DNA of 64,000 nucleotides from Halobaculum marinum (GTDB taxonomy: Archaea > Halobacteriota > Halobacteria > Halobacteriales > Haloferacaceae): the NCBI RefSeq assembly GCF_029338555.1, contig NZ_CP119989.1, positions 1,116,001 through 1,180,000 of the forward strand. The letters run 5' to 3'. Under the pieces are notes generated by a model that was given only the letters and a program-made list of their open reading frames with translations, was not told the DNA's origin and made no database searches. This document shows positions 1 through 64,000 of this stretch, in pieces. The first letter of the stretch is position 1. Each line of letters opens with the position of its first letter. A program made the translations under genes and the position numbers.

Positions 1-1
1 G

Positions 2-736
2 ATGACCTCCATCGTCGGCGGGAAGTTCACCACCTACCGGCTGATGGCCGAGAAAATCTCCGACCACGTCTGCGACCTGCTCGGCGTCGACGCCGAGTGT
101 ACGACCGCCGACGAGCCCCTCCCCGGCAGCGAGGACTTCTCTGTGCTGCGCGACTACATGGACGAGTTCGGCCTCCGCTCGCCGATCGGCCGCCGGAGCG
201 TCCAGCGACTCGGCAGCCGCGCCGACGAGGTACTCAAGACGGACGAGGCGAACCCAGTAGTCTGTCAGTGCGAAGCCGTCACGCGAGCGGAACTGCGCGA
301 CGCCATCGGTGAGTCGGGGACCGACTTGAACGACGTTCGGCTCAGGACCCGCGCGTCGATGGGCAACTGTCAGGGCGGCTTCTGCGCCCACCGGATGGCG
401 AACGAACTCCACGATTTCGGCGGCTACGACCAGCCGACCGTCGACGCCGCGCTCGACGAACTGTGGCAAGAGCGGTGGAAGGGCCAGCGCCACGCGCTGT
501 GGGGCCAACAGCTCTCGCAGGCGATGCTCAACCACCTGCTGCACGCGACGACGATGAACCGGGACGGCGCCGCCCCGGAGGACTTTGCGGCGTTCGACAC
601 GGGTGAGGCGCCCGACACCGCGGGCGGCCTCGACGACGCGGGTGACGCCACGGGTGCGACCGCCCCCGACGGCGGCATCCCGGTCGACGCCGACGCGATG
701 GACCGACGCGACGGGGGTGACGCGGGTGGCGATTGA
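2..736 (+). CDS. glpA: Anaerobic glycerol-3-phosphate dehydrogenase subunit A, C-terminal part (5' end outside window)
   Basis: GlpA is the FAD-containing catalytic subunit of the membrane-associated GlpABC complex, which oxidises sn-glycerol 3-phosphate to dihydroxyacetone phosphate. Only the C-terminal ~244 residues are present; the frame is open at the left edge, so the first Met here is not the start. A BFD-like [2Fe-2S] domain is visible: Cys88 and Cys90 ([12 protein letters not shown]) and Cys123/Cys128 (GNCQGGFC). After about residue 195 comes a Gly/Asp/Ala-rich acidic tail, common in haloarchaeal proteins. The end overlaps the next gene by 11 bp, and a third subunit follows, so this is a translationally coupled glpABC operon. 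Family and context agree; only the missing N-terminus limits the call. Confidence 0.93.
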
Positions 737-2003
737 GTCGGACGTTGTCGTCGTCGGCGGCGGCCTCGCCGGCGCGACCGCGGCGCTGTCGGCGGCCCGC
801 GAGGGCGTGCACGTGCACCTCATCTCCGCGAAGGAGAGCACGCTCCGGCAGGCCAGCGGGCTGGTCGACGCGCTCGGCTACCCCGACCCCGACGCGGGGA
901 CGGGCCCCGTCGCCGACCCGTTCACTGGTGTCGACGACCTCCCCGACAACCACCCGTACCGCGTCGTCGGCGCCGACGCGCTCCGCGAGGGGTTGGCGCT
1001 GTTCGACGGCGTCGTCGGCGACCTGTATCGGGGGAGCCACACCGACCGCAACGCGCTCGTGGCGACGACCTCCGGGCGCGCGAAGCCGACCGCGCGGTAC
1101 CCGCGTAGCATGGCGGCCGGCCTCGTCAGCGACGACCGACCGACGCTCCTCGTGGGGTTCGAGGCGGCCACGGACTTCGACGCGCCACTGGCGGCGGAGC
1201 GCCTGACCGCCGCGGGCGTCCCCTTCGACGTGAGGGGGGCCACCGTCGAGTTCCCGGGCGACTACCGCGCCGACGCCGCGGTGACGCGCCTCGCGCACGC
1301 GCTCGAACGGGACGAGGATGCCGGGAACGGCCGCTCGACCCGACAGCGCCTCGCCGACCGCGTGCGCCCGAACCTCGGCGACGCCGAGCGTGTCGGCTTC
1401 CCGGCGATGCTGGGCGACGCCCACGTCGAGGAGGTGCGGGCGGACCTGTCGGAACGCCTCGACGCCGAGGTGTTCGAGATTCCCACGGGGCCGCCGAGCC
1501 TCCCGGGGATCCGACTGGAGGACCGTCTGTTCGACGCGCTCGACGAGGCGGGCGTGTCGATGACGACCGGGAACCCGGTCGTCGACTACGAGACGGACGA
1601 CGACGGCGACATCGACCACGTGATCATCGACCGCAACGGCGCACGGATCCCGTACAGCGCCGGCGCGTACGTGCTCGCCACGGGCGGCCTCGTCGGCAAG
1701 GGCCTCGACTCCGACCGCGACGGGCCGCGTGAGGGGGTGTTCGGCTGTCACGTCCCCGCGCCCGAGGATCGGATGGCGTGGTCTGCGGAGGGCGCGTTCG
1801 CGGACCACGCGTTCGCACGCTTCGGGGTCGACCCGGACGAACAACTCCGGCCGCTCGACGCGAGCGGATCGCCGGAGTTCGGCAACCTGTTCGCCGCCGG
1901 CGGGGTCGTCGGCGGCGCGGACGTGGCGCGGGAGAAGTCGGCCAGCGGCGTCTCGCTGGCCACGGGGCTGGTCGCGGGCCGTACCGCGGCGGAGGAGGTA
2001 TGA
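726..2003 (+). CDS. glpB: Anaerobic glycerol-3-phosphate dehydrogenase subunit B
   Basis: FAD-dependent subunit that passes electrons from GlpA towards GlpC and the quinone pool. The protein begins [20 protein letters not shown], a Rossmann dinucleotide-binding fingerprint immediately after the start. I chose the GTG at 726 because it places this motif at the N-terminus; an in-frame GTG at 717 is equally possible, and the longer upstream open frame is only the shadow of glpA. Length is about 425 residues, normal for GlpB. The C-terminal part ([20 protein letters not shown]) matches the FAD-binding closing motif of flavoprotein reductases. The stop overlaps the glpC start by 4 bp (ATGA), which indicates coupled translation. 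Confidence 0.93.
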
Positions 2004-3427
2004 CCGACACACACGACACACACGAGACGGACGGCGACTGCGGCTGTAGCGACGGGACGCAACCGACAGCGGCGGCCGACGGCGAAGGCGACGCCGCGGC
2101 GAGCGGGAACGCGGTCCCCGACGGCGGCACCACAGCCGAGTCCGGCGGCGAGTTCGAGCCGGTCGACGTGTTCGACGGGTCGGACATGGACCTGCGGCCG
2201 GGCGCCGACTCCTGTTACAAGTGCACCTCCTGCGACACCTCCTGTCCGGTCGCGGAGGTCGACGACTCGTTCCCGGGGCCGAAGTTCCAGGGGCCCGAGC
2301 AGTGGCGCCTCAAGCGCAAGGAGGACACCGAGATCGACGACTCGATCATGGGCTGTTCGAACTGCATGCGCTGTGACGGCGCCTGTCCATCAGACGTGCC
2401 GCTCTCGCAGATGCACAACAGCGCCCGCGGGGAGTACGTCGACAACCAGATGGACAAGCTCTCGCGGGAGTACATCCGCAACCGCATCCTCGCGAACTAC
2501 GGCACGCTCGCCCGCCTCGGCTCGAAGGTTCCCCGCCTCACCAACGCCGTGATGGGCAACTCGCTGGTCCAGAAGGTGAACGAGAAGGTGCTCGGCATCA
2601 CCGCCGAACGCGACTTCCCGGAGTTCGCCGACGAGACGTTCCGTTCGTGGTGGAAGAAGCGCGGCGGCCCGAAGGTCCAGAGCGAGGAGAAGCGCATCGC
2701 GTACTTCCACGGCGACTACGCCAACTACAACACCGTCGAGGTGGCGAAGGCGCTCGTCCGCGTGTACGAGGAGTTCGGCTACGAGATCCTCGTCCCCGAC
2801 CAGCGCTGTTCGGGCACGCCGATGTTCGCCAACGGCATGCTCGACGACGCGCGCCGCTCGGCGAAGGTGAACGTCGAGAACCTGGGCGACGCCATCGAGA
2901 ACGGGTACGACATCGTCGCCTCCTGCACCTCCTGTTCGATGGCGCTGCGCCAGGAGTACCCCGAGCAGTTCGACCTCGACGGCACCGAGACCGTCGCGGC
3001 CAACACCTACGATGCCTTGGAGTACCTCCTCATCAACGAGAACGTCATCGACCCCATCCGCGCGGTCGACGGCGACGAACTCGACCTCCCGGACTTCGCG
3101 TACCACGCGCCGTGTCACTCCCGGAATCAGGGGCTCGACCGGCAGGCGGTGGAGCTGTTCCGCCACCTCGACGGCGTCGGTGTGGAGGACGTCGGCGACT
3201 CCTGTTCGGGCATCTCGGGGACGTACGGCTGGAAGGAGGAGAAGTACGACTACTCCATGGCCATCGGCGAGGAGATGTTCGAGCACATGGAGCACGCCGA
3301 GGGCGAGACGGGCATGACCGAGTGCCCCACCTGCTCGATGCAGATGGAACACGGGACCGGCTACGAGATCAACCACCCGCTGGAAGTGCTGGAGAAGGCG
3401 CTCGTCGAGACGGACGTCGAGGTCTGA
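2000..3427 (+). CDS. glpC: Anaerobic glycerol-3-phosphate dehydrogenase subunit C (Fe-S membrane anchor subunit)
   Basis: GlpC carries electrons from GlpAB to menaquinone at the membrane. About 475 residues. Two 4Fe-4S ferredoxin clusters are visible: Cys72/75/78/82 (CYKCTSCDTSCP) and Cys119/122/125/129 (CSNCMRCDGACP). The C-terminal half has two cysteine-rich CCG-type domains, with motifs SCTSCSMAL, APCHSRNQG and ECPTCSMQMEHG, as in HdrB-like subunits. The first ~60 residues are an acidic Gly/Ala/Asp-rich haloarchaeal extension. It is the last gene of the glpABC operon, with a stem-loop about 120 bp downstream. Confidence 0.94.
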   Translation: MTDTHDTHETDGDCGCSDGTQPTAAADGEGDAAASGNAVPDGGTTAESGGEFEPVDVFDGSDMDLRPGADSCYKCTSCDTSCPVAEVDDSFPGPKFQGPEQWRLKRKEDTEIDDSIMGCSNCMRCDGACPSDVPLSQMHNSARGEYVDNQMDKLSREYIRNRILANYGTLARLGSKVPRLTNAVMGNSLVQKVNEKVLGITAERDFPEFADETFRSWWKKRGGPKVQSEEKRIAYFHGDYANYNTVEVAKALVRVYEEFGYEILVPDQRCSGTPMFANGMLDDARRSAKVNVENLGDAIENGYDIVASCTSCSMALRQEYPEQFDLDGTETVAANTYDALEYLLINENVIDPIRAVDGDELDLPDFAYHAPCHSRNQGLDRQAVELFRHLDGVGVEDVGDSCSGISGTYGWKEEKYDYSMAIGEEMFEHMEHAEGETGMTECPTCSMQMEHGTGYEINHPLEVLEKALVETDVEV

Positions 3428-3545
3428 GGACGGGCCACTCCCGTCCGCCGTTCGCGCCGGCGCTCGCTCGTCTGGCGGCTGTTCGGTTGTCGGAAATCGT
3501 TGCCCGACGGGTACTCCCGGGGTTGTGAACCTGTGTCACACGAGA

Positions 3546-3561
3546 GCTCCGGGGACGGAGC
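3546..3561 (+). terminator. Stem-loop downstream of glpC
   Basis: GCTCCG-GGGA-CGGAGC forms a perfect 6-bp GC-rich stem with a 4-nt loop, ~120 bp after the glpC stop and upstream of the next promoter. No U-tract follows. A transcript end or RNA-stabilising structure is plausible, but this is inferred from structure only. Confidence 0.35.
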
Positions 3562-3600
3562 CCCGTGCACCAGATCACTGAGGGGATTCCGTTGACCGCA

Positions 3601-3628
3601 ACTATATGGTTGTCAGTGTCTAACACTG
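3601..3628 (+). promoter_or_regulatory. TATA box and adjacent palindromic operator of the Bat-like regulator gene
   Basis: ACTATATGG (3601-3609) is centred 27 bp before the ATG at 3632, the usual spacing for a leaderless haloarchaeal mRNA. Between the box and the start lies a perfect inverted repeat, CAGTGT-CTA-ACACTG (3614-3628). A protein bound there would cover the transcription start site, so repression or autoregulation is a reasonable inference. Confidence 0.6.
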
Positions 3629-3631
3629 TCT

Positions 3632-6600
3632 ATGGCTTCGTTGACACCCTCCCTCGCCACCGTCCGCGCGGCGTTCGACCGGCTCGGGCCGCCGGGAACA
3701 CCGTTCACGACCCCGGAGATCGCCGCGGAGTTCGACTGTTCCGACCGGACCATCTACAACCGACTCGACGCGCTCGTCGAGGAGGGTGCCATCGAGACGA
3801 AGAAGGTCGGCGCCCGCGGGCGGGTGTGGTGGCGCCCAGTCGGCGACCGCGCCGACGACGTGCCCGACGCACCCGAACGCTCCGGTTCGTCCGCGCCCCC
3901 CCACGCCCAGTTCCCGGGTTCCACGGTCGACAACGAGATGGCCGACCGCATCCGGGCGTTCGAGTGGGCCGAGACGCCGCTGGGACCGATCGACGAGTGG
4001 CCCACCGAACTGCACAACGCGGTCAGCCTCATGCTGGGGGCGGACGAGGCCATCGGCATCTACTGGGGAGACGACTTGACGTTGCTGTACAACGACCCGG
4101 CGCGTGACGTCATCGGCGTGAAGCACCCGGACGCACTCGGGCAGCCCGCTCGAAGCGTCTTCCCGGAAGCGTGGGAGACGCTCGGTCCGATCCACGAGCG
4201 GGTGTTGGCAGGAGAGGGGCCGGTCAAACACGACGAACTGCTGCTCCCGATCAAACGGTCCGACGAGGTCGAGGACAGTTGGTGGGACACCAGCTACAAT
4301 CCGATCCCGCTGGCCGACGGGTCGATCGGCGGCGTGTTCAACATCGCAGTCGACGTGACCGACAGGGTGCGGGCCGAACAGACGTTGAGCGAGACGGAAC
4401 ATCGGCTCCAAGTCGCGCTCAACGCCGCCGAGATGGGGACGTGGGAGTGGAATCTGGACACCCAGATGGTATGCGCCGACGACGCCATGCTGTCGCTGTT
4501 CGACTTGCCGCCCACTGACGAGCCCGTCCCGGTCGACCAGTTCATGCAGAACGCGTCGGACGCCGGCGTCGCGCAGGTCGAGGAGGTGCCGGACATCACG
4601 TTCGAACCCGGTGAGGAGATTCAGAACGACTTCAAACTCGAACACCTCGATCCGCCCCGCTGGATCTCTTGGCGTGGGCGCGCGTCCGACGACGACCCGT
4701 CAGTCCTCCGCGGTGTCACGTTCGACATCACACAGCGCAAACAGGCGGAGATCGAGCGCGAACGGCTGTTGGACGAAACCGAGCACCGGTACCGGAGGCT
4801 GTTCGAATCCATCGACGAGGGGTTCTGCATCGTCGAAGTGCTGTTCGACGACGACGAGCCCGTCGACTACCGCTTCGTGGAGACGAACCCGGCGTTCGAA
4901 CGCCACACCGGCCTGACCGATGTTGAGGGCGAACGGATGCACGACCTGGTGCCGGACCACCACGACCGCTGGTCCGAGCGATATGGACGGATCGCTCGAA
5001 CCGGCGAACCCGAGCGGTTCCAAGACCAAGCCGAGAACCTCGACGGTCGCTGGTACGACGTCGACGCGTTCCGAATCGGCGACCCCGAGGAGCGCACAGT
5101 CGCCATCCTGTTCGACGACATCACCGAACAGCGACGGACCCAACGGGCGCTCGAACGACTCACGACCGAAAGCCGGTGGCTGATGAACGCCGACGCCGAG
5201 ACGATCCCCGACCGCGTCGCCGAACTCACGGGCGACGTGCTCGGCGTCGAGTACGCCGCACTCTGGCGGTACGACGACACGAGCGGGACGATCCGGGAGT
5301 ACGAACGTCACACCCACTCGGTGGCCGACCTCGGTGCCGTCCTGCTCCCCGAGGACTTCGCCGACGACGTCTGGGAGACGTTCGTCCGCGACGAAGTCGA
5401 CGTCGACGACGCGCTCGACGTGCCGGACACCGACTCGACGGCTGCACGATTGCGACGCCGTATCTTGGCTCCGGTCGGCCGACACGGCGTCATCTGCGCC
5501 GGCTCCACGGAGCCCGGAGCGTTCGACGAGCGGACCGTCAACCTCGTCGAGACGGTCGCCGCGACCGTCGCGGCCGCGTGGGACCGCGCCGAGAGCGTAG
5601 CCGCGCTGGCCCGACAGAACGACGAACTGGCCCACTTCGAGCGACTCTACTCGCTGCTGTGGGAGATCGACCAGTTGCTCGTGGAGGCCGACACCGCAGA
5701 CGCCATCGACGAGGCGGCCTGCGAGCGGCTGGCGGCGTCCGATCTGTACGAGTGTGCGTGGATCGGCGACTTCAGCGCCGACTCCGGGACGGTCGAACCG
5801 CGGGCGTGGGCCGGCATCGACAGCACCGCGTTGGACGACCTCGCCGCGCCCGGCGACCCGTCGGCGGCGCACGAGAATCCCTTTGCGGCAGCGGTACGAA
5901 CTGGAGAGACGCAAGTCATCGCGGACATCGCCACCGACCCGCGGGCGGGGCCGTGGCGCGAGCGGGCGCTCGAACGTGGCGCGCGGTCGTGTCTCGGCAT
6001 CCCCCTCGTCCACGACGAGTCGGTCTACGGCGTCTTGGTCGTGTACGGCAGGTCGACACTCCACAACGAGCGCGATTCGGCGGTGCTCGGCGACCTCGGG
6101 AAGACCATCGCGCACGCCATCCACGCCGTGGAGACGAAGGTGATCCGGCAGACCGACAGCGTCGTCGAACTCACGCTCCAGACCGCCACGGCAGACACGC
6201 CGCTCGTCCAACTCGCACGCGAGTCGGGCATCGTGATCGAGTTCCGGGGGCTGGTGCCGGGAACGGGGCGTGACACGACCGTGTTCTTCACCGCGACCGG
6301 CGCCGACCCCGACGAGGTGGTCGCTGCAGGCGAGGAGGCACTGGCTATCGAGGAACTGCGGCACCTGACCGACCGCGAGACCGGGTCTCTGTACAAAGCC
6401 ACGGTGGTCGAGACGACGCTCGCTGCACAGTTGCTCGACAACGGGTCGACGATCCGTTCGCTGACCATCGACGAGGGTACGGCGACCGCCGTCGTGGCGC
6501 TGCCGGAGACGGTCGACGTCCGCGAGTTCGTCGAGCGGGTGCGTCGAGTAGTTCCCGGGCTGGAACTGCTCGCGCGACGGTCGCAGACGCCGTCGTTCGA

Positions 6601-6817
6601 CACGACACAGCACCTGCAGACGACGTTCGAGGAGCGCCTCACCCCGCGCCAACAGGAGGTCATCGAGTTGGCCTACCGGAGCGGGTACTTCGAGCTCCCC
6701 CGCGTGCAGACAGGGCAGGAGCTCTCCGACGCGCTGGACATCGCCCAATCGACGTTCAACTACCACCTGAGGGGGGCAGAACGGACGCTCCTGCGTGTGC
6801 TGTTCGACCAGGCGTAG
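3632..6817 (+). CDS. Bat-like multidomain sensor-regulator (N-terminal HTH, PAS x3, GAF x2, Bat domain, C-terminal HTH_10)
   Basis: A soluble sensor and transcription regulator of 1061 residues in the bacterio-opsin-activator (Bat) family. Domain order read from sequence: N-terminal winged HTH (about 1-70, with TIYNRLDALVEEGAIETKKV); three PAS-like modules (about 105-250, 255-370, 390-505); two GAF-like modules (about 510-660 and 670-840); the Bat-specific domain (about 850-985); and a C-terminal HTH_10 (LTPRQQEVIELAYRSGYFELPR, then a recognition helix near AQSTFNYHLRGAE). There is no HisKA/HATPase core and no receiver domain, so signalling is presumably one-component. The HTH at the N-terminus in addition to HTH_10 is unusual for Bat proteins. 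It follows the glp operon but has its own promoter. Ligand and targets are unknown. Confidence 0.88.
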   Translation: MASLTPSLATVRAAFDRLGPPGTPFTTPEIAAEFDCSDRTIYNRLDALVEEGAIETKKVGARGRVWWRPVGDRADDVPDAPERSGSSAPPHAQFPGSTVDNEMADRIRAFEWAETPLGPIDEWPTELHNAVSLMLGADEAIGIYWGDDLTLLYNDPARDVIGVKHPDALGQPARSVFPEAWETLGPIHERVLAGEGPVKHDELLLPIKRSDEVEDSWWDTSYNPIPLADGSIGGVFNIAVDVTDRVRAEQTLSETEHRLQVALNAAEMGTWEWNLDTQMVCADDAMLSLFDLPPTDEPVPVDQFMQNASDAGVAQVEEVPDITFEPGEEIQNDFKLEHLDPPRWISWRGRASDDDPSVLRGVTFDITQRKQAEIERERLLDETEHRYRRLFESIDEGFCIVEVLFDDDEPVDYRFVETNPAFERHTGLTDVEGERMHDLVPDHHDRWSERYGRIARTGEPERFQDQAENLDGRWYDVDAFRIGDPEERTVAILFDDITEQRRTQRALERLTTESRWLMNADAETIPDRVAELTGDVLGVEYAALWRYDDTSGTIREYERHTHSVADLGAVLLPEDFADDVWETFVRDEVDVDDALDVPDTDSTAARLRRRILAPVGRHGVICAGSTEPGAFDERTVNLVETVAATVAAAWDRAESVAALARQNDELAHFERLYSLLWEIDQLLVEADTADAIDEAACERLAASDLYECAWIGDFSADSGTVEPRAWAGIDSTALDDLAAPGDPSAAHENPFAAAVRTGETQVIADIATDPRAGPWRERALERGARSCLGIPLVHDESVYGVLVVYGRSTLHNERDSAVLGDLGKTIAHAIHAVETKVIRQTDSVVELTLQTATADTPLVQLARESGIVIEFRGLVPGTGRDTTVFFTATGADPDEVVAAGEEALAIEELRHLTDRETGSLYKATVVETTLAAQLLDNGSTIRSLTIDEGTATAVVALPETVDVREFVERVRRVVPGLELLARRSQTPSFDTTQHLQTTFEERLTPRQQEVIELAYRSGYFELPRVQTGQELSDALDIAQSTFNYHLRGAERTLLRVLFDQA

Positions 6818-7319
6818 CCGACGTCGGTACGTCCCGTGGCGTCACGTCGTACTATTGCGAGTTTTCACTATTCCAGTGACAGCCGCCTCCCGGGTTTGAG
6901 ATCGATTCGTGGCGAATTCACGGCTGCAAGCCGTAACAAGCGACTATCCACGGAGTGGGGGGACTTCCGAGTGTTCGCAATAGTGCGATATCGGTCCGGA
7001 GGGTGTCGTAACTCTCCGCACTCGTGCTTACGTCGGTATCGTTCGTGATAGAGGGCATGGTAGGTACCAGGGTGGGAACCACGTCCGAGACATGTCTAGC
7101 GAGGGGCAGGACTCGAGGCGTGAACGAGACGTCGGGAGTTTCGGACCTGCACAGTCGTCTGCGTCGCCGGGACGACCAACGCAGACCAGGTCGATCCCTC
7201 CGTTGCGACGACCTGCCCTCGGTCGAGGAACGGGCGACACGCACCCGCGGCGCCACCACGCTCCACGCGAGCGAACAGGTCGGGCGAACGGCGGGACACC
7301 CCGGAGGTGGCTCCGACCC
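6818..7319. other. 502-bp intergenic region without a convincing gene
   Basis: Short open frames on both strands here have poor haloarchaeal codon usage and no recognisable domains. The left half (about 6840-7045) is noticeably more A/T-rich than the surroundings. It holds a pair of 10-bp inverted repeats (6851-6860 and 6975-6984) and a small hairpin CGGCT-GCA-AGCCG (6921-6933). The right half is G/C-rich and probably only carries the promoter of the next gene. Confidence 0.5.
6851..6984. repeat. Segment bounded by 10-bp inverted repeats (possible MITE-like remnant)
   Basis: ACTATTGCGA at 6851-6860 is exactly complementary to TCGCAATAGT at 6975-6984. The 134-bp segment between the arms is A/T-richer than the flanks. 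I see no target-site duplication and no transposase. This could be a degenerate miniature element or a pair of binding sites. Confidence 0.3.
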
Positions 7320-7661
7320 ATGATCGTTGAGGCGGCGGACGACGCACCATCGATGGATACGATGTTGGACGTCTTGGCGAACGGGTACCGGCGCCGGTTA
7401 CTCGCCGCGTTGCTCGAACACAATCCACAGGACGACCGTGATCCACAGTTGCCCGCGGACACCATCTGTTCGGACGAGGACTTGGAGACGCTCAAGATCC
7501 GTATGCGGCACACCCACCTCCCGAAACTGGAGGGTGCGGGAGTCGTCGAGTGGGATCGGGAGGCCAACTCGGTGCGGAAGGGACCGCACTTCGACGAGAT
7601 TCGCCCCCTGCTCGAACTAATGAGTGCCCACGCGGACGAACTCCCCGGTTGCTGGGTGTGA
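7320..7661 (+). CDS. Small winged-helix protein (haloarchaeal DUF7344/ArsR-like)
   Basis: A 113-residue protein with the compact winged-helix pattern common in haloarchaeal regulators: MDTMLDVLANGYRRRLLAAL (helix 1), a variable middle, then RMRHTHLPKLEGAGVVEWDR (recognition helix and wing). It probably binds DNA as a dimer. An ATG at 7353 is an alternative start that removes 11 residues. Upstream in-frame codons (from 7092) read as Arg/Pro-rich non-coding sequence, so I rejected the longer version. It faces the ars operon convergently. No ligand-binding cysteines or membrane segment are seen. Target unknown. Confidence 0.72.
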   Translation: MIVEAADDAPSMDTMLDVLANGYRRRLLAALLEHNPQDDRDPQLPADTICSDEDLETLKIRMRHTHLPKLEGAGVVEWDREANSVRKGPHFDEIRPLLELMSAHADELPGCWV

Positions 7662-7729
7662 CAGCCACAGCCTTTGCCTGAGGACGGCGAACACCGTCCG
7701 CCACACCCCACTCCGCGCTCGTGGTCTCG

Positions 7730-8878
7730 CTATCCCAGCGGGATCCACGCGCTCGCCGGCAGCACGCCGAGCCACGCGAGCGCGCCGATCACCAGTGACG
7801 AGACGACGATGCTCGCGGCGGGCGGGTCGAGGTGCGTCTCCGAGTGCGCGAAGAACACGCGCTGGAGCAGTTCGCCCGCCAGCGCGCCGAGGACGCCGAA
7901 CGCCCCGGCGACGAGGAGGGCGACCGTCAGCGACACGTCGCCAGCGACGACGCCCGGGAGCACCGACCCACGCTCGGCGCCCGCGAGCGCGAGGACGACT
8001 GTGCTCGCCGGGAGCGCCATGTGATGGGTGACGGGGATGCGGGCGGTCCCGCCGATCAGGAACACGAGCGCGGCGACGCTGATCCCGAACGCGAGGAACG
8101 CGCTCCCGGTGAGGTACGCGACGTACCCCGAGAGGACGCCGACCACCGCGCCGAGGCCGACCACGTCGCGCCACTGGTACAGGTACGGGAGCCACGGCTC
8201 GACCCGCGTCGGGTCGTCGGCTGCGTCGTGGACGCGAGGTATCGCGGCGGTAGTGACACCGCCGTCGGTGACGGCGTCGGGACGCTCGGCCCGCTGTTCG
8301 CCACCGTCGGCGGCGCCGCCGCCGGGGAGCCCCACCAGCCCGTCGCCGCGCTCGAACGGCGTCATGTCGAGCAGCTTCACCAGCGGCGCGCCGACCAGGC
8401 TGTAGCCGAAGACGGCACGGTGGGCCAGTGCCGAGAGGACGACGCCCAGCGCGACGGGGTCGGTGGGGACGCCGAGCGACCCCGAGGCGGTCGCCACCGC
8501 GAACCCGAACACACCGAAGACGCCGCCGACGGCGAGCACGTCCGGGCGACTCCCGAGGCCGACGGTGACCTCCTTCGCCGGGTGATAGTCGAAACCGGGC
8601 GTCTCGACGTACCCCTTGCTCACGGCGTACGCCAGCGCCGCGGCGCCGCCGCCGAAGGCGACGTGCGGACCGAGCACGACCCCGAAGGCGATGTCGCCGG
8701 TGACGTTCACCGGGACCGCGCCACCCGCGGCGCGGGTCGCCAGCGCGTACAGTTCGCCGGCGATCACGACGAAGCCGCACAGCACGAACGTGTTGAGCGC
8801 CCCGAGCGCCGCGCCGAATGCGCCGCCCGCGAACGCCGCGATCAGGAGTTCGACCGCGAGGAGATCCGCGAGCGGCAC
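7730..8878 (-). CDS. Uncharacterised multi-TM membrane protein coupled to arsRC
   Basis: A 382-residue polytopic membrane protein with roughly ten hydrophobic segments in two halves. The halves are separated by a polar, cytoplasmic-looking linker (about 175-225, rich in Gly/Asp/Arg). It starts with GTG, and that GTG shares its G with the TAG stop of arsC (TAGTG), so it is the third gene of the arsR-arsC operon. I do not recognise it as ArsB, Acr3 or another known arsenite pump. Repeated Gly/Ala-rich helices (FAGGAFGAALGALN, LAVGGVFGVFGFAVA) suggest a channel or permease fold. The operon position implies a link to arsenate/phosphate or metal handling, which is an inference. Confidence 0.72.
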   Translation of the reverse strand: MPLADLLAVELLIAAFAGGAFGAALGALNTFVLCGFVVIAGELYALATRAAGGAVPVNVTGDIAFGVVLGPHVAFGGGAAALAYAVSKGYVETPGFDYHPAKEVTVGLGSRPDVLAVGGVFGVFGFAVATASGSLGVPTDPVALGVVLSALAHRAVFGYSLVGAPLVKLLDMTPFERGDGLVGLPGGGAADGGEQRAERPDAVTDGGVTTAAIPRVHDAADDPTRVEPWLPYLYQWRDVVGLGAVVGVLSGYVAYLTGSAFLAFGISVAALVFLIGGTARIPVTHHMALPASTVVLALAGAERGSVLPGVVAGDVSLTVALLVAGAFGVLGALAGELLQRVFFAHSETHLDPPAASIVVSSLVIGALAWLGVLPASAWIPLG

Positions 8879-9348
8879 TACGCTCCGGCCCCGTCAGCGC
8901 CGCCTTCGTCCCTTCCGAACGCCTCGTCGAACAGGTCGACGACGAGGCCCTCGATCTCGTCGCGGATCGCGGCGACCTCCTCCGGCGACTTCCCGTCGGG
9001 GTCGGTGAGCGCCCAGTCGCGCGCCTGCACCGTGTCCGCCAGCGACAGCGTCGAACAGCCCATCGTGGCGACGTAGTCGCACTCGTTCAACTGCTCGTCG
9101 GTGAGCTTCTGGGGCGTCCGCCCGGCCACGTCGATGCCGATGTCGGCCATCGTGTCGACGACCTCCTCGTGGACGTGGTCGGCGGGGTGGGTGCCGCCCG
9201 TCAGCAGTTCGACGCGGTCGCCGAGGCCGCGGCGCTCGGCCTCCCGCTGCGCGAACGCGTACGACATCTGCGAGCGACCGGCGTTCTGGACGCAGACGAA
9301 CGCGAGGCGGACTGGCTCGTCGCCTCCGGCGGTCTCGTCGGCGCTCAT
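8878..9348 (-). CDS. arsC: Low-molecular-weight phosphatase-type arsenate reductase
   Basis: A 156-residue LMW-PTP fold enzyme predicted to reduce arsenate to arsenite; a protein-tyrosine phosphatase role cannot be excluded. The P-loop CX5R is at Cys19-Arg25 (FVCVQNAGRSQMSYAF), and the general-acid Asp is in WALTDPDGKS (Asp116). Cys90 and Cys98 (NECDYVATMGCS) fit the extra thiols used for disulfide cascading in ArsC enzymes. The start overlaps the arsR stop by 4 bp (ATGA), and the stop abuts the membrane-protein gene. This arsR-arsC coupling supports the arsenate assignment. Confidence 0.86.
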   Translation of the reverse strand: MSADETAGGDEPVRLAFVCVQNAGRSQMSYAFAQREAERRGLGDRVELLTGGTHPADHVHEEVVDTMADIGIDVAGRTPQKLTDEQLNECDYVATMGCSTLSLADTVQARDWALTDPDGKSPEEVAAIRDEIEGLVVDLFDEAFGRDEGGADGAGA

Positions 9349-9749
9349 TCTGCCACCTCCCGGGTTGCGTCCAGCGCGTCCAACAGCGCCTCCGACCGCG
9401 CGGTCGTCCCGTAGTAGCGCCACTTCCCCTCCTTGCGGCGCGAGAGTAGGCCGGCGTCGGTCAGCGTCGACAGCGCGTGACTGACCGCCGACTCGCTCAC
9501 GTCGACCAACGGTTCCAACTCGCAGACACAGAGGTCGTCGTCGGCCGCGGCGACGACCCGAACCAGTCGGTAGCGGGTGTCGCTCCCGAGTGCCGACAGC
9601 GCGTCTAGGTCGGCGGTTTCGTCGGCCGCCTCCACCGCCGCGCGCTCGCCCAGCGCGCGGAGGTCGGTCAGTCGGTCCTCGACGTCGCTCCCGCAGCACT
9701 CGCCGACCTCGTCGGCGATAAGTCGCTCCAGCCGCTCGGTCGTTGCCAT
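9345..9749 (-). CDS. arsR: ArsR-family metalloregulator
   Basis: A 134-residue winged-helix repressor. The HTH contains DLCVCELEPLVDVSESAVSHA, with the canonical metal-sensing CxC (Cys74, Cys76) of ArsR/SmtB proteins in front of the recognition helix, followed by the wing RRKEGKWRYYG. An additional Cys18-Cys19 pair (GECCGSD) near the N-terminus may contribute As(III) ligands. I chose the ATG at 9749 because it lies 24 bp from a TATA/palindrome element; an upstream in-frame ATG would sit inside that element. Predicted to repress its own operon with arsC and the membrane protein, and to be released by As(III)/Sb(III). Confidence 0.88.
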   Translation of the reverse strand: MATTERLERLIADEVGECCGSDVEDRLTDLRALGERAAVEAADETADLDALSALGSDTRYRLVRVVAAADDDLCVCELEPLVDVSESAVSHALSTLTDAGLLSRRKEGKWRYYGTTARSEALLDALDATREVAE

Positions 9750-10065
9750 ACCAACGATTGCAGAACTGTTCATATGAAGATGGCGGGACGAGCCGTCGGG
9801 AGCGCTCCGGAGCGTTCCCGAGCGTCTGGAAGCGTCGCCGATGTTGAGGGGTGTTGGCACCCAACGAAGAAACGCCGCTGCGACGGAGGGTCCGCGCGCG
9901 GCACGGGAGACGGTTCCGTTCCAGTTCGCTCTCGACGTGCGGCCTGCCGCCCACCGATCGAGTGGTCTCGGTGGCCGGCATCGGCCGCTTCGAGGCGCGA
10001 TTCTCACGCCCGTTCGACACCGACCACGAGCCGTCGGTTCGTGGGAGTGAGGCGTGTGGTTCGCC
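9750..10065. other. Intergenic region between arsR promoter and 3' end of ileS
   Basis: Apart from the arsR promoter, this 316-bp stretch contains no supported gene. A short hairpin-capable motif, GGGTGTTGGCACCC, lies near 9848. The rest is G/C-rich sequence with only shadow frames. It may include the ileS transcript end. Confidence 0.4.
9769..9778 (-). promoter_or_regulatory. TATA/palindrome of the arsR operon
   Basis: TTCATATGAA is a perfect 10-bp palindrome centred 24-25 bp upstream of the arsR ATG, where the archaeal TATA box of a leaderless mRNA is expected. Overlap of a palindrome with the core promoter fits ArsR autorepression; binding is inferred. Confidence 0.5.
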
Positions 10066-13000
10066 TTACTCCTCTACGGGAGACTGTGCGCTCACTCGTG
10101 CGACGCCGATGGTCACCGCGACGTCCTCGACGGTCCACTCCTCGACGAGGTCGAAGTCGCCGTCGTCGACGAACGCGTCCGCACGCGTCTCCTCGGCGAC
10201 GTACTCGCGGTGTTCGTCGACGAAGCCGGCGACGCGCTCGTCGTCGACGTCGACGGACACGCGGATGCGCTCGTCGACCTCGAGGTCCAGTTCCTTGCGC
10301 ATCTCCTGGATGCGGCGGACCACGTCGCGCGCGTACCCCTCCGACTCCACGTCCTCGGTGAGTTCCGTGTCGACGTACACGGTGCCGCCGTCGAACTCAG
10401 CGCTGACGACGCCCTCGGGCGCCTGCGAGTGGAACGTCACCATCTCCTCGTCGAGGTCGTACACCTCGCCGTCGACTTCGACGGCGAGCGTGCCGCTCCC
10501 TTCCAACTCGGCGCGAGTGGTGCCCTGGATGGCCGTCATGACCTCCTGGGCGTCGCCGCCGAAGGCGGGGCCGAGTTTGGACATCTCGGGTTCGGCCACC
10601 TCGACGAGTTCGCCGTACGACTCGACGACCTCGACGGCGCGGCTGTTGACGCGCTCGCCCAGCAGGTCACGGAGGTTCGACACCGAGTCACGCACGGCGT
10701 CGTCGTCGCTCTCGACGACGACTCGCGTGACGGGCCAGCGCAGTTTGCGCTCGGCGCGCTGGCGAGCGTTCGCGGCGGCCTCCTCGACGCCGCGGAGGAC
10801 GGCCATGTCCGTCTCCAACTGCTCGTCGCGGAGGTCGGCGTCGACCGCCGGCGTCGACAGTTGGTGGACCGTCGTCGCCTCGCCGTCGAGGTGCTGGTAC
10901 ATCCGCTCGGTGAGGTACGGCGCGTACGGTGCGAGCAGGCGCGTCACCTCGCCGAGCACGGTCGCCATCGTGTCGTAGGCGGCGTGCTTGGAGGCGCTGT
11001 CCTCGTCCTCCCACATGCGCTCGCGGATGGCCTTCACATAGAAGCGCGACACGTCCGTCGTCACGAAGTCGAGCAGCGCGTTGAGCGCGTCGTCGACCTC
11101 GTAGTCGTCCCACGCCTCGTCCATCTCCGCCTTCACGGTTTGGAGTCGCGAGAGCACCCACTCGTCGACCACGTCGAGGTCGGCGTCGTGGACGTCGGGG
11201 TCGGCGGGGTCGTAGCCGTCCAACTCCATGTACGGCAGCGGGAAGCGGAACACGTTCCACAGGATGTTGAGCGTCGACTGCATCTCGTGGAGACCGTCCC
11301 ACTCGAACGCGAGGTTCTTCTCCTGCTGCTCGTGGCTGAGGAGGTAACACCGGAGGGGGTCGCGCCCGGCGGCGTCGATGGCCTCCTCCGGTTCGACGAT
11401 GTTGCCCTTCGACTTGGACATCTTCGAGCCGTCGCCCATCGTCGTGAAGCCGTGCATCAGCACCTCGCTGTACGGCGACTCGCCGAGCGCGGCGGTGCCC
11501 ATGCCGAGTTGCGACCAGAACCAGCCACGGGTCTGGTCGTGCGCCTCGATGATGAGGTCGGCGGGCCACAACTCCTCGAAGTCGGCCTCGTCGCCGGGGT
11601 AGCCGATGGTGCCGAGACTCGCGACCGACGAGTCGAACCACACGTCGAACACGTCGGGGACGCGTTCGTACGTCGTGCCGTCCTCGGTGACGGTCAGGTC
11701 GTCGACGGAGGGGCGGTGGAGGTCGATGCTGTCGGGGTCGACGTCCTGGTCGACGCGTTCAGCGAGTTCCTCGCGCGTCCCGATGACGATGAGGTCCTCG
11801 GCGTCGTACTGCTCTTGCTCCTCGGGCACCCAGATGGGGAGCGGGATGCCCCAGTAGCGCTGGCGGGAGACGTTCCAGTCGGGCGCCTCCTCGACGAAGT
11901 TGCGGAAGCGGCCCTCCCGCGCGGAGTGGGGGTGCCACTCGGCGTCGTCGATGTTGTCGAGCAGTTCGTCTTTGATCTCGGTGATCCGGATGAACCACTG
12001 GTCGGTCGCGAGGAAGACGATGGGCGTGTCACACCGCCAGCAGTGGCCGTAGCTGTGCTCGTGGGTTTCGCTCGCGAGGAGGAGGCCCTTCTCCTCCAGG
12101 TCCGCGATGATGTCGTCGTTGGCGTCGCGGACGAACGTGCCCGCGTAGTCGCCGGCGAGGTCCGTGTAGACGCCGTCGCCGCCGACGGGACAGAACGCCT
12201 CCAGGCCGAGTTCCGACCCGCGCTCGAAGTCCTCCTGCCCGTGGCCGGGCGCGGAGTGGACGAGGCCCGTGCGGTCGGCCTCGACGTACTCTGCGGTGTA
12301 CACCTCGCCGGCACCCTCGAAACTCGGGTGCTCGGGAACCTCCTCGGCGAGCGGGTGGTCGTACGTCCAGCCGACCAACTCCTCGCCGGAGAACTCGTCG
12401 ACGACCTCGAAGTCGTCGTAGCGGCCGCGACGGAGGGCGTCCTCCACCGTCGACTCCGCGAGGAACAGCGTCTCCGTCTCGCCGTCCTTCGTCGCCTCGA
12501 CCTGCTGGTAGGTAAGGTCCGCGCCGACGGCGATGAACGTGTTCGCGGGGATGGTCCACGGGGTCGTCGTCCAGATGACGAGACTCCCCTCGCGGTCCGA
12601 GAGGGGGAACTTCACGTAGATGGAGGGGGACTCGATGTCCTCGTACTCGACCTCGTTGTTGGCGATGGCCGTCTCACAGCGCGGGCACTGCGAGATAGAG
12701 CGCTTGCCCTGTTCGACGAGGCCGCGGTCGTGGACCTGCGACAGCGCCCACCACGCCGACTCCATGTACTCCGGGTCGATGGTCTGGTACGGGTCGTCCC
12801 AGTCCATCCAGGCGCCGATGGACTGGAAGTCCTCGTCCATGTTCTCGCGGTTGCGCTGGGCGAACTCGCGGCACTCGTCGATGAAGTTCTCCATCCCGAA
12901 CTCCTCGATGTCCCGCTTCGTCTCGAAGCCGAGTTCCTGCTCGACTTTCGTCTCGATGGGCAGGCCGTGCATGTCGTAGCCGGGGCGGTCGGTCACGTCG

Positions 13001-13233
13001 TGGCCCGCCATCCGGAGGCGGCGGATGACCGTGTCCTTCAGGGTCTTGTTCCACGCCGTCCCCAGGTGCATCTGGCCGGTCGTGTACGGCGGCCCGTCGA
13101 CGAAGAAGAACGACGGGTCGTCCGCGTGCGCCTCCTTCGTCACCTCGTAGGCGTCCGTCTCGTCCCAGCGCTCGGAGACGGCGGCCTCCACCGCCTCCGG
13201 CGTGTACTGGTCCGAGATGTCGCTGTCGTCCAT
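10066..13233 (-). CDS. ileS: Isoleucyl-tRNA synthetase
   Basis: Class I aminoacyl-tRNA synthetase charging tRNA-Ile; cytoplasmic, 1055 residues, normal for archaeal/eukaryotic-type IleRS. The HIGH-equivalent motif is in PPYTTGQMHLGTAWNK near residue 47. The CP1 editing domain occupies roughly 180-400, and the KMSKS loop is SKMSKSKGNIVEPEE near 610. The anticodon-binding helical bundle and C-terminal domain follow, ending SAQSPVEE. The ATG at 13233 is the first in-frame Met after the promoter; the much longer open frame upstream is antisense to the next genes. TTGATAACC about 27 bp upstream is a good TATA box for a leaderless transcript. Confidence 0.97.
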   Translation of the reverse strand: MDDSDISDQYTPEAVEAAVSERWDETDAYEVTKEAHADDPSFFFVDGPPYTTGQMHLGTAWNKTLKDTVIRRLRMAGHDVTDRPGYDMHGLPIETKVEQELGFETKRDIEEFGMENFIDECREFAQRNRENMDEDFQSIGAWMDWDDPYQTIDPEYMESAWWALSQVHDRGLVEQGKRSISQCPRCETAIANNEVEYEDIESPSIYVKFPLSDREGSLVIWTTTPWTIPANTFIAVGADLTYQQVEATKDGETETLFLAESTVEDALRRGRYDDFEVVDEFSGEELVGWTYDHPLAEEVPEHPSFEGAGEVYTAEYVEADRTGLVHSAPGHGQEDFERGSELGLEAFCPVGGDGVYTDLAGDYAGTFVRDANDDIIADLEEKGLLLASETHEHSYGHCWRCDTPIVFLATDQWFIRITEIKDELLDNIDDAEWHPHSAREGRFRNFVEEAPDWNVSRQRYWGIPLPIWVPEEQEQYDAEDLIVIGTREELAERVDQDVDPDSIDLHRPSVDDLTVTEDGTTYERVPDVFDVWFDSSVASLGTIGYPGDEADFEELWPADLIIEAHDQTRGWFWSQLGMGTAALGESPYSEVLMHGFTTMGDGSKMSKSKGNIVEPEEAIDAAGRDPLRCYLLSHEQQEKNLAFEWDGLHEMQSTLNILWNVFRFPLPYMELDGYDPADPDVHDADLDVVDEWVLSRLQTVKAEMDEAWDDYEVDDALNALLDFVTTDVSRFYVKAIRERMWEDEDSASKHAAYDTMATVLGEVTRLLAPYAPYLTERMYQHLDGEATTVHQLSTPAVDADLRDEQLETDMAVLRGVEEAAANARQRAERKLRWPVTRVVVESDDDAVRDSVSNLRDLLGERVNSRAVEVVESYGELVEVAEPEMSKLGPAFGGDAQEVMTAIQGTTRAELEGSGTLAVEVDGEVYDLDEEMVTFHSQAPEGVVSAEFDGGTVYVDTELTEDVESEGYARDVVRRIQEMRKELDLEVDERIRVSVDVDDERVAGFVDEHREYVAEETRADAFVDDGDFDLVEEWTVEDVAVTIGVARVSAQSPVEE

Positions 13234-13401
13234 GTGCGGTGTGAACCGGCGCGAGGTTATCAAGTCGGTGGTCCCACGCCGCGCGCTGTCACGCGGTTGG
13301 ACGGACGCCCGCGACCCCACGAGTGGGCGCCCGCACGCGGCCGTCTCACCGCTGAGAACCGCGGCGACGGGTTCATACGGCGACCACCGAAAGCGCCCGG
13401 C

Positions 13402-14019
13402 ATGAGCGACGCCGACGACCCAGACGCGCCGGAGGACGCCGACGAGGCGGTCCGCGACGTCGTCCGCGTCGACGGCCCCGACCCGAGCGACGAGGACGAG
13501 GGCGACGACGAGGGGCCGCCCGTCGGCCGCGACGGTGTGATGGACCCGGAGGACCTGGACATCCGCGGTCGCGACGGCGTCGACGAGACGGAAGACGGGC
13601 GCTACGTCATCTCCACCGGTGGCGGGCGCCACGACGACCTCCGCGACCCGGGAGCGCTGCTCGACGACGACCAGGCGGACGCTGGCGGGAGCGGCGACGA
13701 TCCGAACCACGCGGACCGACGAGCGTCGGTCGCCGACCCCGAAGCCGAGACGTCGGGCCACTCCTCGCCTGATTCTGAGGACGACCCGCTGGCGGCGGTC
13801 GCCGCCGAACTCGGCGCGCTCTCCGCCTCCCACGGCTTCGCGCTCGCGGTCGCCGCCGGCGGCGACACCGACACCCTCCGCGTCGCCTCCGCCGACCCGA
13901 CGGACACGCTCGCGACGGCGCTGCGGTGGTACGCGCGGCGCGTGAACCCCGGCGAACCGCCGGAGGAGACGCTCCGCGAACTGATCGCGGCCTCCGACCT
14001 CGCGCTCGACGTGTCGTAA
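13402..14019 (+). CDS. Acidic conserved haloarchaeal protein
   Basis: A 205-residue protein that I cannot assign to a function. The N-terminal ~125 residues are highly acidic and probably disordered (many Asp/Glu, with a MDPEDLDIRGRDGVDETED stretch). The C-terminal ~80 residues look folded (LAAVAAELGALSASHGFALA through TALRWYARRVNPGEPPEETL). Transcribed divergently from ileS; GTTCATACGG is centred about 27 bp upstream of the ATG and fits a leaderless promoter. It is followed 66 bp later by the AAA ATPase gene on the same strand, so the two could be functionally linked. Confidence 0.75.
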   Translation: MSDADDPDAPEDADEAVRDVVRVDGPDPSDEDEGDDEGPPVGRDGVMDPEDLDIRGRDGVDETEDGRYVISTGGGRHDDLRDPGALLDDDQADAGGSGDDPNHADRRASVADPEAETSGHSSPDSEDDPLAAVAAELGALSASHGFALAVAAGGDTDTLRVASADPTDTLATALRWYARRVNPGEPPEETLRELIAASDLALDVS

Positions 14020-14085
14020 CCCGGCGACGATCGGCCGCCGGCGACGTGGAAAGCGGTAAACCCCCCTGCCTCCAACTCGCGTGAC

Positions 14086-16389
14086 ATGAGCGACGACGAC
14101 GGGGTGGCGCTGACGGTCCGCGGCGCGGCCAAGCGCGACGCCGGCCGCGGTATCGCGCGCCTCTCCGACGCGACGATGAGTAGGCTCGGGGTTCTCTCGG
14201 GCGAGACGGTCGTGATCGTGGGTGACCGCGAGACGGCGGCGAAGGTGTGGCCCGCCGGCACCGAGGCCGACGACGGCGAGGTCCTCGTCGACGGCGAGAC
14301 GCGCGCCAACGCCGGCGCGAAGATCGGCACGCAGGTCCGCGTCCGCAAAGAGCGCGTCGGCGAGGCAGACGCCGTCACGCTGACGGCACCCGCCGCGCTC
14401 GACTCGGTCGACATCGACGAGTCGACGCTGGCGCGCGCGGCCAAGCGCGACCTCGATGGGCGGCCGGTGAGCGCCGGCGAGCAGGTCCGCCTCCCGCACC
14501 TCGGCGGCAACGTGTTCGTCGTCCGCGACACGCGGCCCGAGGGCCCGGTCAAGATCCACGACGGCACGCGCGTCACCGTCGAGCGGTCGGGCGGCGGATC
14601 CGCGAGCACCGCCTCGGGGAGCACTGCGGGGTCGGCCGACGGCGGGCGCGCGGGACCGAACACCACCACGTCGGGGACGGGCGCCTCGGTCGACCTCCCG
14701 ACTCGGGACCGCCGCGAGCGAGGCGGCGACGGCGCCGCCGACGACGGCGACACCACCACCGGCGGTGCCCCGGCGCCGACGCCACCCGCGGGCGGGGTCA
14801 CCTACGAGGACATCGGGGGTCTCGACGAGGAACTCGACCTCGTGCGCGAGACGATCGAACTCCCGCTGTCCGAACCGGAGGTGTTCGCCCGCCTCGGCAT
14901 CGACCCGCCGAAAGGCGTCCTCCTGCACGGCCCGCCCGGGACGGGGAAGACGTTGATCGCGAAGGCCGTCGCCAACGAGGTGGACGCCAGTTTCATCTCG
15001 GTGTCCGGTCCCGAGATCACCTCGAAGTACAAAGGCGAGAGCGAGGAGAAACTCCGCGAGATATTCGCGCAGGCGGACGAGTCGGCGCCGTCGATCATCT
15101 TCTTCGACGAGATCGACTCCATTGCCGGCCAGCGCGAGGACGGCGGCGACATGGAGAACCGGATCGTCGGGCAACTGCTGTCGCTGATGGACGGTCTCGA
15201 CGCTCGTGAGGACGTGATCGTCATCGGCGCGACGAACCGCGTCGACTCGATCGACCCCGCGCTGCGTCGGGGCGGGCGGTTCGACCGCGAGATCGAGATC
15301 GGGGTGCCCGGCGAAGCGGGCCGCCGCGAGATTCTGGAGGTCCACACCCGCCGGATGCCGCTCGCGGACGACGTGGACGTAGACCGACTCGCCGCCCGGA
15401 CGTACGGCTTCGTCGGCGCTGACATCGACTCGCTGACCACGGAGGCCGCGCTGACGGCGCTCCGGCGCGCCCGCCACGACGACAGCGAGGTCGACCTCGC
15501 GACCGTCGAGGTGACCCGTGCGGACTTCGAGTCGGCGCTGGCAGCGGTCGAGCCGTCGGCGATGCGCGAGTACGTGGCCGAACAGCCAGACACCACCTTC
15601 GACGACGTGGGGGGCCTGACCGAGGCGAAGAAGACGCTGGAGCGGGCCGTGGAGTGGCCGCTGGCGTACGCGCCGCTGTTCGACGCTGCTGGCGCGGACC
15701 CACCGACGGGCGTGCTGCTGTACGGCCCGCCGGGCACCGGGAAGACGCTGCTCGCGCGCGCCATCGCGGGCGAGTCGGAGGTAAACTTCATCGAGGTCGC
15801 CGGCCCGGAACTGCTCGACCGCTACGTCGGCGAGTCCGAGAAGGCCGTCCGCGAGGTGTTCGAGCGGGCGCGACAGGCGGCTCCCTCCATCGTCTTCTTC
15901 GACGAGATCGACGCCATCGCGGTCGACCGCGACGGGATGGGTGGCGACTCCTCGGGGGTTGGCGAGCGCGTCGTCTCCCAACTGCTCACCGAGTTGGACC
16001 GGGCGAGCGCCAACCCCAACCTCGCGGTGATCGCCGCGACCAACCGCCGGGAGGCCCTCGACGACGCGCTCGTGCGCCCCGGTAGACTGGAGAGTCACGT
16101 CGAGGTCCCCCTGCCCGACGCCGAGGGTCGCCGGAAGATCCTCGCGGTCCACACCCAACGGACGCCGATGGCAGACGACGTGGACCTCGACGAGGTTGCC
16201 GAGCACACCGAGGGGTACTCCGGTGCCGAACTCACTGCGGTCGTCCGCGAGGCGACGATGCGCGCCGTCGAGCGCGTCGCCGAGGAGTTCGGCGACGAGG
16301 CGAACGACCACGCCGACGCGTTGTCGGTGACGGGCGACGACTTCGAGGCGGCGCTGGAGCGCGTGCGCCCCCACGAGTCGCTCGACTGA
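14086..16389 (+). CDS. CDC48/VAT-type AAA+ ATPase
   Basis: A 767-residue double-AAA unfoldase of the Cdc48/p97 family, expected to form hexamers that extract and unfold proteins for the proteasome. The N domain spans 1-168 (double-psi barrel, start MSDDDGVALTVRGAAKRDAG). D1 has Walker A GPPGTGKT at 282-289 and Walker B IIFFDEIDS. D2 has a second GPPGTGKT near 547 and IVFFDEIDA. SRH arginines are visible in both (RRGGRFDREIE, RPGRLESHVE). A ~65-residue Gly/Ser/Thr/Ala-rich linker separates N and D1, longer than in VAT. No HbYX-like C-terminal motif is seen (ends RPHESLD). GGTAAACC ~29 bp upstream serves as TATA box. Confidence 0.92.
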   Translation: MSDDDGVALTVRGAAKRDAGRGIARLSDATMSRLGVLSGETVVIVGDRETAAKVWPAGTEADDGEVLVDGETRANAGAKIGTQVRVRKERVGEADAVTLTAPAALDSVDIDESTLARAAKRDLDGRPVSAGEQVRLPHLGGNVFVVRDTRPEGPVKIHDGTRVTVERSGGGSASTASGSTAGSADGGRAGPNTTTSGTGASVDLPTRDRRERGGDGAADDGDTTTGGAPAPTPPAGGVTYEDIGGLDEELDLVRETIELPLSEPEVFARLGIDPPKGVLLHGPPGTGKTLIAKAVANEVDASFISVSGPEITSKYKGESEEKLREIFAQADESAPSIIFFDEIDSIAGQREDGGDMENRIVGQLLSLMDGLDAREDVIVIGATNRVDSIDPALRRGGRFDREIEIGVPGEAGRREILEVHTRRMPLADDVDVDRLAARTYGFVGADIDSLTTEAALTALRRARHDDSEVDLATVEVTRADFESALAAVEPSAMREYVAEQPDTTFDDVGGLTEAKKTLERAVEWPLAYAPLFDAAGADPPTGVLLYGPPGTGKTLLARAIAGESEVNFIEVAGPELLDRYVGESEKAVREVFERARQAAPSIVFFDEIDAIAVDRDGMGGDSSGVGERVVSQLLTELDRASANPNLAVIAATNRREALDDALVRPGRLESHVEVPLPDAEGRRKILAVHTQRTPMADDVDLDEVAEHTEGYSGAELTAVVREATMRAVERVAEEFGDEANDHADALSVTGDDFEAALERVRPHESLD

Positions 16390-16423
16390 GGACGCCGCCG
16401 GTCCCCCGGCCCGCCGGCAGCGG

Positions 16424-17137
16424 CTACGCCTTGCGCAGCACCGCTTCGTAGTGCTCCGGCCGGTCGTACCGGACTTCGTCGACGCGCCACGCGGAGCCGG
16501 CGCACGCCTCCCGGAGCACCGCTGGCGAGAAGAGCCGGAACACCAGCGTGTCGCCGACGCTGCCCTCGTACTCGAAGTGGAACGCCCGGTAGCCCAGCCC
16601 CGGCGTCGGGTCCGGGCGCCAGCCGAGGAGGTCGCGCGCGGCGTCCGCGTCGGGGTCGTAGCTGTCGAGGACCGCGACGGCGTCGTCGGTCGTCACGACA
16701 GCCAGGTCCGCGAGGAACTGTCGGAGCCCGTGCCGGGAGCGCGCGAGTCCGACCTGGGTGCCGTGGGCGTACGCCGCCCGGAAGCGGTCGCGGTCGAACG
16801 TCTCGCGGAGGGCGAACATGTCGCCCTCGACGGCGCGCTCGAGGCCCCGCTCGCGCATCGTCTCGACGAGGTGCCCGCTCGGGTCTAGCCCCACGACCTC
16901 GCCGTCGTAGCGTCGCTGGAACCGGCGCACGTCGCGTCCGACACCGGCACCCAGGTCGACCAGCGGCGTCGCGAGGCCGTCGTCGTCGAGCGTCTCGTAC
17001 ACCGCGTCGTCGCGCTCGGCGAAGTAGTAGCGCTCGACGGGGTGTTCGACGCGGTCGTCGCCGTCGACACACCACAGCGGGTCCGTTCGCTCGCCGCGAT
17101 GGTGGTCTCGGATCGCGCGGCCGTAGGGGTCGGTCAC
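16424..17137 (-). CDS. SAM-dependent methyltransferase
   Basis: A 237-residue class I Rossmann methyltransferase. Motif I reads PLVDLGAGVGRDVRRFQ, followed by the acidic strand VVGLDPSGHLVETMRERG and VEGDMFAL (motif II/III), which define the SAM pocket. The substrate is not predictable from sequence. The GTG at 17137 fits both the domain start and a TATA-like CTTTGGG about 26 bp upstream; the longer frame to 17248 adds an Arg/Ser-rich segment that looks non-coding. Convergent with the AAA ATPase gene. Confidence 0.82.
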   Translation of the reverse strand: MTDPYGRAIRDHHRGERTDPLWCVDGDDRVEHPVERYYFAERDDAVYETLDDDGLATPLVDLGAGVGRDVRRFQRRYDGEVVGLDPSGHLVETMRERGLERAVEGDMFALRETFDRDRFRAAYAHGTQVGLARSRHGLRQFLADLAVVTTDDAVAVLDSYDPDADAARDLLGWRPDPTPGLGYRAFHFEYEGSVGDTLVFRLFSPAVLREACAGSAWRVDEVRYDRPEHYEAVLRKA

Positions 17138-17295
17138 GGCGGAGTCGAGGCAACCGGGCCCAAAGACGCTGTGTGAGACTCGGTACCGACTCCGGCCGCG
17201 CGAGCCGTCACTCGCCTCCGAGTAGCTCCTTCGAACAACCGGCAACACTGACGCCGAACCGCACGGACTAACCTCGCCGCGGGCGGGCGTGTGGT

Positions 17296-17685
17296 ATGTC
17301 CCAACTGCTGCCCGACGAGGCGGCCGAGCGACTCGTCTCCACGTGTCGAACCACCGTCGGCGACAACGCGCGGTCGGTGACGTACTTCTCGCGCACGGAC
17401 CACGAGCAGCTGTACCTCCGCGAGGACTTGGAGCAGGACGCCGACCTGATGGCGTTCATCGGCACCGAGCGCCAGGACTTCGCGATGGCGAGCGACGGCT
17501 ACTCCGGCACCGAGTTGGGCCGCTACCGCTACACGATGCGCGTGTTCGAGAACGGCTACGCCATCCGCGTCGACGGCCGCGACAAGGGCGTGCTCGTCAC
17601 CTGTGACGGGATGGAGCTTCGCGACTTCAACCACCTCGCGACCGCCGTCGGCAAAACGCTCGACGAGTGGGAGGGCGAGGACTGA
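17296..17685 (+). CDS. Conserved haloarchaeal protein, about 129 residues
   Basis: A soluble, acidic, folded-looking protein without a family I can name. The alternation of strands and helices (DNARSVTYFSRTDHEQLYLR, GRYRYTMRVFENGYAIRVDG, KGVLVTCDGMELRDFNHLA) suggests a small alpha/beta domain. GGACTAACC is centred 28 bp upstream of the ATG, typical of a leaderless transcript. It is divergent from the methyltransferase gene. Clearly coding by codon bias; function unknown. Confidence 0.78.
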   Translation: MSQLLPDEAAERLVSTCRTTVGDNARSVTYFSRTDHEQLYLREDLEQDADLMAFIGTERQDFAMASDGYSGTELGRYRYTMRVFENGYAIRVDGRDKGVLVTCDGMELRDFNHLATAVGKTLDEWEGED

Positions 17686-17746
17686 GTCGCCGCCGGCGGG
17701 GGATCGACACCGGTACACTGTTCACCCTCTACGAGAAGCGACGACC

Positions 17747-17989
17747 GTGCCCTCCGCAGTTGCGAAACTCCGAGCCAGACTGACGACCGATCCCGACGCG
17801 TGGAATCACCCTCGCCGTGCGAAACAGGTGCTCGCGACACTGGGGTTCGTCGCCGCCCTCCTCGCGATCGCGATCCACTCCGTGGTGCTCGTTCACCGCG
17901 GGATCGATATCGATCCGACCGTGTTCATGCTGGCCGTCACGGCCGTGAGTCTCGCTTCGGGGTACGCGGTCCTCGCGCTCCTCGACTGA
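17747..17989 (+). CDS. Small two-TM membrane protein
   Basis: An 80-residue protein with two hydrophobic segments (VLATLGFVAALLAIAIHSVV and VFMLAVTAVSLASGYAVLAL) after a basic N-terminus (KLRARLTTDPDAWNHPRRAK). The positive-inside rule puts the N-terminus in the cytoplasm. The GTG start is chosen because upstream codons look non-coding and GGTACACTG lies about 32 bp before it. Function unknown; tandem with the preceding unknown gene. Confidence 0.6.
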   Translation: MPSAVAKLRARLTTDPDAWNHPRRAKQVLATLGFVAALLAIAIHSVVLVHRGIDIDPTVFMLAVTAVSLASGYAVLALLD

Positions 17990-18043
17990 GCAGGCGACGA
18001 CGGCCGACCCGGCGGTCGCACGTGACCTCGTCGAGTCCGGTAC

Positions 18044-19438
18044 TCACCGCTGCTGTAGGAAGTCCAGACAGACGAGACCGGCCCGCGCTTGGATCGCGAC
18101 GAGGTCGCGGATCGGGACGACCTCGTAGTCGATGGCTCGCTGGAGGTCGGCGATCCGGTCGGTGAACACCCGCTCGACCGCCGCCTTCGCGTCGACGAGT
18201 CGCCGGCGAGCACCGGCGTCCGCTACCGTCATCGCAGCAGTGTCGAGCGTCCGGAGCAGCATCCCCGCGTTCGTGAGCAGGTGGTACGTCCACGTCGCCT
18301 CCTCCTCGACTCGCTGGGCGACTGTCTCGGGCTCGTCACCCTCGGCGCTCGACTCGGCCCACGCGAGCCGCGACTCGTCCTCGCTCGCGTACCAGTCGAA
18401 CACGCCGCGCACCTCGCGGGCCATCGGCGTGTCAGGGAAGTACTCGACCGTCGCGGCGACGGCGGCCCGAAGCTCGCGGATCAGCGGGCGACGGCGCTCG
18501 ACCGCCTCGCGGATCACTTCTTTGCGGCTTTGGTCCAACTCCGTCGTGTCGCCGACGCGAGGGTCGCGGAAGTACGGCAGTTCGACGACGACCTCCACCG
18601 GGGGGTCGCCGTCGGTCGCCCGGCGGGCGTAGTCGACGGCGTTGCCGCCGAGCAGTGACTCCTCGCGGGGGGCTCCCTCGGCTGTGACCTCCTCGTACCG
18701 GTCCTCGAACGTCGGGAGCCGGAACACGGCGTCGGCGAACGCCTCGTTGCGGTGGTTCTCGGGGTCGCCACGGTTGAGCGGGACGCCGTGGTCCTCGGGG
18801 ATGGACTGGAGGGTGTCGTACAGCGGTTCCAGTCGCTCGCTCGCGTAGTAGTAACACCCGCCGAAGGGCGCGTTGTGGAGGCTGAACAGGAACTCGGGGT
18901 CGTGGTCGTCGATCAGGTCGGCGAGCACCCGTGTCCCCGGCGTCGGGTCCTCATAGCGGTATCCCTCGTGGTGGATCGGGAACGTCGCCTCGATCTGCTC
19001 GTCGGGTGGCGGGCGATAGAAGTTCTGCGCGTAGTTCGACAGCGTGAACGGCCCGTCGAACCACCCCTCGTTGCGCCGGACGCCGTCTGGGTCGGCGACG
19101 GGGACGCAGACGAACTCGTAGTCGAGCGACTCGCGGAGGGCGTCGTTCGCGGCGAGTTCGTGGAGCAGGAAGTCGACCGTCGTCGACCCGATGGGCTCGT
19201 TCGGGTGGGGGGCGCCGAACAGGAGGGCGCTCTCGGAGCCGTCGCCGACCGTGACGGACCACAGTTCCTCGCTATCTGCTGTCTCGCCGTGGGTGCGGTA
19301 GGTGACGTGGTCGTGGGCGGCCGCGAGGGAACGGTCGCGCTCGCGGTGCTCGGCCACCGTGAGGAACGAGTCGTAGCGGGGGACCGCGTCGGCGAGGTGC
19401 CTGAACGTCCGCGTCGACGGGCTGGAGGCGTCGCTCAT
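18044..19438 (-). CDS. M14-family zinc carboxypeptidase-like protein
   Basis: A 464-residue protein with the zinc carboxypeptidase signature in its N-terminal half. Ligands are His78 and Glu81 (APHPNEPIGST) and His188 (LFSLHNAPFGG). The probable catalytic Glu is Glu286 in VEVVVELPYF. No signal peptide, so it is probably cytoplasmic. A C-terminal ~150-residue helical extension (ATWTYHLLTNAGMLLRTLD and onwards) follows the peptidase domain. The ATG at 19438 sits about 25 bp from TTGATACAG; the longer frame runs into the lhr 3' end. Substrate unknown. Confidence 0.83.
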   Translation of the reverse strand: MSDASSPSTRTFRHLADAVPRYDSFLTVAEHRERDRSLAAAHDHVTYRTHGETADSEELWSVTVGDGSESALLFGAPHPNEPIGSTTVDFLLHELAANDALRESLDYEFVCVPVADPDGVRRNEGWFDGPFTLSNYAQNFYRPPPDEQIEATFPIHHEGYRYEDPTPGTRVLADLIDDHDPEFLFSLHNAPFGGCYYYASERLEPLYDTLQSIPEDHGVPLNRGDPENHRNEAFADAVFRLPTFEDRYEEVTAEGAPREESLLGGNAVDYARRATDGDPPVEVVVELPYFRDPRVGDTTELDQSRKEVIREAVERRRPLIRELRAAVAATVEYFPDTPMAREVRGVFDWYASEDESRLAWAESSAEGDEPETVAQRVEEEATWTYHLLTNAGMLLRTLDTAAMTVADAGARRRLVDAKAAVERVFTDRIADLQRAIDYEVVPIRDLVAIQARAGLVCLDFLQQR

Positions 19439-19502
19439 CGTTCGGACCCCTCGACACTGTATCAACAATCCAACGGTTCGCGACCACGAACGCTGGCGTC
19501 GA

Positions 19503-22340
19503 CTACTCCCAGAAGCTCTTCGTCCGCGCGTACTGGCGCTCCTGTTTGAGAATGTCGCGGTAGAAGTCGTCCTCGTTCTCGCGCAACTTCCCGATGATCC
19601 GCGCGGCGTTGTGTGGCCCCACACCGCGAGCGGCGAGTGCGATCACCGCCTGCTTCCCGTGCGCTTGCACGAGGTTCGCCGCGCGGTTCGCCTTCCGCGT
19701 CAGCTTCTCCTGCTCGTCGTCCTTCTCGTGGGCGCGGACGGCTTTCACGGTGTCCTCGTCCCACGGGTTCAGCGCCGCGATGCGCGTCGACCCGCACTCG
19801 GGACACTCCGGGGTGTCGCGGACGCGCCGCACCTTCGTCCGTTGCTTCCACTCGCCGCAGTGGACGCACAACTGGATCACGTGGTCGTCCATGATCCGGT
19901 CGCGGATGGTCTCGATGACCGACGCGTCGGCGTTCTCGGGCACGAGGAACTCCCGACCGGAGGAGCGGCCATCTGTCCCGAGTGGAGTGCGTTCGCGAGC
20001 GGCGACCACCTCCACGTCGCCGGCGTCGATGGCGTCGAGCAGGTCGGCGGTCTCCTCGACGGCGAGTTCCGTGTGGAACACCTCCCGCACCGCCTCGTCG
20101 AACACGGGCGTCCCCTCCAGCGCGGCCATGAGGCGGTCGCCGCCGAAGCGCTTGTTCCCCTGATACCGTTTCAGCGCGCCGAACTTCGCGGCGACGTGTG
20201 CGAGGGTGAACTTCAGCGTGTCCGAGTTCTTCAACGCGAGTTCGAGGAGCGCCTCGACGTGCGCGGGGTCGGTCTCCTCCAGCACCTCCATGACGGTCCC
20301 CGGGGTGACGCCGTTCGGCACCTCCAACTCGACGCGGTACGGGTCGGCCTCCATCCCGACCGACGAGCCGGTGCGCTGGCCGATGAGCGCCGAGAGCAGT
20401 CTGCCGAGCGTGCGGTTCACCTCGTGACCGAACGCGGCGTTGATCGCGATGGAGCGCCCGAGCCCCTCCACGACGATCCGCGAGTCGGTCGGCATCGGGT
20501 GGCCCGCCTCGGCGTGCTTCTGGACGGTGTCGAGGCCGACGGCGATGGTGTCTGCCTCGGCGGGGTAGCGCCCGGCGAACTCGCGGGCGACCGCGTCGGT
20601 GTCGGCGCCGCCGGCGAACTGCGGTTCGGCGACGCCGCGCATCTCGCCAACCTCCCCGGCGACGGCGCGCGGGACGGGAATCTCCTGGCCAGTCCACGAC
20701 GGCACCTCGCCGGCGGGGTCCTCGATGGGCGCGACGTTCACCTCCGCTTCCTCGTCGTCGATGTCGTTGATGCGCCACAGCTCCCCGCGCTGGATGAACG
20801 CCTCCCCCGGCTGAGCGAAGTTGACGACGAACCGCTCGTCGAGCGTGCCGATCTGGCGGCGCGAGGAGATGTCGTACACGTCGTACGTCTCCTCGTCGGG
20901 GATCATCGAGAGGTTCCGGTAGTAGTACTGCCACGTGCCACCGGAGGTCTCCAGCACGTCGCGTTCCTCGTCGATCCACAGCAGCCGGTTCCCAGACAGC
21001 TCTCGCGCCACCTCCCGGAAGGTCGCCTCCGCGAGGTCGCGGAACGGGTACGCCCGGGTGATCAGCTCGTACGCCTCGCGGGCGTCGACCTCGCCCATGT
21101 CCATCAGCAGCCCGACGATCTGGTTGGCGAGCGTGTCGAGGCTCATGTGGTGGATGCCGGAGTCCTCCACGTCGCCGTCGACGGCGCGGCGGGCGATGGC
21201 GAGCGCCTCCATCGTGTCGTCGGGAGCGTCCGTCACGATGGTGCCGCGGCTCACCTCGTCGCGGCGGTGGCCCGCGCGCCCCACGCGCTGGAGGAGGCGC
21301 GCGACCTCGCGCGGGGAGTTGTACTGGACGACGTGGTCGACGCGGCCCACGTCGATCCCCAACTCCATCGAGGAGGTGCAGACGAGCCCGTCGACCTCGC
21401 CGGCCTTGAACGCGTCTTCCACCTCGATCCGCGCGTCCTTCGACAGCGAGCCGTGGTGGACCCCGATCGGTTCGCCGAGCGTCTTGAACCGCGAGCCGAG
21501 CGCCTCGGCCGTCTGGCGGGTGTTGACGAAGATCAGCACCGACTCGTTGTCGCGGACCACGTCCCTGATGAACCGGACGTGGCTCGCGATGTCGGGGTCG
21601 GTCGCCAGTTTCCCGGCGAGGCGCTCGTCCTCCAGCGTCACCTCCGGCGACACCACGTCGAACTCGACCTTGCTCCCCACGTCGACCTCGATTATCTCAC
21701 AGCCGCGGTCGCCGGTGAGGAACTTCCCCACCTCCTCGGGGTCGCCGACCGTCGCCGACAAGCCGATCCGCTGGAAGTCGCCCGAGAGTCGGCGCACGCG
21801 TTCGAGCCCCACTGTCAACTGTGCGCCCCGCTTCGAGGCGGCGAGTTCGTGCACCTCGTCGACGACGACGTGGTCCACGTCCGAGAGGGCGGCCCGGAGC
21901 TTCTCGCCCGTAAGCATCGCCTGGAGCGTCTCAGGCGTCGTCACGAGCACGTCCGGCGGGTCGTCAGCTTGCTTGCTCCGCTGGTACTGGGTGGTGTCGC
22001 CGTGGCGCACCTGCACGTCGAGGTCGAGGTACTCGCCCCACCACTCAAGCCGCTCGCGCATGTCGCGGTTGAGCGCCCGAAGCGGCGTCACGTACAGCGC
22101 GCCGAGCCCCTCCGGGCGAGTGTCCGCGAGCGCCGAGAGCACGGGGAGCATCGCCGTCTCCGTCTTCCCGGTGCCGGTCGGGGCGATCACGAGGGCGTCC
22201 TTCCCGGCCGCCAGCGGCGGGATAGCTCGTCGTTGGGGCGCCGTCGGCGTCGTGAATCCTCGCTCCGAGAGGGCCGCCCGCACCTCGTCGCCGAGCGCGG
22301 CGAAGGCGTCCATCCCCGTCGCTCGCGACGTGTCGCTCAT
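19503..22340 (-). CDS. lhr: Lhr-type ATP-dependent DNA/RNA helicase
   Basis: A 945-residue superfamily 2 helicase of the Lhr-core group, implicated in archaeal DNA repair. Walker A APTGTGKT at 53-60, motif Ia VTPLRALNRDM, motif II DEVH at 161-164, motif III LSATVGD, and the second RecA domain with FVNTRQTAEA and QRVGRAGHRRDE (motif VI). The winged-helix and Lhr-specific beta domains follow. The C-terminal part has a four-Cys zinc ribbon (CVHCGEW ... CPECGSTR) and a helical tail. GCTTAACC about 26 bp upstream of the ATG is the probable TATA box. Strong family match. Confidence 0.94.
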   Translation of the reverse strand: MSDTSRATGMDAFAALGDEVRAALSERGFTTPTAPQRRAIPPLAAGKDALVIAPTGTGKTETAMLPVLSALADTRPEGLGALYVTPLRALNRDMRERLEWWGEYLDLDVQVRHGDTTQYQRSKQADDPPDVLVTTPETLQAMLTGEKLRAALSDVDHVVVDEVHELAASKRGAQLTVGLERVRRLSGDFQRIGLSATVGDPEEVGKFLTGDRGCEIIEVDVGSKVEFDVVSPEVTLEDERLAGKLATDPDIASHVRFIRDVVRDNESVLIFVNTRQTAEALGSRFKTLGEPIGVHHGSLSKDARIEVEDAFKAGEVDGLVCTSSMELGIDVGRVDHVVQYNSPREVARLLQRVGRAGHRRDEVSRGTIVTDAPDDTMEALAIARRAVDGDVEDSGIHHMSLDTLANQIVGLLMDMGEVDAREAYELITRAYPFRDLAEATFREVARELSGNRLLWIDEERDVLETSGGTWQYYYRNLSMIPDEETYDVYDISSRRQIGTLDERFVVNFAQPGEAFIQRGELWRINDIDDEEAEVNVAPIEDPAGEVPSWTGQEIPVPRAVAGEVGEMRGVAEPQFAGGADTDAVAREFAGRYPAEADTIAVGLDTVQKHAEAGHPMPTDSRIVVEGLGRSIAINAAFGHEVNRTLGRLLSALIGQRTGSSVGMEADPYRVELEVPNGVTPGTVMEVLEETDPAHVEALLELALKNSDTLKFTLAHVAAKFGALKRYQGNKRFGGDRLMAALEGTPVFDEAVREVFHTELAVEETADLLDAIDAGDVEVVAARERTPLGTDGRSSGREFLVPENADASVIETIRDRIMDDHVIQLCVHCGEWKQRTKVRRVRDTPECPECGSTRIAALNPWDEDTVKAVRAHEKDDEQEKLTRKANRAANLVQAHGKQAVIALAARGVGPHNAARIIGKLRENEDDFYRDILKQERQYARTKSFWE

Positions 22341-22458
22341 CGCGCGTCGTAACGGCGCGAGGTGGTTAAGCGTCGCGCTCCCGGACGCATCGCGTCGCTC
22401 GGCGGCGTCGGACGGAGCGCAGAAACCGCGGTGTCGAGGTGGTCAGGTGGGGTGAGCC

Positions 22459-22608
22459 TTACTCGCGGCTCACCGAGAGGTTCTGGACGTGGTTACCGCA
22501 ACTCGGGCACGTGCCCGGGTGGCTCCCCGACTGCGTTCGGCTCCCGCAGCCGACACATTCGAACAGGCCCTCCGACGCGCGGTACGGATCGATGTCGATG
22601 GCTGGCAT
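22459..22608 (-). CDS. 49-residue rubrerythrin-like zinc-ribbon protein
   Basis: Small gene found by reading the minus strand: ATG at 22608, TAA at 22461-22459. The product begins MPAIDIDPYRASEGLFECVG and has two CxxC knuckles, ECVGCGSR and TCPSCGNH, giving a compact four-Cys zinc or iron ribbon, then ends NLSVSRE. It resembles the haloarchaeal rubrerythrin-like mini-proteins found in many genomes. GTTTAGG about 26 bp upstream is a plausible TATA box. Located just upstream of lhr on the same strand. Function unknown. Confidence 0.82.
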   Translation of the reverse strand: MPAIDIDPYRASEGLFECVGCGSRTQSGSHPGTCPSCGNHVQNLSVSRE

Positions 22609-22753
22609 GAGTGAACGTGTGTCACAACCACCCCTAAACGTTGTCTACAGATGGGTACGAAGGACTCTAGGACATTATACGGATACGTATTGACGGCCGT
22701 CCAATCTCTCGCCGGGACACCGGTCGAGCAGTGGGGACTGCCGGGCGGTGCCG

Positions 22754-23896
22754 CTACAGCAGTTCCTCCTCGACCAGTTTGCGCGCCTTGTCGACGGCGC
22801 CGACGGAGGTGAGGTAGCCCGCGCCGACGCCGGCCTTCGACGCCTTCGCCGCCGTGCCGGTGAGCACCGTCGGGCCGAGTTGCGCGACCGCGCCGTCACC
22901 GATCGAGACGAGCCAGCCGGGTACCTCGAAGCGGTAGCGTGCGAGGCGCGGTTCGAAGTCGTCCGGCTGCGCCGTGCGGTCGTGGTCGACCAGTCGCGCG
23001 AGGTTCTCGGCGACCGTCTTCGCCTCGCGGATGGCAGCCGACGCCGAGGCGGGCACCGGTTCACCGTTGGCGTCGACCGCCCGCGCGGCGTCGCCCAGTG
23101 CGAACGTCCGGTCGGTCAAACGGAGGTCCGCGCGGACGACGGGGCGGTCGCCGTCGAGGGCGTCGTCGCCCGCGATTCCGCCGGTCCACACGAGTTGGTC
23201 GTAGCGGAGGTCGCCGTCGTCGGTGACGAGCCGGTCGTCGAACACCTCTTCGACGGTCGTCCCCGTCTCGACGTCGACGCCGCGGTCGGTCAACTGCTCG
23301 CGCACCGCGCGCCGGAAGTTCGCGGGGAAGTTCGGCGCCACGTCGTCGAGCATCTCCACCACGACGACCTCCACGTCTTCGGGGACCTCCGCGCCCTCCT
23401 CGCGGGCGAGCGCGGCCAACTCGCCGGCCACCTGCACGCCCGAGAGGCCAGCACCACCGACGACGACGCGCCCGCCGTGCTCGACCACGTCGAGGAAGTC
23501 CTCGCGGACCCGCGCGGCGTCGTCGAGCGACTTCAACGGCGTCGCGTGCTCGCGGAGCCCCTCGATACCGTAGTACGCCGTCTCCGAGCCGAGACAGAGT
23601 GCCCCGTAGTCCCACTCGATGGTGTCGCCGGACGCCAGTTCCGCCTGGCCGGCCTCGGCGTCGACGTCGACGACGCGGTCGCGGACGAACTCGGCGCGGT
23701 CGAGCAGGTCCTCGACGGGAATCGAGATGGCGTCGGCGACCGCCGGGCGTCGGATCGCGCGGTGGGTCTCGTGGACGAGGACGTGGTCGGCGGACTCGTC
23801 GACGAGCGTGATGTCCACGTCGGACGGGAGGCGCGATTCGAGTTTGCGGGTCAAGGCGACGCCGGCGTAACCGGCGCCGAGAACGGCGACGTGCAT
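22754..23896 (-). CDS. NADH dehydrogenase type II-like FAD/NAD(P)-dependent oxidoreductase
   Basis: A 380-residue two-dinucleotide-binding-domain flavoprotein. The FAD-binding GAGYAG is at residues 7-12 and the NAD-binding motif VVVGGAGLSGVQVAGELAAL near 145-163. The FAD-closing motif FALGDAARAVDANGEPVPAS is typical of NDH-2. Such enzymes oxidise NADH and reduce membrane quinones without pumping protons; a C-terminal helix (LVEEELL) may touch the membrane. CCTTACGCG about 26 bp upstream fits a TATA box. Sulfide:quinone reductase is less likely, since the redox cysteines are missing. Confidence 0.85.
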   Translation of the reverse strand: MHVAVLGAGYAGVALTRKLESRLPSDVDITLVDESADHVLVHETHRAIRRPAVADAISIPVEDLLDRAEFVRDRVVDVDAEAGQAELASGDTIEWDYGALCLGSETAYYGIEGLREHATPLKSLDDAARVREDFLDVVEHGGRVVVGGAGLSGVQVAGELAALAREEGAEVPEDVEVVVVEMLDDVAPNFPANFRRAVREQLTDRGVDVETGTTVEEVFDDRLVTDDGDLRYDQLVWTGGIAGDDALDGDRPVVRADLRLTDRTFALGDAARAVDANGEPVPASASAAIREAKTVAENLARLVDHDRTAQPDDFEPRLARYRFEVPGWLVSIGDGAVAQLGPTVLTGTAAKASKAGVGAGYLTSVGAVDKARKLVEEELL

Positions 23897-24020
23897 CGTA
23901 CCACGACTACGGCGTACGCGCGTAAGGGCCTAGCGGCGGTTCGGGGTCGTGACCGACCCCGCGGGGGCGAAGGTTCACGTCCGATGCCGGGACCACGACC
24001 GTCGATGACCTGACCGTCGA

Positions 24021-24060
24021 CCGCGGACGGCGAGGCTGGTGTGTGGTGCACCGTCCGCGG
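24021..24060. terminator. 10-bp stem hairpin between mevalonate decarboxylase and NDH-2 genes
   Basis: CCGCGGACGG (24021-24030) is perfectly complementary to CCGTCCGCGG (24051-24060), with a 20-nt loop. It lies about 75 bp past the stop of the decarboxylase gene and upstream of the oxidoreductase promoter's coding direction, where a transcript end is expected. Confidence 0.4.
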
Positions 24061-24133
24061 GGTCGAACCGTCGCCGAGGCGAGCGGCGACGGATGCACCG
24101 CCTGTCAGCCCCACACCGAGCGGCGGCGCCGAC

Positions 24134-25135
24134 TCAGAACAACGATTTCGACTCGCTCAGCACGCGCGCCGGGCCGCCGACCTCCCAGATCTCCGTCTCC
24201 ACGCCGACCTGCGCGATCCGTTCCTCGACGCGCTCGGCGTACTCGGCGGGCGTGTTGACGTACACGCTCGCGCCGGTGTCCGTCGAGAAGTAGACGGGCA
24301 CGTCCTCCTCCTCGCGGAGTTCGCGCACGGCGTTGAACACGGCGATGGTCTCTGGCTGCCAGTACACCCAGCCAGCGGGGCCGGTCATCGTCGTCGCCGT
24401 CAGCGACAGCGAATCGTGTTCTGCGATCTCGAAGATCCCAGAGAACTCGCCGACGCGGAGGCGGTCGCGCATCCGCTGGAGCTGTTCGTGGACGTGGGCC
24501 ATCCGGGCGTCGAACATGTGGCTGGCCTCTGCCTCGCGGTGCGCCTCTTCGGTCTCCTTGTACGCGGGCACGAGCGCCGTCACGACGCGGAGGTCCTCCT
24601 CCGGGTCGAAGCCGTCGGGACCGACACCGACGTCGAGGCGCTCCGAGCGGCAGTCCTCGTCGTTCATGCCGGCGTACAGCACCGAGTAGGCGCCGGTGAC
24701 CGCGCGGGCGGCGGACGACGAGCCGCGGCGCGCGACCGTCGAGACCTCCGGGCGCGTCATGTCGAGGCCGGCGGCTTCGGTGAGCGCCATCGCCAGCGCG
24801 GCGAACCCCGAGGAGGAGGAGCCGAAGCCGACGTTCGACGGGAAGGAGTTCTCGGACTCGACGCGGACCGCCGCGTCGAGGTCGGCCAAGTCGCGCACGT
24901 AGTCGGTGACCAGTTCGATCCGCTCGGCGCCGCGCCCCTCGACGACGTCGCCGTCGATGCGGTACTCGTCGTCCGAGGGCGTCGCGTCCGGCTCCCACTC
25001 GACGGTCGTCGTCGTCCGCGAGGGGGCGGTACAGAGACTGATCGAGTCGTGGTACGGGAGCCGTCGCTCGGCGTCGCGCATCCCGTGGTACTTCACGAGG
25101 CCCTGGATCGGGTGGGCCGTCGCGGTGGCCTTCAT
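24134..25135 (-). CDS. Mevalonate-pathway decarboxylase (phosphomevalonate/diphosphomevalonate decarboxylase)
   Basis: A 333-residue GHMP-superfamily enzyme of isoprenoid (archaeal lipid) synthesis. The GHMP glycine/serine loop is SFPSNVGFGSSSSGFAALA, preceded by the N-terminal KATATAHPIQGLVKYHG motif of MVD enzymes. The C-terminal domain has STDTGASVYVNTP. Its haloarchaeal counterpart from Haloferax volcanii is known to decarboxylate mevalonate 5-phosphate to isopentenyl phosphate, so a phosphomevalonate decarboxylase role is likely here; substrate choice cannot be read from sequence alone. The ATG at 25135 lies about 26 bp from CGACTAACC. Confidence 0.9.
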   Translation of the reverse strand: MKATATAHPIQGLVKYHGMRDAERRLPYHDSISLCTAPSRTTTTVEWEPDATPSDDEYRIDGDVVEGRGAERIELVTDYVRDLADLDAAVRVESENSFPSNVGFGSSSSGFAALAMALTEAAGLDMTRPEVSTVARRGSSSAARAVTGAYSVLYAGMNDEDCRSERLDVGVGPDGFDPEEDLRVVTALVPAYKETEEAHREAEASHMFDARMAHVHEQLQRMRDRLRVGEFSGIFEIAEHDSLSLTATTMTGPAGWVYWQPETIAVFNAVRELREEEDVPVYFSTDTGASVYVNTPAEYAERVEERIAQVGVETEIWEVGGPARVLSESKSLF

Positions 25136-25196
25136 ACTCGCCGAACGGGCGGGGCCGGGGTTAGTCGTTCCGAATGGGCGCACTCCCGTCAGTCGG

Positions 25197-26948
25197 TCAC
25201 TGCTCGTCCGAACTCCGCCGCTCGACGCCGCGCACGACGAAGCGTGCGCCCGTCGCCGCCTCGTCGACCTCGACCGTCCAGCCGTGCGCCTCGGCGACCG
25301 AGCGGACGATGGCGAGTCCGATTCCGGTGCCGCCGTCGCCGGAGGCACCCTCGTCGAAGGCGGCCTCGCCGAGGTCGGCCGGGAGGCCCGGGCCGTCGTC
25401 GCCGACGGCGAACCAGTCGTCGCCCGCCTCGACGGTGACGGTCACGTCGTCGCCGCCGTGTTCGACGGCGTTGCGCACGAGGTTCTCGAACAGTCGGTCG
25501 AGGCGGGCGGAGTCCGCGAGCACGACCACGTCCTCGGCTACGTCGAGCGACAGCGAGGCGGAGGCGGTGTCAACGTGGCGCCAGGCGCCTCGGACGCTCT
25601 CCGCGAGTCGCACTGGTGCCACGGTCGGCTCGTCGGTCCGTGCCAACGCGAGGAGGTCGCTGATGATCGCGTCCAGCCGGTCGTGGGCGCCCTCGACTCG
25701 CTCGAAGTGGTTTGCCTCGCCGGTCTCGCGAGCGAGGTCGAGATACCCATCCGCGACCGCGAGCGGGTTGCGGAGGTCGTGGCTGACCACCCCGGCGAAG
25801 CGGTCGAGTTCCTCGTTGCGACGTCGGAGTTGTGCCTCCCGCTCGCGCCGCTTGGTCACGTCGCGGAACAGGTACACGGCTGCGAGTTCGGCGCCGGTGG
25901 TGTCGGTCATCCCGGACCGTCGCACGTCGAACGTCCGCGTCTCCCCAGTCGCGTCCAGCAGCGAGAGACTGTCGACGGCGCCGTCTCCGCCGTCTCCGTC
26001 GTCTGCGTCGTCTTCGTCATCTGCGTCGTCGGGGCGACGCTCGAGGTTGCTGGCTTCGACCGTACCGGGCCCCTCTCGCGCGGCGAGGTACTCCGAGAGT
26101 GGGTCAGAGCGCAGTTCCCTCACCGGCTTTCCGACCGGGTTGGGGCCGAGATAGCGCCACATCGTCCGGTTGTAGTCGACGAGTGACCCGTCGTGGTCGA
26201 CGACGAGCACCCCGTCGTCGATGTGGTCGAGGACGATGCCGCGCGCGACCGGCGCGGCGTCGAGCACGCGGTAGCGGTACACGCCCACCGCGACGAGTGC
26301 GCCGGCCACCGGTACCGTGACGACGGTCGGGTCGACCAACACCGCCGACGGCGTGGCGACGGCCACGACGTTCGACGCCCACGGGACGAGCGCGAACGCG
26401 ACGACCACGGCCGCTTGCCGCCGGAACAGGTGACGGGTTCGGATCGCCCGGCGGACGACCAAGACGGTGCCGGTGGCAACCAACACGTACGCGTAGAGGA
26501 TGTGCACCCAGAACAGTGGCCCGCGCTCGAAGTCGGCACGTGGGACCCCCGCGACCAGCCGGAACTCCCCGACGCCGTAGAACAGTCCGTGCAGGTGCGT
26601 CGTCGCGATGCCGGCGGCGATGAGCGCCGCGACCACGCCCAGGCCCGCGACGGTCCGTCGCCCGGCGAGCCGGTCGACCTCGGCGTACCTGGCGCAGAAC
26701 AGCAGGAACGCAGGGGCGAACACGACGAACCCGACCTGTCTGAGTTGCCGCCAGACGAGAAGCTGGTCGGCACCTTCGGCGGTGAAGCCGCCGAGCGTCG
26801 CCAGTGCCGTCCAGGCGGCTGCCATCAACAGCGTAGCCAGCGCCACGGCGCCGCGCTCCTCGCGGTGGCGCCACGCAACCGTGGCCGCCCACACGGCGAC
26901 GACCAACGCGGCGGCGACGACGGCGGCCACGTCCGCACGTGGAAACAC
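25197..26948 (-). CDS. 7TM-sensor histidine kinase with PAS domain
   Basis: A 583-residue membrane histidine kinase. Seven hydrophobic segments fill residues 1-230 (histidine-kinase 7TM sensor type). A PAS domain follows (LDHIDDGVLVVDHDGSLVDY), then a ~30-residue acidic insert of Asp/Glu/Gly, HisKA with phospho-acceptor His390 (VVSHDLRNPLA), and HATPase (N box NLVRNAVEHGG, G1 VGDDGPGLP, G2 GTGIGLAIV). I chose GTG at 26948 rather than the TTG at 26972 because TTTTATTG then lies about 28 bp upstream, as expected for a leaderless mRNA. No receiver gene is adjacent; the partner is unknown. Confidence 0.87.
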   Translation of the reverse strand: MFPRADVAAVVAAALVVAVWAATVAWRHREERGAVALATLLMAAAWTALATLGGFTAEGADQLLVWRQLRQVGFVVFAPAFLLFCARYAEVDRLAGRRTVAGLGVVAALIAAGIATTHLHGLFYGVGEFRLVAGVPRADFERGPLFWVHILYAYVLVATGTVLVVRRAIRTRHLFRRQAAVVVAFALVPWASNVVAVATPSAVLVDPTVVTVPVAGALVAVGVYRYRVLDAAPVARGIVLDHIDDGVLVVDHDGSLVDYNRTMWRYLGPNPVGKPVRELRSDPLSEYLAAREGPGTVEASNLERRPDDADDEDDADDGDGGDGAVDSLSLLDATGETRTFDVRRSGMTDTTGAELAAVYLFRDVTKRREREAQLRRRNEELDRFAGVVSHDLRNPLAVADGYLDLARETGEANHFERVEGAHDRLDAIISDLLALARTDEPTVAPVRLAESVRGAWRHVDTASASLSLDVAEDVVVLADSARLDRLFENLVRNAVEHGGDDVTVTVEAGDDWFAVGDDGPGLPADLGEAAFDEGASGDGGTGIGLAIVRSVAEAHGWTVEVDEAATGARFVVRGVERRSSDEQ

Positions 26949-26994
26949 GACCGGAACAGTTGTGACCCGCAATAAAAGCGTACCGCCCCGGGTC

Positions 26995-27849
26995 TCAGTA
27001 CTCGTAGAAGCCCTTCCCGGTCTTCTTCCCGAGGTCGCCGGCGGCGACCTTCCGCTTGAGGAGGTAGGCGGGCTTGTACCGGTCGCCCAGTTCCTCGTGG
27101 AGCGTCTCGCTGGCGTCGAGACAGATGTCGAGGCCGATGTGGTCGGCGAGTTCGAGCGGCCCCATCGGTACGTTCGTGCCGAGTTTCATCCCCTTGTCCA
27201 TGTCCTCCTTCGAGGCGACGCCCTCGTCGTACGCGCGGATGCCCTCGTTGATCCAGGGCATGAGCACGCGGTTCGTGACGAACCCGGGTTTGTCGTCGCT
27301 CTCCCACGTCTCCTTGCCCAGGTCCTCGGCGAAGGCGTGGGCGAACTCGGTGACTGCGGGTGCGGTCTTCTCGCCCGTCACGACCTCCACGCCCGTCATG
27401 ATCGGGACGGGGTTCATGAAGTGGAGACCGACGACGAGGTCCTCGCGGTCGGTCGCCGACGCGATGGTCGTGATGGAGAGGGTGGAGGTGTTCGTCGCGA
27501 GCACCACGTCGTCGTCGGTCACGTCGTCCAGATCGGTGAAGATGTCCTGCTTGACGCTCATGTCCTCCAGCGCTGCCTCGACGACGAGGTCGGCGTCGGC
27601 GAGGTCCGCGAGGTCGGTCGTCCCGGTGATCCGCCCTTGGATCGTCGTGGGGTCCTCGTCGAGAGCGTCCTTCCCGTCGAGACGGGACAGCGACGACTCG
27701 ATGGCGTCGAGGCCGTTGTCGACGAACTCGGCCTCGATGTCGCGCATGATCACGTCGTAGCCGGCGGTCGCGGCGACCTGGGCGATGCCGTTGCCCATCG
27801 TCCCCGCGCCGACGACGCCGACCGTCTCGACTGCTTCGAGTTCACGCAT
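26995..27849 (-). CDS. 3-hydroxyacyl-CoA dehydrogenase
   Basis: NAD-dependent oxidoreductase of fatty-acid/acyl-CoA beta-oxidation (3-hydroxybutyryl-CoA dehydrogenase type), 284 residues and single-domain, without a fused enoyl-CoA hydratase. The Rossmann motif is VGVVGAGTMGNGIAQ (from residue 8). The family signature and catalytic His are in VGLHFMNPVP, with TNTSTLSI just before. The C-terminal domain contains DKPGFVTNRVLMPWINEG and ends GKKTGKGFYEY, as usual for the family. GCTTACGG sits about 27 bp upstream of the ATG. Confidence 0.93.
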   Translation of the reverse strand: MRELEAVETVGVVGAGTMGNGIAQVAATAGYDVIMRDIEAEFVDNGLDAIESSLSRLDGKDALDEDPTTIQGRITGTTDLADLADADLVVEAALEDMSVKQDIFTDLDDVTDDDVVLATNTSTLSITTIASATDREDLVVGLHFMNPVPIMTGVEVVTGEKTAPAVTEFAHAFAEDLGKETWESDDKPGFVTNRVLMPWINEGIRAYDEGVASKEDMDKGMKLGTNVPMGPLELADHIGLDICLDASETLHEELGDRYKPAYLLKRKVAAGDLGKKTGKGFYEY

Positions 27850-28011
27850 GAGCGTGGGTGCCCCTGCGGTCACCGTAAGCGTAGCGGAGCGCGGGCGTCG
27901 CGCGCGTCCGCCCCGGCAGGATGACGTGATTCTGACGAATTATTCGCTACTGATAGCTCGCGCAGAAAGATTAAAGCACTCGGCTCCGAGGGACCCAACA
28001 GGTGACCAGGT

Positions 28012-28683
28012 GTGGGGGATGACGTACGGGAGTTGAAGCACGTGGGGCCGGCGACGGCGGCGGTGTTGGCTGAGGCGTCGTTCGACGCCGACGACGTGCG
28101 CGCCAAGACCGTCTCCTACCGGATGCTGATCGACGCGGGGGTGAACCCCGGCGTCGCCGCGCGCATCCGGCGCGAGCACTCGCTGGCGTGGTCGTTCGAG
28201 TCGGAGGGTGAGGACCTCGGTCGACGGTCCTCGCAGATCCGCGGCCTCGGCGACGCCGAGCGCGCGTGGGTCGCGGCCTCCTCCGGCGACTGGCAAGACC
28301 GGGAGCCAGCCGACGACGACGACGCCCCCGAACCGACCGCCGCGGACGACGACGCCGATGCGGACAACGACACAGACGCCGATGCGGACGCCGAGCGCGA
28401 GTGGGTGGCCGCCGCGAGCGAGGCGGGCACCGACGCGACGAAGGCGGACGGCTCTGGCGACCCCGTCGCCGCGGAGTCGGCGTGGCGCGAACGCTCCCGA
28501 CCGATTCCCGTGGGTGACGTCGACGGCGTGACCCCGGCGGACGCCGCCGACCTCGCGGAGGCCGGCATCACGTCCGCGCGGGCGCTGGCTATCGCCGACC
28601 CCGCGGAGGTCGCGGACGCGCTGGAGCGCGACGAGGAGCGCGTCGCCGGCCTCCGCGACGCCGCCGCAGAACGCGTCGAGTGA
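28012..28683 (+). CDS. Helix-hairpin-helix domain protein
   Basis: A 223-residue acidic protein with an HhH-like repeat at each end: residues 5-55 (LKHVGPATAAVLAEASFDAD, ending DAGVNPGVAARIRREHSL) and about 170-220 (VDGVTPADAADLAEAGITSA). The middle is an Asp/Ala-rich low-complexity linker (about 95-135). HhH modules bind DNA backbone or mediate protein contacts, so a nucleic-acid role is plausible. GTG start; the A/T-rich AGATTAAAGC lies about 40 bp upstream. Divergent from the 3-hydroxyacyl-CoA dehydrogenase gene. Precise function unknown. Confidence 0.75.
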   Translation: MGDDVRELKHVGPATAAVLAEASFDADDVRAKTVSYRMLIDAGVNPGVAARIRREHSLAWSFESEGEDLGRRSSQIRGLGDAERAWVAASSGDWQDREPADDDDAPEPTAADDDADADNDTDADADAEREWVAAASEAGTDATKADGSGDPVAAESAWRERSRPIPVGDVDGVTPADAADLAEAGITSARALAIADPAEVADALERDEERVAGLRDAAAERVE

Positions 28684-28692
28684 GGAAGGCGC

Positions 28693-28708
28693 TACTCGCC
28701 GCCGAGTA
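28693..28708 (+). promoter_or_regulatory. TrmB-type operator upstream of fba-fbp
   Basis: TACTCGCCGCCGAGTA matches the published Halobacterium TrmB consensus TACT-N(7-8)-GAGTA exactly (N7 here) and is a perfect 6-bp-arm palindrome. It lies about 28 bp upstream of the TATA element and about 60 bp upstream of the ATG. In Halobacterium, TrmB sites upstream of the TATA box activate gluconeogenic genes when sugar is absent, which fits the downstream gene pair. Confidence 0.65.
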
Positions 28709-28731
28709 AATTTCAACCCTCAGACACCATG

Positions 28732-28741
28732 TGATTTATGG
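28732..28741 (+). promoter_or_regulatory. TATA box of fba-fbp operon
   Basis: GATTTATGGG is centred about 28 bp upstream of the aldolase ATG (28765), the standard position for a leaderless haloarchaeal transcript. Confidence 0.6.
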
Positions 28742-28764
28742 GTGATGGCGTCGCCGTTTAGCAT

Positions 28765-29577
28765 ATGATCTCCGGCGCGGACGACGCTATCACCCGAGAC
28801 GGTAAGGCGCTGATTCTGGCGTACGACCACGGCATCGAGCACGGTCCCGTGGACTTCGAGCCGAACCCGGCGACGGCCGATCCGGAGCGGGTGTTCGACC
28901 TCGCGACACACGACGCCGTCACCGCGCTCGCCGTCGGGAAGGGCGTCGCCGAGTCGTACTACCCCAGCTACGAGGACGACGTGGCGCTGTTGGCCAAACT
29001 CAACGGCACGTCGAACCTCTGGATGGGTGAGCCAGACTCCGCGGTGAACTGGTCGGTCGACCACGCCGCCGACCTCGGTGCAGACGCCATCGGCTTCACC
29101 CTGTACGGCGGGTCGAACAACGAGGTGGAGATGGCCGAGGAGTTCCGCGACGCACAAGAGGGCGCCCGCGAACACGACATGGGCGTCGTCATGTGGTCGT
29201 ACCCCCGTGGCCAGGGGCTGAAGAACGACACGAGCCCCGACACCATCGCGTACGCGGCGCGCCTCGGACTGGAGTTGGGAGCGGACGTCGTGAAGGTGAA
29301 GTACCCCGGATCGGGCGAGGCGATGGCGAAGGCCGCTCGGATGGCCGGGCCGACGAAGGTCGTGATGTCTGGTGGGTCGAAGACGAACGACGTGGCGTTC
29401 CTAGAGACCGTGGCGGCGGCGCTCGACGGCGGGGCCGAGGGACTGGCCGTCGGTCGGAACGTGTTCCAGCGCGAGAACCCCGGCGAAATCCTCGACGCAC
29501 TGGAGGCGCTCATGTTCGAGGGTGCCACCGTCGAGGAGGCGCTCACCTACACGTCCGCCGTCGCCGCCGACGACTGA
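28765..29577 (+). CDS. fba: Class I fructose-1,6-bisphosphate aldolase (archaeal DhnA type)
   Basis: Archaeal-type class I aldolase interconverting fructose 1,6-bisphosphate with dihydroxyacetone phosphate and glyceraldehyde 3-phosphate; 270 residues, TIM barrel. The N-terminal signature is ILAYDHGIEHGP (16-28). The Schiff-base lysine is in ADVVKVKYPGSG (Lys177 or Lys179), and the phosphate-binding loops are VVMSGGSKTND and GLAVGRNVFQ. The gene is followed directly by fructose-1,6-bisphosphatase with a TGATG stop/start overlap, so the pair forms a gluconeogenic operon. A TrmB-type site stands upstream. Confidence 0.93.
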   Translation: MISGADDAITRDGKALILAYDHGIEHGPVDFEPNPATADPERVFDLATHDAVTALAVGKGVAESYYPSYEDDVALLAKLNGTSNLWMGEPDSAVNWSVDHAADLGADAIGFTLYGGSNNEVEMAEEFRDAQEGAREHDMGVVMWSYPRGQGLKNDTSPDTIAYAARLGLELGADVVKVKYPGSGEAMAKAARMAGPTKVVMSGGSKTNDVAFLETVAAALDGGAEGLAVGRNVFQRENPGEILDALEALMFEGATVEEALTYTSAVAADD

Positions 29578-30455
29578 TGGGGGCGCCGGACACGGATCCG
29601 GAGGCGGTCGCCGAGGCGGTGCTCGACACCGTCGCGAGCGTCGCCCCCGAGGTTCGGGCGGGACTCCCTGGACGCCGCCGGTACCTCGACGGCGAGAACC
29701 CCTCCGGCGAGGACGTGCTCGCGGCGGACGTGTACGCCGACGACCTGCTGGAGTCAGCCATCGGCGCGCTCGACGGCGTCGGCACGTACGCCAGCGAGGA
29801 GCGCGAAAACGCCGTCGACACCGGTGACGGTCCCGTCTCGGTCGCGGTCGACCCGCTCGACGGCTCGTCGAACCTCCGGTCGAACAACCCGATGGGGACG
29901 GTCGTCGCGGTGTACGACGGCGCGCTCCCGGCGGGCGGTCGCGACCTCGTCGCCGCCGGGTTCGTCCTCTACGGCCCGGTGACGTCGATGGTCGCCGGCG
30001 TCGGCGCGCCCGAGGAGACGACGATCCGAGAGTACCTCGTCACCGAGGACGGCGAGCGCGAAGCCGTGGACACTCTCGACCTCCCGAACGACCCGACGGT
30101 GTACGGCTTCGGCGGTCGCGTCCCCGACTGGCCGGCCGACTTCGCCGCTTACGTCGACGAGGTGGAAGACGAACTGAAACTGCGCTACGGCGGCGCGATG
30201 ATCGCCGACGTGAGTCAGGTGCTCACCTACGGCGGCGTGTTCGCGTACCCGGCGTTGGAGTCGGCCCCGAACGGGAAGCTTCGCCTGCAGTTCGAGGGGA
30301 ACCCCGTCGCGTACGTCCTCGAAGGCGCCGGCGGGCGCTCCTCGACGGGCGACGGGTCGATCCTCGACGCCCCGGCGACGGGACTCCACCAACGCGTCCC
30401 CGTCCACGTCGGTAACGACGACTTGATCGAGCGACTCGAAGCGGCGTTGGGGTAG
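29577..30455 (+). CDS. fbp: Fructose-1,6-bisphosphatase, class I type
   Basis: Hydrolyses fructose 1,6-bisphosphate to fructose 6-phosphate, the irreversible step of gluconeogenesis. About 292 residues. Metal-binding signature VDPLDGSSNL (Asp92, Asp95, Asn99) and upstream ASEERENA (Glu residues) are typical of FBPase/IMPase-fold enzymes. The sugar-phosphate region includes KLRYGGAMIADVSQVLTYGG, and the C-terminus holds KLRLQFEGNPVAYVLEGAGG, a class I hallmark that separates it from inositol monophosphatases. The start ATG shares its A with the aldolase stop (TGATG), so translation is coupled. Confidence 0.92.
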   Translation: MGAPDTDPEAVAEAVLDTVASVAPEVRAGLPGRRRYLDGENPSGEDVLAADVYADDLLESAIGALDGVGTYASEERENAVDTGDGPVSVAVDPLDGSSNLRSNNPMGTVVAVYDGALPAGGRDLVAAGFVLYGPVTSMVAGVGAPEETTIREYLVTEDGEREAVDTLDLPNDPTVYGFGGRVPDWPADFAAYVDEVEDELKLRYGGAMIADVSQVLTYGGVFAYPALESAPNGKLRLQFEGNPVAYVLEGAGGRSSTGDGSILDAPATGLHQRVPVHVGNDDLIERLEAALG

Positions 30456-30647
30456 GCGGCCTCCTCGACGGGCGGTTGCGGCGGTCGCGGCGGTCGAGGC
30501 GCTCGCGGCGGCAGTCGCGGTGGTCGTGACGACGCTGGTCGACCGCCGATCCGCCCGACGGGGCGGTCGCGCACCCGACCGCCGAGTACCACTCGTGAGA
30601 CTCGGGCCGGTAGGTATCTACGTCGCCGTTCGAACGAGGGCGCACTG

Positions 30648-32360
30648 ATGGTCGTCGCCGTCGTGCTCCCGTCGTTCGCGCTCGTCGCCGCGACGGTTGC
30701 GGCGGCGCTGTCCGTCGCCGCCTACCGGCGTCGGGACCGCCCCGGCGCCAGCGCCCTCGTCGTGTTGACCGCGAGCGCCGCCGTCTGGACGAGTTCGTAC
30801 GCGGCGGCGCTCGTGACGTTCGACCCCGGGGCGCGGCAGGCGTTGGAGACGTTGGTGTACCTCGGTCGGGGGAGCCTCCCGGTCGCCTGGATCCTGTTCG
30901 CCGCGTCGTACGCCGGCATCTCCGACCGGTTCTCGGTGGGTCACGCCGCCGCCTTGGTCGTCTTCCCGGCAGTCGTGTTCCTCCTCACCGCGACGGCGCC
31001 GCTCCACGACCTCCTGTGGACCGACTATCGGGTCGTCGGGACGGCGGTCGCCGGGGTGCAGTACGACCCCGGGCCGCTGTTCTACGTCCACGTCGCCTAC
31101 TCGTACGTCCTGATCGGCGTCGGGACGATGGTGATCCTCCGGGCGCTCGCGGCCGACGGCCAACTCGTCTCCGTCGAGGGGGGCGCCGTCGCCGGCGGCG
31201 CAGGTATCGCGCTCGTCGCGAGTCTGTTGTGGCTGTTCGATTTGACCCCGGTCCCCGGCGTCGACCCGACGCCGATGGTGATGTCGGTGAGTTGCGCGCT
31301 GTTCGCGGTCGTGTTGTTCCGCTTCGACCTGTTCGGTCGGTCGCCGGCGCCGCGCGTCATCGGTCGGCGGGTCGCGCTGGAGGGGTTCAGCGACGCGGTG
31401 CTCATCACCGACGCCGAAAATCGGGTGGTCGACGCGAACACCAGCGCCCGTGAGCGACTCATCGGTGACCCCGTCGGCCGGCCGGTCGCGGGCGTGCTCG
31501 GCGTCGAGCGGGCGCTCGACCCCGGCAGACACGAACTCGAACTGCCGACGCGCGAGGGCCGGCGGCGCTACTCGGTGTCGGTGTCGCCGGTGCGCAATCG
31601 ACTCGACCACACGCTCGGCTACACGCACGTCCTGCGCGACGTGACGCGCCGCGAGCACCGCGAACAGCGACTCGCCGTCCTCAGCCGCGTCCTCCGGCAC
31701 AACCTCCGCAACGACGTCAACGTGATCCGCGGCAATGCCGCGAGCGCGACCGGCGCGACACCCGCCGACGAGCAGGCCATCGCGGCGGTCGAGCGGTCCG
31801 CCGACCGCCTCGCGGGGTTGAGTCGCAAGGCGGGGACGGTCGAGCGCGTCGTCGCCGCGGAACCGACGACGGACGACCCCACCTCCGTGGGAGACGTGTT
31901 CGACGACGCCGTCGACCGGGTCGCCGAGTCGTACCCTGGCGTGGGATTCGAGGTCGACATCGCCCCCGGCCCGCAGGCGTGTGTCGACCGGGAACTGCTG
32001 TTCGCCGTCGCCGAGAACGTCGTCGAGAACGCCGCGAAACACGGCGACAGCTGGGTGGTCGTCACCGTCGCGAGAGACGAGGGGTCCGAGACCGTGACGG
32101 CGACCGTCGACGACGACGGCGACGGCTTGCCGGACTTGGAGCGCGAGACGCTCCTCGCGGACACCGAGGGTCCGCTGCGACACTCCGCCGGCCTCGGCCT
32201 GTGGGTCGTTCGCTGGGGTGTGGACATCCTCGGCGGCACGCTCTCGGTCGACACCCAGGACGCGAGCGGGACGCGCGTCTCGGTCCGACTCCCGGTCGCA
32301 CCGACGGCGGACGGCGACACTCGCCGCGACGACGAGTGGGCGGACGGGGGCGACGCGTGA
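30648..32360 (+). CDS. 7TM-sensor histidine kinase with PAS domain
   Basis: A 570-residue membrane kinase with the same architecture as the one at 25.2-26.9 kb. Seven hydrophobic segments occupy 1-230, including the family-typical GPLFYVHVAYSYVLIGVGTM. A PAS domain starts near VALEGFSDAVLITDAENRVV. The HisKA-like helix has phospho-acceptor His351 (LRHNLRNDVNVI), the variant common in haloarchaeal kinases, and the HATPase has ENVVENAAKHGD and DDDGDGLPD/GLGLWVV. GGTATCTACG about 33 bp upstream may be the TATA box. No response regulator is adjacent. Confidence 0.88.
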   Translation: MVVAVVLPSFALVAATVAAALSVAAYRRRDRPGASALVVLTASAAVWTSSYAAALVTFDPGARQALETLVYLGRGSLPVAWILFAASYAGISDRFSVGHAAALVVFPAVVFLLTATAPLHDLLWTDYRVVGTAVAGVQYDPGPLFYVHVAYSYVLIGVGTMVILRALAADGQLVSVEGGAVAGGAGIALVASLLWLFDLTPVPGVDPTPMVMSVSCALFAVVLFRFDLFGRSPAPRVIGRRVALEGFSDAVLITDAENRVVDANTSARERLIGDPVGRPVAGVLGVERALDPGRHELELPTREGRRRYSVSVSPVRNRLDHTLGYTHVLRDVTRREHREQRLAVLSRVLRHNLRNDVNVIRGNAASATGATPADEQAIAAVERSADRLAGLSRKAGTVERVVAAEPTTDDPTSVGDVFDDAVDRVAESYPGVGFEVDIAPGPQACVDRELLFAVAENVVENAAKHGDSWVVVTVARDEGSETVTATVDDDGDGLPDLERETLLADTEGPLRHSAGLGLWVVRWGVDILGGTLSVDTQDASGTRVSVRLPVAPTADGDTRRDDEWADGGDA

Positions 32361-32409
32361 CCTCTCGAAACCGATAGACAGACGGCGCGGCGGCCGCGAG
32401 TACGCGCCG

Positions 32410-32637
32410 ATGAGGGACCGCTACAAGGCGTTGATGCTGCGGAGTTTCAAGGACGCGATGGACATCGTCGACGAGTACAACACGTGGTCGGCGGAGGCGT
32501 TCGACGAGTCGTCGCCGGTCCCTCCGCAGGCGGTGCCGCAGGTGGCGATGATGCTGTACCAGAGCCGGGTGATGGACGGATGGGGTGGCGAGGGCGGGTT
32601 CGACGTGCCGGAGTTCGACGACAAGATGTTCGATTAG
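32410..32637 (+). CDS. Small conserved haloarchaeal protein (75 residues)
   Basis: A 75-residue soluble protein beginning MRDRYKALMLRSFKDAMDIV and ending with acidic GFDVPEFDDKMFD. The N-terminal half is predicted helical, the rest rich in Pro/Gln and Met. No cysteines, signal peptide or membrane segment. Codon bias supports coding. Located 49 bp after the kinase on the same strand. Function unknown; I do not recognise the family. Confidence 0.68.
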   Translation: MRDRYKALMLRSFKDAMDIVDEYNTWSAEAFDESSPVPPQAVPQVAMMLYQSRVMDGWGGEGGFDVPEFDDKMFD

Positions 32638-32650
32638 CGCGGTCGAGTGA

Positions 32651-32750
32651 GGGAGCGAAGCGACCGACCGAGACCGCGACAGTCCGGCGGCGAGGTCTGT
32701 GGGCCGAGCCGCCCAGAAACAGGGGAGCGACGCGACCGACCGAGACCCCG
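32651..32750. repeat. Imperfect direct repeat of about 28 bp
   Basis: GGGAGCGAAGCGACCGACCG at 32651 recurs as GGGAGCGACGCGACCGACCG at about 32723, and both are followed by AGACC. The copies are 72 bp apart in a convergent intergenic gap. Such GAGCGA/GCGACC motifs are common in haloarchaeal spacers; no function can be assigned. Confidence 0.45.
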
Positions 32751-32797
32751 AGAGCTCCGTCGCCGCCGACCGCGAGGCCCCGCCACCGCCGACCGCG

Positions 32798-33235
32798 TCA
32801 GCCGATCTGCGCGCGCTCTTCCGGTCGGTCGAACGTGCCGTGCGGCGTGAACAGCGCGAGTTCGTCGCCGGTGTGAACGGGCGTGTCGACCCCGTCGACT
32901 GCGGTGACGTCCTCGTGGTTGTGGATGACGTGGGTGCCGCCGGCCAACCCCCCGTCGTCGCCGAACACGTTCTGCGCGAGGTCCGGGTGGGCGGCGACGA
33001 GCTCCTCCAACACGTCGCGGACGGTGGCCGGCGTCTGGATGTCCACGTCGACCGAGCGCTCTCCCACGGCGCGCTTGAAGTCCGAGTAGAGCCGCAACGT
33101 GACGGTGTTCGCCGGAACGTACTCGGAGAAGTTGCGCTCTCCGCACACGATACACCGGTTCGGGCCGACCTGCGAGGCGGTGGCCTGGACGACGCCGCAG
33201 TGTTGACAGACGTGGAGGTGGTTTCGGTAGCCCAT
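32798..33235 (-). CDS. Zinc-ribbon plus MoaD/SAMP-like beta-grasp fusion
   Basis: A 145-residue protein. Residues 1-38 form a four-Cys zinc ribbon (Cys10, Cys13, Cys28, Cys31: HVCQHCG ... NRCIVCGERN). Residues 44-132 are a ubiquitin-like beta-grasp of the MoaD/SAMP type (TLRLYSDFKRAVGER, TVRDVLEELVAAHPDL, VFGDDGGLAGG, HVIHNHEDV, GDELALFTP). The usual C-terminal Gly-Gly after ALF-P is missing: the protein continues HGTFDRPEERAQIG. Without diglycine it is unlikely to be adenylated by an E1-like UbaA and act as a modifier or sulfur carrier in the standard way. An adaptor role is possible. Neighbours give no clue. Confidence 0.78.
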   Translation of the reverse strand: MGYRNHLHVCQHCGVVQATASQVGPNRCIVCGERNFSEYVPANTVTLRLYSDFKRAVGERSVDVDIQTPATVRDVLEELVAAHPDLAQNVFGDDGGLAGGTHVIHNHEDVTAVDGVDTPVHTGDELALFTPHGTFDRPEERAQIG

Positions 33236-33513
33236 CTTCCTTCTCAGTCAACACGTTCGCGGTCACGGCGTTTCACTGTTCGAGCCGCTTTCAGTCTCGT
33301 GGGAGTCGGCCCCATCGCGGCCCCTTCGGAAAGCGCCGATACACCCGATCTACGCCCGTATTGCCAGTAACTCGGCTTTTTGCGCCCCAACGTCGCCAAG
33401 CGCGCATCGGCGCGACGGTGGTCTACCGCGGCGAGGACGTACGGGTGCGGCTCACGAGCCGCGTGACAGAGAGGACCGGGAAGTAGTGGGTCGACCGTGG
33501 CTGGCGACCGACC

Positions 33514-35403
33514 TCAGTCGTCGCTCGCAGCCGCGAGCGCCCCGTCGACCGTGCCGACTCGACGGTCGAGGAAGTCGTCGATCAGCTCCAGACTCCTGAT
33601 CTTGTCGTCGATGTCGGAGGAGCCGTGGCCTTCCTCGCCGAGTTCCTCGTACTCGTAGTCGTCGCCCGCCGCGTAGCCCGCCTCGTCGAGCGCGTCGCGG
33701 AAGATGCGCGCCTGCGACACCGGGACGCGGCGGTCGTTGACGCCGTGGACGACGAGCATCGGCGCCGCGAGGTTGTCGGCGTAGGTGACCGGCGAGCGCT
33801 CCTCGTACAGGTCGTGGTTCTCGTCGGGTTCACCGAGGTACTTCACCATCAGCTCCGAGCGGAAGTGTGGCATGGTGTTCTCGGCCATGTCGAACAGGTC
33901 CGAGACGCCGACCCACGAGATGCCGGCGTCGTACAGGTCGGGGAACTGCACGAGCTGCCAGTACGCCGAGTAGCCACCGTAGGAGCCGCCGAACACGACG
34001 ACGCGGTCGTCGTCGAGCCAGTCGTACTCGGCGAGGACGTGCTCGGCCGCGGCGGCCACGTCACCCTGCTCTGCGCCGCCCCAGTCGTCGTACAACTCCT
34101 CGACGAACTCCCGACCGTGGCCGGTCGAGCCGCGGTAGTTCACCTGGAGCACGGAGAAGCCCCGGGAGAGGAGGAACTGCGTGCGGTAGCTGAACGAGAG
34201 GCGGTCGTGGTGGCGCGGGCCGCCGTGGGGGTTGACGATGAGTGGCGACGGGCGCTCGCCGGAGTCGTAGAAGATCGCACCGATCTCCAACTCGTCGTAC
34301 GCGTCGTGCTCGACGGCGCGCTGGGGCGTCTCGGGGACGCCGTCCGACTCGAACGTGAAGTACTGCGCGTCGGCGAAGTCGTCGGGCGAGAACGGCCCGT
34401 ACTCCGCCTCCAGCACCGTCTCGGACTCGTCGGTCTTCAGGTCGTACGCGAGCAGTTCGCTCCGTCGCGTCGGCGTCGTGTGCTGGATCAAGATCCGGCC
34501 GTCGGTCAGCGGCGTGTCGTCGACGAGCGAGGCGACGCCGCCGGGGAGGGGCAACTCGCGCGACTCGCCCGTCGCCACGTCGTACACGACGGGGACGTCC
34601 TCCGCGTCGCGCATCCGCGTCGCGAGGAAGCGGTCGCCGTCGGGGAGGAAGTACGCGGGCGACTCCTCGAACTGGTCGTCACCGTACCACGTCACCTCGC
34701 CCGTCTCGATGTCGTACACGCCGCAGCGACCCTTGTCGGGGCTGTTGTCCGAGACGAGGAGTGCGTCGCCGTCGGGGTGCCAGTCGGCCGGTGCGGCCTC
34801 TGCGCCCGTCTCGCCGATGTCGAGGTTCCGGGCGTTCGAGCCGTCGATGTCGGCGACAAACACGTCCGCGTTGTCGTAGTCGTCGGACTCGTTCGTCATG
34901 AACGCGAAGCGCTCGCCGTCGGGTGACAGCTCCGCCGTCCAGACGGCGCGCTCGTAGTCGGTCAGCTTCGTCGTCTCGCCCGACGGCAGGTCGTGGCGGT
35001 AGACGTTCATCTGCCCGTCGGCGTTGGAGCCGACCAGCAGCGTCTCGCCGTCCTCGCCGACGGCCTGCAACGACACTTGGCCGTCCATCTCCACGACCGG
35101 TTCGGCGTGCCCGTCGCGGTCGATGGCGTGGATGTCGTTCTGCTCGTTGCCGGCCTCGTCGAGGTGGAAGAAGACGCGCTCGCCGGCGGCGTCCCACGCG
35201 AAGTCGTGGCGGGCGTCCTTGGGGACCTGCCCGTCTGACCACTGCTCCAGGTCCCCGCTCTCGGGGTCGAGGAGGTACAACTCGTTGCGCCCGTCGATGT
35301 CGTAGTACAGCGCCACCTCGTCGCCATCGGGGGCGGTCGTCGGGTGCGCCATCGTCGGCAACTCGGCGAGGGCTCGGAGGGTGTCGTCGTGTTCGTCGCT
35401 CAC
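33514..35403 (-). CDS. S9-family prolyl oligopeptidase-like serine peptidase
   Basis: A 629-residue cytoplasmic peptidase with an N-terminal seven-bladed beta-propeller (WD40-like/PD40 repeats, for example AVWTAELSPDGERFAFMTNE) and a C-terminal alpha/beta-hydrolase domain. The catalytic triad is Ser474 (VFGGSYGGYSAY), Asp557 (VVHGVNDRRVP) and His593 (GEEGHGSSD). The oxyanion-hole region is PLIVNPHGGPRHHD, and NYRGSTGHG is characteristic of acylaminoacyl peptidases/oligopeptidases. GTG start (MSDEHDDTLR). No signal peptide. Likely degrades short peptides. Confidence 0.93.
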   Translation of the reverse strand: MSDEHDDTLRALAELPTMAHPTTAPDGDEVALYYDIDGRNELYLLDPESGDLEQWSDGQVPKDARHDFAWDAAGERVFFHLDEAGNEQNDIHAIDRDGHAEPVVEMDGQVSLQAVGEDGETLLVGSNADGQMNVYRHDLPSGETTKLTDYERAVWTAELSPDGERFAFMTNESDDYDNADVFVADIDGSNARNLDIGETGAEAAPADWHPDGDALLVSDNSPDKGRCGVYDIETGEVTWYGDDQFEESPAYFLPDGDRFLATRMRDAEDVPVVYDVATGESRELPLPGGVASLVDDTPLTDGRILIQHTTPTRRSELLAYDLKTDESETVLEAEYGPFSPDDFADAQYFTFESDGVPETPQRAVEHDAYDELEIGAIFYDSGERPSPLIVNPHGGPRHHDRLSFSYRTQFLLSRGFSVLQVNYRGSTGHGREFVEELYDDWGGAEQGDVAAAAEHVLAEYDWLDDDRVVVFGGSYGGYSAYWQLVQFPDLYDAGISWVGVSDLFDMAENTMPHFRSELMVKYLGEPDENHDLYEERSPVTYADNLAAPMLVVHGVNDRRVPVSQARIFRDALDEAGYAAGDDYEYEELGEEGHGSSDIDDKIRSLELIDDFLDRRVGTVDGALAAASDD

Positions 35404-35496
35404 GGTCGTCGGTTCGGTCGGGGGAACTTCAGTCTAATCAGAACGCTCTTTCTGAAATATGTGTGACACGTACTCGCGACGACCGAGAACGGGGGT

Positions 35497-35889
35497 TCAG
35501 TCGCTGATGCGGTAGTACGTTCGCGTCGTTCCGTCGCCGTCGTCGACCTCCGTCGCCTGCACGGCGCCTCTCTCGACCAACTGCGCGAGCGCCTCGTCGA
35601 CGTCGTCGACGACGATGGCGCTGGCAGCGGCGTCGCCGGCGACGTCGACGAGGCCGCCGGTGACGGCGCCGACCGCACGCGACCCGGGCGTCGACTCCGA
35701 CTGGTCGGCGTAGACGGGACTGAAGTCCACCCCGAACACGATCTCGCGCTCGGTGAACGCCTGCCCCACGCGCTCGCTGAGGAACGACAGGATCAGGTCC
35801 TTCTCGGTCTCGATCGGGTCCTGTTCGGCACCGCCGGCGTCGTCTTCGTCGACGGTACCGGCGTCGAACTCGTCGTCGGTGATCGGCAT
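35497..35889 (-). CDS. Acidic haloarchaeal protein, possible winged-helix fold
   Basis: A 130-residue protein with an acidic N-terminus and a helical body: ETEKDLILSFLSERVGQAFTEREIVFGVDF, then a glycine/alanine section, and DVDEALAQLVERGAVQATEVDDGDGTTRTYYRI. The last part reads like a winged-helix wing, so DNA binding is possible but unproven. I chose the ATG at 35889 because CAGATATGTCG is centred about 30 bp upstream. Divergent from the acyl-CoA carboxylase gene with an 86-bp shared promoter region. Confidence 0.68.
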   Translation of the reverse strand: MPITDDEFDAGTVDEDDAGGAEQDPIETEKDLILSFLSERVGQAFTEREIVFGVDFSPVYADQSESTPGSRAVGAVTGGLVDVAGDAAASAIVVDDVDEALAQLVERGAVQATEVDDGDGTTRTYYRISD

Positions 35890-35950
35890 GGGTGTGGTGT
35901 GAAACCGACCCGACATATCTGCACCGGTCGGCGCCCATGGAAAACCCTTT

Positions 35951-35965
35951 CCGCAATTCTTGCGG
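35951..35965 (+). promoter_or_regulatory. Palindrome between TATA box and start of the carboxylase gene
   Basis: CCGCAA-TTC-TTGCGG is a perfect 6-bp inverted repeat with a 3-bp spacer. The TATA-like GAAAACCCTTT (about 31 bp upstream of the ATG) ends just before it, so the palindrome covers the expected transcription start. Repressor operator is the simplest reading. Confidence 0.5.
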
Positions 35966-35975
35966 AGACTCCTCC

Positions 35976-37772
35976 ATGAAAGTCCACGTGGGCGCAGCCG
36001 CGACCGACGAGGAGGCCTCCGCCATCGCCGAGGCGATGGCCGAGCACTTCGGCGTCGACATCGAGGTGTACGCCGGCGACGACGCCGACGAACCCCTCGC
36101 GACGGCCGAGCCGCCCGAGATCGACTACCCGCTGGACGACGATCTGGGACCGACCGACCGCGAGGCGACGCTCCGCGCAGAGATTGACGACATCCTCCAG
36201 GGCGGCCCCGAGAAGTACAAAGATCGGCTCCCCGGACAGGGGAAGCTGTTCGTCCGCGACCGGCTCGACCTGTGGTTCGGGAACGACGGCGCTGGCGGCG
36301 TCGGCGACGCGAGCACCGACGCCGCCGCCGACGGCGTGAAGTTCGAGGACGGGAAGTTCGCCCACTTCGACGCGTGGCACCCGGACTCGCCCGACGTCGA
36401 CGAGTACGACGAGGGCGACCGCGTGCCCGCCGACGGCCTGATCACCGGCGCCGCCGAGTTCGAGGGGCGCGACCTCCACTTCATGGCGAACGACTTCACC
36501 GTGAAGGCGGGGTCGATGGCCGGGCGTGGCGTCGAGAAGTTCCTGCGGATGCAACAGCGCGCGCTGAAGAACGGGAAGCCGGTGCTGTACCTGATGGACT
36601 CCTCGGGCGGCCGGATCGACCAGCAGACGGGCTTCTTCGCCAACCGCGAGGGGATCGGGAAGTACTACTACAACCACTCGATGCTGTCGGGGCGGGTCCC
36701 GCAGATCTGCGTCCTCTACGGGCCGTGCATCGCGGGCGCCGCGTACACGCCCGTGTTCGCCGACTTCACGGTGATGGTCGAGGGGATGTCCGCGATGGCC
36801 ATCGCGTCGCCGCGGATGGTGAAGATGGTCACCGGCGAGGAGATCGAGATGGACGACCTCGGCGGCCCGGACGTCCACGCGAAGTACTCCGGCAGCGCCG
36901 ACCTCGTGGCCGAGGACGAACAACACGCCCGCAACCTGGTCGCGAAACTCGTCTCGTATCTCCCGGACAAGGCGGGCGAGAAGCCGCCGCGGAGCGACCC
37001 GAAGCCCCCGACGTACTCGCCGGACGGCATCGACGAACTGATCCCGGAGGCACCGAACCGCCCGTACGACGTCCACGACCTGCTGGAGCGCATCTGCGAC
37101 GCCGAGTCCGTCTTCGAACTGAAACCGGAGTACGGCAAAGAGATCGTCACCGCGTTCGCCCGCATCGACGGTCGCCCGGTTGGGATCGTCGCGAACCAGC
37201 CGACCGAGCGGTCGGGCGCAATCTTCCCGGACGCCGCCGAGAAGGCGGCGGAGTTCATCTGGACGTGCGACGCCTACGAGGTGCCCCTCCTGTACCTCTG
37301 TGACACGCCCGGCTTCATGGCCGGGAGCCAAGTCGAGAAAGACGCCATCCTCGAGAAGGGGAAGAAGTTCATCTACGCCACCTCCTCGGCGACCGTCCCG
37401 AAACAGACCGTCGTCGTCCGCAAGGCGTACGGCGCGGGCATCTACGCGATGGGCGGCCCTGCCTACGAACCCGAGTCGGTCATCGGCCTCCCCTCTGGCG
37501 AGATCGGCATCATGGGCCCCGAAGCGGCGATCAACGCGGTGTACGCGAACAAGTTGAACGCCATCGACGACCCCGAGGAGCGCCAACAGCGCGAGGACGA
37601 ACTCCGCGAGGAGTACCGCCGCGACATCGACATCCACCGGATGGCCAGCGAGGTCGTCATCGACGAGATCGTGCCGCCGTCGAGTCTGCGCGAGGAACTC
37701 GTCCAGCGGTTCGACTTCTACGAAGACATCGAGAAGTCGGTGCCGGACAAGAAGCACGGCACGATCCTCTGA
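35976..37772 (+). CDS. Acyl-CoA (acetyl-/propionyl-CoA) carboxylase carboxyltransferase subunit
   Basis: Biotin-dependent carboxyltransferase (crotonase fold, two halves) transferring CO2 from carboxybiotin to acetyl- or propionyl-CoA. 598 residues. Residues 1-60 form a small extra N-terminal domain (MKVHVGAAATDEEASAIAEA) before the usual start LPGQGKLFVRDRLDLW. Acyl-CoA and biotin oxyanion holes are visible as DSSGGRIDQQTGFF and GPCIAGAAYTPVFADF, then CDTPGFMAGSQVEKDAILEKG and PAYEPESVIGLPSGEIGIMGPEAA shown in parts. The biotin carboxylase/BCCP subunit is not nearby. It may serve methylmalonyl-CoA formation; specificity is not decidable from sequence. Confidence 0.9.
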   Translation: MKVHVGAAATDEEASAIAEAMAEHFGVDIEVYAGDDADEPLATAEPPEIDYPLDDDLGPTDREATLRAEIDDILQGGPEKYKDRLPGQGKLFVRDRLDLWFGNDGAGGVGDASTDAAADGVKFEDGKFAHFDAWHPDSPDVDEYDEGDRVPADGLITGAAEFEGRDLHFMANDFTVKAGSMAGRGVEKFLRMQQRALKNGKPVLYLMDSSGGRIDQQTGFFANREGIGKYYYNHSMLSGRVPQICVLYGPCIAGAAYTPVFADFTVMVEGMSAMAIASPRMVKMVTGEEIEMDDLGGPDVHAKYSGSADLVAEDEQHARNLVAKLVSYLPDKAGEKPPRSDPKPPTYSPDGIDELIPEAPNRPYDVHDLLERICDAESVFELKPEYGKEIVTAFARIDGRPVGIVANQPTERSGAIFPDAAEKAAEFIWTCDAYEVPLLYLCDTPGFMAGSQVEKDAILEKGKKFIYATSSATVPKQTVVVRKAYGAGIYAMGGPAYEPESVIGLPSGEIGIMGPEAAINAVYANKLNAIDDPEERQQREDELREEYRRDIDIHRMASEVVIDEIVPPSSLREELVQRFDFYEDIEKSVPDKKHGTIL

Positions 37773-37776
37773 TCAG

Positions 37777-37799
37777 GTTCAAACCGGAAGCCGGAACCA
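37777..37799. terminator. Possible convergent terminator hairpin
   Basis: GGTTC ... GAACC flanks two CCGG blocks just after the carboxylase stop, in the gap before a convergent gene. The structure is weak; recorded as a possible transcript end only. Confidence 0.25.
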
Positions 37800-37927
37800 A
37801 CCGCCGTATGGCCTGACCGACTGCCGGACGACGGTCTGCGGGTGCCCGGTGACCCGTCGTCTGCGGTGATCCACCGGCTGTTCGCCACACCACGCGACGA
37901 CGCCGAGCGACCGCGTCGGCTACTCGC

Positions 37928-38512
37928 CTACCGCTCGAGCGCCGTCCGGAGCAGTCGGACCTCCGCACGGACCGCACGCCACGAGTCGAGCGTCCCGGGG
38001 ATGCTCGCCCCCTCGTCTTCGCGTTCGCCGCGAGTGCGCTCGTCGACGAGCCGTCGGACCGCCTGCGGGTCGTCGACGCGGCGGAAGGAGACGCCCCCGC
38101 CGGCGGTCTCCAGCGTGACCGTCCCGTAGCCGAACAGCGCCCCCGTCGCCGACTGCGCTGAGGCGGTGTTCTCGACCATCGAGAGCCGTGCGCGGACGAC
38201 GCGCCGCCCCACGACGCCGCGCTTCACCGACGCCGCGCGGTCTGTGAGGACGTACCGGGTGTTCACCAGCGACAGCACCGACAGCGCCGGAATCGACGCG
38301 CCGACGAGCACCGACAGCGCCGCGACCCCGAGGCCGAGTGCGTCGGTCGCCGCGGGGCCGACCGCGACCGCGAGGCCGATGCCGGCGACGAGCAGGCCCA
38401 CCACCGCCGCGGGCGCGGCCGCAGACAGGCGCGGGCTACCCGTCCACAGCACCGACTCGTCGTCGGCGACCGGCACCGCCTCCGGGACGGGCGTGGCGTC
38501 GTCGTCGGTCAT
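37928..38512 (-). CDS. PH-like (YdbS/bPH2-type) membrane protein
   Basis: A 194-residue protein with two adjacent TM segments (AAPAAVVGLLVAGIGLAVAV and LGLGVAALSVLVGASIPAL) followed by a bacterial PH-like domain (NTRYVLTDRAASVKRGVVGR, MVENTASAQSATGALFGYGT, DDPQAVRRLVDERTR). It overlaps the upstream paralogue by 4 bp (ATGA), so the two are cotranslated and probably form a complex in the membrane. The role of YdbS/YdbT-type proteins is poorly known. Confidence 0.8.
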   Translation of the reverse strand: MTDDDATPVPEAVPVADDESVLWTGSPRLSAAAPAAVVGLLVAGIGLAVAVGPAATDALGLGVAALSVLVGASIPALSVLSLVNTRYVLTDRAASVKRGVVGRRVVRARLSMVENTASAQSATGALFGYGTVTLETAGGGVSFRRVDDPQAVRRLVDERTRGEREDEGASIPGTLDSWRAVRAEVRLLRTALER

Positions 38513-39135
38513 CGGTCGTCGCCGTCGACGAACGGGGAGTCCGTCTCCACCTCGACCGCCTCCTCGTCCGCGTGGTCGAGGTCCGAGCCCTCGTCGGTCG
38601 GCCCCTCGACGGCAGTCCGGATCGCTCGCAACTCGACGAGGATGTCCTCGAGCACGTCGCCCTTCGACTCGCCCTCGTCAGACGAACGCCCCTCTCGTGC
38701 GCGGATCCGCTCGTTCACCAACTCCTGGATCCGCTTCGGGTCGCCGACGCTGTCGAAGCTGAGTTCGACGCCAGAGCCGCCGGCGGTCGAGATGTCAACG
38801 GTGCCGTAGCCGAACTGCGTGCCGAAGAACCCTTGCGTGTATGAGGTGTCTTGCACCTTCTCGAAGCCGACGCGCTTCACGTCGCGCGAGAGCACGCCGC
38901 GCTTCTTGTACAGCGCCTCGGTGGTGATCACGTACTCGGTGTTCTCGCGGGCGAGGTACGCCGAGACGATGATGGGGATGCCGACGAGGACCAGCGACAG
39001 CGGAACCCCGACCACCAGGGCGGGGACGAGACTCGACGAGTGCGGGTTGCCGGCCCAGACCACCTCCTCCTCGGGGTCAAGCGAGAGCCAGTCGAACCCG
39101 TCGGGGAGGGCGCCGTCCGTCGCAGATGTGGACAT
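38509..39135 (-). CDS. PH-like (YdbS/bPH2-type) membrane protein
   Basis: A 208-residue paralogue of the next gene. One hydrophobic hairpin (LVPALVVGVPLSLVLVGIPI, IVSAYLA) is followed by a PH-like domain: NTEYVITTEALYKKRGVLSR, VKRVGFEKVQDTSYTQGFFG, FGYGTVDISTAGGSGVEL, DPKRIQELVNERI. An acidic, predicted coiled tail follows (residues 145-208). ATG at 39135 chosen; an in-frame Met 10 residues upstream is possible. First gene of a two-gene unit. Confidence 0.82.
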   Translation of the reverse strand: MSTSATDGALPDGFDWLSLDPEEEVVWAGNPHSSSLVPALVVGVPLSLVLVGIPIIVSAYLARENTEYVITTEALYKKRGVLSRDVKRVGFEKVQDTSYTQGFFGTQFGYGTVDISTAGGSGVELSFDSVGDPKRIQELVNERIRAREGRSSDEGESKGDVLEDILVELRAIRTAVEGPTDEGSDLDHADEEAVEVETDSPFVDGDDR

Positions 39136-39184
39136 GGCCGTGGGTGTCGTGGCCGACGCCATAAACCCGTGCCCTCGGCGGGGG

Positions 39185-39604
39185 TCACTCCGCGTCGGCG
39201 AGCGCCTGCCGAACGACGGCCCACGCGAGGCCGGCGAGGCCGACGTCGCGCGCGAGCACGTCGCCGAAGGCGCCCGTGGTCGCCCAGACGACCGCGAGGT
39301 ACACGCACGTCGCCGACAGCGAACCCGCGGCGACGAGCGACGCGACGCCTGTGTACCGGTCGGCGAGCAGCGCGAGTCCGAAGCCGACTTCGAGATAGCC
39401 GTTGACCAGCATGAACGCCGTGGGCGAGACGACGAGCAGCGGGGCGAGCCAGTCGACGACGTAGACGGTCCACGCGGCCGGGTCGTGCAGTTTGTGGACG
39501 CCGGCGGCCAGCACCATCGCGCCGAGGCTCCATCGGGCAAGCGTCGGCGCCGGCGGAAGCCGCGCCGCCGCCGTCCTCGCCGACCGACGCACTGAGTCGA
39601 TCAC
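39185..39604 (-). CDS. DoxX-family membrane protein
   Basis: About 139 residues with four TM segments and the DoxX-like pattern: ARWSLGAMVLAAGVHKLHDP, LVVSPTAFMLVNGYLEVGFG, then two more helices. Family members are membrane components of redox or quinone-linked systems. I chose GTG at 39604 because CTACTTGTC lies about 26 bp upstream. The longer version from 39658 would use several codons rare in this genome (AGG, CTA, CTT, ACA). Confidence 0.72.
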   Translation of the reverse strand: MIDSVRRSARTAAARLPPAPTLARWSLGAMVLAAGVHKLHDPAAWTVYVVDWLAPLLVVSPTAFMLVNGYLEVGFGLALLADRYTGVASLVAAGSLSATCVYLAVVWATTGAFGDVLARDVGLAGLAWAVVRQALADAE

Positions 39605-39667
39605 GGGTGTGTTCGGCGTCGCGTAGACAAGTAGCCTCTCCTCGTGGGCGGTCGCCACCTCGGCCGG

Positions 39668-40363
39668 TCAGTCGTCGCGGTGCGAGCGGAGGATCCGAGC
39701 GTAGTACGGCTCCATGACCTGCACCGCCTCCTCCCAGCAGGCCTCGTCGTGGAGGTCGTGGAGTTCGACGCCGAGCAGGTAGCGCACGGGAGCGGCGCCG
39801 AACCCCTCGCGCCCGTCGCTGGGCTTGTTCGGGTAGTCGTGGTCGCCGCTGGCCGCGCGGAACTCGATAAGCTGTGCCCGGAGCATCGGCGTCCAGTAGT
39901 CGTCGTTGGCCTTGTGGCTGCGCCACGCGCGCGTCGTCGCCGTCGCGTACGCGGGGTCCATCCCCACGGCGTCGGCCCGCTCGGCGAGCGCGTCGTGGAC
40001 CGGCCCCCAGTCGCCGTCGCCGATCGAGGCGGGGTCGATGCAGTCGTCGACCATGTGATCGGCCTCGAGGTCGTCTTTCGCCCACAGCGCGTCGACGTAC
40101 GCGCGGGCGGCCCGTCGCGCCGCCGCCTCGTCGAGGTGGGCGAACTGCCGGCGGTCGACCGCCGCGAACGACGCGGTCGCCGCCTCGCGCTCTCCGCGGT
40201 CGTGATAGCGGAATCCCGCACACAGCTCACGAGCCATGTGACGAGCCGCTCGCTCGACGGTGGCGTCGTCGTCGGGCGCCTGGTCGTCGACGCGCCCGTC
40301 GGCCTCTACCGGTCCGTCTGCCCCCGTGCTGGCTCCCTCGCCGCGTAGTCCGTCACTCGTCAC
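39668..40363 (-). CDS. Conserved haloarchaeal protein of unknown function
   Basis: A 231-residue soluble protein with GTG start. The N-terminal ~30 residues are acidic and low-complexity. The rest is helical and rich in conserved-looking aromatic and charged residues (MARELCAGFRYHDRGEREAA, AYVDALWAKDDLEADHMVDD, LLGVELHDLHDEACWEEAVQ). His/Asp/Glu repeats in helices could bind metal, but I cannot name a family. An inverted repeat surrounds its TATA-like element. Confidence 0.7.
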   Translation of the reverse strand: MTSDGLRGEGASTGADGPVEADGRVDDQAPDDDATVERAARHMARELCAGFRYHDRGEREAATASFAAVDRRQFAHLDEAAARRAARAYVDALWAKDDLEADHMVDDCIDPASIGDGDWGPVHDALAERADAVGMDPAYATATTRAWRSHKANDDYWTPMLRAQLIEFRAASGDHDYPNKPSDGREGFGAAPVRYLLGVELHDLHDEACWEEAVQVMEPYYARILRSHRDD

Positions 40364-40389
40364 AGGTCAGTCACTGCGTGTCTGTGCGG

Positions 40390-40413
40390 GGGTGGCATAG
40401 TATTTTCCCACCC
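40390..40413 (-). promoter_or_regulatory. Inverted repeat enclosing the promoter of the gene ending at 39668
   Basis: GGGTGG (40390-40395) and CCACCC (40408-40413) flank the A/T-rich core TAGTATTTT, about 37 bp upstream of the GTG start. On the minus strand the core reads AAAATACTATG, a good TATA candidate. Protein binding to the arms would control access of TBP/TFB. Confidence 0.45.
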
Positions 40414-40490
40414 GATCGTCGCTAATTTTGTCTGACGCAGGGCGAGTCTGTCAACGATCTTAGTGCTGTGCGCGCTCGGCGCCCGAACGG

Positions 40491-40961
40491 TCACGTCGCG
40501 TGTTCGCGCTTCAGCGACAGCACTGTCCGCTCGAACGTGCACACGAGCGTCTCGTCGCCGTCGTCGCCGTCCAGTTTGTACGCGTCGACGCGCATCGTCA
40601 CGACGCCGCGCTCGCCGTCGCTCGTCTCGCGCTTGTCGAGGACGGTCGACTCCGCCCGGATCGTGTCGCCGTGGAACACCGGGTTCGGATGCTCCACGTC
40701 GTCGTACGAGAGGTTGGCGACGATGGTGCCGTCGGTCGTGTCGGGAATCGACAGGCCGGTCGCGAGCGCCATCGTGTAGATGCCGTTGACCAGTCGCTCG
40801 CCGAACTGCGTGTCCGCCGCGAACGCGGCGTCGAGGTGGAGCGGTTGCTGGTTCATCGTCATGTCGCAGAACGTCTGGTTGTCGCGCTCGGAGACGGTGC
40901 GGCGCTTCTCGTGGACGATGGTCTCGCCCACCTCGAACTCCTCGTAATACTTGCCGGTCAC
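40491..40961 (-). CDS. MaoC-family (R)-specific enoyl-CoA hydratase/dehydratase
   Basis: A 156-residue hot-dog fold hydratase. The core reads VGETIVHEKRRTVSERDNQT, FCDMTMNQQPLHLDAAFAAD (hydratase motif with catalytic Asp/His), then FGERLVNGIYTMALATGLSI. Start GTG at 40961 is supported by GTTTTCACG about 28 bp upstream; the much longer antisense frame upstream is rejected. Divergent from a CitE-like lyase gene with a shared 141-bp promoter region. In haloarchaea, mesaconyl-CoA hydratase and beta-methylmalyl-CoA lyase belong to these two families and are neighbours in some genomes; that specific role is inferred. Confidence 0.82.
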   Translation of the reverse strand: MTGKYYEEFEVGETIVHEKRRTVSERDNQTFCDMTMNQQPLHLDAAFAADTQFGERLVNGIYTMALATGLSIPDTTDGTIVANLSYDDVEHPNPVFHGDTIRAESTVLDKRETSDGERGVVTMRVDAYKLDGDDGDETLVCTFERTVLSLKREHAT

Positions 40962-41102
40962 GTGCGCCGGGTCGCGGTCGGTCGTGAAAACGATGCGGGA
41001 ACCGCGTCGGGCGTCACCGAGGGCGTCCCAGTTCCCGTGTCGGTCCCGGTGCCGACGGCGACGACGGCGGGATTGATACGGCCATCCGCCGAACGCCGAG
41101 CC

Positions 41103-41972
41103 ATGCCGAGACGTAGTCTCCTGTTCTCGCCCGGCGACCGACCCGAACTCATGCGGAAGGCGCCCGGCGCCGGCGCCGACACGGTCGTGTTCGACCTGGA
41201 GGACGCCGTCGCCCCCGCCCGGAAGGGGGAGGCCCGCCGCGCCGTCCGCGACGTGCTCGCCGACCCCGAGTTCGATCCGGCGGCCGAGGTGTGTGTGCGC
41301 GTCACCGGCACCGACACGTACCGCGACCTGGAGGTGCTCACGGCAGACGACGCAGCCACCTTCGACGCGGTGATGCTGCCGAAGGCAGAGTCGCGCGACG
41401 CGGTCGACCACCTCGCCTCCCAACTCCGCGAGCACGACCGCCGAGTGCCCGTGATCGCGCTGGTGGAGACGGCGCGGGGGGTGCTCCGGGCCGAGGAGAT
41501 AGCAGACGCCCGCGCGACCGACGCCGTCGCGTTCGGCGCAGAGGACCTCTCGGCGGACCTGGGTGCGACCCGGACCGACGAGGGGACGGAGGTGCTGTAC
41601 GCCCGCGAGAAGGTGGTCACCGCCGCGAGTGCGGCGGGCGTCGACGCCATCGACACCGTCTACACCGACTTCGACGACACGGCGGGACTCGCCGAGGAGA
41701 CGCGTTTCGCGGCGACCCTCGGGTACGACGGCAAGATGGCGATCCACCCGGCGCAGGTGTCCGTGATCAACGACGCGTTCACGCCAGATACGGAGTCGAT
41801 CGCGTGGGCGCGCGACGTGCTCGCCGCCCGCGACGCCGCCGCGGCCGAAGACCGGGGGGTGTTCCAAGTCGACGGCGAGATGATCGACGCGCCGCTGATC
41901 GCGCAGGCCGAACGGATCCGCGAGTACGCGCGACTGGTGGACGAGTGGGACGGCGAGAACGCGGGAGAGTAG
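41103..41972 (+). CDS. CitE/HpcH-family acyl-CoA lyase-like protein
   Basis: A 289-residue TIM-barrel lyase of the HpcH/HpaI-CitE family: SLLFSPGDRPELMRKAPGAG, then the Mg-binding FDLEDAVAPARKGEAR, PKAESRDAV, VIALVETARGVLRAEEIA and FGAEDLSADLG. GKMAIHPAQVSVINDAFTP near the C-terminus is the CoA-binding signature. Members cleave malyl-CoA, beta-methylmalyl-CoA or citryl-CoA; the substrate cannot be fixed here. GATTGATACGG about 30 bp upstream is the probable TATA box. Divergent from the MaoC gene. Confidence 0.85.
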   Translation: MPRRSLLFSPGDRPELMRKAPGAGADTVVFDLEDAVAPARKGEARRAVRDVLADPEFDPAAEVCVRVTGTDTYRDLEVLTADDAATFDAVMLPKAESRDAVDHLASQLREHDRRVPVIALVETARGVLRAEEIADARATDAVAFGAEDLSADLGATRTDEGTEVLYAREKVVTAASAAGVDAIDTVYTDFDDTAGLAEETRFAATLGYDGKMAIHPAQVSVINDAFTPDTESIAWARDVLAARDAAAAEDRGVFQVDGEMIDAPLIAQAERIREYARLVDEWDGENAGE

Positions 41973-42025
41973 ACGGGAGGCGATCGGAGAGCCGAGAGTG
42001 TGTCAGCGGTCGAGGTGGACTGCGG

Positions 42026-43360
42026 TTACGGCCACAGGCCGCGGACGCTCTTCGCCTCCGCGATGCGGCCGAGCGCGACGACGTACGCCGCGTCGCGCCA
42101 CGTGATGTCCTTGTCCTCGACCTCGGTGCGGACGGCGTTCCACGCCTTCAGCATCTCCGCCTCCAGTTCCGAGCGAACCTCCTCGATGGTCCACGTCCGG
42201 CGGTTGATGTCCTGGAGCCACTCGAAGTAGCTGGCGGTGACGCCGCCGGCGTTCGCGAGGATGTCGGGGATGACGTGGACACCGCGCTCGGCGAGGATCT
42301 CGTCTGCCGCGAACGTCGTTGGGCCGTTGGCGCCCTCGACGACGATGTCGGCACGGACGGCGTCGGCGTTGTCCACGGTGATGACGTTGCCGACGGCCGC
42401 CGGGATCAGCACGTCCACGTCGAGTTCGAGGATGTCGTTCCCGTCGTCGAGCAGATGCGCACCGTCGGTGTCGGCGGCGTACCCCGTGACGGCGTTCGGC
42501 TCCTCGGAGAAACTCGGGATGGCGTGGGTGTCGAGGCCGTCCTCGGCGTACACCGCGCCGCCGGTGTCGGAGACGGACACCACGTCGGCGCCCCAGTCGT
42601 CCAGGAGACGCGCGGCGTTGGCGCCGACGGAGCCGTACCCCTGCACGGCGACGGTGAGGCCGTCGAGGTCGTAGTCGTAGTAGTCGGCTGCCTCGCGGAC
42701 GACGAGGGCGACCGAACGACCGGGTGCCTCCTCGCGCCCCTCGGTGCCGCCGACAACCGGCGGCTTGCCCGTCACGACGCCGGGGATGGTCTCGCCCTCC
42801 TGCATCGAGTACGCGTCCATGAACCACGCCATCGTCTGGGCGTCGGTGCCCATGTCGGGCGCGGGGATGTCCTTCTTGGGGCCGACGAACTTCCGCAGTT
42901 CCTCGGCGAACCGGCGCGTGAGCTTCTCCTTCTCCGTCTCGGACAACTGCTTGGGGTCGACGATGACGCCGCCCTTGCCGCCGCCGAACGGGAGGTCCAT
43001 CACGGCGCACTTCCACGTCATCCACATCGAGAGGCCGACGCACTCCTCCTCGCTGACATGCGGGTGGAAGCGGAGGCCGCCCTTGTACGGCCCGCGCACG
43101 TCGTCGTGCTGGGCGCGGTAGCCGGTGAACACCTCGACCGAGCCGTCGTCGCGCTCCAGCGGCACCGCGACGCGGTGGACCGTCGTCGGGTGTTTCAGGC
43201 GCTCGACGACGCCGGGGTCCACGTCGAGGTGGACAGCGGCGTGCTCCAGTTGGCGGCGGGCCGTCTCCAGCGCCGTCTCCGGCTCCCGCGGCTCTTGCTG
43301 CTCCGACTGGTCGTCTGCGGGGGCGGACTCCTCGGCCGTGTCTGCGGTTCCGGTGGACAT
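42026..43360 (-). CDS. Glu/Leu/Phe/Val dehydrogenase (glutamate dehydrogenase)
   Basis: NAD(P)-dependent glutamate dehydrogenase, 444 residues. An N-terminal ~32-residue acidic extension precedes the conserved core. The substrate-binding domain has [15 protein letters not shown] and [15 protein letters not shown], including the Lys of GGGKGG; the Rossmann domain has [17 protein letters not shown]. The C-terminus ends [17 protein letters not shown]. Transcribed divergently from a second, closely related GDH. The A/T-rich ATACTATATGG about 65 bp upstream suggests a short 5' leader. Whether NAD or NADP is preferred is unclear. Confidence 0.93.
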
Positions 43361-43700
43361 GGTGGTTGGGCTCCCGTCGCGTCGCACGACGGGGCGGTTA
43401 CCGGCCCCTCCGACCGACCACCATATAGTATTAATGATGCCGTGTAATCTAAGGTATATTATCACAATCGTACAGCGGATCGACAGATCCAAGGCGTCTA
43501 CGTCGGGTGCTTCTGGAGACACGGCGCGTCGACGGGTCGATCCGCGGCTCCGGTCACGCTCGGCGGGGGACCGTGGCGCCGCCAGGTCCGCGACAGCGGA
43601 CCGCGCGATACGACGAGTCGGTATGCATGTAAGGAACACTAATGAATATCCATGATATTGATTCGGCACGGTTAAGGACGGGGACAGTGCTCGGGTACGT
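43361..43700. promoter_or_regulatory. Divergent promoter region between the two glutamate dehydrogenase genes
   Basis: A 340-bp A/T-richer island. Left promoter (minus): TAATACTATATGG around 43424-43436. Right promoter (plus): CGGTTAAGG around 43668-43676, 28 bp before the ATG. Between them is a perfect 6-bp inverted repeat AATATC-CAT-GATATT (43645-43659), about 12 bp upstream of the right TATA box, and a second palindrome GGATC-GACA-GATCC (43477-43490). No gene is visible. Lrp/AsnC-type or nitrogen-responsive control is a guess. Confidence 0.55.
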
Positions 43701-44960
43701 ATGTCTGGAGACGAGGCCAACCCCTTCGAGAGCCTCCAAGAGCAGATCGACGACGCCGCCGCGTACCTCGACGTCGCGGACGACGTGATCGACCGGCTCA
43801 AGCACCCCGAGCGGGTGCTGGAGCTGAACCTCTCGGTCGACATGGACGACGGCACGCTCGGCCGCTTCAAGGCGTTCCGCTCGGAGTTCAACGGCGACCG
43901 CGGTCCGTACAAGGGCGGCATCCGCTACCACCCGGGCGTCACGCGTGACGAGGTGAAGGCGCTTTCTGGCTGGATGGTGTACAAGTGCGCGGTCGTCGAC
44001 ATCCCGTACGGCGGCGGGAAAGGCGGCATCGTCGTCGACCCCTCCGACCACTCCGAGGCGGAACTGGAACGCCTCACCCGGTCGTTCGCCGAAGAACTGC
44101 GCCCGTTCATCGGCGAAGACAAGGACATCCCGGCGCCCGACGTGAACACGGGCCAGCGGGAGATGAACTGGATCAAAGACACCTACGAGACGCTGGAGAA
44201 CACGACCGAACCCGGCGTCGTGACGGGCAAGTCGCTGGAGGCCGGCGGCTCGGAGGGGCGCGTCGAGGCGACCGGACGCTCGACGATGCTCACCGCCCGC
44301 GAGGCGTTCGACTACCTCGACATGGAGATGGAGGGCGCGTCGGTCGCCGTGCAGGGGTACGGCAACGCCGGCCACATCGCCGCCTACCTCATCGAGGACC
44401 TGGGCGCGAACATCGTCGCCGTCTCCGACTCCTCCGGTGCGGTGTACGCCGAGGACGGCCTCGACGCCCGTGACGTGAAACAGCACAAAAACGAGACGGG
44501 CTCGGTGTCGGGCTACCCCCACGCCGACGAGGAGTTCTCCAACGACGACCTCCTCACGCTCGACGTCGACCTGCTGGTGCCGGCGGCGCTGGAGAACGCC
44601 ATCGACGGCGACCTCGCGCGCGACGTGCAGGCCGACGTCATCGTCGAGGCGGCGAACGGCCCGCTGACGCCCGGCGCCGACGACGTGCTCACCGAGGCCG
44701 ACGTGCACGTGTTCCCCGACATCCTCGCGAACGCCGGCGGCGTCACCGTCTCCTACTTCGAGTGGGTGCAGAACCGCCAGCGCTTCTACTGGACCGAAGA
44801 GCGCGTCAACGACGAGTTGGAGCGCCACATCGTCTCCGCGTTCGACGACCTCACGACGTGTTACGAGGAGAACGACCTGCCGAACTTCCGCACCGCGGCG
44901 TACGTCGTCGCCATCCAGCGCGTCGTCGACGCGTTCACCGACAGCGGCAACTGGCCGTAG
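43701..44960 (+). CDS. Glu/Leu/Phe/Val dehydrogenase (glutamate dehydrogenase), second copy
   Basis: A 419-residue glutamate dehydrogenase, clearly paralogous to the divergent gene but lacking its N-terminal extension. Core motifs: [52 protein letters not shown] and [20 protein letters not shown]. The C-terminus ends [18 protein letters not shown]. Typical length for the hexameric enzyme. Its own TATA box is 28 bp upstream, with an inverted repeat just before it. Two adjacent GDHs may differ in cofactor (NAD catabolic versus NADP anabolic). Confidence 0.93.
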
Positions 44961-45048
44961 TCGGTCGTCGCGCCGTCGACCGGCGACGACTGAACCGTCG
45001 CGACCCAGCCCGTCGAGATGGCACCGGTTCTCCGTCTCCGGGATTCGA

Positions 45049-45064
45049 GTGATAGATCTATCAC
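45049..45064 (+). promoter_or_regulatory. 16-bp perfect palindrome over the core promoter of the 45.1-kb membrane protein gene
   Basis: GTGATAGATCTATCAC is a perfect dyad centred about 30 bp upstream of the ATG at 45087, exactly where the TATA box should be (AGATCTATC). A palindrome of this length in the TATA position is unlikely by chance, and fits a homodimeric repressor that blocks TBP. Confidence 0.7.
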
Positions 45065-45086
45065 AGAGCGGTGTGATTGTGGTGGT

Positions 45087-45488
45087 ATGATCGGTCGTGC
45101 GCTCCCGCTGGCACTCGCCAGCGCCGTCACCACGCTGTTAGTCGCCGGGGCAGTCGCTATCGAGACGGCCAGCGCCGCCGGACTCGGCGGACCGGGCGTC
45201 GGAATCATCGGCGTCCTCGTGGGACTCGTGGCCGCCCTCGTCGCGGCTGTCGTCGTCGGCCTCGCCGTCACCTCCGGGCGACTCTCCCGGAACGCGACGG
45301 TCGCGCTCGTCGCGTACGGGACTCTCGGCGTCGTGTTCCTCGCGGTCGCCGCCCTCAAGTACGTGAACGTGCCCGGCGCAGACGAGACGTTCACGATGCC
45401 CGTCCAGGTGGTCGTCAGCGTCGCGTGTGCGGTCGCCGCCGCCGCCCTCGTCGCCCGCTCTGGACGACCCGACGCCGCTGCGACCTGA
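45087..45488 (+). CDS. Four-TM membrane protein of unknown function
   Basis: A 133-residue hydrophobic protein with four TM segments (about 4-28, 34-60, 70-92, 105-125). Loops are short; the second loop is SGRLSRNATVA and the third YVNVPGADETFTMPVQ. ATG at 45087 chosen over an in-frame Met 23 codons upstream because the upstream one lies before the promoter palindrome. Function unknown. Regulation by the dyad suggests it is induced under a specific condition. Confidence 0.72.
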   Translation: MIGRALPLALASAVTTLLVAGAVAIETASAAGLGGPGVGIIGVLVGLVAALVAAVVVGLAVTSGRLSRNATVALVAYGTLGVVFLAVAALKYVNVPGADETFTMPVQVVVSVACAVAAAALVARSGRPDAAAT

Positions 45489-45563
45489 CGCTCCGGCACC
45501 CGTCGACGGACGCGTCGCCAGGCCCAGTGAGATTCTTGGGCGTCCACCCCCTCCGATCAACGG

Positions 45564-46097
45564 ATGACTCCTCGCGTCGACGCCCTCTACACCGCCCCCG
45601 AGGACTCCGCCCCGATGGTCGACCACGACGAGGTCAGCCTCGTCCCCGGCGGCATCGAGGGCGACCGCTACCTGAACGGCACCGGCTACTACTCCCCGTA
45701 CGACGTGTGTGAGGTGACGCTCGTCGACGCCGGCGCCCTCGACAGTATCCGCGACGACCTCGGCATCGACCTCACTGACGGTCGCCACCGCCGCAACGTC
45801 GTCGTCCGGGGCGCCGACCTCCAAGACCTCCTCGGCGCGACGTTCCGCGTCGGCGACCCCGACGCTGGTGCCGTCCTGCGCGGCACTCGCCCGCGCCCGC
45901 CGTGTGCCCACGTCGAACAGGTCGCCGGCGAGGACGGGGTCGCTCGCGCGCTGCGGGGGCGCCGCGGTGGAATCTGTGCGGATGTCGTCGCGCCCGGGAC
46001 CGTCGCCGTCGGCGACGAAATCGAGGTGGTGGAGGGCGACCCACGCTCGGAGGGGCGGCGGATCGTCGACCGCCTCCGCGAGTCGCTCGGTCGCTGA
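45564..46097 (+). CDS. MOSC-domain protein
   Basis: A 177-residue MOSC domain, a fold that binds molybdenum cofactor and transfers sulfur. The characteristic start LVPGGIEGDRYLNGTGYYSP is present, followed by CEVTLVDAGALDSIRDDLGI and RHRRNVVVRGADLQDLLGA. The conserved cysteine is in GTRPRPPCAHVEQ, and the barrel closes with GICADVVAPGTVAVGDEIEV. GATTCTTGGG about 28 bp upstream is a probable TATA box. Possible roles are sulfurated Moco handling or detoxification of N-hydroxylated substrates. Confidence 0.88.
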   Translation: MTPRVDALYTAPEDSAPMVDHDEVSLVPGGIEGDRYLNGTGYYSPYDVCEVTLVDAGALDSIRDDLGIDLTDGRHRRNVVVRGADLQDLLGATFRVGDPDAGAVLRGTRPRPPCAHVEQVAGEDGVARALRGRRGGICADVVAPGTVAVGDEIEVVEGDPRSEGRRIVDRLRESLGR

Positions 46098-46184
46098 GGT
46101 GACGCATCGACCGACTCGTCGGTCGCGTGCACCGGCGCCGCACGACCGGCCGACGGCTTTTCGGGGGGTCGACGTACCTGTGGT

Positions 46185-47285
46185 ATGCACACACGGCACA
46201 CGCGGCACACGCGGCGGCGGTTTCTGGGCGGCGTCGGCGCAGCGGGGGTCGCGGCCCTCGCCGGGTGTACCGGCGGTGCCGTGCCGGGGAGCGGCGGTGA
46301 CGGCGTCGCCGACCTGTTCGACTCGGGGCCGCCGACGCGGGACGACCCGCTGTACCAGCCGTTGGACGCGGCCGCCGTGCGCGACGCGACCGTGAGCGGT
46401 GGCCCGGGCAAAGACGGCATCCCGTCGGTCGACCAACCGCAGTTCGCCGCCGCGGATGACGTGACGCTCGCCGACGACCGCATCGTGTTCGGCTACGCCG
46501 GCGAGACAGATGTGAAGGCGTATCCCCAGCACGTGCTCGTCTGGCACGAGGTCGCCAACGACACGCTCGACGGGACGAACGTCGCCGTCACCTACTGCCC
46601 GCTCACGGGCACCGCGATGGGGTTCGAGCGCGGCGACACCACCTTCGGCGTGTCGGGGCGACTCGTGAACAACAACCTCGTGATGTACGACCGCGCGACC
46701 GACTCGCGGTGGCCGCAGGTGCTCGCGACGGCGGTCTCCGGCCCCCACGAGGGTGACCAACTCCGCGAGGTCCGACTCGTGTGGACGACGTGGGGACAGT
46801 GGCGCCGTGCCCACCCCGACACGCAGGTCATGACTGAGAACACCGGCTACGCCCGACGCTACGGCGCCGATCCGTACGGGAACTACAACCCGACCAGCGG
46901 CTACTACGCCGCCGAGAGCCGGACGCTGTTCGCGCCGCTCGACGACGGGTGGCGAGACGTCCAGTCGGACGCCAAACGAGTGGTATTCGCCGCCAGGACC
47001 GCCGACCGCGCGCTGGCGTTCGACCGCCCGGCGGTGATGCGGGCCGACCTGCTCGCGACTGACGACGGCGCGTTCCTCGCGGCGTACGATCCGACGCTGA
47101 ACACGGCCCACGTGTACCGCGCGGGCGAGGCAACGGTCGAGCCGTCCGGCGAGAAAGACGGCCGGTTCCTCGTCGACGGCGCCGTCCACGACGCCGCCGC
47201 GCTCCCACTGGCCCCCGTCTACTCGTTCGACGCGATGTGGCACGCCGTCGGCGGATTCTACCCCGAGGCCGCCTATGTCTCGTGA
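46185..47285 (+). CDS. DUF3179 protein, predicted Tat-exported lipoprotein
   Basis: A 366-residue secreted protein. A twin-arginine signal with lipobox is visible: HTRRRFLGGVGAAGVAALAG followed by Cys28, which would be lipidated. The mature part is the DUF3179 domain: DVKAYPQHVLVWHEVANDTL, the hallmark TYCPLTGTAMGF and the downstream GRLVNNNLVMYDRATDS, then TLFAPLDD and MWHAVGGFYPEAA. Function unproven; the conserved Cys-containing TYCPLTGTA suggests redox or metal binding. The gene overlaps the next one by 11 bp. GGCTTTTCGG is about 27 bp upstream. Confidence 0.85.
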   Translation: MHTRHTRHTRRRFLGGVGAAGVAALAGCTGGAVPGSGGDGVADLFDSGPPTRDDPLYQPLDAAAVRDATVSGGPGKDGIPSVDQPQFAAADDVTLADDRIVFGYAGETDVKAYPQHVLVWHEVANDTLDGTNVAVTYCPLTGTAMGFERGDTTFGVSGRLVNNNLVMYDRATDSRWPQVLATAVSGPHEGDQLREVRLVWTTWGQWRRAHPDTQVMTENTGYARRYGADPYGNYNPTSGYYAAESRTLFAPLDDGWRDVQSDAKRVVFAARTADRALAFDRPAVMRADLLATDDGAFLAAYDPTLNTAHVYRAGEATVEPSGEKDGRFLVDGAVHDAAALPLAPVYSFDAMWHAVGGFYPEAAYVS

Positions 47286-47937
47286 CGGGGCGACCGTGAC
47301 CGCCCGCGCCGACCCGCTTGCGGTGGTCCGGGTCGCGGTCGGGCGGACGAGGCGCGCGCTCGGGGCCGCGCTCGTGGACCGCGTCTCGGCGGGCGTGCTG
47401 GTCGCCGCGGCGGGTGCCTACGTACTGGTGTACCTGTTCGCCGTCGGCGACCTCGGTCGCGCGACACCGACCGTCGTTGCGACCGGCGAGTCACCTGCGG
47501 TCGGCCTGACGGTCGCGGCTGAGCCGGTCGCCCGCGCGGTCGGTGGCGAGGCCGTCGCGCTGGTCACTGTCGGCCCTGTGGAGGTCCTCTTCGCACCGGT
47601 GACGCTCGTCGTCGCGACCGGATTGGGGCTGCTGGTGGGCGCGAACCTCGCGCTGTCGACGCTGGCGTGGCGCAAGCCGACGCTGTGTGGCGTCTCCCCG
47701 GCCTCGGGACTCGCCGCCGGCCTCCCAGCGTTGCTGTCGGGAACGGCCTGCTGTGGTCCGTTGCTGTTCATCGTGTTGGGGCTGCAGGCGACGAGCGCGG
47801 CGCTGACGGCGGTCGCGTGGCTTCGCCCGGTCGCCGCACTCCTGCTGGTCGCCTCGCTGGTGTGGGCGGCGTGGCGCCTCGACGTTCAGCTGTCGGCCGC
47901 CGGCGACTCCTCGGGGAAGATGCTCTCGGGGATGTAG
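47275..47937 (+). CDS. Membrane protein with CCGP motif, coupled to DUF3179 gene
   Basis: A 220-residue protein with about five TM segments. A helix near residues 155-170 carries LLSGTACCGPLLFIVLG; adjacent cysteines followed by Gly-Pro in a membrane helix are reminiscent of metal-handling membrane proteins such as MerT, but no family is certain. Overlap of 11 bp with the DUF3179 gene implies co-translation. The 3' end also overlaps the convergent formamidase gene by 52 bp. Confidence 0.72.
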   Translation: MSRDGATVTARADPLAVVRVAVGRTRRALGAALVDRVSAGVLVAAAGAYVLVYLFAVGDLGRATPTVVATGESPAVGLTVAAEPVARAVGGEAVALVTVGPVEVLFAPVTLVVATGLGLLVGANLALSTLAWRKPTLCGVSPASGLAAGLPALLSGTACCGPLLFIVLGLQATSAALTAVAWLRPVAALLLVASLVWAAWRLDVQLSAAGDSSGKMLSGM

Positions 47938-48887
47938 GCCGTCACCGTCCAGTTGGGTGCGTCGACCACCTCGCTGATCTTCAGGTCCATCGCCGCCGAG
48001 CAGAGGATGTACGCCTCGCCGCGGGTGAGCCCCCGGTGGTCGTGGAGGTGGGTGATCATGTGGCGGGTGGCCTTCCGCGTCGCCTCCATCAGGTCGGGGT
48101 CGATGCCGGTCGTCGCGTACATCGGCTCGTCGTGGCCCGTCGGTGTGAACGGCCCGGTCGTCGTGAACTCGGGCTGTTCGATGTCGAGGTCCTTGCGCAC
48201 CCGGAAGCGGGCGGTGACGAACATCGGCGCTTCGACGCCCGTGACGCACACCTCGCCGTCGCCCTGCGCGGCGTGGCAGTCGCCCGTCGAGAACAGTGCG
48301 CCGTCGACCTCCACAGGGAGCCGAACCGTCGACCCGGCGGTCATGTGCTTCACGTCCATGTTGCCCCCGACCGAGCGCGGCGGGAGCGTGTCGTGGGGGC
48401 CTGCCTCCGCGGGGGCGTTCCCGATGACGCCCGGGAACGGATCCAGCGGCACCTCGATTTCGTTGACGAACTTGCCAACATCGCCCTGCAGGTCCCAGAT
48501 GTGGATGCCGGGCTCCTCAAAGTCCTCCGGGAGCAGACCCAGCCCCATCTCGCCGGGGAAGTAGACGTTGTACCCCCAGCCCTTGTGCTGGAGGTCGAGC
48601 AGGTCGACCTCGAGCACGTCGCCCGGTTCGGCGCCCTCGACGTACACCGGGCCGGTGAGCGGGTGGACCGGGTCGAAGCTCACGTCGAGTACGTCCTCCG
48701 CGGTCGTCTCCACGTCGATCTGGCCGTCGACGGCGTCGCGACACTCGAAGCGCACCACGTCGCCGTCGGCGATGGTCAGCGCCGGCTCCAGCGAGTTGTC
48801 CCACGCGGAGTGGATATTGCGGTCCGCGTCCGAGAGGTGGTGGTCGACGGTGTACGTCGTCGGCTCGGCGTCTGTCTCGTCCGGCAT
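47886..48887 (-). CDS. Acetamidase/formamidase family amidase
   Basis: A 333-residue FmdA/AmdA-type amidase that hydrolyses short amides such as formamide to ammonia and acid. Recognisable blocks: RFECRDAVDGQID near residue 45, VHPLTGPVYVEGAEPGDVLE, LPPRSVGGNMDVKHMTAGST and the C-terminal LSDADRNIHSAWDNSL. Acidic His/Cys residues (STGDCHAAQGDGEVC) form the active-site region. GTTAAGC about 30 bp upstream of the ATG fits a leaderless promoter. Together with two GDHs it may serve nitrogen scavenging. Convergent overlap with the preceding gene. Confidence 0.9.
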   Translation of the reverse strand: MPDETDAEPTTYTVDHHLSDADRNIHSAWDNSLEPALTIADGDVVRFECRDAVDGQIDVETTAEDVLDVSFDPVHPLTGPVYVEGAEPGDVLEVDLLDLQHKGWGYNVYFPGEMGLGLLPEDFEEPGIHIWDLQGDVGKFVNEIEVPLDPFPGVIGNAPAEAGPHDTLPPRSVGGNMDVKHMTAGSTVRLPVEVDGALFSTGDCHAAQGDGEVCVTGVEAPMFVTARFRVRKDLDIEQPEFTTTGPFTPTGHDEPMYATTGIDPDLMEATRKATRHMITHLHDHRGLTRGEAYILCSAAMDLKISEVVDAPNWTVTAYIPESIFPEESPAADS

Positions 48888-49001
48888 GATCTCACCGTAC
48901 AACTGACGACCGCTTAACACGAGTGGGCGGTTCGTGAGCCGTGGGACTCGCCGAATCTCCCCGCCGATAGCCGGGATGGGGGCTTCTTGTGTCTGGCGCG
49001 A

Positions 49002-50156
49002 GTGACCGGTTCCGTGACGACCCCCTCCATCGCTCAGGCCGCGTTCGACGCGCTCCCCGTCCAGACCGCCGTCGTCGACTCGGCGGGAGTCATCGTGCGG
49101 ACGAACGCCGCGTGGCGGGCGTTCGACGACTGGGACGGTGTCGACCCAGTCGCAGACCCGACCGGGCGGAACTACCTCCGGGTGTGTCGCCAGACGGGCG
49201 AGCGAGGCGACGCCGACGGCGACCGGTCACCCGCGGTCGACGGCGGCGTCCGGGCGGGTGCGACCGGGGCAGACGTGGACGGCGCGATGGTCGCCGACGG
49301 CATCGAGGCGGTGCTGGTCGGCGACCGGGAGACGTTCGACCACGAGTACGCCTGCCACTCGCCCGACGAACGTCGGTGGTTCCTCATGCGAGCCTCGGCG
49401 GTCGATCACGAGGGCGAGACGTACGCACAGGTGTTCCACCTCGACATCACCGAGCGGAAACTGGCCGAGGCGACGCTGGAGTCGCGCAACGACCGCCTGG
49501 AGACGCTCGCGGGCGTGCTCGCACACGACCTCCGCAACCCGCTCCAGGTCGTGCAGGGGCGAAGCGAACTGCTCGACGCTCGCCTCGACGACGCCGAGGG
49601 GGACGCTGAACGGACCGACGAGACGGCCGCGGATCTGGAGTCGATCCGGTCGTCGGCAGACCGGATCGGGGCGATCATCGGCGACGCGCTGCAGCTCGCA
49701 CGCGGCGGGTTCTCCTCGGGGGACCCACCGACCGAACTCCGACTGCGCGCGGCGGCCGAGACGGCGTGGGAGCACGTCCGAGCGGACGAAGCGACGTTGC
49801 GCGTCACCGACTCGTTCGCGTTCGAGGGACGGGCGGGGCCGGTCGGGCAGATTCTGGAGAACTTGCTCGCGAACGCCGTCGACCACGGTGGCCCGGACGT
49901 GACGGTCGTCGTGGGGGTGCTCGTCGCCGACGCGACGGAGCCGTCGGGCTTCTACGTCGCAGACGACGGGCCGGGAATCGACCCCGAGCAGCGCTCGGCG
50001 GTGTTCGACCCCGGCCACACCACCGGCGACGACGGCACCGGCTTGGGGCTGGCTATCGTCGAGCAGTTCGTCGAGGCGCAAGGGTGGTACGTCGAGGTCG
50101 TCGCGGGGAGCGACGGCGGCGCACGCTTCGAGATTCGCGGCGTCGGCCCCGTCTGA
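49002..50156 (+). CDS. Soluble PAS-domain histidine kinase
   Basis: A ~384-residue kinase without TM segments. A PAS domain (SIAQAAFDALPVQTAVVDSA, FHLDITERKLAEATLESR) precedes HisKA with phospho-acceptor His175 (VLAHDLRNPLQVVQG), and HATPase with N box ENLLANAVDHGG, G1 VADDGPGIDPEQR and G2 GDDGTGLGLAIVEQF. GTG at 49002 or 49014 is the likely start; an upstream TTG is also in frame. Divergent from the amidase gene and convergent with the giant FG-GAP gene. Partner unknown. Confidence 0.83.
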   Translation: MTGSVTTPSIAQAAFDALPVQTAVVDSAGVIVRTNAAWRAFDDWDGVDPVADPTGRNYLRVCRQTGERGDADGDRSPAVDGGVRAGATGADVDGAMVADGIEAVLVGDRETFDHEYACHSPDERRWFLMRASAVDHEGETYAQVFHLDITERKLAEATLESRNDRLETLAGVLAHDLRNPLQVVQGRSELLDARLDDAEGDAERTDETAADLESIRSSADRIGAIIGDALQLARGGFSSGDPPTELRLRAAAETAWEHVRADEATLRVTDSFAFEGRAGPVGQILENLLANAVDHGGPDVTVVVGVLVADATEPSGFYVADDGPGIDPEQRSAVFDPGHTTGDDGTGLGLAIVEQFVEAQGWYVEVVAGSDGGARFEIRGVGPV

Positions 50157-50176
50157 GTCGGGAGTCGCCCGGCTAC

Positions 50177-53100
50177 CTACCTGGCGAGGGCGAACAACCA
50201 GTCGATGAGCCCTTCGCCTTCATCCTCGTCGTCGTCGTCCCCTTCGTCGTCATCCTCCTCGCTCTCGTCGTCTTCATCGTCGTTCTCCTCGTCTTCAGCT
50301 TCGGCGTCGTCGGCGTCGTTGTCGACGTCGTCGTCCTCGCTCTCCGACGAGTCAGCTTGACCCTGCTCACCCGATTCGGGACCGCCGTCGTTCACCGTGT
50401 CGCTGTTGCCGTTAGCGTTCCCGTTGCCGTTGGCATTCCCATTTCCGTTCCCGTTGCCGTTGCCGTTCTCGTTGGCGTTGGCGTCACCGTTGCCATTCCC
50501 GTTGCCGTTGCCGTTGGCGTTCCCGTTCCCGTTTCCGTTGCCGTTGCCGTTGCCGTTGGCGTTCGCACCACCGTTCCCGTTGCCATTGCTATTCCCGTTC
50601 GCCCCGTTGTCGTCGTTGCCGTTGGCGCTGGAACTCCCGTTTGAATCGCCGGTGGCGTTGGTGTTCTCGGTGCCGTTCGCGGCCTGGGATTCGGTCGCGT
50701 CGGCGGGCGTTCCGTCGTTCGTAGAGTTCCCCTGCGTGCCGGCAGGCCCCGGGTCGGTACTGCCGTTGGTCCCGTTGCTGTTCGTGCTCTCACTGGCGTC
50801 GCTCGCACCTTGGCCGTTGGCACCTCCGTTACCGTTCCCGTTGGCACCGCCGTTTGCGCTCTCCGTGTCGCCGTTGCCGTTGGCGTTTGCGTTGCTGCCC
50901 TCGGTGTCGCCGTTGCCGTTGGCGTTCCCGTTTCCATTTCCGTTGGCGTCGCCGTTGCCGTTCCCGGGCCCGGCGTCGTCTCCGTCGGTCGGAGCGCCGT
51001 CACTGCCGTCGGCTTCGTCCTCCTGTTGACCGGGCGGGCCCTCGCCGTTCTCGGAGTCGCCGGAGTTACCCGCTTGGTTGTCGCCGCCCTGATCGTCTTC
51101 CTGCCCGGGCGCGCCCGAGGCGTCGTTCCCAGCGGCCGAATCGCCCTCCTCACCGGACTCAGGCTGCTCGTCCGCATCAGCGGGTCCGTCGCCACCGTCC
51201 GTCGATCCCTCGCCGTCGGAGTCGTCCGGGGGCGGGCCCTGTGAGTCGTCACCGGCAGGGTTCGACTCTTGGCCGTTCGACTGCTCGCTGTTCGATTCGT
51301 CTGGCGTCGACGAAGCGGACCCGTCCTCGGAGTCGTCGTTCGGGAGCTGATCTCCGTCGCCGTCGCCGTCGTCGGTGGTCGACGAGTCGCTGGACTCGCT
51401 TCCCTCCTCGCCGTTCGACTCACTCGCGTCGCCGGAACCGTTCGGGCGTCCGTCCGTCTCGTCGCCCTCGTCGCTCTGCTCCTCGTCGGGGGCGTTTCCG
51501 TCGTCGCCAGAGCCCTCGCTCTCGTCGTCGGTCGCGTCAGCGCCGTCGGCAGGTCCGCCGTCGTCGTTCCCCGGAGCGTCGTCGCTGTTGCCCGGTGTAT
51601 CGTCACTGTCGCCGCTCTGGTCGGCGTCGCTCTCGCTCGACCCCTCACCATCAGTACTCGATGCACTCTCGCCGGTGTCCTGGCCGTCGTCCGTCCCGTC
51701 AGGTGCACCGTCACCCGACTGATCGTCGTTGTTGCTGGACTCGTCGTTGTTTCCGGGTGCGTCATCGCTGTTGCCCGGTGCGTCGTTGTTGCTGGACTCG
51801 TCGCTGTTGCCGGGGGCGTCTTCGCTGTTGCCTGGTTCGCCGTCGTCGTTGCTGGACTCGTCGTCGTTGCCGGGTGCGTCGCCGCTGTTGCCCGGTGCTT
51901 CATCACCGTTGCTGGATTCGTCGCCGTTGTTCCCGGGTGCGTCATCGTTGCCGGGGGCGTCGTCGCTGTTGCCGGGTGCGTCGTCGCCGTTGTTGCTTGA
52001 TGCGCCTTCGCTGTTTCCGGGTGCGTCGTTGTTGCTGGACTGGTCGTCGTTGTTGCTGGACTGGTCGTCGTTGTTGCTGGACTGGTCGTCGTTGTTGCTG
52101 GACTGGTCGTCGTTGTTGCTGGACTGGTCGTCGTTGTTGCTGGACTGGTCGTCGTTGTTGCTGGACTGGTCGTCGTTGTTGCTGGACTGGTCGTCGTTGT
52201 TGCTGGACTGGTCGTCGTTGTTGCTGGACTGGTCGTCGTTGTTGCTGGACTGGTCGTCGTTGTTGCTGGACTGGTCGTCGTTGTTGCCCGATGCGCCGTT
52301 GTTGCCCGGCGCATCGTCGCCGTTGTTGCTAGATGTGTCGTCGCTGTTCCCGGGTGCGTCGTCGCCGTTCCCTTGTGCGTCACTCTCACCTTGGGTTGTC
52401 TCGTCCGTCTGGCCGCTCTCAGAAGCGCCAGTCGCGCCCCCGTCGTCCGGCCCACCCTCGGTCTCGTCGTCACCGCCGTCCTCTGGAGCCGAGTCGTCGT
52501 TCGACTCCTGATTCTCACCGTTTTGGCTCTGGCTGTCGCCGCTGGCACCGGTCGCCCCGCCCGACTCACTCTCGTCGGATTCGCCGCCGGTATCGCTGTC
52601 CGATGGCCCGGCGTCGCTGTCGGAGTCGTCTCCGTCGCCCGCGTCGTCCGCCGGCGCGTCACCGTCACCCTCCGCGTCGGAGTCACCCCCGCCGTTCTCG
52701 TCGTCGGTGTCGCTACCGCCAGCGCCGGCGGCGGAGTCACCGGCGTCGTCACCATCTCCGTCTCCGTCGTCTTCGGGTGAGTCGTCGTTCGAGCTCGACG
52801 CCCCGCCGCTCGCAGCGTCCTCGTCGTCATGCTCGTCGGCGGCGGACTGGTCCTCCGAGTCGTCGTCGCTCGCGTCGGCAGGATCGGTGTCTGCCGCCTC
52901 GGACCCGTCCGTCTCGTCGTTCGTCGCCCCGTCGTCGTTCGTCGCTCCGGCCCCGCCGGTCTCCGCGTCGTCGTTGCCGGACTGCGAGTCAGTCGGTCCG
53001 CTGTCGCTCACGTCACCAGTCGCGGGGCCGCTCGCGCTCGCGTCGCCGTCGAACACGCTCGCCGGGGCGCCGTCCACCCGCGACTCGTCGTCGTCGACAC

Positions 53101-54667
53101 ACTCCCCGTAGAGGACGTACACGGAGCCGCCGTCGCCGGCCAGCGCGTCGTTCCGGGGGGCGCCGACGAGCACGTCTTGGCTCCCGTCGCCACCCACGTC
53201 ACCTGCGGACGCGACGGCAGATCCGGCTTCGTCGTCGTCACCCACGCCAGTGATCCGACCGGCCGCGTCACCGAGGCTCGAACTCCGTTCGGCACCGCCG
53301 TCCTCGACGAAGTACACCGCTCCGGCGTCCTCACCGGCGGCGGTGTCGGTCTGCGGGGCGCCGACCAGCACGTCCGCGCGCGGGCCGCACGCCGTGCCGG
53401 TCAGGGCGACCGCAGAGCCCGCGAGGTCGCCGGCGGCGGCGCCGAGGTACGTCCGGTCTGCGCCCGCGAGGTCGCCGCTCCCGAGCCCCTGGCGCCCGAA
53501 GACGACGTACGCCGCGCCGGCGTCGGTGCCGTTGCCGTCGGCGAACGGCGCGCCGACCACGAGGTCGTCGACGCCGTCGCCGTTCACGTCTGCGCCGCCG
53601 TCGAGTGCGCGACCCGCGAAGTCGCCGCTCGCGGCCCCGTCAAGGCGGATCGGGGTGTCGCCGAGCGAGGAGGTGTCCGACGCCTCGAACACGCCCGAGA
53701 GCACGTAGACGGTGCCGTGGTTCGACCCGTTCGTCCCCGCAACGTCGAACGCGGGCGCCCCGACCGCGGCGTCGGCCCGACCGTCGTCGTCCACGTCGCC
53801 GACGCCCGCAACCGCCCGTCCGGCGAGGTCGTTGTCGTCTTCGCCGTGGAACGTCGCGTCGGCGGACGCCAGCGAGCGGTTCCCGCTCGGGCGGTCGGTC
53901 AGGGAGACGACGTACGCCGCGCCGGAGTCGTTCCCCGCGGGCGTGTCCGCGCGCGGTGCACCCACGAGGACGCCGCCGCCGCGGTTCGCCGCCGCGCCGC
54001 GGTCACCCTCCTCGCGGAGCACGACGGAGACGGCTTCGCCCGCCGCGTCCCCGCCGCCGGCACCGGTCAACACGAGGTCCGAGGCGACGGAGAGGTCGTT
54101 CGTCCCCGACAGCGACTCCCCGCCGTAGACGACGTACACGGCGCCCGAGTCGGCGCCCGCCGCGTCGGCGCCGGGCGCGCCGATCACGAGGTCGCTGTAC
54201 CCGTCGCCGTCCACGTCGCCGCCGGCGATACCCGCCCCTGCCGAGTCGTTCGCCGCGGCGCCGACGAACGTCGCGTCCGCGTTCGACACGGCCATGTCGC
54301 CGGGGTCGATCGGACCGTAGAAGAGGTAGACTGCGCCGGTGTTCTGTTCGCCGCCATCGGCGCTCGGGGCCGCCACGAGGACGTCCGCGACGCCGTCGCC
54401 GTTCACGTCGCCGACGCCCGCGACCGCCGTCCCGGCGCGGTCGCGAAGTCCGTCGCCGGCGATTCGGGCGTCTGCCTGCGCCAGCGGCACCTCGCCGCGC
54501 ACCGACAGCGAGGCGTCTGCGCCGCCACCGATGGAGACGCCGCCGACCTCGCCGTCGAGTAAGCCGCCCGAGACTGCACCGGAGTCGACACCGACGACCA
54601 TCGGCGCTGCAATCACGATCAGCGCCGCGACGACGACTAATGCGGGGGTCCGAGTGCCGCGATCCAT
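50177..54667 (-). CDS. Giant secreted FG-GAP protein with low-complexity Asn/Asp/Gly/Ser tail
   Basis: A 1496-residue predicted surface or secreted protein. The N-terminus (MDRGTRTPALVVVAALIVIA) is a Sec-type signal peptide. Residues about 55-500 form an integrin-alpha-like beta-propeller of FG-GAP repeats with Ca-binding motifs (DVNGDGVADVLVAAP, DVDGDGYSDLVIGAP, DVDDDGRADAAVGAP). From about 500 to 1440 the sequence is extremely Asp/Gly/Ser/Asn-rich and disordered, including twelve DDQSSNN heptads (793-880) and long Gly-Asn blocks. It ends with a ~45-residue Asp/Glu tract and EGLIDWLFALAR. No PGF-CTERM or sortase signal is seen. Likely a calcium-binding matrix, adhesion or osmoprotective polymer. 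Confidence 0.85.
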   Translation of the reverse strand: MDRGTRTPALVVVAALIVIAAPMVVGVDSGAVSGGLLDGEVGGVSIGGGADASLSVRGEVPLAQADARIAGDGLRDRAGTAVAGVGDVNGDGVADVLVAAPSADGGEQNTGAVYLFYGPIDPGDMAVSNADATFVGAAANDSAGAGIAGGDVDGDGYSDLVIGAPGADAAGADSGAVYVVYGGESLSGTNDLSVASDLVLTGAGGGDAAGEAVSVVLREEGDRGAAANRGGGVLVGAPRADTPAGNDSGAAYVVSLTDRPSGNRSLASADATFHGEDDNDLAGRAVAGVGDVDDDGRADAAVGAPAFDVAGTNGSNHGTVYVLSGVFEASDTSSLGDTPIRLDGAASGDFAGRALDGGADVNGDGVDDLVVGAPFADGNGTDAGAAYVVFGRQGLGSGDLAGADRTYLGAAAGDLAGSAVALTGTACGPRADVLVGAPQTDTAAGEDAGAVYFVEDGGAERSSSLGDAAGRITGVGDDDEAGSAVASAGDVGGDGSQDVLVGAPRNDALAGDGGSVYVLYGECVDDDESRVDGAPASVFDGDASASGPATGDVSDSGPTDSQSGNDDAETGGAGATNDDGATNDETDGSEAADTDPADASDDDSEDQSAADEHDDEDAASGGASSSNDDSPEDDGDGDGDDAGDSAAGAGGSDTDDENGGGDSDAEGDGDAPADDAGDGDDSDSDAGPSDSDTGGESDESESGGATGASGDSQSQNGENQESNDDSAPEDGGDDETEGGPDDGGATGASESGQTDETTQGESDAQGNGDDAPGNSDDTSSNNGDDAPGNNGASGNNDDQSSNNDDQSSNNDDQSSNNDDQSSNNDDQSSNNDDQSSNNDDQSSNNDDQSSNNDDQSSNNDDQSSNNDDQSSNNDDQSSNNDAPGNSEGASSNNGDDAPGNSDDAPGNDDAPGNNGDESSNGDEAPGNSGDAPGNDDESSNDDGEPGNSEDAPGNSDESSNNDAPGNSDDAPGNNDESSNNDDQSGDGAPDGTDDGQDTGESASSTDGEGSSESDADQSGDSDDTPGNSDDAPGNDDGGPADGADATDDESEGSGDDGNAPDEEQSDEGDETDGRPNGSGDASESNGEEGSESSDSSTTDDGDGDGDQLPNDDSEDGSASSTPDESNSEQSNGQESNPAGDDSQGPPPDDSDGEGSTDGGDGPADADEQPESGEEGDSAAGNDASGAPGQEDDQGGDNQAGNSGDSENGEGPPGQQEDEADGSDGAPTDGDDAGPGNGNGDANGNGNGNANGNGDTEGSNANANGNGDTESANGGANGNGNGGANGQGASDASESTNSNGTNGSTDPGPAGTQGNSTNDGTPADATESQAANGTENTNATGDSNGSSSANGNDDNGANGNSNGNGNGGANANGNGNGNGNGNGNANGNGNGNGNGDANANENGNGNGNGNGNANGNGNANGNSDTVNDGGPESGEQGQADSSESEDDDVDNDADDAEAEDEENDDEDDESEEDDDEGDDDDEDEGEGLIDWLFALAR
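52031..52288 (-). repeat. Twelve tandem 21-bp repeats encoding DDQSSNN
   Basis: Plus-strand unit TCGTCGTTGTTGCTGGACTGG repeats twelve times with no visible nucleotide variation, at a strict 21-bp period (GGACTGG starts from about 52037 to 52268). The reading frame is kept, each unit adding seven residues. Near-identity suggests recent expansion by slippage or recombination, so copy number may differ between strains. Confidence 0.85.
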
Positions 54668-54692
54668 GTGGACCACGCACGCCGACTGGCCA

Positions 54693-54700
54693 CCTTGTTA
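54693..54700 (-). promoter_or_regulatory. Promoter element of the first FG-GAP gene
   Basis: On the minus strand GAGTAACAAGG lies about 26 bp upstream of the ATG. The core TAACAAGG also occurs at the same distance before the neighbouring paralogue, so it probably includes the TATA-binding region of both. Confidence 0.5.
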
Positions 54701-54871
54701 CTCACCGTGGCCGACATTTCCTCGCCGAGTAACGCCGTACTACGCGGAGCGTGGTTATCCTCCGGGAGGGCGATCACAGATCCGGTGCGTCACCGGTCGA
54801 GCCCCCGCACGTCGCTCGGAAAGCTCGCCGTACGTGGGCACAACGTCGCCGTACCGTGCCCGCCGCCGACC

Positions 54872-57667
54872 TCAAGCGGGCAGCACCCGAGACGGCCCGG
54901 CGGCTCCGTCGTCCTCTTCGGCCTCCTCCTCGTCCGCTTCAGATTCGTCTTCTTCGTCGTCGGCGTCTCCGTTGTCGTCTGTTTCAGATTCGCCTCCGTC
55001 TTCTTCGTCGTCGGCTTCACCGTTCTCTTCCTCCTCGGATTCGTCACCGTTCTCTTCCTCCTCGGATTCGTCACCGTTCTCTTCCTCCTCGGATTCGTCA
55101 CCGTCGCCATCGCCGTCGGTCTCGACTCCCTCGCCTTCCTCTTCTTCGCCATCGCCCTCAGTGGCGTTCTCGTCGTCGGACTCGTCGCTGTCGGTGGCGT
55201 TCTCGCGCTCGTCCCCACCGTCCGTCACGGGTGGGCCGAGTGGTACGTCGCTGTCGTTCTCGCCAGTCTCGTTCTCGTCGCCGGCGCCGCCGTCCGTCAC
55301 GTTGCCGTCGGTAACGTTCCCGTCAGTTTCGTTCCCGTCGGTGACATTCCCGTCGGTGACGTTCCCATCGGTGACGTTGCCGTCAGTCTCGTTGCCGTCA
55401 GTCACGTTCCCGTCGTCAGGGACGACCGGACCACACGCGATTTCGACCGTCTCGTTCCCGACCTCGGTCGGGTCGACGCCAGCGGTCAGGGTCGTGACCG
55501 TGTAGTTGCCGTCGCTCAGTCCGACGAACGTCGTCTCGTTCGTGCCGGTGCCCGCGGCGCCGAGCGCCTGGGTCGCCTCGTACCCATCGGGGCCGTCGAC
55601 CGTCACGTTCACGTCGACCGCGGCGGGGTTCGCGACGCCGAGCGTCCCGGTTCCGTTTCCGTCGAGACAGCCGGTGGCGACGACGACCGCGGACGGGCCG
55701 GGGCCGCAGTCGACGGTGACCGTCTCGCGCCCGACCGTCGTGCGATCCGCGCCGTCGGCTGTCACCGTCCGAACGGTGTACTCTCCGTCCGCGAGTCCGG
55801 GCAGACTGAGCGTGTCGTTCTCCCCTCCGTCGGCGTCGAGGGTCGTTCGCCGTTCGAAGCCGTCCGGCCCCGTGACCACGACGCGCACCGACTCGTCGTT
55901 CGGGTTCGCGACCGTCACGTTCCCGCCGCCGCGCTCGCAGGCCGCGGCGACCGTCACCACGCTCAGGTCGTCGTCCTCGTCCTTGTCGTCGTCACGGTCG
56001 CGGTCGTTGTCCCGGTCCTTGTCCCGGTCATCGTCCCGGTCCTTGTCCCGGTCCTTGTCCCGGTCCTTGTCTTGGTCATCGTCACTGTCGTCGTCCGTCC
56101 GCTCGTCGACGCAGTCGCCGTGGAGCAGGTACGCGACACCGCCGTCGCCGGCCTGCGGCGCGCCGACCAGCACGTCTGCGGCGTCGTCGCCGCCGGCGTC
56201 CCCGGCGTCGGCGACCGCCGTGCCGGCCTCGCCGCCGGCGTCCGCGCCGCGCAGGGTCGCGTCGGCGTCACGGAGATTCGTCTCTCCGGGCTCGACCGCG
56301 CCGTCGACGAGGTACGCCGCGCCGGAGTCGTTGCCCGCGACCGTGTCGCGCTGTGGCGCGCCGACGAGCACGTCGGCGGCGTCGCCGCAGGCCGCACCGG
56401 CGAGGCCGACCGAGAAGCCAGCGCGGTCTCCGGCGTCGATGCCGTACAGCCGGTGGTCGGCGTCGCTCAGGTCCCCGTCTGCGATGTCGCCACCGAAGAC
56501 GACGTACGCCGCGCCAGCGTCGGTGCCGGTGGCGTCGGCGAACGGCGCGCCGACCACGATGTCGTCGACGCCGTCGCCGTTCACGTCAGCGCCGCCGGCG
56601 AGGGCGTACCCCGCCCCTTCGCGCGCCGCGGTGCCGTCGAGGCGCGCGTCTGCCGTGGCGAGACTGCGTGTGCCGCCGGAGAACACGTTCGAGAGCACGT
56701 ACACCGCGCCGTGATTCGAGGCGTTGGCGCTGACCTTGTCGGCACCCGATGCGCCCACCGCCACCTCCTCGCGACCGTCGTCGTCCACGTCGCCGACGCC
56801 CGCGACTGCGACGCCCGCGGCGTCGTTGTCGTCCTCGCCGAGGAACGTGGCGTCGGCGTCGGCCAGCGAGCGTGCGCCCTCGGCGCCGTCGCGCAGGTCG
56901 ACGACGTACACCGCGCCCGACGACGTGCCGGCGGTCGTGTTGGCCGCGCGCGCGCCGACGACCACTCCGCCGCCGCTGTCGTCTGCGAGGCGCCCCGCGT
57001 CGACCGTGCCGACGGCGTTGCCGGCCCCGTCGTTCGCGCCCACGCCGGCCAGTCGGACGTCGGCGGCGGCGGTGATCCGCGCCGACCCCGACAGCGACTC
57101 CCCGCCGTAGACGACGTACGCCGCCCCCGAGTTGTTCGCCGCCGCGTCGGCGCCGGGCGCGCCGATCACGAGGTCGCTGTACCCGTCGCCGTCCACGTCG
57201 CCGCCGGCGACCGCGGAGCCGAGGCTGTCCCCGGCGGCGGCGCCGTACAACACCAGGTCCGCGTCGGCGACGCTGATGTCGCCCCGGTCGACGGGTCCGT
57301 AGAACAGGTACACCGCGCCGGCGCGCTCGCCGCCGGAGTCGTTTCGCGGAGCGCCGACTAGGACGTCGTCGACGCCGTCGCCGTTCACGTCGCCCACGCC
57401 CGCGAGCGTCCGCCCCACGCGGTCGCCCGAAGCGCTCGCTCGAACGCGGGTGTCCGCGTCCGCGAGCGTCGTCCGACCGCTCAGTACCCCCCGTCTGTCG
57501 TGTGTGACCCGGTCACCGTCGCCCGTTCCGAGGCTCGCTGGATCTGCCGACGCCGCCGAGGCGACGGGTCCACCACCAGTCGGTAGCACCGCGCCAGCGA
57601 CCGGCGCGGCAACCACGAGCACCACAGCGACCGCGACGACCACCGCCGGTCCGTCTACTCGCACCAT
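54872..57667 (-). CDS. Second secreted FG-GAP protein with repeat-rich acidic tail
   Basis: A 931-residue paralogue of the downstream giant protein. Signal peptide (MVRVDGPAVVVAVAVVLVVA), then an FG-GAP beta-propeller (about 60-520) with GVGDVNGDGVDDVLVGAPRN, GDVDGDGYSDLVIGAPGADA and similar Ca-binding loops. A Lys/Arg/Asp stretch (KDRDKDRDKDRDDDRDKDRD) leads into two or three beta-sandwich-like segments with Cys (VTVDCGPGP, VVVATGCLDGNG). An array of DGNVT/DGNET follows, and then Glu-rich repeats (ESEEEENGD x3). ATG at 57667 fits the TAACAAGG promoter core 25 bp upstream; the ORF extends four codons further. No C-terminal anchor seen; ends PSRVLPA. Confidence 0.85.
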   Translation of the reverse strand: MVRVDGPAVVVAVAVVLVVAAPVAGAVLPTGGGPVASAASADPASLGTGDGDRVTHDRRGVLSGRTTLADADTRVRASASGDRVGRTLAGVGDVNGDGVDDVLVGAPRNDSGGERAGAVYLFYGPVDRGDISVADADLVLYGAAAGDSLGSAVAGGDVDGDGYSDLVIGAPGADAAANNSGAAYVVYGGESLSGSARITAAADVRLAGVGANDGAGNAVGTVDAGRLADDSGGGVVVGARAANTTAGTSSGAVYVVDLRDGAEGARSLADADATFLGEDDNDAAGVAVAGVGDVDDDGREEVAVGASGADKVSANASNHGAVYVLSNVFSGGTRSLATADARLDGTAAREGAGYALAGGADVNGDGVDDIVVGAPFADATGTDAGAAYVVFGGDIADGDLSDADHRLYGIDAGDRAGFSVGLAGAACGDAADVLVGAPQRDTVAGNDSGAAYLVDGAVEPGETNLRDADATLRGADAGGEAGTAVADAGDAGGDDAADVLVGAPQAGDGGVAYLLHGDCVDERTDDDSDDDQDKDRDKDRDKDRDDDRDKDRDNDRDRDDDKDEDDDLSVVTVAAACERGGGNVTVANPNDESVRVVVTGPDGFERRTTLDADGGENDTLSLPGLADGEYTVRTVTADGADRTTVGRETVTVDCGPGPSAVVVATGCLDGNGTGTLGVANPAAVDVNVTVDGPDGYEATQALGAAGTGTNETTFVGLSDGNYTVTTLTAGVDPTEVGNETVEIACGPVVPDDGNVTDGNETDGNVTDGNVTDGNVTDGNETDGNVTDGNVTDGGAGDENETGENDSDVPLGPPVTDGGDERENATDSDESDDENATEGDGEEEEGEGVETDGDGDGDESEEEENGDESEEEENGDESEEEENGEADDEEDGGESETDDNGDADDEEDESEADEEEAEEDDGAAGPSRVLPA
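55022..55102 (-). repeat. Three tandem 27-bp repeats encoding a Glu/Asp/Asn-rich nonapeptide
   Basis: The plus-strand unit begins GTTCTCTTCCTCCTCGGATT and ends CGTCACC; three consecutive copies keep frame and encode NGDESEEEE-type units in the C-terminal tail. Codon usage is unusually uniform between copies. Confidence 0.7.
55293..55414 (-). repeat. Array of about eight 15-bp units encoding DGNVT/DGNET
   Basis: The sequence alternates GTCACGTTCCCGTCG-like units (for example 55311-55325) giving a run of NVTDG/NETDG. Each unit contains an Asn-X-Thr sequon, the target of archaeal N-glycosylation, so this may be a densely glycosylated stalk. Glycosylation is inferred. Confidence 0.6.
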
Positions 57668-57691
57668 GGCGCCGGGCACGGGGAGGACCGT

Positions 57692-57699
57692 CCTTGTTA
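57692..57699 (-). promoter_or_regulatory. Promoter element of the second FG-GAP gene
   Basis: GGATAACAAGG on the minus strand ends 25 bp upstream of the ATG. It shares the 8-bp core TAACAAGG with the promoter of the neighbouring paralogue at nearly identical spacing, indicating co-regulation or common descent. Confidence 0.5.
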
Positions 57700-57938
57700 T
57701 CCACTCTCGGTAGCGAGCGACGCGCCCGTAGCGCGGTGTTACGGGGCCCCGTCGCCAGCAGGACCGTCGGAGAATCGAGTGACTGCGACCGGGTGGTTCG
57801 GCTGCCGGATGGACGACCGCGATGGTCGGTGGTCGTCGACGGCGGCGCGGTCAGGCGGTACGCTCGGTCGACAGCGAGAGGGCGCGGTACCGTCAGCGGC
57901 GTGTGTCGCTAAGGTGGGGTTTCGACGCGTTCGACTCG

Positions 57939-57956
57939 GCCTACGCCTCGTCGAAC
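57939..57956. repeat. 18-bp direct repeat of the dehydratase gene's 3' end
   Basis: GCCTACGCCTCGTCGAAC occurs here and again at 58038-58055, where it includes the TAG stop and the last codons (FDEA) of the dehydratase gene. The copies are exactly 99 bp apart and bracket the hairpin. Confidence 0.6.
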
Positions 57957-57977
57957 GAGTCGGGACTCCGTCCCGCC

Positions 57978-58007
57978 TGTTCGACCCGGATTAGACCGGG
58001 TCGAACA
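57978..58007 (-). terminator. 12-bp stem-loop downstream of the sugar-acid dehydratase gene
   Basis: TGTTCGACCCGG pairs perfectly with CCGGGTCGAACA across a 6-nt loop (ATTAGA), 33 bp after the dehydratase stop. Probable transcript terminator or 3'-end-stabilising hairpin. Confidence 0.55.
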
Positions 58008-58039
58008 TCGCAACGCTTCGCGCTGCTGGCTCGACGAGC

Positions 58040-59278
58040 CTACGCCTCGTCGAACAGCGTCTCGCCGTCGACCATGTGCTCCTCGACGGTGTCCATGTCG
58101 AGGGTGACGCCGAGGCCGGGTTCCTCGGGGATGGTGATGTAGCCGTCCTCGATGACGTCCTCCTCGACCAGGTCCTCCCACCAGCCGAGTTCGTACGAGT
58201 GGTACTCGACGGCCAGCGAGTTCGGGATGGCCGCGCCGACGTGGGCGCTCGCCATCGTCGCGACCGGCGAGGAGACGTTGTGCATCGCGACCGGGACGTA
58301 GTACTGGTTCGCCACGTCCGCGATCTTGCGGGTCTCGCGCATCCCGCCGACCTTCGGCATGTCGGGCGCGATGATGTCGACCGCCTGATTCTCGATGAGG
58401 CGACGCTCCTCGGTGACGCGGTAGCGGTTCTCGCCGACCGTGATCGGCGTGACGGTGGACTTCGTGACCTCCTCTTGCACGTCGAGGTTCTCCGGCGGCA
58501 CGGGGTCCTCCAGCCACCACACGTCGTACTCCTCGATGGCGTTCGCGAGGCGCTTGGCGGAGCCACCCGAGAACGTCCAGTGGCAGTCGAACGCCACGTC
58601 GGCCTTGTCCTTCACGCGCTCGGTCACCGCCTCGACGATCTCGGCCTTGTGGCGGATCTCGCCCGGCCGCAGGTGGCGGTTCGCGCGGTCCTTTTCGTGG
58701 CCCGAGGGCACGTCGAGGTCGAACTTCAGCGCGTCGTAGCCCAGTTCCTCGACGACGCGTTCGGCCTCGTCGGCACACGCCTCGGGGTCGGCCTCCTCCT
58801 CGGTGTGGCAGTCGCAGTAGACGCGCATCTTGTCGCGGTACTTGCCGCCCAGCAGCTGGTACGCCGGGATCTCGAGGATCTTGCCCGCGAGGTCGTGGAG
58901 TGCGATCTCGATGCCGGAGATGGCGGTGACGGTGACGCCCTCGACGGAGCCCTCGCCGGACATCTTCTGGATGAGGTGCTCGTACAGGCGGTCGATGTCG
59001 AGCGGGTTCTCGCCGACGACCATCGGCTTCATGCGCTCGATGAGTTCCGGGACGCCCGCGCCCCAGTACGCCTCGCCGGTGCCGACGATGCCGGCGTCGG
59101 TGTACACGCGCACGAGCGTCCACGGGAAGTTCCCGTCGACCATCGTGCACTGCACGTCCGTGATCTCGACGTCGCGCCCGCCGCCGCGCTTCGCCGTCAC
59201 ACCCATCGTCTCGCTCGACAGTTCCCGCATCGTGTACTCCGCGTTCGGGTCGTGGAGCGAGTCGTAGTTCCTGCTCAT
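58040..59278 (-). CDS. Enolase-superfamily sugar-acid dehydratase (gluconate/galactonate or xylonate type)
   Basis: A 412-residue mandelate-racemase/enolase-superfamily dehydratase. N-terminal cap (VEITDVQCTMVDGNFPWTLV) and TIM barrel with metal ligands in VAFDCHWTF (Asp), WWLEDPVPPEN (Glu) and ITVGENRYRV (Glu), then the acid/base His in YVPVAMHNVSSPVATMASAH. The length equals that of haloarchaeal gluconate dehydratase (semi-phosphorylative Entner-Doudoroff) and xylonate dehydratase; the two are not separable by eye. The ATG at 59278 has TTTACACTAATG about 28 bp upstream; this overlaps a near-match to the TrmB operator. Confidence 0.87.
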   Translation of the reverse strand: MSRNYDSLHDPNAEYTMRELSSETMGVTAKRGGGRDVEITDVQCTMVDGNFPWTLVRVYTDAGIVGTGEAYWGAGVPELIERMKPMVVGENPLDIDRLYEHLIQKMSGEGSVEGVTVTAISGIEIALHDLAGKILEIPAYQLLGGKYRDKMRVYCDCHTEEEADPEACADEAERVVEELGYDALKFDLDVPSGHEKDRANRHLRPGEIRHKAEIVEAVTERVKDKADVAFDCHWTFSGGSAKRLANAIEEYDVWWLEDPVPPENLDVQEEVTKSTVTPITVGENRYRVTEERRLIENQAVDIIAPDMPKVGGMRETRKIADVANQYYVPVAMHNVSSPVATMASAHVGAAIPNSLAVEYHSYELGWWEDLVEEDVIEDGYITIPEEPGLGVTLDMDTVEEHMVDGETLFDEA

Positions 59279-59289
59279 GACTGGGCATT

Positions 59290-59305
59290 TACTCGCATTA
59301 GTGTA
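59290..59305 (-). promoter_or_regulatory. Near-match to TrmB operator over the dehydratase promoter
   Basis: Minus strand reads TACACTAATGCGAGTA, one mismatch from TACT-N7-GAGTA. It overlaps the TATA-like element of the dehydratase gene, a position expected for repression. Weaker evidence than the fba-fbp site. Confidence 0.35.
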
Positions 59306-59369
59306 AAGGTTGACTGTCCGCGCGTCGGCGCGGGCGACGGTGGGGCCGAGTCGCTCGCGCGCCGCCGAC

Positions 59370-59594
59370 TCACCGACCGCCCGAGTTGCGGATCAACTCG
59401 ACGGCCCGGTAGGAGCCGTACGAGAGGCCGAGGAAGCCGACGACGAACACGGCGCCACCGGCGACGAGGCCGTAGTCGCGCCACGTCACGTTGACGACGA
59501 CGAGCAGGAGGTACACGAGTCCCGCGAGCGCGGGGATGCCGAGGATCGCCGCGAGGATGGACTTGGTGTCGTCGTACGGGCGGCGTCTGGACAC
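59370..59594 (-). CDS. Small two-TM protein
   Basis: A 74-residue protein starting at GTG (MSRRRPYDDTKSILAAILGI) with two TM segments (ILAAILGIPALAGLVYLLLV and YGLVAGGAVFVVGFLGLSYG) and a basic tail. The GTG at 59594 was chosen because TTTTAGG lies about 29 bp upstream, and a GGAGG sequence also precedes it by a few bases. Function unknown. Confidence 0.65.
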   Translation of the reverse strand: MSRRRPYDDTKSILAAILGIPALAGLVYLLLVVVNVTWRDYGLVAGGAVFVVGFLGLSYGSYRAVELIRNSGGR

Positions 59595-59653
59595 AGTAGC
59601 CTCCTGTGGAGAGGACACCTAAAACGCCGTCGGGAATCTGCCGTGCGAGTAGC

Positions 59654-60130
59654 TCACGTCGAGGAGTTCGTCGACGACGCTCCCTCACTCCCGGAGCTGA
59701 GTGGACAGTCGGCCTTCGTCGCTACCGAATTGGTGATGGTGGCGTCGAAGCCGTCTGCCGTGACAGCGACTGTGACCGTGGCTACGTCGTCCTCGAACAC
59801 CACATCGAACGCTTCGCGGTTGCCGACGTTGACCGAGCCCTCGTCGACGTGAACGCCGTCGGTACGGTCGGCATCGGCGCTCGTGATGCGATCGACGGTC
59901 AGCGTCGTGGAGTACCGGTTGGTCACGCGGACTCGGACCGGCGCCGTCCCCGACCCCGGGCCATCGTTCCCCTTCTCACAGGCGACGACGCCGACGTAGG
60001 CGTGCTCGTCGTCGACCACGGCGACGTTCACGGTCCGGTCGGCGGCGACGGACCCGAAGCCGGCTGAACCGACGCTCAACCCGGTCACGACCACCGCGAG
60101 CAGCACCAACTTGAGCGTCCGTCGGGCCAT
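59654..60130 (-). CDS. DUF1102/TasA-like secreted protein (diverged)
   Basis: About 158 residues. Signal peptide MARRTLKLVLLAVVVTGLSV ending near AAD; mature start ADRTVNVAVVDDEHAYVGVV closely resembles the DUF1102 signature of the right-hand cluster (SRTVSVSVADDDDAYLGL). A beta-rich body follows (RVRVTNRYSTTLTVDRITSA, VNVGNREAFDVVFEDDVATV), and a Ser/Gly-rich tail. Two cysteines (VACEKG, ADCPL) could form a disulfide. It lies 2 bp after the stop of the regulator gene and is presumably cotranscribed; ATG chosen over an overlapping GTG at 60136. Confidence 0.72.
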   Translation of the reverse strand: MARRTLKLVLLAVVVTGLSVGSAGFGSVAADRTVNVAVVDDEHAYVGVVACEKGNDGPGSGTAPVRVRVTNRYSTTLTVDRITSADADRTDGVHVDEGSVNVGNREAFDVVFEDDVATVTVAVTADGFDATITNSVATKADCPLSSGSEGASSTNSST

Positions 60131-60132
60131 AC

Positions 60133-60753
60133 TCACTCGACTCCGGGGGGAACGTCGTCACCGCCGAGTTTCATGCCGGTCGAGTAGTAGCGGTTCGCGG
60201 TCGCCGACACCGTGAACGCGACGACGACGAACGCGAACCACCCCAGGTCGGGCACCAGCGTGAACGGGTAGGCGCCGACCCACACCGCCGCCAGCAACGC
60301 CGCCGACACCGCCGACAGCCCGAGGTAGTACTCGCTCCACGGAATCTCGTTGCCGCGCACGACGTCGAGGTAGATTTCGACGTCCTCCAGCGCCGGCGTC
60401 GCGTCGACGGTGCCGCGGTCTTTGTCGAACTCGACGAGGCCGGCGTCGTCGAGGCGTGGGAGGTGCGACTGCTGGAGCGCGGTGTACACTCGCTTTCGCT
60501 CGGCGTAGTCCACCTCGGCGACGGTGACGTCGTTCTCCCAGGCCGCGACGCGTTCGGAGAGATCCCCCAACTCGTGAGTGCGCTCCTCTGCCGTCGCAAT
60601 CGCGTGGAGCGCGTTGCGTCTCCGCGTGTTCCCGAGGACGTCGAACAGTTCCTCCTCGGAGACGCCGTGCGGCTCACCGTCCTCGTCGTCGTACCCGCTG
60701 GCCGTGGTCCGTTCGGCCGGGCCGCCGCCGCTGGGCATCGTGGTCCCCGACAT
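60133..60753 (-). CDS. Winged-helix regulator with two C-terminal TM segments (DUF7344-like)
   Basis: A 206-residue protein. Residues 30-115 form the haloarchaeal winged-helix pattern SEEELFDVLGNTRRRNALHA, LGDLSERVAAWENDVTVAEV, YAERKRVYTALQQSHLPRLD, DAGLVEFDKDRGTV. Two TM segments follow (about 145-190), so it could be a membrane-bound one-component regulator. Adjacent to the DUF1102 genes on both sides (operon with one, divergent from the other), it is the likely local controller of the surface-protein cluster. ATG at 60753. Confidence 0.8.
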   Translation of the reverse strand: MSGTTMPSGGGPAERTTASGYDDEDGEPHGVSEEELFDVLGNTRRRNALHAIATAEERTHELGDLSERVAAWENDVTVAEVDYAERKRVYTALQQSHLPRLDDAGLVEFDKDRGTVDATPALEDVEIYLDVVRGNEIPWSEYYLGLSAVSAALLAAVWVGAYPFTLVPDLGWFAFVVVAFTVSATANRYYSTGMKLGGDDVPPGVE

Positions 60754-61136
60754 GTCCTTTCATACTTGTCTGACATTTGTCGTCCAATAAGTGTGTCCGT
60801 TATTTTCACTTACATTTCTCCGGTGGCAGTGGTTTATATACTCCAGCAATCTCCCGTGGAAATTTGGCTTTATTTCGGTGGCAGAAGTTTGTAATATCTC
60901 GGCACCCACCTCGATCTGATCCTCCCTGAACAGCCGTGAATCGGCGCACTGGTGCCTCAGTAGTGTCATTTCGGAACGCGGCCGATCGAACCGCGATCTG
61001 CTCGATCCCGGCGGTTCAGGGTGGGTCTGTGGGTATCACAGCGCGATCCTTCAGCCGCTCAGACAGGTCAATACAGTAACCAACCCTGTGGTAGCCATGA
61101 GTGAGCACACCTCCGAGACGGTGTGCGTGAACAACG
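60754..61136. promoter_or_regulatory. 383-bp divergent A/T-rich promoter region
   Basis: Among the most A/T-rich stretches of the window. On the minus side TTATTGG about 34 bp from the regulator ATG is a TATA candidate. On the plus side GGTTTATATAC (60831-60841) and TTTGTAATATC (60888-60898) are TATA-like and both are preceded by CGGTGGCAG (60821-60829, 60876-60884). A further candidate AATACAGTAACC (61070-61081) lies nearer the DUF1102 gene. No gene is supported; a small RNA or long 5' leader cannot be excluded. Confidence 0.5.
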
Positions 61137-61763
61137 ATGCAACGACGCAAGTTCCTCGCAGGTGTGGGATCGCTCGCGGCCGGCACGGCCGCTGCAATGG
61201 GTACGGGTGCGTTTTCGATCGTCTCCGCGAGCCGTTCGCTCAACGTGAACGTCGCGGGTGACCGGCAGGCGTACCTCGGCCTCGACCCGTCGATCAGTCA
61301 GTACGCGTCGATCAACTCCAGCGGCCAGATGGAGTTGGAGTTCGACGGCTCCAACGGCCAGAACGGCGCGGGGCTGAACGACGAGGCGAACTCGCTGTTC
61401 CAGAACGTCTTCAAGATCACCAACAACGGCTCAGACTCGATCAACGTCGTCGTCAGCGGCCTGGACACGAGCACGAGCGACGGCGACGGTGTGGACCCGA
61501 TGACGGTGTACTGGACGTCGAGCGAAGTCGACGAGAACTCGCCGGCGTACACGGAGATGTCCGTGATGACCGGCTCCCCCAACCCGCTCGGGGACGAGAA
61601 CTGGGGGACCACCACGCAGCTCCTCACGCTCGACGCCGGTGAGAGCGCGTACATGCACCTGGAGTTCTACCTGAGCGACTCGAACACGCTCAGCGACGTC
61701 AAGACGAACCCCGCGGACATCCCCGAGGAGCTCGGGCTGTACGCGCAGGGGTACAACCGCTGA
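61137..61763 (+). CDS. DUF1102/TasA-like secreted protein
   Basis: A 208-residue exported protein. Signal MQRRKFLAGVGSLAAGTAAA with a twin-arginine pattern, then MGTGAFSIVSA, the GTGAF block typical of SipW-type substrates. The mature N-terminus SRSLNVNVAGDRQAYLGLDP is the DUF1102 hallmark, followed by beta-rich TNNGSDSINVVVSGLDTSTS, STQLLTLDAGESA-like region and YMHLEFYLSDSNTL. By analogy with TasA/AbpA, the N-terminal strand could act as a donor strand in fibre assembly; this is an inference. First gene of a plus-strand operon of at least three. Confidence 0.8.
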   Translation: MQRRKFLAGVGSLAAGTAAAMGTGAFSIVSASRSLNVNVAGDRQAYLGLDPSISQYASINSSGQMELEFDGSNGQNGAGLNDEANSLFQNVFKITNNGSDSINVVVSGLDTSTSDGDGVDPMTVYWTSSEVDENSPAYTEMSVMTGSPNPLGDENWGTTTQLLTLDAGESAYMHLEFYLSDSNTLSDVKTNPADIPEELGLYAQGYNR

Positions 61764-61834
61764 GAATCGCCGGCCACGACTACCATCCGTCGTCACGCCG
61801 TCCGGCGTGAGCGGGTGATGGATACTACCAACAT

Positions 61835-62404
61835 ATGAAACGACGGAACCTCGTGCTGGGAATCGGAGCCTCTCTGCTGAGTCTCTCGACAGCGATGGGG
61901 ACCGGGGCGTTCTCCACAGTGAGTGCCTCACGTACCGTGTCGGTCTCCGTCGCTGACGACGACGACGCGTACTTGGGGCTCACCCAGCGCGGGAGCGGTC
62001 GGCGATCGTACACCGACGGCGTCCCCGATACGATCGGGTTCGACATCCCCTCCCCGTCTGACGACGACTACGGGGGCACCGACCCCGAGGGGCTCGGGGC
62101 CGACTCGGTGTACCGATTCGGACACGACGCCGGGAACGACGAACGCGGCCTGTTCGCCGTGAGAAACCAGGGGACGAACCCGATCCGGGTGTACAGCACA
62201 CAACCGGACCGGGAGGACGTGCCGAGCGTCGTCATGTACGACATCGACTCCGGCGACACCCTGACCGAGAGTGACCCGTCGGCGGTGCTCGGCGTCGGCG
62301 ACGTGCTCGTCTGCGGACTGGAGATCGACACGTACGGCGTCCCGGTCCGCGAGGACGAGTACGACCTGACGCTCACGATCAACGGCGTCGCGACGAACGA
62401 GTAA
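61835..62404 (+). CDS. DUF1102/TasA-like secreted protein
   Basis: A 189-residue exported protein, paralogous to its upstream neighbour. Signal MKRRNLVLGIGASLLSLSTA with MGTGAFSTVSA, mature start SRTVSVSVADDDDAYLGLTQ. The body has FAVRNQGTNPIRVYSTQPDR and a C-terminal beta strand DLTLTINGVATNE. No anchor. 71 bp after the previous gene, 53 bp before the next, no TATA candidate at the expected place, so likely part of the same operon. Confidence 0.8.
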   Translation: MKRRNLVLGIGASLLSLSTAMGTGAFSTVSASRTVSVSVADDDDAYLGLTQRGSGRRSYTDGVPDTIGFDIPSPSDDDYGGTDPEGLGADSVYRFGHDAGNDERGLFAVRNQGTNPIRVYSTQPDREDVPSVVMYDIDSGDTLTESDPSAVLGVGDVLVCGLEIDTYGVPVREDEYDLTLTINGVATNE

Positions 62405-62457
62405 CACCCACTCGGAGCACGGCGGTTCGACTCCGCCGGTGGGTTTCACAGATCGTA

Positions 62458-64000
62458 ATGAAACGAGTCGCCGCCGCGGTCTCCCTGCTGGCCCTCTCGG
62501 GAGCACTCGTGTTCCCATCAGCCGCCGCACCGTTCGCCCTCTCCCAATCTGACGTGATCACGCAAGACGTGTCGCTCGCCCCGACGTCTGCCCCCAACGG
62601 CGACTACGCCTACCTCGACGACGACGAACTCGTCGTCGACCTCACCGCCTCGAACCCGAACCTCGCGGGGGACGCCGAGGGGGTCAACCCCGACGCCGTC
62701 ACGACCATATCGAACGTCTTCCGGATCCACTACAACGGCTCGCAGTACGCGCACGTCTGGATCACAGACGAGTCCGACGCCGTGACGTTCGTCGTCGACG
62801 GCGAGCCGATCCAGTCCGAGGCGGCCAACGTCACACTCGGGCCGAACGAGTCGGTCGCAGTCGGGGTCGTCGTCGACACGACCGGCGACGGCGGCGACGG
62901 GCTGATCGACCAGATCCAGGTGAACGCCCGTGTCGCCGACCCCGAGACGGCGACCGTCGCGACCGGCGGCGGCACGGGCGGCGACGACTCGGACGACACG
63001 AGCGTCGGCGTCGCCACCACCTCGATCCGACAGTCCGCACCGAGCGAGACCGAGCGGCGGGTCGAGGTGCGCAATCCCGACGGGTCGGTCGGCGTCGACC
63101 TCGACCCACTGCCGCTCGACGCCGGCGGGAACGTCACGCTCGACGAACTCGACCTCACGGCGACCGGCGGAGCCACCGTCGACCTCGGACTCGACGTGTC
63201 GGCGCCGGACACCGACGCCGGCCCCGGGTCTCTCCTCGGCGTCGAGTCGCTCGGGGCCGTCGCGGTGACCGAGGCGGACGCGGGCAGCGTCGACGCGGCG
63301 ACGCTCCGGTTCAGCGTCTCGCCCGCCTACCTCGACGCCCGGAACGTCGACTCAGACGATCTGACCGTGTTCCGGACCAGCGACGGGGAGACGACGACGC
63401 TGCCGGTCCGTGTCGTCGGGGAGCGCGACGACGGTCGCGTCGTCGTCGAAGCCGACACCCCCGGGTTCTCGACGTTCACCGTCGCCGCGCTTCGGCCGGC
63501 GATCCGAGTCTCCGAGGCGTCGCTCTCGACGACCGACATCGAGGTCGGGGAGCGGACGACCGTCACTGCCCGGGTCAGCAACGACGGGCGCGCCGCCGGC
63601 GAACGGACGCTACGGGTGACGCTCGACGGCGACCTGGTCGCCGAACGGGTCGTCGACCTCGCTCCGAACGAGACGACGACCGTGACGGTCGACGTCGCCC
63701 CCGACGGGCCGGGGAGCTACGAGGTCGCCGTCGACGGCACGACTGCGGGCACCCTCGTGGTCGCGGATGGAGAGTCGACCGACGACGCGGCCGCCGGTGG
63801 CGCAACCCTGACCGAACAGTCCGACCTCGGAGACACCACGCCGGGTGGAGCGTCAACTTCGGGGGCCGGGACGGTCGCGGACGGCGAACCCGACGTGGCG
63901 ACCGCCGGTCCGGTCGAGGAGCCGGCGGGACTCGGACTGCCCGAGGTCGGCGGCCTCACGGTCGCGGTCGCGCTGGTGGTCGCGACGCTCCTGCTCGTCC
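62458..64000 (+). CDS. DUF1102-like surface protein with PGF-pre-PGF-like, CARDB-like and TM regions (3' end outside window)
   Basis: At least 514 residues, open at the right edge. Signal MKRVAAAVSLLALSGALVFP, then a DUF1102-like domain (about 30-165, QDVSLAPTSAPNGDYAYLDD, NPDAVTTISNVFRIHYNGSQ). The middle domain ends with DTPGFSTFTVAAL near residue 333, the PGF-pre-PGF-like pattern. A CARDB-like Ig-type domain follows (about 342-435, SEASLSTTDIEVGERTTVTA). After an acidic Gly/Thr/Ser linker, a TM segment begins (GGLTVAVALVVATLLLV). It may anchor or nucleate fibres of the small paralogues. The remaining C-terminus and perhaps a SipW-type peptidase should lie just outside. Confidence 0.78.
   Translation, partial: MKRVAAAVSLLALSGALVFPSAAAPFALSQSDVITQDVSLAPTSAPNGDYAYLDDDELVVDLTASNPNLAGDAEGVNPDAVTTISNVFRIHYNGSQYAHVWITDESDAVTFVVDGEPIQSEAANVTLGPNESVAVGVVVDTTGDGGDGLIDQIQVNARVADPETATVATGGGTGGDDSDDTSVGVATTSIRQSAPSETERRVEVRNPDGSVGVDLDPLPLDAGGNVTLDELDLTATGGATVDLGLDVSAPDTDAGPGSLLGVESLGAVAVTEADAGSVDAATLRFSVSPAYLDARNVDSDDLTVFRTSDGETTTLPVRVVGERDDGRVVVEADTPGFSTFTVAALRPAIRVSEASLSTTDIEVGERTTVTARVSNDGRAAGERTLRVTLDGDLVAERVVDLAPNETTTVTVDVAPDGPGSYEVAVDGTTAGTLVVADGESTDDAAAGGATLTEQSDLGDTTPGGASTSGAGTVADGEPDVATAGPVEEPAGLGLPEVGGLTVAVALVVATLLLV

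Follow-up and report, generated by a model that had tools for sequence, protein, structure and literature searches.

The element at positions 28693–28710 of the window, as we call the whole 64-kb stretch of the Halobaculum marinum genome analysed here, is very probably an operator through which the regulator TrmB activates the fba-fbp operon when glucose is scarce and from which it is released by sugar. In the mechanism proposed on the basis of orthology and geometry, TrmB would bind the element, 24 bp upstream of a TATA-like box, at low glucose and would activate the fba-fbp operon, whose activity would let triose phosphates flow to fructose-6-phosphate; sugar would release TrmB, and fba-fbp expression would fall. 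Binding, glucose response and direction of regulation are predicted by analogy to published work on Halobacterium and Haloarcula. The features concerned are listed in the table.

As the original prediction had stated, the 16-mer TACTCGCCGCCGAGTA (28693–28708) exactly fits the Halobacterium TrmB consensus TACT-N(7-8)-GAGTA (PMC3794607); the spacing is N7. No other place in the window matches TACT-N7-GAGTA exactly; with up to one mismatch, 12 strand matches were found compared to 1.8 expected from shuffles. The sequence AAATTT follows directly 3' of the 16-mer. The TATA-like box TTTATG, assigned by eye like the TATA boxes of all other genes, starts 24 bp past the extended operator, which spans −72 to −55 relative to the fba start. 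A position upstream of the TATA box had been predicted as activating geometry, and this agrees with the geometry described in PMC10817205 and PMC4706686. TTTATG and the fba ATG (28765) are separated by 24 bp, and transcription therefore probably begins at the ATG or directly beside it, which would make the transcript near-leaderless.

Features of the fba-fbp region and of predicted TrmB sites (window coordinates, or positions relative to the start of the gene named)
Feature	Position	Strand	Remark
paaH-like 3-hydroxyacyl/3-hydroxybutyryl-CoA dehydrogenase	26995..27873	-	a paaH gene (HAH_1418) also adjoins fbp in Haloarcula hispanica
Upstream gene, DUF7409 and helix-hairpin-helix	28012..28683	+	stop codon ends 9 bp 5' of operator
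TrmB operator TACTCGCCGCCGAGTAAA	28693..28710	+	extended-site match; core palindrome 28693-28708; binding predicted
TATA-like box TTTATG	28735..28740	+	chosen by eye
fba, archaeal class I (DhnA-type) fructose-bisphosphate aldolase	28765..29577	+	homology and operon partner
fbp, class 1 fructose-1,6-bisphosphatase	29577..30455	+	curated family cut-off passed
gnaD-like gluconate/galactonate dehydratase	58040..59278	-	family level only, below curated cut-offs
gnaD site	59290..59307	+	one mismatch; -29 to -12 from start, on core promoter (blocking position)
gapII site	-73 to -56		weak, three mismatches; nearly same place as fba site
ppsA site	-83 to -66		imperfect; no clear TATA by eye
KDPG aldolase site	-11 to +6		overlaps core promoter/start codon
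gapI site	-9 to +8		overlaps core promoter/start codon
gdh site	-51 to -34		abuts TATA-like box
pyk site	-66 to -49		ambiguous geometry

The predicted coupling of a class I aldolase gene with a fructose-1,6-bisphosphatase gene was confirmed, the fbp start codon overlapping the fba stop codon (TGATG, 29575–29579). The fba product matches Pfam DeoC, and its best match in the PDB is the class I fructose-bisphosphate aldolase 1ojx (E 8.8e-66, query residues 10–260), which we take to be the enzyme from Thermoproteus tenax. Because the NCBIfam equivalog cut-offs were not reached (NF040816, 181 of 430 bits; TIGR01949, 157.9 of 299.45), the name fba rests on this homology and on the operon partner fbp. 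A distant fba paralogue (30%) is encoded elsewhere in the genome. The fbp product passes NF006786 (class 1 FBPase; 432.7 vs. a cut-off of 428) and was matched above cut-off by Pfam PF00316 and PF18913. Of 80 fba relatives, 77 have fbp downstream in the same orientation, 74 of them at a distance of at most 60 nt. The three relatives without fbp comprise L050, which ends just past fba, L036, a second fba copy of its genome, and L053, where no match was detected in the approximately 1.3 kb past fba.

A TrmB orthologue (L081), whose absence the original prediction had named as evidence against it, is encoded on the minus strand at approximately 1943.8–1944.8 kb of G000:C1. The protein is matched by PF01978 (78.9 bits) and PF11495 (237.7 bits), both above cut-off, and is the reciprocal best match of the full-length PF11495 protein in two Halobacterium genomes (65% and 64% identity), which stood in for H. 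salinarum VNG_1451C as orthology reference and contain one such protein each. In the phylogenetic tree, L081 groups with these Halobacterium proteins in a nine-protein clade, each member coming from a different genome and that of L081 included (support 100/99). The nearest solved relative is the TrmB chain 3qph, at an E value of 2e-19 only. With site, geometry and orthologue in place, the original interpretation is supported; that the operator drives the operon would follow by analogy to the published systems. The genome encodes five full-length PF11495 matches, L081 and four others, as well as a partial one. Two TrmB paralogue copies, L082 and L083 (trmB2), are located near both ends of contig C2 (G000:C2:20961–21683 and 233762–234484). 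Over 3.7 kb, their loci share 99.9% identity, offset by one base, and a position-by-position comparison did not confirm a terminal redundancy of the contig; the copies represent either a duplication or an unresolved circular overlap. A TrmB orthologue (≥58% identity) is present in 44 of 50 haloarchaeal genomes, drawn from those of the 80 fba loci after MAGs and near duplicates had been dropped; a shortened match was found in two. Some of the six genomes without TrmB are drafts, which makes its absence there uncertain. In Hbc. litoreum, the PF11495 match of trmB (L106, L124; G003:C1, approximately 1010.8–1011.5 kb) is split over two frames near the 3' end, due to a frameshift or a sequencing error.

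A refined operator, TACTCG-N6-AGTAAA, was derived from the promoters of 31 trmB loci, comprising the one of H. marinum and those of 30 of the 44 TrmB genomes. The motif occurs exactly in 13 of these loci, with one mismatch in 10, two in six and four in two; in the 29 loci with at most two mismatches, the site ends approximately 30–32 bp before the start codon. In the 3.5-Mb genome, exact matches are confined to two places, upstream of fba-fbp and of trmB (0.03 expected from base composition), so the motif is specific enough to single out both. With up to two mismatches, 61 strand matches were obtained genome-wide compared to 19 for the reversed control. The scan for the Halobacterium consensus that the original prediction had called for yielded 18 strand matches at 11 distinct places with N7 spacing (reversed control: 1). 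The N8 alternative, which that pattern had included, showed no excess in the genome (12 matches vs. 16 in the control); the consensus is shared with Halobacterium, but is enriched here with N7 spacing only.

Matches to the refined operator with at most one mismatch were located at 13 distinct places, 11 in promoters and two in coding sequence or at a gene end. The promoter sites belong to fba-fbp, trmB, ppsA, gapI, gnaD and the gene for an ABC solute-binding protein and to genes encoding a Gfo/Idh-like oxidoreductase, a UspA protein, PurU, a CoaD-like nucleotidyltransferase and a small protein of 69–78 amino acids. A purS-like gene, recognised by eye, adjoins purU. Intergenic places with two mismatches include those at KDPG aldolase, gdh and pyk; of the other places with two mismatches, many fall within coding sequence or lie beside unrelated genes. 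Further candidate targets are a DUF5786 gene, a xylose isomerase-like gene, a zinc dehydrogenase gene and a thiolase-like gene. The names ppsA, gapI, pyk, KDPG aldolase and purU are based on scores above curated NCBIfam cut-offs, gdh was named by PF16912 and gapII by TIGR01546. The simple gene caller overextended some starts and thereby marked the trmB site and several sites of relatives (L197, L203, L209, L211 and L220 among others) as coding; the start codon of trmB was therefore set by tblastn and those of the other regulon genes by protein prefix.

The sites of fba and gapII are located 5' of TATA-like sequences, a placement described in the literature as activating, whereas those of gnaD, KDPG aldolase, gapI and gdh occupy published repressing positions. 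The geometry of the ABC solute-binding protein site is ambiguous. Gaps between operator and TATA box, counted by eye, amount to 15–17, 24 and 46 bp or more, too few cases for helical phasing to be claimed. The gnaD site is a second TrmB-like operator within the window, and the identical 18 bases precede the Hbc. litoreum orthologue. We propose, with about even chances of being right, that Halobaculum TrmB is a two-way switch. Bound upstream, it would activate fba-fbp, gapII and ppsA; in the absence of sugar, it would directly repress the semi-phosphorylative Entner–Doudoroff genes gdh, gnaD, KDPG aldolase and gapI at core promoters or start codons, and perhaps pyk and the ABC solute-binding protein gene as well. 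It would also control its own gene.

The fba site is exact in Hbc. saliterrae and in the MAG of locus L003, each with the 24-bp gap to the TATA box (loci L002 and L003); Hbc. litoreum contains only two tandem two-mismatch copies before fba. In chosen stretches of Hbc. litoreum (17) and Hbc. saliterrae (15), sites were detected at nearly equal distances from trmB, ppsA, gnaD, KDPG aldolase, gapI, pyk, gdh and gapII. Two-mismatch strand matches were clearly in excess in Hbc. litoreum (53 vs. 13 in the control); in Hbc. saliterrae they barely exceeded the control (73 vs. 57), so that a lone two-mismatch site in this species carries little weight, and for this reason the two-way switch is not rated higher. 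At gapII, the best match within 160 bp upstream on either strand had at most three mismatches in nine of nine TrmB genomes compared and five in the two without TrmB. A lone three-mismatch match at gapII can occur by chance, and weight is therefore given to position and recurrence.

In the wider survey, the TACTCG class with up to two mismatches was found before fba in 13 of 80 upstream regions, the window included. A different palindrome, TTACTA-N6-TAGTAA (up to two mismatches), was detected in the 200 bp upstream of fba; 41 of the 80 regions have it, compared to 0.32 expected from shuffling, and it coincides with a TACTCG-class match in six of the 41. It is positioned mostly at approximately −124 to −143 from the fba start (e.g., L008–L013, L015–L018, L021–L023 and L028–L032); in L012 and L018, a separate TrmB-type site follows approximately 28 bp downstream. 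Some fba genes of Natrialbales (L062, L069, L078 and L079) are preceded by yet another palindrome-like element, recognised by eye as approximately TTACTAC-N4-GTACGTAA, about 55–60 bp before the start. Of the 44 TrmB genomes, 30 had a TACTCG-class or TTACTA-class operator no more than 200 bp from fba, compared to none of the six without TrmB (p = 0.0024, with species that are not independent); neither class was found near fba in the other 14 TrmB genomes. The TACTCG class alone was not significantly tied to TrmB within this distance (10 of 44 vs. 0 of 6, p = 0.33). Genome-wide, the one-mismatch motif gave 315 strand matches in the 44 TrmB genomes (control 116) and 18 in the six without TrmB (control 16; Fisher p 0.017), whereas 13 Halorubrum genomes with TrmB showed no excess (38 vs. 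35 in the control). In Halobacterium strain KA-4 the site at fba is exact, and both Halobacterium genomes contain a two-mismatch site at gapII; no TACTCG-class site was found before fba of Hbt. bonnevillei, in which TrmB is present.

The site may be a genuine operator that is read by a TrmB-family paralogue (L082/L083, L084 or L085) or by another winged-helix factor. Such a reader would accord with the presence of five full-length PF11495 matches, of which two are nearly identical copies, and with the different palindrome before fba in many relatives. However, the same class of site lies upstream of trmB itself in 29 of the 31 loci, and sites were found near gapII and ppsA, which are published TrmB targets. 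The Halobacterium genomes, with a single full-length PF11495 protein each, also have the gapII site, and KA-4 has the exact fba site, although bonnevillei lacks a site there. We consider a reader other than the TrmB orthologue improbable.

The palindrome starts 9 bp past the stop codon of the DUF7409 gene, and the isolated 16-mer can fold (−5 kcal/mol, z −3.68), which speaks for a hairpin or terminator of this upstream gene. In its natural context, however, the stem is absent from the predicted fold (z −0.33), the Hbc. saliterrae copy folds no better than shuffles (z 0.29), no long T run was seen after the palindrome, and the related trmB-promoter sites are mostly imperfect palindromes. The terminator was rejected after folding in context and is very unlikely. 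Slightly less probable still is a functionless palindrome that arose by chance. One-mismatch matches to TACTC-N6-GAGTA are indeed common in the genome (99 per strand vs. 28 in the control), and a scan with this motif was dropped as too unspecific; yet the extended exact site, expected 0.03 times, was found twice, at fba-fbp and trmB, and L002 and L003 share the distance between operator and TATA box. A TrmB operator upstream of fba-fbp is by far the preferred reading.

TrmB of Halobacterium salinarum (VNG_1451C) has fbp and the archaeal class I fba among its targets; ppsA is activated and pyk repressed by it, purine genes are suppressed, and it also binds close to the trmB gene (PMC10817205; PMC3794607). 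gapI is absent from Halobacterium (PMC10817205). In Halobaculum, unlike in the description of this regulon, imperfect sites were also found on gdh, gnaD, KDPG aldolase and gapI. In Haloarcula hispanica, paaH and fbp flank the strongest ChIP peak of TrmB (HAH_1548); the regulator also binds the gapII, ppsA and gdh promoters and activates fbp and gapII (PMC10817205). The neighbourhood of paaH (HAH_1418) and fbp is mirrored by the paaH-like gene near fba-fbp here, and the 19-bp Har. hispanica motif (PMC10817205) is partly palindromic, as is our refined operator. Regulation of fbp and gapII is congruent in Halobacterium and Haloarcula (PMC10817205). TrmB of Har. hispanica is reported neither to repress glycolytic enzymes directly nor to control its own gene (PMC10817205), whereas Halobaculum has the exact trmB site and predicted blocking sites on glycolytic genes. 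Sites upstream of BRE/TATA activate and downstream sites repress in the switch between glycolysis and gluconeogenesis that TrmBL1/Tgr controls via the TGM motif in Thermococcales (PMC4706686; PMC10817205). This motif (TATCAC-N5-GTGATA) differs from the operator described here; the positional logic is alike, and the proposed two-way switch would follow a logic known from hyperthermophiles. PMC4540570 gave no match for fba or fbp. In the open-access literature searched, TrmB work concerned other genera; Halobaculum and TrmB are co-mentioned in a review, each word once.

Because fbp and class I fba are already TrmB targets in Halobacterium, and fbp in Haloarcula, the operator in front of fba-fbp is expected, and as a single operator it is ordinary. 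It is moderately interesting as the anchor of the predicted two-way regulon. What would differ from the published view is the predicted direct control of Halobaculum glycolytic genes together with the exact site at trmB. The findings add a further genus to a known archaeal sugar-sensing regulon. With the repression predicted for the glycolytic branch, the published view of TrmB rewiring in haloarchaea can be tested in a third lineage.
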